Shown here piece by piece: positions 1 through 10,026 of a DNA stretch of 10,026 nt. The position numbers were made by a program, and so were the translations under genes. How positions within the stretch are numbered: the first letter of the stretch is position 1; each line of letters opens with the position of its first letter. The notes beneath the pieces were generated by a model. That model had not been told where the DNA came from. It was given only the letters and a program-made list of their open reading frames with translations, and made no database searches. The stretch is taken from the NCBI GenBank assembly GCA_002382025.1, contig DFZB01000007.1, forward strand, positions 11,521-21,546, read 5' to 3'. The stretch comes from Patescibacteria group bacterium UBA4067. GTDB lineage: Bacteria > Patescibacteriota > Minisyncoccia > Minisyncoccales > Minisyncoccaceae.

Positions 1-1
1 T

Positions 2-102
2 TTTGAAAGAAATTACATAGTACAGAAAACACATGATTTAGATCCAGATACTGTTTATTATGCTAGAGCTTATGCAACTAATGAAACAGGTACTGGTTAT
101 GG
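2..102 (+). repeat. Fn3-like module repeat, copy A
   Basis: This 101-base stretch matches 401-501 with 7 mismatches, an offset of 399 bases (133 codons) that keeps frame. It encodes the end of an Fn3-like module (FERNYIVQKTHDLDP, then YYARAYATNETGTGYG). The high DNA identity suggests recent duplication or gene conversion, and more copies probably lie upstream of the window. Confidence 0.9.
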
Positions 103-1903
103 AGAACAAAAAGTATTCACCACGAGAAGCGATATTTGTACTTATGCTGGAGGAGTTCTTCTTTGTCACAATGAAGTGGTGAGACATCCAGAAATAGTTA
201 TACCAGTTGTTCAAACCAATACCAGTCCTGACCCTTATTTACCATTTTATTCTGGTGGAACAATAGTTGATACTGGTATTACCTATTATTCAGGTCCAGG
301 AGTTTACAAAGTACAAGCTCATGGTGTTTGTGTCAGTAAATCTCCAATGCCAACAACAGCTGATATTTGTTATAACAATGGTCTTGGTGAAGAAGGTGCT
401 TTTGAAAGAAATTATATAGTACAGAAAACACATGATTTAGATCCTAATACTACATATTATGCTAGAGCTTATGCAACTAATGAAACAGGCACTGGTTATG
501 GCAATCAAATTACATTTACTACTAGAGAAGATTATTGTGTATTTAGTGGAGGAAGAACAATGTGTTATGATTTAGGATATAATACTGCTAGTTATACTAG
601 TTGTGGTGATAATTTCCTTGACTCCAGAAATGGTCAAATATATTCAACTAAAATGTTTGGTTCTCAATGCTGGATGACTAAAAATCTTAATTATGCCACT
701 GGCACAAGCTGGTGTTATGATAATAACTCAGCCAACTGTATTACCTATGGTCGTTTATACAATTGGTCTACAGCAACAGCTGCTTGTCCTTTAGGATGGC
801 AATTACCAAGTGATGCTGATTTTACTACCCTAGAAAGTATAATTGGTTCTGAACGAACAACATGGATGAATTCTAGTGGCTGGGCTGGCTTGTATGGTGG
901 TAGATACGATAATACTAGCAGTACCTTCAGTAATCTTGGTACAATTGGATACTGGTGGTCATCTACTTCGTCTGGTGACGATGCTTGGACTAGAAGTCTT
1001 AGTTCGGGTAATTCTACTGTATTGCGCGATGTCTACAATCAAGGACGTGGGCTTTCAATTCGTTGTATTCAACTTCCTCAGCAATCAGCTCCAAATGCAC
1101 CAACCATGGCTTCTCAAACATCAAGTAGTATTACTCTAAATGAATGTTCTGGAGGTGGATGCGAATATCGATTAGGTAATGGTAGCTGGCAGACATCAGC
1201 TGTGTTTAGTGGATTAACACCATTGACAAGTTATTCCTTTACTCAAAGAAAAGCTGCTACTGAAAGCTTTAGTGTCTCACCGCCAAGTAGTTCAGCAAGT
1301 TTTAGTACTCTATGGGAATGTGGTGTTAATTTCACTGATGAGAGAGATAGTCAAGTATATTCAACTAAAGTGTTTGGCTCTCAATGTTGGATGACTAAAA
1401 ATCTAGCTTATCTTCCTAGTGTAGTGGGTCCTGGAACAGGAAGTGAATCAATTTCATATTATTATGTCTATGATTATGATGGAACAGATGTACCAACCGC
1501 GAAATCACAAACAAATTATACTAACTACGGCGTCCTCTATAACTGGACTGCAGCAGCAAGTGCCTGTCCTACGGATTGGCATACACCAAGCGATACTGAA
1601 TTCAAAACACTTGAAATGCATTTAGGTATGACGCAAGTGCAAGCTGACGCTACTGGTTGGCGCGGAACAGATCAAGGTACAAAAATGAAATCTGGTGGAA
1701 GCTCTCAATGGAATGGTTTATTGGGTGGTATTCGTACTGTAGATAGTAATTTTAGCTACCTTGATTCACGTGGAAGCTGGTGGTCGTCTACTCAGTCGGG
1801 TGACAATGTTTGGAGTCGATCTTTAGATTCGGGTTATGCCACTGTTAATCGCGTTATTGACAATCGAAGTTTAGGGTTTTCACTTCGCTGTGTCCATGAT
1901 TAA
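2..1903 (+). CDS. Large modular surface protein with Fn3-like repeats and two FISUMP domains (5' end outside the window)
   Basis: The frame is open from the first base, so the start lies upstream; the first in-window ATG (176) falls inside a repeat and is not a credible start. Order of domains: the end of one Fn3-like module, a complete second module (about 185-520, with the motif YYARAYATNETGTGYG), FISUMP 1 (602-1072), an Fn3-like linker (about 1083-1315) and FISUMP 2 (1319-1900). Both FISUMP domains show the family hallmarks: Cys-Gly start, QCWMTKNL, YG.LYNW, CP..W..PS, a WWSST motif and a terminal RC. FISUMP (Fibrobacter succinogenes major paralogous domain) is related to the C-type-lectin/formylglycine-enzyme fold and probably binds ligands outside the cell; the actual ligand is unknown. 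No membrane anchor is visible in this part, so any signal peptide or anchor should be upstream. The gene ends with TAATAA. Domain calls come from motif recognition, without a profile search. Confidence 0.9.
   Translation, partial: FERNYIVQKTHDLDPDTVYYARAYATNETGTGYGEQKVFTTRSDICTYAGGVLLCHNEVVRHPEIVIPVVQTNTSPDPYLPFYSGGTIVDTGITYYSGPGVYKVQAHGVCVSKSPMPTTADICYNNGLGEEGAFERNYIVQKTHDLDPNTTYYARAYATNETGTGYGNQITFTTREDYCVFSGGRTMCYDLGYNTASYTSCGDNFLDSRNGQIYSTKMFGSQCWMTKNLNYATGTSWCYDNNSANCITYGRLYNWSTATAACPLGWQLPSDADFTTLESIIGSERTTWMNSSGWAGLYGGRYDNTSSTFSNLGTIGYWWSSTSSGDDAWTRSLSSGNSTVLRDVYNQGRGLSIRCIQLPQQSAPNAPTMASQTSSSITLNECSGGGCEYRLGNGSWQTSAVFSGLTPLTSYSFTQRKAATESFSVSPPSSSASFSTLWECGVNFTDERDSQVYSTKVFGSQCWMTKNLAYLPSVVGPGTGSESISYYYVYDYDGTDVPTAKSQTNYTNYGVLYNWTAAASACPTDWHTPSDTEFKTLEMHLGMTQVQADATGWRGTDQGTKMKSGGSSQWNGLLGGIRTVDSNFSYLDSRGSWWSSTQSGDNVWSRSLDSGYATVNRVIDNRSLGFSLRCVHD
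401..501 (+). repeat. Fn3-like module repeat, copy B
   Basis: Second copy of the 101-base repeat at 2-102. The seven differences are mostly in the codons just before the YYARAYATNE motif. Beyond the repeat the two copies diverge (GEQKVFTT against GNQITFTT), so only the core of the module is strongly conserved. Confidence 0.9.
635..687 (+). repeat. FISUMP N-terminal DNA repeat, copy A
   Basis: A 53-base stretch of FISUMP 1 encoding QIYSTKMFGSQCWMTKNL. It matches 1352-1404 of FISUMP 2 with 4 mismatches at an offset of 717 bases (239 codons). The two FISUMP domains are therefore paralogous copies that are still close at the DNA level at this end, which contrasts with their diverged tails. Confidence 0.85.
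953..1069 (+). other. FISUMP 1 tail, candidate variable region
   Basis: These 39 codons run from WWSST to the terminal RCI. In lectin-fold targets of diversity-generating retroelements this part of the fold carries the variable ligand-binding residues. Aligned without gaps to FISUMP 2 (1778-1894), 24 of 39 codons differ: 13 only at positions 1 and/or 2, 4 only at position 3, and 7 mixed. The conserved skeleton is WWSST..GD..W.RSL.SG..TV.R...N...G.S.RC. The variable-region role is inference, since no template repeat was found. Confidence 0.4.
1352..1404 (+). repeat. FISUMP N-terminal DNA repeat, copy B
   Basis: Counterpart in FISUMP 2 of the stretch at 635-687, encoding QVYSTKVFGSQCWMTKNL. 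Two of its four differences are synonymous (GGT/GGC and TGC/TGT), unlike the tail regions, where changes fall mainly at codon positions 1 and 2. Confidence 0.85.
1778..1900 (+). other. FISUMP 2 tail at the C-terminus, candidate variable region
   Basis: The last 41 codons of the gene, from WWSST to RCVHD. The segment sits at the very C-terminus, is followed after 10 bases (including TAATAA) by a hairpin, and has many NNT/NNC codons, as expected if AAT/AAC codons of a template had been mutated. T-ending codons are common anyway in an AT-rich genome, so this is suggestive only. The terminal stretch TTCGCTGTGT also recurs at the end of the FISUMP gene at 5353-6105. Confidence 0.4.
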
Positions 1904-1910
1904 TAAATAG

Positions 1911-1925
1911 AGTTCACAATGAACT
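1911..1925 (+). other. Small perfect hairpin just after the FISUMP 2 stop codon
   Basis: AGTTCA, loop CAA, TGAACT: a perfect 6-bp stem with a 3-base loop starting 7 bases after the first TAA. No T-run follows, so it is a poor terminator. In phage BPP-1 and related DGRs a hairpin or cruciform just downstream of the variable region is needed for target recognition. This one is in the right place, but its stem is shorter than described examples and could occur by chance. Confidence 0.45.
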
Positions 1926-2026
1926 TAGCGTGATACCACAGATTAGGGTCGTTGTATTAAAAATTAGTTTATTATTTGTAATTTTAATTTATTTATTGTA
2001 TTATTGATATATAATTATAACAATTA

Positions 2027-2049
2027 AATGGTCGGAATCTTATTATAAT
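2027..2049 (+). promoter_or_regulatory. AAATGGTCG motif upstream of the secreted-protein gene
   Basis: GGTCG at 2030-2034 inside AAATGGTCG, followed after 9 bases by TATAAT. GGTCG ends 30 bases before the ATG at 2065. The same element precedes the genes at 4032 and 5353 at nearly the same distance. Its role (operator, promoter element or 5' leader signal) is unknown. Confidence 0.35.
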
Positions 2050-2064
2050 GTATTTTCTTTTATT

Positions 2065-2730
2065 ATGAATCATAAAAACTTATTATTAATTTTATTCTTC
2101 TGTCTTTTTTTAACTCCTTTCATGGCCAATGGTGCAACTGTTGGGGGTTACTTTCAAATAGACGTTAATGTTTTGCGAGATGGAAACAACAATCCTATTT
2201 CCTTAAATAATATTGCTTTATATAGAGACGAACAATCAACATTCCCCGAATTCTTTACAGGAGAAACCATTTATGAGGGTTATTCATATACCTCTTTGTA
2301 TCAAGAATTAACTGTGGGTCAGAGTTATACGTTGGGGTTTGGGAATATGGCTGCGAAACATTTGCGAGCAAACAGTTCGCTAGCCGGCATAATGGTACTG
2401 TTATCTACTAGTACTAACTGTACTACTAGTTGTGCGGACAAGGGCTTTTCGTGCACGGATCAAGCACAGCAACAGCTTGCAGCGAATATTACCGTAGCCG
2501 AGCAGGGTCGTTTGTTGGGCTCTTATACGCGGACCTGCTTGGCCACAGGTGCACCGCTTCGTAGTAATGGTTATAATGTAGGTGGGAGTTGGGAATATGT
2601 ACTCGCCACCGCCCCATCAGACCTTAGCACCGTAACATGCACTTCCGCTGGGTATTGCACAACTCAACAAACCAGCTGCCAGGGGCGACTTTGCGCTTGC
2701 GGTGGATGGAAAATAGTTGTAACAATATAA
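2065..2730 (+). CDS. Small secreted Cys-rich protein of unknown function
   Basis: 221 residues with a clear N-terminal signal peptide (MNHKN, hydrophobic 6-20, likely cleavage near ANGA at 21-24), so it is exported. Residues 25-95 look beta-rich. From about residue 119 on there are nine cysteines (119, 123, 130, 158, 192, 198, 205, 210, 212), which suggests a disulfide-stabilised extracellular domain. I do not recognise the family. The 3' half (about 2340-2710) is near 50-57% G+C by local counts while neighbouring genes are near 25-35%, which suggests recent acquisition or a chimeric gene. No Shine-Dalgarno sequence precedes the ATG. It is convergent with the reverse transcriptase gene and ends 17 bases before an intrinsic terminator. 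Confidence 0.75.
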   Translation: MNHKNLLLILFFCLFLTPFMANGATVGGYFQIDVNVLRDGNNNPISLNNIALYRDEQSTFPEFFTGETIYEGYSYTSLYQELTVGQSYTLGFGNMAAKHLRANSSLAGIMVLLSTSTNCTTSCADKGFSCTDQAQQQLAANITVAEQGRLLGSYTRTCLATGAPLRSNGYNVGGSWEYVLATAPSDLSTVTCTSAGYCTTQQTSCQGRLCACGGWKIVVTI

Positions 2731-2747
2731 ATTAAAAGCTCGAACAT

Positions 2748-2780
2748 GGTCCAAGGGTCAACCCTTGGGCCTTTTCTTTT
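2748..2780 (+). terminator. Intrinsic terminator after the secreted-protein gene
   Basis: GGTCCAAGGG, loop TCAA, CCCTTGGGCC forms a 10-bp stem with a single T-G wobble, followed by TTTTCTTTT. It clearly ends plus-strand transcription. Read on the minus strand the same hairpin lies downstream of the reverse transcriptase stop, but there its T-tract is weak, so bidirectional use is possible but poorer. Confidence 0.9.
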
Positions 2781-2803
2781 CGTTTTAAATTTAAATTGCT
2801 TGA

Positions 2804-3952
2804 TTAACTTTTGTTTTTATTGATTAAGCTTTTGTTTAATTTTGATATATTCTTTTCCATGTTTTTAATTAAACTGGTTAGCTTGTTTAATTGTTCTAGG
2901 ATTAATTTTTGTTCATATTTAAAGTTAATATTGTTTAATAAAAGATTGTTGTGCTTGTTTCTTTGACCAGTTTTTGTTTCTTTCTTCTTCTTTTTTCTAG
3001 AAATGCCCCTTTTCTTTTGGTCATGTTTTTCTTTTATTTCTAATAAAGATTTTAATCCCATGCTTTTTAAAGTGTTGTTGGTTAGAATTAGATTGCTTTG
3101 TTTGTTTTTGCTATCTTTGTTTTTAGATAAATATCTTCTAATTCTCATTCTAATAAAAGAATCAAGTTTATTAAAGTCTTTTTTACAAGAACATATTTTA
3201 TAATAATGTCCAAAGCCAAGTATTTTATTATTTAATAATTTAATAATTACTTTTTCAGGTTTTTTCTTGGTTAAGTGAGTAATATTTATTATCTTATTCT
3301 TTAATTCTTGTATTTTCTTTTCTTTGATTGAAAAATAGCCTGCGTAAAAGTCAAAACCAATAAAACTTATTCTATTTTTGTGAAATCTTCCTGAAATTAG
3401 TTTTTTTTCATTGATTTCTAAGTTTAATTCATTTAATTTAGGAATAATTACTTGTTTAAGTATTTGTTCTGGTTCTTTTTTGTTTTTACAGAAAACAAGG
3501 TAATCATCTGTTTGTCTTAGAAAAGGGCGAGGTATTTTAAGATCAAGTTTTAACAGAAAGATTCCAGCTAAAACATATGATAATTTAGAACCAATTGAAA
3601 GACCCTTTCTATATGGAGATTGCTTAAGGAATTCATTGATAATAGCAATATTTCTTTTGAATCTTCTTGATATTGTTTTTCCAGTTAATTGAATGTATGT
3701 TTCAGGAATTTCATTAATTAATATCTGGTGATTAATTGAGGGAAAATAGAGGTGAATATCAAAATAAAGGAAATAGGGGTATTTTTTTGAATTGATTCTA
3801 ATGAATTCTAACGATTTTTTAGGAATTGGTTGAATCAAATAATGTTCTTTTAGTCTTTGTTTTATTTTTGATTTATATTTCCTTAATAGAAAATTAGACA
3901 ATATTTTATTACTTATTTTTAATTTAAAATAGGGAAGATTGCTTTTATTCAT
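2804..3952 (-). CDS. Reverse transcriptase, DGR/group-II-like, with unusual active-site motif
   Basis: 382 residues. Palm motifs are readable in order: motif A FDIHLYFPSINHQIL (Asp65, very like DGR enzymes), motif B KGLSIGSKLSYVLAG (116-130, in the IGxxxS form rather than the group-II QGxxxSP), motif C RQTDDY (Asp149, Asp150) and ISFIGFDF (195-202). A thumb-like GFGHYYK segment with a following arginine-rich helix (247-274) recalls group-II maturases. Odd points: Gln replaces the Tyr of the usual YxDD; motif A comes at residue 65, so the N-terminal fingers are short; the C-terminus has a Lys/Arg tract (313-332) and a predicted coiled coil (343-378). An in-frame TAA 9 bases upstream of the start region confirms the short N-terminus. 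No endonuclease domain, retron motif or intron domain V was seen. DGR membership is inferred from motifs and FISUMP neighbours; a non-DGR or unknown-group enzyme is possible. Confidence 0.85.
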   Translation of the reverse strand: MNKSNLPYFKLKISNKILSNFLLRKYKSKIKQRLKEHYLIQPIPKKSLEFIRINSKKYPYFLYFDIHLYFPSINHQILINEIPETYIQLTGKTISRRFKRNIAIINEFLKQSPYRKGLSIGSKLSYVLAGIFLLKLDLKIPRPFLRQTDDYLVFCKNKKEPEQILKQVIIPKLNELNLEINEKKLISGRFHKNRISFIGFDFYAGYFSIKEKKIQELKNKIINITHLTKKKPEKVIIKLLNNKILGFGHYYKICSCKKDFNKLDSFIRMRIRRYLSKNKDSKNKQSNLILTNNTLKSMGLKSLLEIKEKHDQKKRGISRKKKKKETKTGQRNKHNNLLLNNINFKYEQKLILEQLNKLTSLIKNMEKNISKLNKSLINKNKS

Positions 3953-4031
3953 ATTTTCATTTGCTTATTTTTTTATAATATAATATAATTTATTAAAAGG
4001 TCGTTTTTATAATAAATTAATTTTAAAGATC
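3953..4031. promoter_or_regulatory. Divergent promoter region between reverse transcriptase and membrane-protein genes
   Basis: A 79-base, extremely AT-rich gap. For the plus strand, TTGCTT (3961-3966) and TATAAT (3984-3989) are 17 bases apart, and another TATAAT lies at 4008-4013. For the minus strand only weak TATATT/TATTAT-like boxes occur. No sequence resembling an A-substituted copy of a FISUMP tail is present, so the gap is not a template repeat. Confidence 0.4.
3996..4013 (+). promoter_or_regulatory. AAAAGGTCG motif upstream of the small membrane-protein gene
   Basis: GGTCG at 3999-4003 followed by TATAAT at 4008-4013; GGTCG ends 28 bases before the ATG at 4032. If the TTGCTT/TATAAT pair at 3961-3989 is the promoter, the motif would fall at the very start of the transcript. 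Confidence 0.35.
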
Positions 4032-4448
4032 ATGAAGCAAAACAAAATTATAGCATTTTTAATCTTGATTTTATTCTTGGTCTTTTTGTTTTTTATTTTC
4101 AACGAAAAGCCTTTTTTGGAAGAAGTTAATATTGAACAACAAGTAGTAATTACAGACGAGAACTTAATAGAAGCCTTAAAAACAAATGAAACAGGAAAAG
4201 ACTTTTTAGAAAAATACGAGGAGTTTGTTATTCAAAAAAGAGATCTTCTTTCGAAAGAAGAAATAGAACAAAGAAAAGTGCAAGGGAACTACATTGAATT
4301 ATTTGAACCTCTTTTATTGGAAGATAACAAGTATGCAGAAATAAGAGTTGTGGCCAAACAAGGAGGCAGGGGAATTGTAGGAACAATAGATTTAGAAACC
4401 AATAAAGCAATGGTGGTTCATTGGTTATTTTTAATAGAAATGAAATAA
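4032..4448 (+). CDS. Small membrane-anchored extracellular protein, function unknown
   Basis: 138 residues: a short Lys-containing N-terminus, one strongly hydrophobic segment (6-23) acting as anchor, then about 115 mostly charged residues expected outside the membrane. The middle (45-88) is Glu/Lys-rich and probably helical; the end has a compact beta-like stretch (GGRGIVGTIDLETNKAMVVHW). I do not recognise the family. The next gene starts 7 bases after its stop, so the two are probably cotranscribed and this protein may assist or accompany the anchored FISUMP protein. It does not look like the DGR accessory protein Avd, which is a soluble four-helix bundle. No Shine-Dalgarno sequence is visible. 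Confidence 0.75.
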   Translation: MKQNKIIAFLILILFLVFLFFIFNEKPFLEEVNIEQQVVITDENLIEALKTNETGKDFLEKYEEFVIQKRDLLSKEEIEQRKVQGNYIELFEPLLLEDNKYAEIRVVAKQGGRGIVGTIDLETNKAMVVHWLFLIEMK

Positions 4449-4455
4449 TAAAAAT

Positions 4456-5304
4456 ATGTATATAATAAATAAAGAAAGAAAAATAATTGTTTTAGTTATC
4501 GTTATTATTCTTGTTATCTTGTTTTTTATGTTAACAAGGACAAACATAAACATAGCTTGGAGCTGTGGACAAGATTTAAAGTATAATGGAGATGTTTATG
4601 GAACAATTAAAATAGGGAATACGTGTGTTTTTAAGAATAATTTAAATACTGAGAAATACAGGAATGGAGAAAAGATAAAATTAATAGAAGGTAAGTTTAA
4701 AGAGCCAGAAGTAGATTTGAGTTTGTTTGGAATTGGTGAACCTTCTGAAAATTCAGAAGAATTATTAGAAGAAATGTTTGCTGAACCGGAAATAAAAGAA
4801 TGGGAAGTGACAAAAGAAGGAGCTTATTCTAATTATGAAAACAATGCCAATAATTCTTTAACTTATGGAAAGTTATATAATTTTTATGCAGTAGTTGATG
4901 CAAGAGGTCTTTGTCCTCAAGGATGGAGAGTTCCTTCTGATGAAGAATGGATGGCAATAGAAGCTTCTTTGGGAATGTGTGAGGGAAAAGATAGTGGTTG
5001 TACACAAGCTTTAAGAGAAAGAGGAGCAAAAGAAGAAATAGGTAATAAGTTAAAAAAACAAGGAGCTTGGGAGTCTTTGTTTGGTGAAAACATTAATCAG
5101 TCTAATTTTAGTGCTTTACCCGGAGGATTAAGAAGCCCCAATGCTATGTTTATGGGTCTTGAATTAACTGCTTCTTTTTGGACTTCTACTGAAGCTAGTG
5201 ATGGTCGTGCTTGGATTCGTAATTTAAGAGATAGAAAAACAGGAGTATATCGTTTAGACGAAGGCATTAATTATGGTGCTTCGGTTCGATGTATAAAAAA
5301 CTAA
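4456..5304 (+). CDS. Membrane-anchored FISUMP protein, divergent
   Basis: 282 residues. A hydrophobic segment (10-26) after a Lys/Arg-rich N-terminus anchors the protein, with the rest outside. The FISUMP domain spans 37-282: CGQDL, YGTIKIGN, YGKLYNFYAV (137-146), CPQGWRVPSDEEW (153-165), FSALPGG, FWTSTEASDGRAW and the terminal VRCIKN. Two departures from the family: the conserved QCWMAENL is replaced by TCVFKNNL (56-63), and an acidic stretch rich in Glu and Pro (about 80-118) sits between the N-terminal part and the core. The fold may therefore be altered or specialised. It lies in a likely operon with the gene at 4032 and is followed by another anchored FISUMP gene. The ligand is unknown. 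Confidence 0.88.
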   Translation: MYIINKERKIIVLVIVIILVILFFMLTRTNINIAWSCGQDLKYNGDVYGTIKIGNTCVFKNNLNTEKYRNGEKIKLIEGKFKEPEVDLSLFGIGEPSENSEELLEEMFAEPEIKEWEVTKEGAYSNYENNANNSLTYGKLYNFYAVVDARGLCPQGWRVPSDEEWMAIEASLGMCEGKDSGCTQALRERGAKEEIGNKLKKQGAWESLFGENINQSNFSALPGGLRSPNAMFMGLELTASFWTSTEASDGRAWIRNLRDRKTGVYRLDEGINYGASVRCIKN

Positions 5305-5313
5305 ATTAAATAA

Positions 5314-5333
5314 AATGGTCGTTTACTTATTAT
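5314..5333 (+). promoter_or_regulatory. AAATGGTCG motif upstream of the second anchored FISUMP gene
   Basis: The 48-base gap 5305-5352 contains AAATGGTCGTTTA; GGTCG is at 5317-5321 and ends 31 bases before the ATG at 5353, with a TATTAT box at 5328-5333. Together with the copies at 2030 and 3999 this suggests that the FISUMP gene has its own start signal instead of relying on readthrough. Confidence 0.35.
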
Positions 5334-5352
5334 TTAAAATAAAAGAAATAAT

Positions 5353-6105
5353 ATGAATCAACAAAAGAGAATGTATTTGCTAATAGGTGGTTTAGTTTTT
5401 GCAATAGTTTTCTTTTTCTTAGCAATTATTAATAAAGATTCTTCTTCTGTAGACTTAAACAAGAATTTTCAATGCGGAGACAATCTTGTTTACGGAGATT
5501 ATAATTATAAAACCGTGAAGATTGGTAATCAATGCTGGATGGCAGAGAATCTTAAAACCACTGTTTATAGAGATGGAACAAATATTTTAAATATTCCTGA
5601 CAGGGGAGAATGGTCTGCAGATAAAAAAGGTGGATATTCTTGTTATCATAATGATATTAAGAATTGTGAAAGTTATGGAGCTTTGTATAATTGGTATGCA
5701 GTAACAAATCCTTCCAGCTTGTGTCCTAAAGGATGGAGTGTTCCTAGCCATGAAAAATGGTCAATTTTAGAGCAATCAATTTGTAATAAATTAGGACATT
5801 CTAATTGTGAAGAAACTTTTTCTACTAGTCAAAGCGTAATGGGTTGGAAAGGAAGTGACGAGGGAATAAATTTAAGAACAACAAGTTTAAATGGTAAAGA
5901 TGCTTATGGGTTTACTGCTTTATTCTCTGGATTCCGTAATTCAAATGGACCTTTTTCTTTTATCCAGGAAAATGGTTTTTGGTGGACATCAACTTCTTCT
6001 AATGAATATGCTATTGGAAGAACCATGGATTTAAAAAACACAGGAATTCGTAGAATTGAAAGTATGAAAAGCAGTGGATTTAGTGTTCGCTGTGTAATGG
6101 ATTAA
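5353..6105 (+). CDS. Membrane-anchored FISUMP protein, canonical
   Basis: 250 residues. An N-terminal hydrophobic segment (8-26) anchors the protein, followed by a short Ser/Asp linker and one nearly textbook FISUMP domain (41-250): CGDNL, YKTVKIGNQCWMAENL (52-67), YRDGTNI, YGALYNWYAV (108-117), CPKGWSVPSHEKW (124-136), a GWKGSDEG segment, FSGFRN, FWWTSTSS (209-216) and the terminal GFSVRCVMD. The tail uses ordinary AT-rich codons and shows no sign of hypervariability by eye. The PilX-like gene follows after 17 bases with no terminator between, so the two probably share a transcript. That links this lectin-like protein to pilus biogenesis by context. Confidence 0.92.
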   Translation: MNQQKRMYLLIGGLVFAIVFFFLAIINKDSSSVDLNKNFQCGDNLVYGDYNYKTVKIGNQCWMAENLKTTVYRDGTNILNIPDRGEWSADKKGGYSCYHNDIKNCESYGALYNWYAVTNPSSLCPKGWSVPSHEKWSILEQSICNKLGHSNCEETFSTSQSVMGWKGSDEGINLRTTSLNGKDAYGFTALFSGFRNSNGPFSFIQENGFWWTSTSSNEYAIGRTMDLKNTGIRRIESMKSSGFSVRCVMD

Positions 6106-6122
6106 CGTGTGTTAAATAAAAG

Positions 6123-7322
6123 ATGAACAAAGAAAGAGGTTTTATTGCTTTAACATCGGTTTTAATAATTATGGCTGTGATTATGGTTTTGGGTATCACG
6201 GCATTTCATTCAAGCCTAACAGATCAAGCAATAAGCGTATCGTTTGATAATGGTCTCGAAGCTTCTACGTTAGCCCATGCTTGTGCTCAAGCAGGTTTAT
6301 CCATATTAAAAGATGATATAAATTATTCTCAAGGATATGGTTATTTAGACCTTAACAAAGAAGAGATTCTCATAGATGGAATAGCTTGTGATGCTTTAGA
6401 AATAGAAGATGTAAATAGTTATACTAAAAGAGTTTCTTCTTTGGTTTTAGTAGGAGAAAGACCTAATTTTAAAAGAGCTGAAGCTGAATTAAAATATTTA
6501 ATACAATCAAATTCTAGTGATTGGCAAAATTGGACAACAGATAACGTAGAAATAGTTAATAATTCTCTTGTTTTGGAACCTGGTGAAGAGGTTATAAAAC
6601 AAAGAACAACTAATACTGGAGCAGGTTGGCTTAATTCTTTTGAAATGACAGATTTAGCAGTTAATGGAAATGATTTAACGCTTTTGGAAACAGAAGGTGT
6701 TTTTGCTTCTCAAGGAACAAGAATTTCTAATCCTTATTCTTTAAGCGAAATAGTTTTTTATGAAAGTAGTGAAATTGTTTGGGTAAATGACAAGCCAGAA
6801 GGAACAGATATAAAGATATACACAGCTGTTAATAATAATCCAAGCGCAATTCCAGTAAATTGGCTAGAAGCAACAAGCGGAAATTCTATTCCAGGAATAA
6901 ACATAGGAGATAATTTAAGCGACAAGTTTTTATGGACGAAAATAGAACTTTCAACCACAAACACATCTTTAACTCCTTTGCTTCATAGTTTAACAGAAAC
7001 AATTTCAATGACTGGATCATCCTTTGGTGAAGCAGAGTCAATTAGTTTTGATATTTTTGATAATGATTCAAGAGAAATAAAAAATGCTAAGATTTTTTGG
7101 CAATCTCAAGAAGGAACAAATAGTCAAATTGTTTTTGAAATTAATGTATATAATGGTAGCGAATGGCTTGGCTGGGAGCAAGTTAAAAATGGTAATAATT
7201 TATTAAATCTAGAAAATGAAATAATGAGAGATGATATGGAAATAAAATTAAAAGCTATTTTTTCTGGCAACAGGTCTTCCTATCCAAGTTTAAATGAAGT
7301 TAAAATATTTATTGAATTATAA
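6123..7322 (+). CDS. PilX/GspK-like minor pilin with beta-rich C-terminal modules
   Basis: 399 residues. A type III signal peptide (MNKERG, cleavage after Gly6) precedes the hydrophobic pilin helix (7-27). The usual Glu at mature position 5 is Thr, as in GspK-type tip pseudopilins. Residues 50-130 are the PilX-like part with cysteines at 54 and 89. The C-terminus has two similar beta-sandwich-like stretches: about 220-295, ending in the pattern ELSTTNTSLTPLLHSL, and about 305-399, ending in FSGNRSSYPSLNEVKIFI. Both resemble modules common in CPR surface proteins, though I did not confirm the family. Likely an initiator or tip subunit carrying a binding module. It lies 17 bases after the FISUMP gene, and its stop is 2 bases from the stop of the convergent LamG pilin gene. 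Confidence 0.8.
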   Translation: MNKERGFIALTSVLIIMAVIMVLGITAFHSSLTDQAISVSFDNGLEASTLAHACAQAGLSILKDDINYSQGYGYLDLNKEEILIDGIACDALEIEDVNSYTKRVSSLVLVGERPNFKRAEAELKYLIQSNSSDWQNWTTDNVEIVNNSLVLEPGEEVIKQRTTNTGAGWLNSFEMTDLAVNGNDLTLLETEGVFASQGTRISNPYSLSEIVFYESSEIVWVNDKPEGTDIKIYTAVNNNPSAIPVNWLEATSGNSIPGINIGDNLSDKFLWTKIELSTTNTSLTPLLHSLTETISMTGSSFGEAESISFDIFDNDSREIKNAKIFWQSQEGTNSQIVFEINVYNGSEWLGWEQVKNGNNLLNLENEIMRDDMEIKLKAIFSGNRSSYPSLNEVKIFIEL

Positions 7323-7324
7323 TC

Positions 7325-8908
7325 TTATTTTAAAAAGAAATTATTGTCATTCAAAAATATTTCTAGTTTTTCTTTATTATTAAGAATTTTATTATAAATT
7401 CTTAAATCATCAATGATTCCAGTAAATTTATTGCTTTGGTTTGCTTTTTGTCCAACATAGAGATTGGAATTATCACCAGCATTAGAAAAACTTGAAGAAG
7501 TAGTGTTAATTATTTCTACGTTGTTGATATAAATTTTTCTATCAATATTGTTATAAGTTAATAAAAGATGTTGCCAATTTTCTTTAACAGCAATGTTTAA
7601 AGCTTTAACAGAGGTTAAATTGCTTTCTTGGCCTTTGCTTATTGCCCATTCATATCCTTTTTCAGCTTCGTTGTATGAAAGAGCAAAAGAATAATCATTG
7701 GTTCCTGTAGCGCGTTTATGTAGTAAAACCATTGTTTGTTCGGGTAAAGATTCAGGCAATTTTACCCACAAGGAAATTGATATTTCATCTTCTATTTGTA
7801 GGGATTGAAAATCCATGATTTCTAAAAAGTTATTTTGATTAAAGCCATAGGCTTTGTTTTCTTTTTCAAATCTAGAAAGTGTCCATAAATCAGATTGACA
7901 ATTTCTAATGTAACCATGATTGCGATTCTCAGTATTATCATGAATTATGCATCCTTCTCCTTCATCAAAATTCCAACTTGCTATTAATTGTTCTATGGTG
8001 GATATTTTTAATTTTTTCTCTTTTTTTGCACTATATTTTTCATAAAGACCAGCAATATGAGTAGAGGTTAAAGAATAATTATATATTCTTACATCATTAA
8101 TAGAACCATTCCAGACATTATTATTAGTGCTGTCTGCACCAATAGTAAATTTAATATTTGAAGCAGTGTTTAATAAATTAATGCTAGTGTTTTTTGAATT
8201 TTTTAATTCTCCATTTATGTAAATACGAATACATGGTTCTGCTGGATCAAAAACACCAAGAACATGATTCCATGTATTTTCATCAATAACTTCAGTTGAT
8301 ATAGTATCATATCCTTGTGTTCCAAAGATTTTAAAGACATAAAAGTTATTTTCTTTACTTAAAACATAGGAACCTGTTTGCGTGTTTTCATTATACTTTC
8401 CAGCAATTATTCCGTTTTCTTCGGTACTAATAACCCAAGCAGAAATAGTAAGAGGACCTGTTAATTGTAAAGACAAATCATTAAATACTCTAATGTTGCT
8501 ATCAATTCCATTAAATTTTGCTGCATTAAATAATTGTTCTTTTCTATCTCTACCAAAATCTACATTATTCATTGTTGCTTCGTTTTCATATATACTTTCA
8601 TCTGTAATATCGTTTGATAAAAGAAAATGACCCACAAGTCCTCCTTTGGGTATTAATATCCATTCATTATTATTTATTCCAATTTCATAACTTCCAGGAG
8701 TAAGAAGCGAAGAATCTTTTTTTTCTATTGAAAGACCAGCTTCCCATATTTCAGTTGAAAGAAGGTGAGAATTGGTTCTTTCTAGACTTTTAATTCCTCC
8801 CTTGGTTCCCCCTACGAATAATACAAAAATTCCTGCCATTCCCAAAGAGAAAATAGCCATTGCTGTAATTAATTCTATTAAAATTAACCCATGTTCTTTA
8901 TTTTTCAT
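7325..8908 (-). CDS. Minor pilin fused to two LamG (concanavalin-like) domains
   Basis: 527 residues, far longer than an ordinary minor pilin. The N-terminus is a class III prepilin signal (MKNKEHG, cleavage after Gly7) with Glu at mature position 5 and a hydrophobic helix (8-31), PilV/PilW-like. Two jelly-roll LamG domains follow: about 90-300 (FNGIDSNIRV, LTISAWVIS, WNHVLGVFD, IYINGELKNS, INDVRIYNYSL) and about 310-520 (ASWNFDEGEG, EISISLWVKLPE, WQHLLLTYN, IYINNVEI, IDDLRIYNKIL). LamG domains commonly bind carbohydrate or other extracellular ligands, so this is a plausible pilus-tip adhesin. Its start overlaps the stop of the FimT-like gene by 4 bases (ATGA), giving translational coupling; a GAAAGTGA stretch just upstream may act as a weak ribosome binding site. 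Confidence 0.9.
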   Translation of the reverse strand: MKNKEHGLILIELITAMAIFSLGMAGIFVLFVGGTKGGIKSLERTNSHLLSTEIWEAGLSIEKKDSSLLTPGSYEIGINNNEWILIPKGGLVGHFLLSNDITDESIYENEATMNNVDFGRDRKEQLFNAAKFNGIDSNIRVFNDLSLQLTGPLTISAWVISTEENGIIAGKYNENTQTGSYVLSKENNFYVFKIFGTQGYDTISTEVIDENTWNHVLGVFDPAEPCIRIYINGELKNSKNTSINLLNTASNIKFTIGADSTNNNVWNGSINDVRIYNYSLTSTHIAGLYEKYSAKKEKKLKISTIEQLIASWNFDEGEGCIIHDNTENRNHGYIRNCQSDLWTLSRFEKENKAYGFNQNNFLEIMDFQSLQIEDEISISLWVKLPESLPEQTMVLLHKRATGTNDYSFALSYNEAEKGYEWAISKGQESNLTSVKALNIAVKENWQHLLLTYNNIDRKIYINNVEIINTTSSSFSNAGDNSNLYVGQKANQSNKFTGIIDDLRIYNKILNNKEKLEIFLNDNNFFLK

Positions 8909-9354
8909 AAATCACTTTCTATCATACCTTCTGAATTAATAGTTATTGTTTTATAACCATTGGCATAATGTAGTCTAATAAAAAGATTTTCTTCTTGGGT
9001 GATTGGTAAGCCAGTTGATTTTTCAAAAATTATTTCATTCGCTCCACTAATTATCATTGATGTGGAAAAGGAAACAATCGTGTCTAATGGTTTTTTTCTT
9101 TCTTCATATGAATTTCCTTCAAATATTGTATAGTCGTTTTCAGTAATTTTAACACCAGCATTACTATCTCCGCGACCCGTGATTGCTACTGCTTGAGCTT
9201 TTCGCAAGCTACTTTCTACGCTTCTTGTTTGATCTCTCAGGGCAGTATTAAAAAAAAGATTAGAATTGATTATAAAGGCTAAGCTTAAAACTGCGGAAAT
9301 TAGAACCGCAACAATTAGCAACTCAATTAATGTAAAACCCTTTTTCATAAACAT
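8905..9354 (-). CDS. FimT/GspH-like minor pilin
   Basis: 149 residues. Classic prepilin N-terminus: K-K-G then FTLIELLIVAVL, with cleavage after Gly6 and Glu at mature position 5. The rest fits the GspH/FimT family: an amphipathic helix with SSLRKAQAVAITGRGD (48-63), then beta strands with IIFEKSTGLP (108-117). Members are minor pilins needed to start pilus assembly or, in FimT, for DNA uptake. Two starts are possible, ATG at 9354 or the in-frame ATG at 9348. The strong -10 box ends only 12 bases upstream of the first, so the leader is very short and the second start may be the real one. It is first of a two-gene unit with the LamG pilin. Confidence 0.88.
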   Translation of the reverse strand: MFMKKGFTLIELLIVAVLISAVLSLAFIINSNLFFNTALRDQTRSVESSLRKAQAVAITGRGDSNAGVKITENDYTIFEGNSYEERKKPLDTIVSFSTSMIISGANEIIFEKSTGLPITQEENLFIRLHYANGYKTITINSEGMIESDL

Positions 9355-9366
9355 TATTTTAATTAA

Positions 9367-9395
9367 ATTATAGCAGAAAAATTAAGCAATGCCAA
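9367..9395 (-). promoter_or_regulatory. Promoter of the fimT-like/LamG pilin unit
   Basis: On the minus strand TTGGCA (9395-9390) and TATAAT (9372-9367) are separated by exactly 17 bases, and TGC precedes the -10, giving an extended -10 box. Transcription should start near 9360, about 6 bases before the ATG at 9354, so the mRNA would be nearly leaderless. Confidence 0.7.
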
Positions 9396-9410
9396 TTTAT
9401 TGTATAGCTA

Positions 9411-9440
9411 TTTACAATTTAAGTTGACATATGATATAAT
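9411..9440 (+). promoter_or_regulatory. Promoter of the major-pilin-like gene
   Basis: TTTACA (9411-9416) and TATAAT (9435-9440) are 18 bases apart, with TGA before the -10 (extended -10). Predicted start near 9447 leaves a leader of about 33 bases without a Shine-Dalgarno sequence. A TTGACA at 9424-9429 is too close to this -10 to serve as its -35. The promoter lies back to back with the minus-strand promoter at 9367-9395, so one regulator could act on both. Confidence 0.7.
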
Positions 9441-9479
9441 ATTAAAAATCATAAGATTAAAAATAAACATAAAATATTT

Positions 9480-9962
9480 ATGGAAAAATTAAAACAAAAA
9501 GGATTTACATTGATTGAAATTTTAATCGTTATTGGTATTATTACAATTCTTGCTTCAGCAGTAATTATTTCTACTAATCCAGCGGAACATTTTGCTCGAG
9601 CAAGGAATGCCACAAGGCTTGCTCATATGAATTCTATTGCCACTGCTATTTATTCTTATGCTGTTGATAATGATGGAAATCTTCCAAACTGTAATAGTAC
9701 TGTTCATGAAAGTGTTCCTAGTGGAACAACTCCATTAAGTTCAGGAAGTAGCTCTGAAAATTTTGATAATAAAAGAGGAATTGAAGGTTGTAGACCAGAA
9801 TTAGTTGATGGTGACAATGAGCTTGAATCTGTTTATATGCCTGAATTACCTCTTGATCCTCAAACCGGAGCATATTATAGAATAGCTTCAGACTTGAATG
9901 GTCGTAGAATTGAAATTACCTCTACTGCCACAGAAGCATCACATTTAAAAGTAGTTCAATAA
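9480..9962 (+). CDS. Type IV major-pilin-like protein (PilA/GspG type)
   Basis: 160 residues. Prepilin leader MEKLKQKG, then FTLIEILIVIGII: cleavage after Gly8, Glu at mature position 5. The helix continues into AEHFARARNATRLAHMNSI and an IYSYAVDNDGNLP segment, typical of CPR and GspG-like pilins. Cysteines at 71 and 104 may form a disulfide loop. MPELPLDPQTGAYYRI (120-135) matches the GspG-type Pro-Asp-Pro region that in pseudopilins lies near the calcium-binding loop. It is monocistronic by sequence, with its own promoter and terminator, as expected for an abundant structural subunit. Whether it is the main fibre pilin or one of several paralogues cannot be told here. No Shine-Dalgarno sequence is visible. 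Confidence 0.92.
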   Translation: MEKLKQKGFTLIEILIVIGIITILASAVIISTNPAEHFARARNATRLAHMNSIATAIYSYAVDNDGNLPNCNSTVHESVPSGTTPLSSGSSSENFDNKRGIEGCRPELVDGDNELESVYMPELPLDPQTGAYYRIASDLNGRRIEITSTATEASHLKVVQ

Positions 9963-9987
9963 GTTTTAAAAAATTAAAAAGTAAATT

Positions 9988-10010
9988 AAAAGCATCTTTT
10001 GATGCTTTTT
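9988..10010 (+). terminator. Intrinsic terminator after the pilin gene
   Basis: AAAAGCATC, loop TTTT, GATGCTTTT forms a 9-bp stem ending in a T-run. It begins 26 bases after the pilin stop. Its A-tract and T-tract symmetry means it could also terminate transcription coming from the right on the minus strand. Confidence 0.88.
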
Positions 10011-10026
10011 ATAATGAATAAGCTCT

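Follow-up and report, generated by a model that had tools for sequence, protein, structure and literature searches.

A UG38 reverse transcriptase in Minisyncoccales lies convergent to a silently randomised variable gene that it may diversify

Introduction

DGR reverse transcriptases (RTs) carry [ILV]GxxxSQ as their motif B. In the portions of the DGR literature cited here, the target needs a hairpin just past the variable region, with a GC-rich stem of 7-10 bp, a 4-nt loop of consensus GRNA and a distance of 4-34 bp from the variable region (PMC3240598); mismatches overwhelmingly face template adenines (PMC8144416), and Fib_succ_major is a known target domain (PMC4159848). Two other kinds of RT need to be considered. 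UG17 (DRT10) is presented in the portion of PMC12632851 cited here as a defence RT, and that portion, together with one of PMC12483538, describes UG17 as making tandem-repeat DNA on an ncRNA and the Abi RTs as making untemplated DNA. Unusual modes of synthesis therefore have precedents among these RTs. Polymerases of the Abi type are characterised by template-independent, protein-primed synthesis. UG38, whose name we take from PADLOC, is an 'unknown group' RT with no role, function or target gene described in the literature reached by our searches.

Here we describe a UG38 locus in a 10,026-nucleotide stretch of DNA ("the window") from the genome of Patescibacteria group bacterium UBA4067, of the order Minisyncoccales (contig DFZB01000007.1; genome G000 below). 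The RT gene had been picked out in a first-pass annotation of the sequence. Our main result, which is absent from that annotation, is the variable gene convergent with it; a link between UG38 and a convergent, silently randomised variable gene is likewise not described in the literature that our searches reached.

Results

The window RT belongs to UG38

The RT gene (Table 1) runs from ATG to TAA without an internal stop, and its product exceeds the cut-offs of the Pfam families RVT_1 (51.4 bits) and GIIM, the thumb of group II intron RTs (44 bits). The PADLOC-DB profile RT_UG38 (PDLC03777) matched residues 2-308 over profile positions 4-309 of 309, ending at window residue 308, and all 27 of the relatives sampled matched it too. 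In a tree of 27 RT rows the 14 UG38 rows fell together (100/99), the 8 rows typed as DGR formed a separate group with one untyped row (100/100), and three long branches fell elsewhere. By this tree UG38 is separate from the DGR enzymes.

Table 1. Features of the UG38 locus in the window, with the evidence for each.
Feature	Position	Strand	Evidence or remark
Convergent gene, 221 aa, proposed target	2065..2730	+	ORF list, homologues
Constant N-terminal part, residues 1-87	2065..2325	+	
Hypervariable part, residues 88-207	2326..2685	+	fourfold sites A16 C15 G16 T19
Constant C-terminal end, residues 208-221	2686..2727	+	
Best high-G+C segment	2313..2708	.	G+C 0.52 vs 0.33 outside; -438 to -42 from hairpin core
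Hairpin between the convergent genes, 10-bp stem, 4-nt loop, core 2751-2768	2748..2771	+	terminator-like for the + strand gene
UG38 reverse transcriptase gene, 382 aa	2804..3952	-	PADLOC RT_UG38 468.9 bits; Pfam RVT_1 + GIIM
Motif A Asp, residue 65	3758..3760	-	
QTDD, residues 147-150, catalytic Asp pair	3503..3514	-	
Thumb (GIIM), residues 214-287	3092..3313	-	Pfam
RT tail past the RT_UG38 profile end, residues 309-382, basic linker + long helix 336-381	2807..3028	-	

The first-pass annotation had drawn attention to several oddities of this protein. The early motif A Asp (64 residues precede it), the QTDD and the Lys/Arg-rich tract (at about residues 308-335) are all present in the intact ORF, and the long C-terminal helix that it expected appeared in an AlphaFold2 model as a single helix. 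The window RT has no N-terminal part of the fingers and aligns to GsI-IIC from residue 63 of the latter on. Scoring of 7,994 candidates gave 186 homologues at E<=1e-3. Among 109 aligned proteins D65 was kept in all 107 rows that are ungapped at that position, D149 in 108 of 109 and D150 in all 109; the residue before xDD was Q, F, Y, I or V, with Gln the commonest (50/109), and a short N-terminus was common to the relatives. Judged by this alignment, the Gln and the short N-terminus are traits of the UG38 group and not peculiar to the window copy, i.e. the oddities of the RT are real but ordinary for UG38. The proposal of a divergent clade is supported, UG38 lying apart from the DGR RTs, though it is weakened insofar as these features are usual within a group that already has a name. 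The further possibility that the gene is a degenerate pseudogene was rejected, since the ORF is intact, homologues are numerous and the catalytic Asp residues are kept in them.

It had also been proposed that a partner like Avd is fused at the C-terminus of the RT. We rejected this proposal as unsupported: BLASTP against the genome's own Avd-like protein gave a best E of 4.6, the tail consists of a basic linker and one long helix, and the RT aligns with the UG17 profile up to residue 369. A Pfam scan of ten window ORFs matched no Avd family, but such a scan may miss Avd-like proteins of the kind that this genome encodes. Two ordinary DGR RTs accompanied by Avd-like genes are present in G000, at L001 (G000:C42) and L002 (G000:C41).

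UG38 matches at E<=1e-60 were found in 8 of the 247 genomes of the order, G000 included, in 2 of 383 genomes of a class sample (E<=1e-50) and in 1 of 379 of a phylum sample (E<=1e-60), and the UG38 genomes in the two wider samples again belong to Minisyncoccales. Fifteen stretches of the viral_contigs set matched a pattern and none of them encodes a UG38 relative; phage records gave 4 matches, unannotated and at 23-25% identity; plasmid records gave 350, the best 20 of which had 24.8-29.2% identity, those annotated all being group II intron RTs. Carriage of UG38 by phages or plasmids was rejected on these results.

The convergent gene is constant at both ends and hypervariable between them

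The product of the convergent gene has a hydrophobic N-terminus that by eye resembles a signal peptide, and is probably surface-exposed. It matched no Pfam family, and its fold model was weak (pLDDT 62.7), with no structural match at E<=0.001. Nine relatives, of 210-238 aa, were identical to the window protein in 52-68 of 68 columns over residues 20-87 and in 11-14 of 15-16 columns at the C-terminal end, with only 41-59 identical of 124-138 columns in the middle part (gaps counted). The indels lie in the middle, and two of the relatives are without the N-terminus. The nearest case is P0126, which matches the window protein in 68/68 columns at the start and in 50/138 in the middle and has 235 residues against 221. 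Its contig is 11,567 bp long, as is the longest contig of P0001, an RT of 97% identity, and from this equal length we infer that they share one contig. Framework residues of the variable tract are kept across the relatives, among them C119, C123, C130, C192 and a DLSTVTC block.

G000 has 28% G+C and a GC4 of 0.14, and the fourfold sites of residues 1-87 (A8 C5 G2 T15) and 208-221 (A4 T4) flank near-equal use of the four bases in the hypervariable part (Table 1). By GC3 over the last 100 codons the gene ranked 1st of 427 ORFs (0.45; mean 0.18, sd 0.06), followed by a pilin-like gene and then by the variable protein of the genome's ordinary DGR, and by GC4 in 120-codon windows it ranked 2nd, behind the pilin-like gene. 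The window's own three Fib_succ_major genes do not have raised GC4 (0.08-0.20). A binomial test that set the 31/66 of the tract against 0.14 gave p 1e-10, which is post hoc, the tract limits having been chosen after looking. Segmentation gave a gain of 23.4 for the window against a null maximum of 22.6, the null being the 164 of 200 drawn pieces that were scored after those with >20 N were dropped. The pilin-like gene (N_methyl, DUF2341; L110:5765-7084, G000:C58) has a GC4 of 0.477, as high as that of the target, and no RT was found on its contig.

Within the tract, GC4 was 0.46 at conserved and 0.48 at variable residues in the window, and 0.53 and 0.46 in a second target gene (locus L028, below), against 0.25 (window) and 0.22 (L028) at the conserved residues of the N-terminal parts. 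Silent sites of conserved residues are thus as randomised as those of variable ones, which would be explained by a process that strikes every position, with selection on the protein acting afterwards. If errors arose only at the adenines of a fixed template, framework codons and T should have stayed unchanged, which fits the observed composition poorly.

A hairpin separates the two genes, and the layout recurs

The target stop is followed by 20 nt, the hairpin core, 35 nt and the RT stop. The hairpin has the loop TCAA and a T-rich tail. Its core, CCAANGGTYAANCCTTGG, was found once in the assembled bases searched of G000, with no second site at <=2 mismatches.

The full layout of target stop, hairpin and RT stop was present in 3 of the 8 UG38 genomes: G000, G017 (L028) and G118 (L034). 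At L028 the target is a Fib_succ_major protein, the hairpin has a 9 bp stem and a 6-nt loop, and the two spacings are 34 and 76 nt. At L034 the target has 578 residues and a Cys-rich terminal domain with the C-x3-C-x6-C and C-x-C spacing of the window target, the hairpin folds poorly (z -1.8), and the spacings are 48 and 51 nt. The high-G+C tract adjoins the hairpin at all three loci, extending from -528 to -42 relative to the core at L028 (G+C 0.55 vs 0.35) and from -576 to +24 at L034 (0.50 vs 0.35). What is observed is thus the gene order at three loci, a window family that is constant, variable and constant in turn, and near-equal bases over some 400-600 nt directly 5' of the hairpin, also at the silent sites of conserved residues.

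The hairpin pattern occurred in 3/8 UG38 genomes against 2/239 others (Fisher, p 2e-4, post hoc because the pattern was derived from those loci). The two UG38-free genomes carry the core at one site (G029) and two sites (G171), with no variable gene beside it, and the backward control pattern was found once in each of two genomes. P0012 (UG38) and P0177 (Fib_succ_major), which come from the same source and both lie on contigs of 5,909 bp, are perhaps another case: P0177 and the L028 target agree in 65/82 columns over the first part and in 31/92 and 22/118 over the parts that follow.

The remaining five genomes do not show the full layout. In G054 (L030) the hairpin core lies 60 bases from the RT, with an N run between them and the contig end soon after. 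In G106 (L024, L031) UG38 is intact, yet this hairpin is missing and no neighbour is unusual in composition. A short palindrome (L024:211-245, 1505-1535, 7098-7125) lies on either side of the gene and recurs on the contig inside a 323-bp repeat, like a dispersed intergenic element. The G167 copy (L032) is a pseudogene with one stop. The gene convergent to it (L032:8034-8630) ends in His-Thr-Asn/Asp repeats, and the sequence after these may be a decayed hairpin copy. In G067 (L029:42-2889) a C-terminally shortened UG38 gene and an ordinary DGR RT gene overlap at the 3' end of the latter, not far from an Avd-like gene; this is either a real rearrangement or an assembly join.

In G022 (L033) UG38 is cut by the contig end. 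The order of a Fib_succ_major, a PilX-like, a Laminin_G_3 pilin-like and a pilin-like gene at window 5353-9354 is the same at L033:4979-8724 (50, 35, 48 and 51% identity), and on the strength of this conserved order UG38 may have been long kept beside a pilus cluster. On the other side, at G000:C7:8145-13423 (window 1-1903 and the sequence before it), a long ORF with repeats stops at C7:11540, and modules like its own go on in another frame into a window Fib_succ_major ORF, as if a long adhesin gene had been frameshifted.

No template repeat was found

We looked for a template repeat in 588,988 of the 592,661 assembled bases of G000 and found none for the UG38 target. In a scan with no penalty for mismatches at template A, the control DGR scored 104.2 and the UG38 target 18.8 (VR masked) against 19.4 for a shuffle; with a milder penalty the target scored 22.2 against 25.3, 21.0 and 21.7 for three shuffles. 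The control is the ordinary DGR of the genome at L002, whose template-variable pair has 14/14 mismatches at A. Self-comparison of the UG38 contigs gave no adenine-biased repeat pair, and blastn gave no template in G000 or G118. The sole strong second match in G017 (C10:214-327, 77%, E 1e-17) was rejected as a template, being a paralogous Fib_succ_major gene cut by the contig end, in which, with a weaker second piece, 60 mismatches in 219 ungapped bases comprise 31 at third codon positions and 16 facing A of the paralogue. The genomes are 85.6% (G000), 93% (G118) and 73% (G017) complete, so a template could have been missed. When profile A2 was used to search for silent donor cassettes, its one match in G000 was the target gene, and the other 246 genomes gave none; this search is insensitive, since the profile also misses the L034 target.

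The G017 paralogue, which is not known to adjoin UG38, has a GC4 of 0.36 in its Fib_succ_major domain, compared with 0.13 for the N-terminal part. In that genome the composition at L028 may therefore be a trait of the domain, which counts against reading it there as the product of diversification.

Discussion

The locus resembles a DGR in that an RT adjoins a gene whose variable 3' part is followed shortly by a hairpin, in the raised GC3, as in the target of the genome's own DGR, and in the (I/L)G of motif B. The window hairpin is of the DGR type, although its loop differs from the DGR consensus. However, UG38 is another RT clade, and its target is convergent to the RT. The SQ of motif B, present in all 8 rows typed as DGR, is missing: the window reads IGSKLSY, and the commonest residues at the SQ site among the 109 relatives are Y63 W22 H10 F9 S2 Q2. 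Moreover, no template repeat was found in the assembly, and in the UG38 target all four bases and the length vary. On these comparisons UG38 would work like a DGR and yet departs from the DGRs in clade, in motif B and in a template within the assembly. No DGR without a template is described in the literature reached by our searches, part of which returned mostly unrelated papers.

RT_UG17 was the second-best profile (window residues 10-369) and matched all 27 UG38 members scanned, but the window alignment begins only at UG17 profile position 87, and the enzyme studied in the cited portion of PMC12632851 has YVDD where the window has QTDD. None of the ten window ORFs scanned with Pfam matched a family of the SLATT type, the partner found with UG17. 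Rfam gave 0 matches in the window, with no DRT10 model in the search, and the 5' flanks of eight UG38 genes were unlike one another by eye. The group II intron RTs and maturases differ in that the window RT reaches 97 bits with TIGR04416, against a cut-off of 300, and in the late start of its GsI-IIC alignment; the same Rfam search gave no group II intron RNA around the RT ORF.

Our preferred reading is that UG38 would diversify its convergent neighbour as a DGR-like enzyme, probably with the neighbour's own transcript as its template. We hold it tentatively, at a little short of an even chance. A self-templated form of the reading, which we regard as somewhat unlikely, would have the 3' end of the target's own mRNA re-copied from the hairpin and written back with no template repeat. 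The RT would recognise the hairpin either as a DNA cruciform or in RNA form, at the 3' terminus of a target mRNA that could finish with this terminator-like structure; it would copy the mRNA inaccurately, and the error-laden cDNA would replace the 3' part of the gene. Because the template would be the current gene and not a fixed repeat, each round would start from the last, and errors of every kind, indels included, would accumulate within the reach of the cDNA while selection keeps the framework of the target. With the hairpin placed as in a DGR, no template found, and all bases and lengths varying, the target's own mRNA would be the simplest template. The altered fidelity suggested in the first-pass annotation gains indirect backing from the base usage seen in the gene next door, and nothing ties it to the Gln. 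Against diversification by UG38 stand the small number of full loci (three only), the G106 copy with neither hairpin nor variable neighbour, the hairpin core in UG38-free genomes, the poor folding of the hairpin at L034, the raised GC4 of the G017 paralogue, the incompleteness of the genomes, and the pilin-like gene of G000, whose GC4 is as high as that of the target although no RT was found on its contig.

Some of these points also serve an account in which UG38 is an anti-phage RT like UG17 and the neighbour evolves fast by recombination and selection without it, taking its composition from imported DNA: G106 lacks a variable neighbour, and GC4 is raised both in the pilin-like gene and in the G017 paralogue. 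The rank of the UG17 profile, that of a defence RT in PMC12632851 as far as cited here, adds to this. We nevertheless judge the account unlikely, as two further targets, one a Fib_succ_major protein and one Cys-rich, show the same layout, the tract lies against the hairpin at all three loci, the ten window ORFs scanned matched no SLATT-type family, and imported DNA would not yield near-equal use of the four bases between the host-like ends of one gene. It is decidedly unlikely that UG38 is an ordinary type of DGR whose fixed template repeat lies in an unassembled part of the genome or has diverged past recognition. The incompleteness of the genomes, the hairpin directly after the target gene as in the DGRs of PMC3240598 and the Fib_succ_major target at L028, a DGR target domain in PMC4159848 (both in the portions cited), speak for it; however, the scans of G000 and the blastn search of G118 gave no template, the G017 match is a paralogue with mostly third-position and not adenine-biased mismatches, and indels, randomised silent framework sites and T as low as A misfit adenine-only errors. 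Finally, near-equal base use and length variation would also follow if UG38 made untemplated random DNA that is inserted between the constant ends of the target, much as Abi RTs make untemplated DNA in the cited portions of PMC12632851 and PMC12483538, and the missing N-terminal part of the fingers could be counted in its favour. Fresh random sequence would lose the Cys residues and the DLSTVTC block that the tract has kept, and we consider this very improbable.

If UG38 does diversify its neighbour, RT-driven diversification arose more than once and needs no template repeat, and programs that seek template-variable pairs would miss such systems. The composition signature, i.e. near-equal silent sites between host-like ends, can be searched for beside other orphan RTs. 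Should the self-templated form be true, a tract of 400-600 nt would drift in all four bases and in length, bacteria would possess a counterpart of somatic hypermutation, and the diversification of proteins by RTs would have originated a second time, independently.
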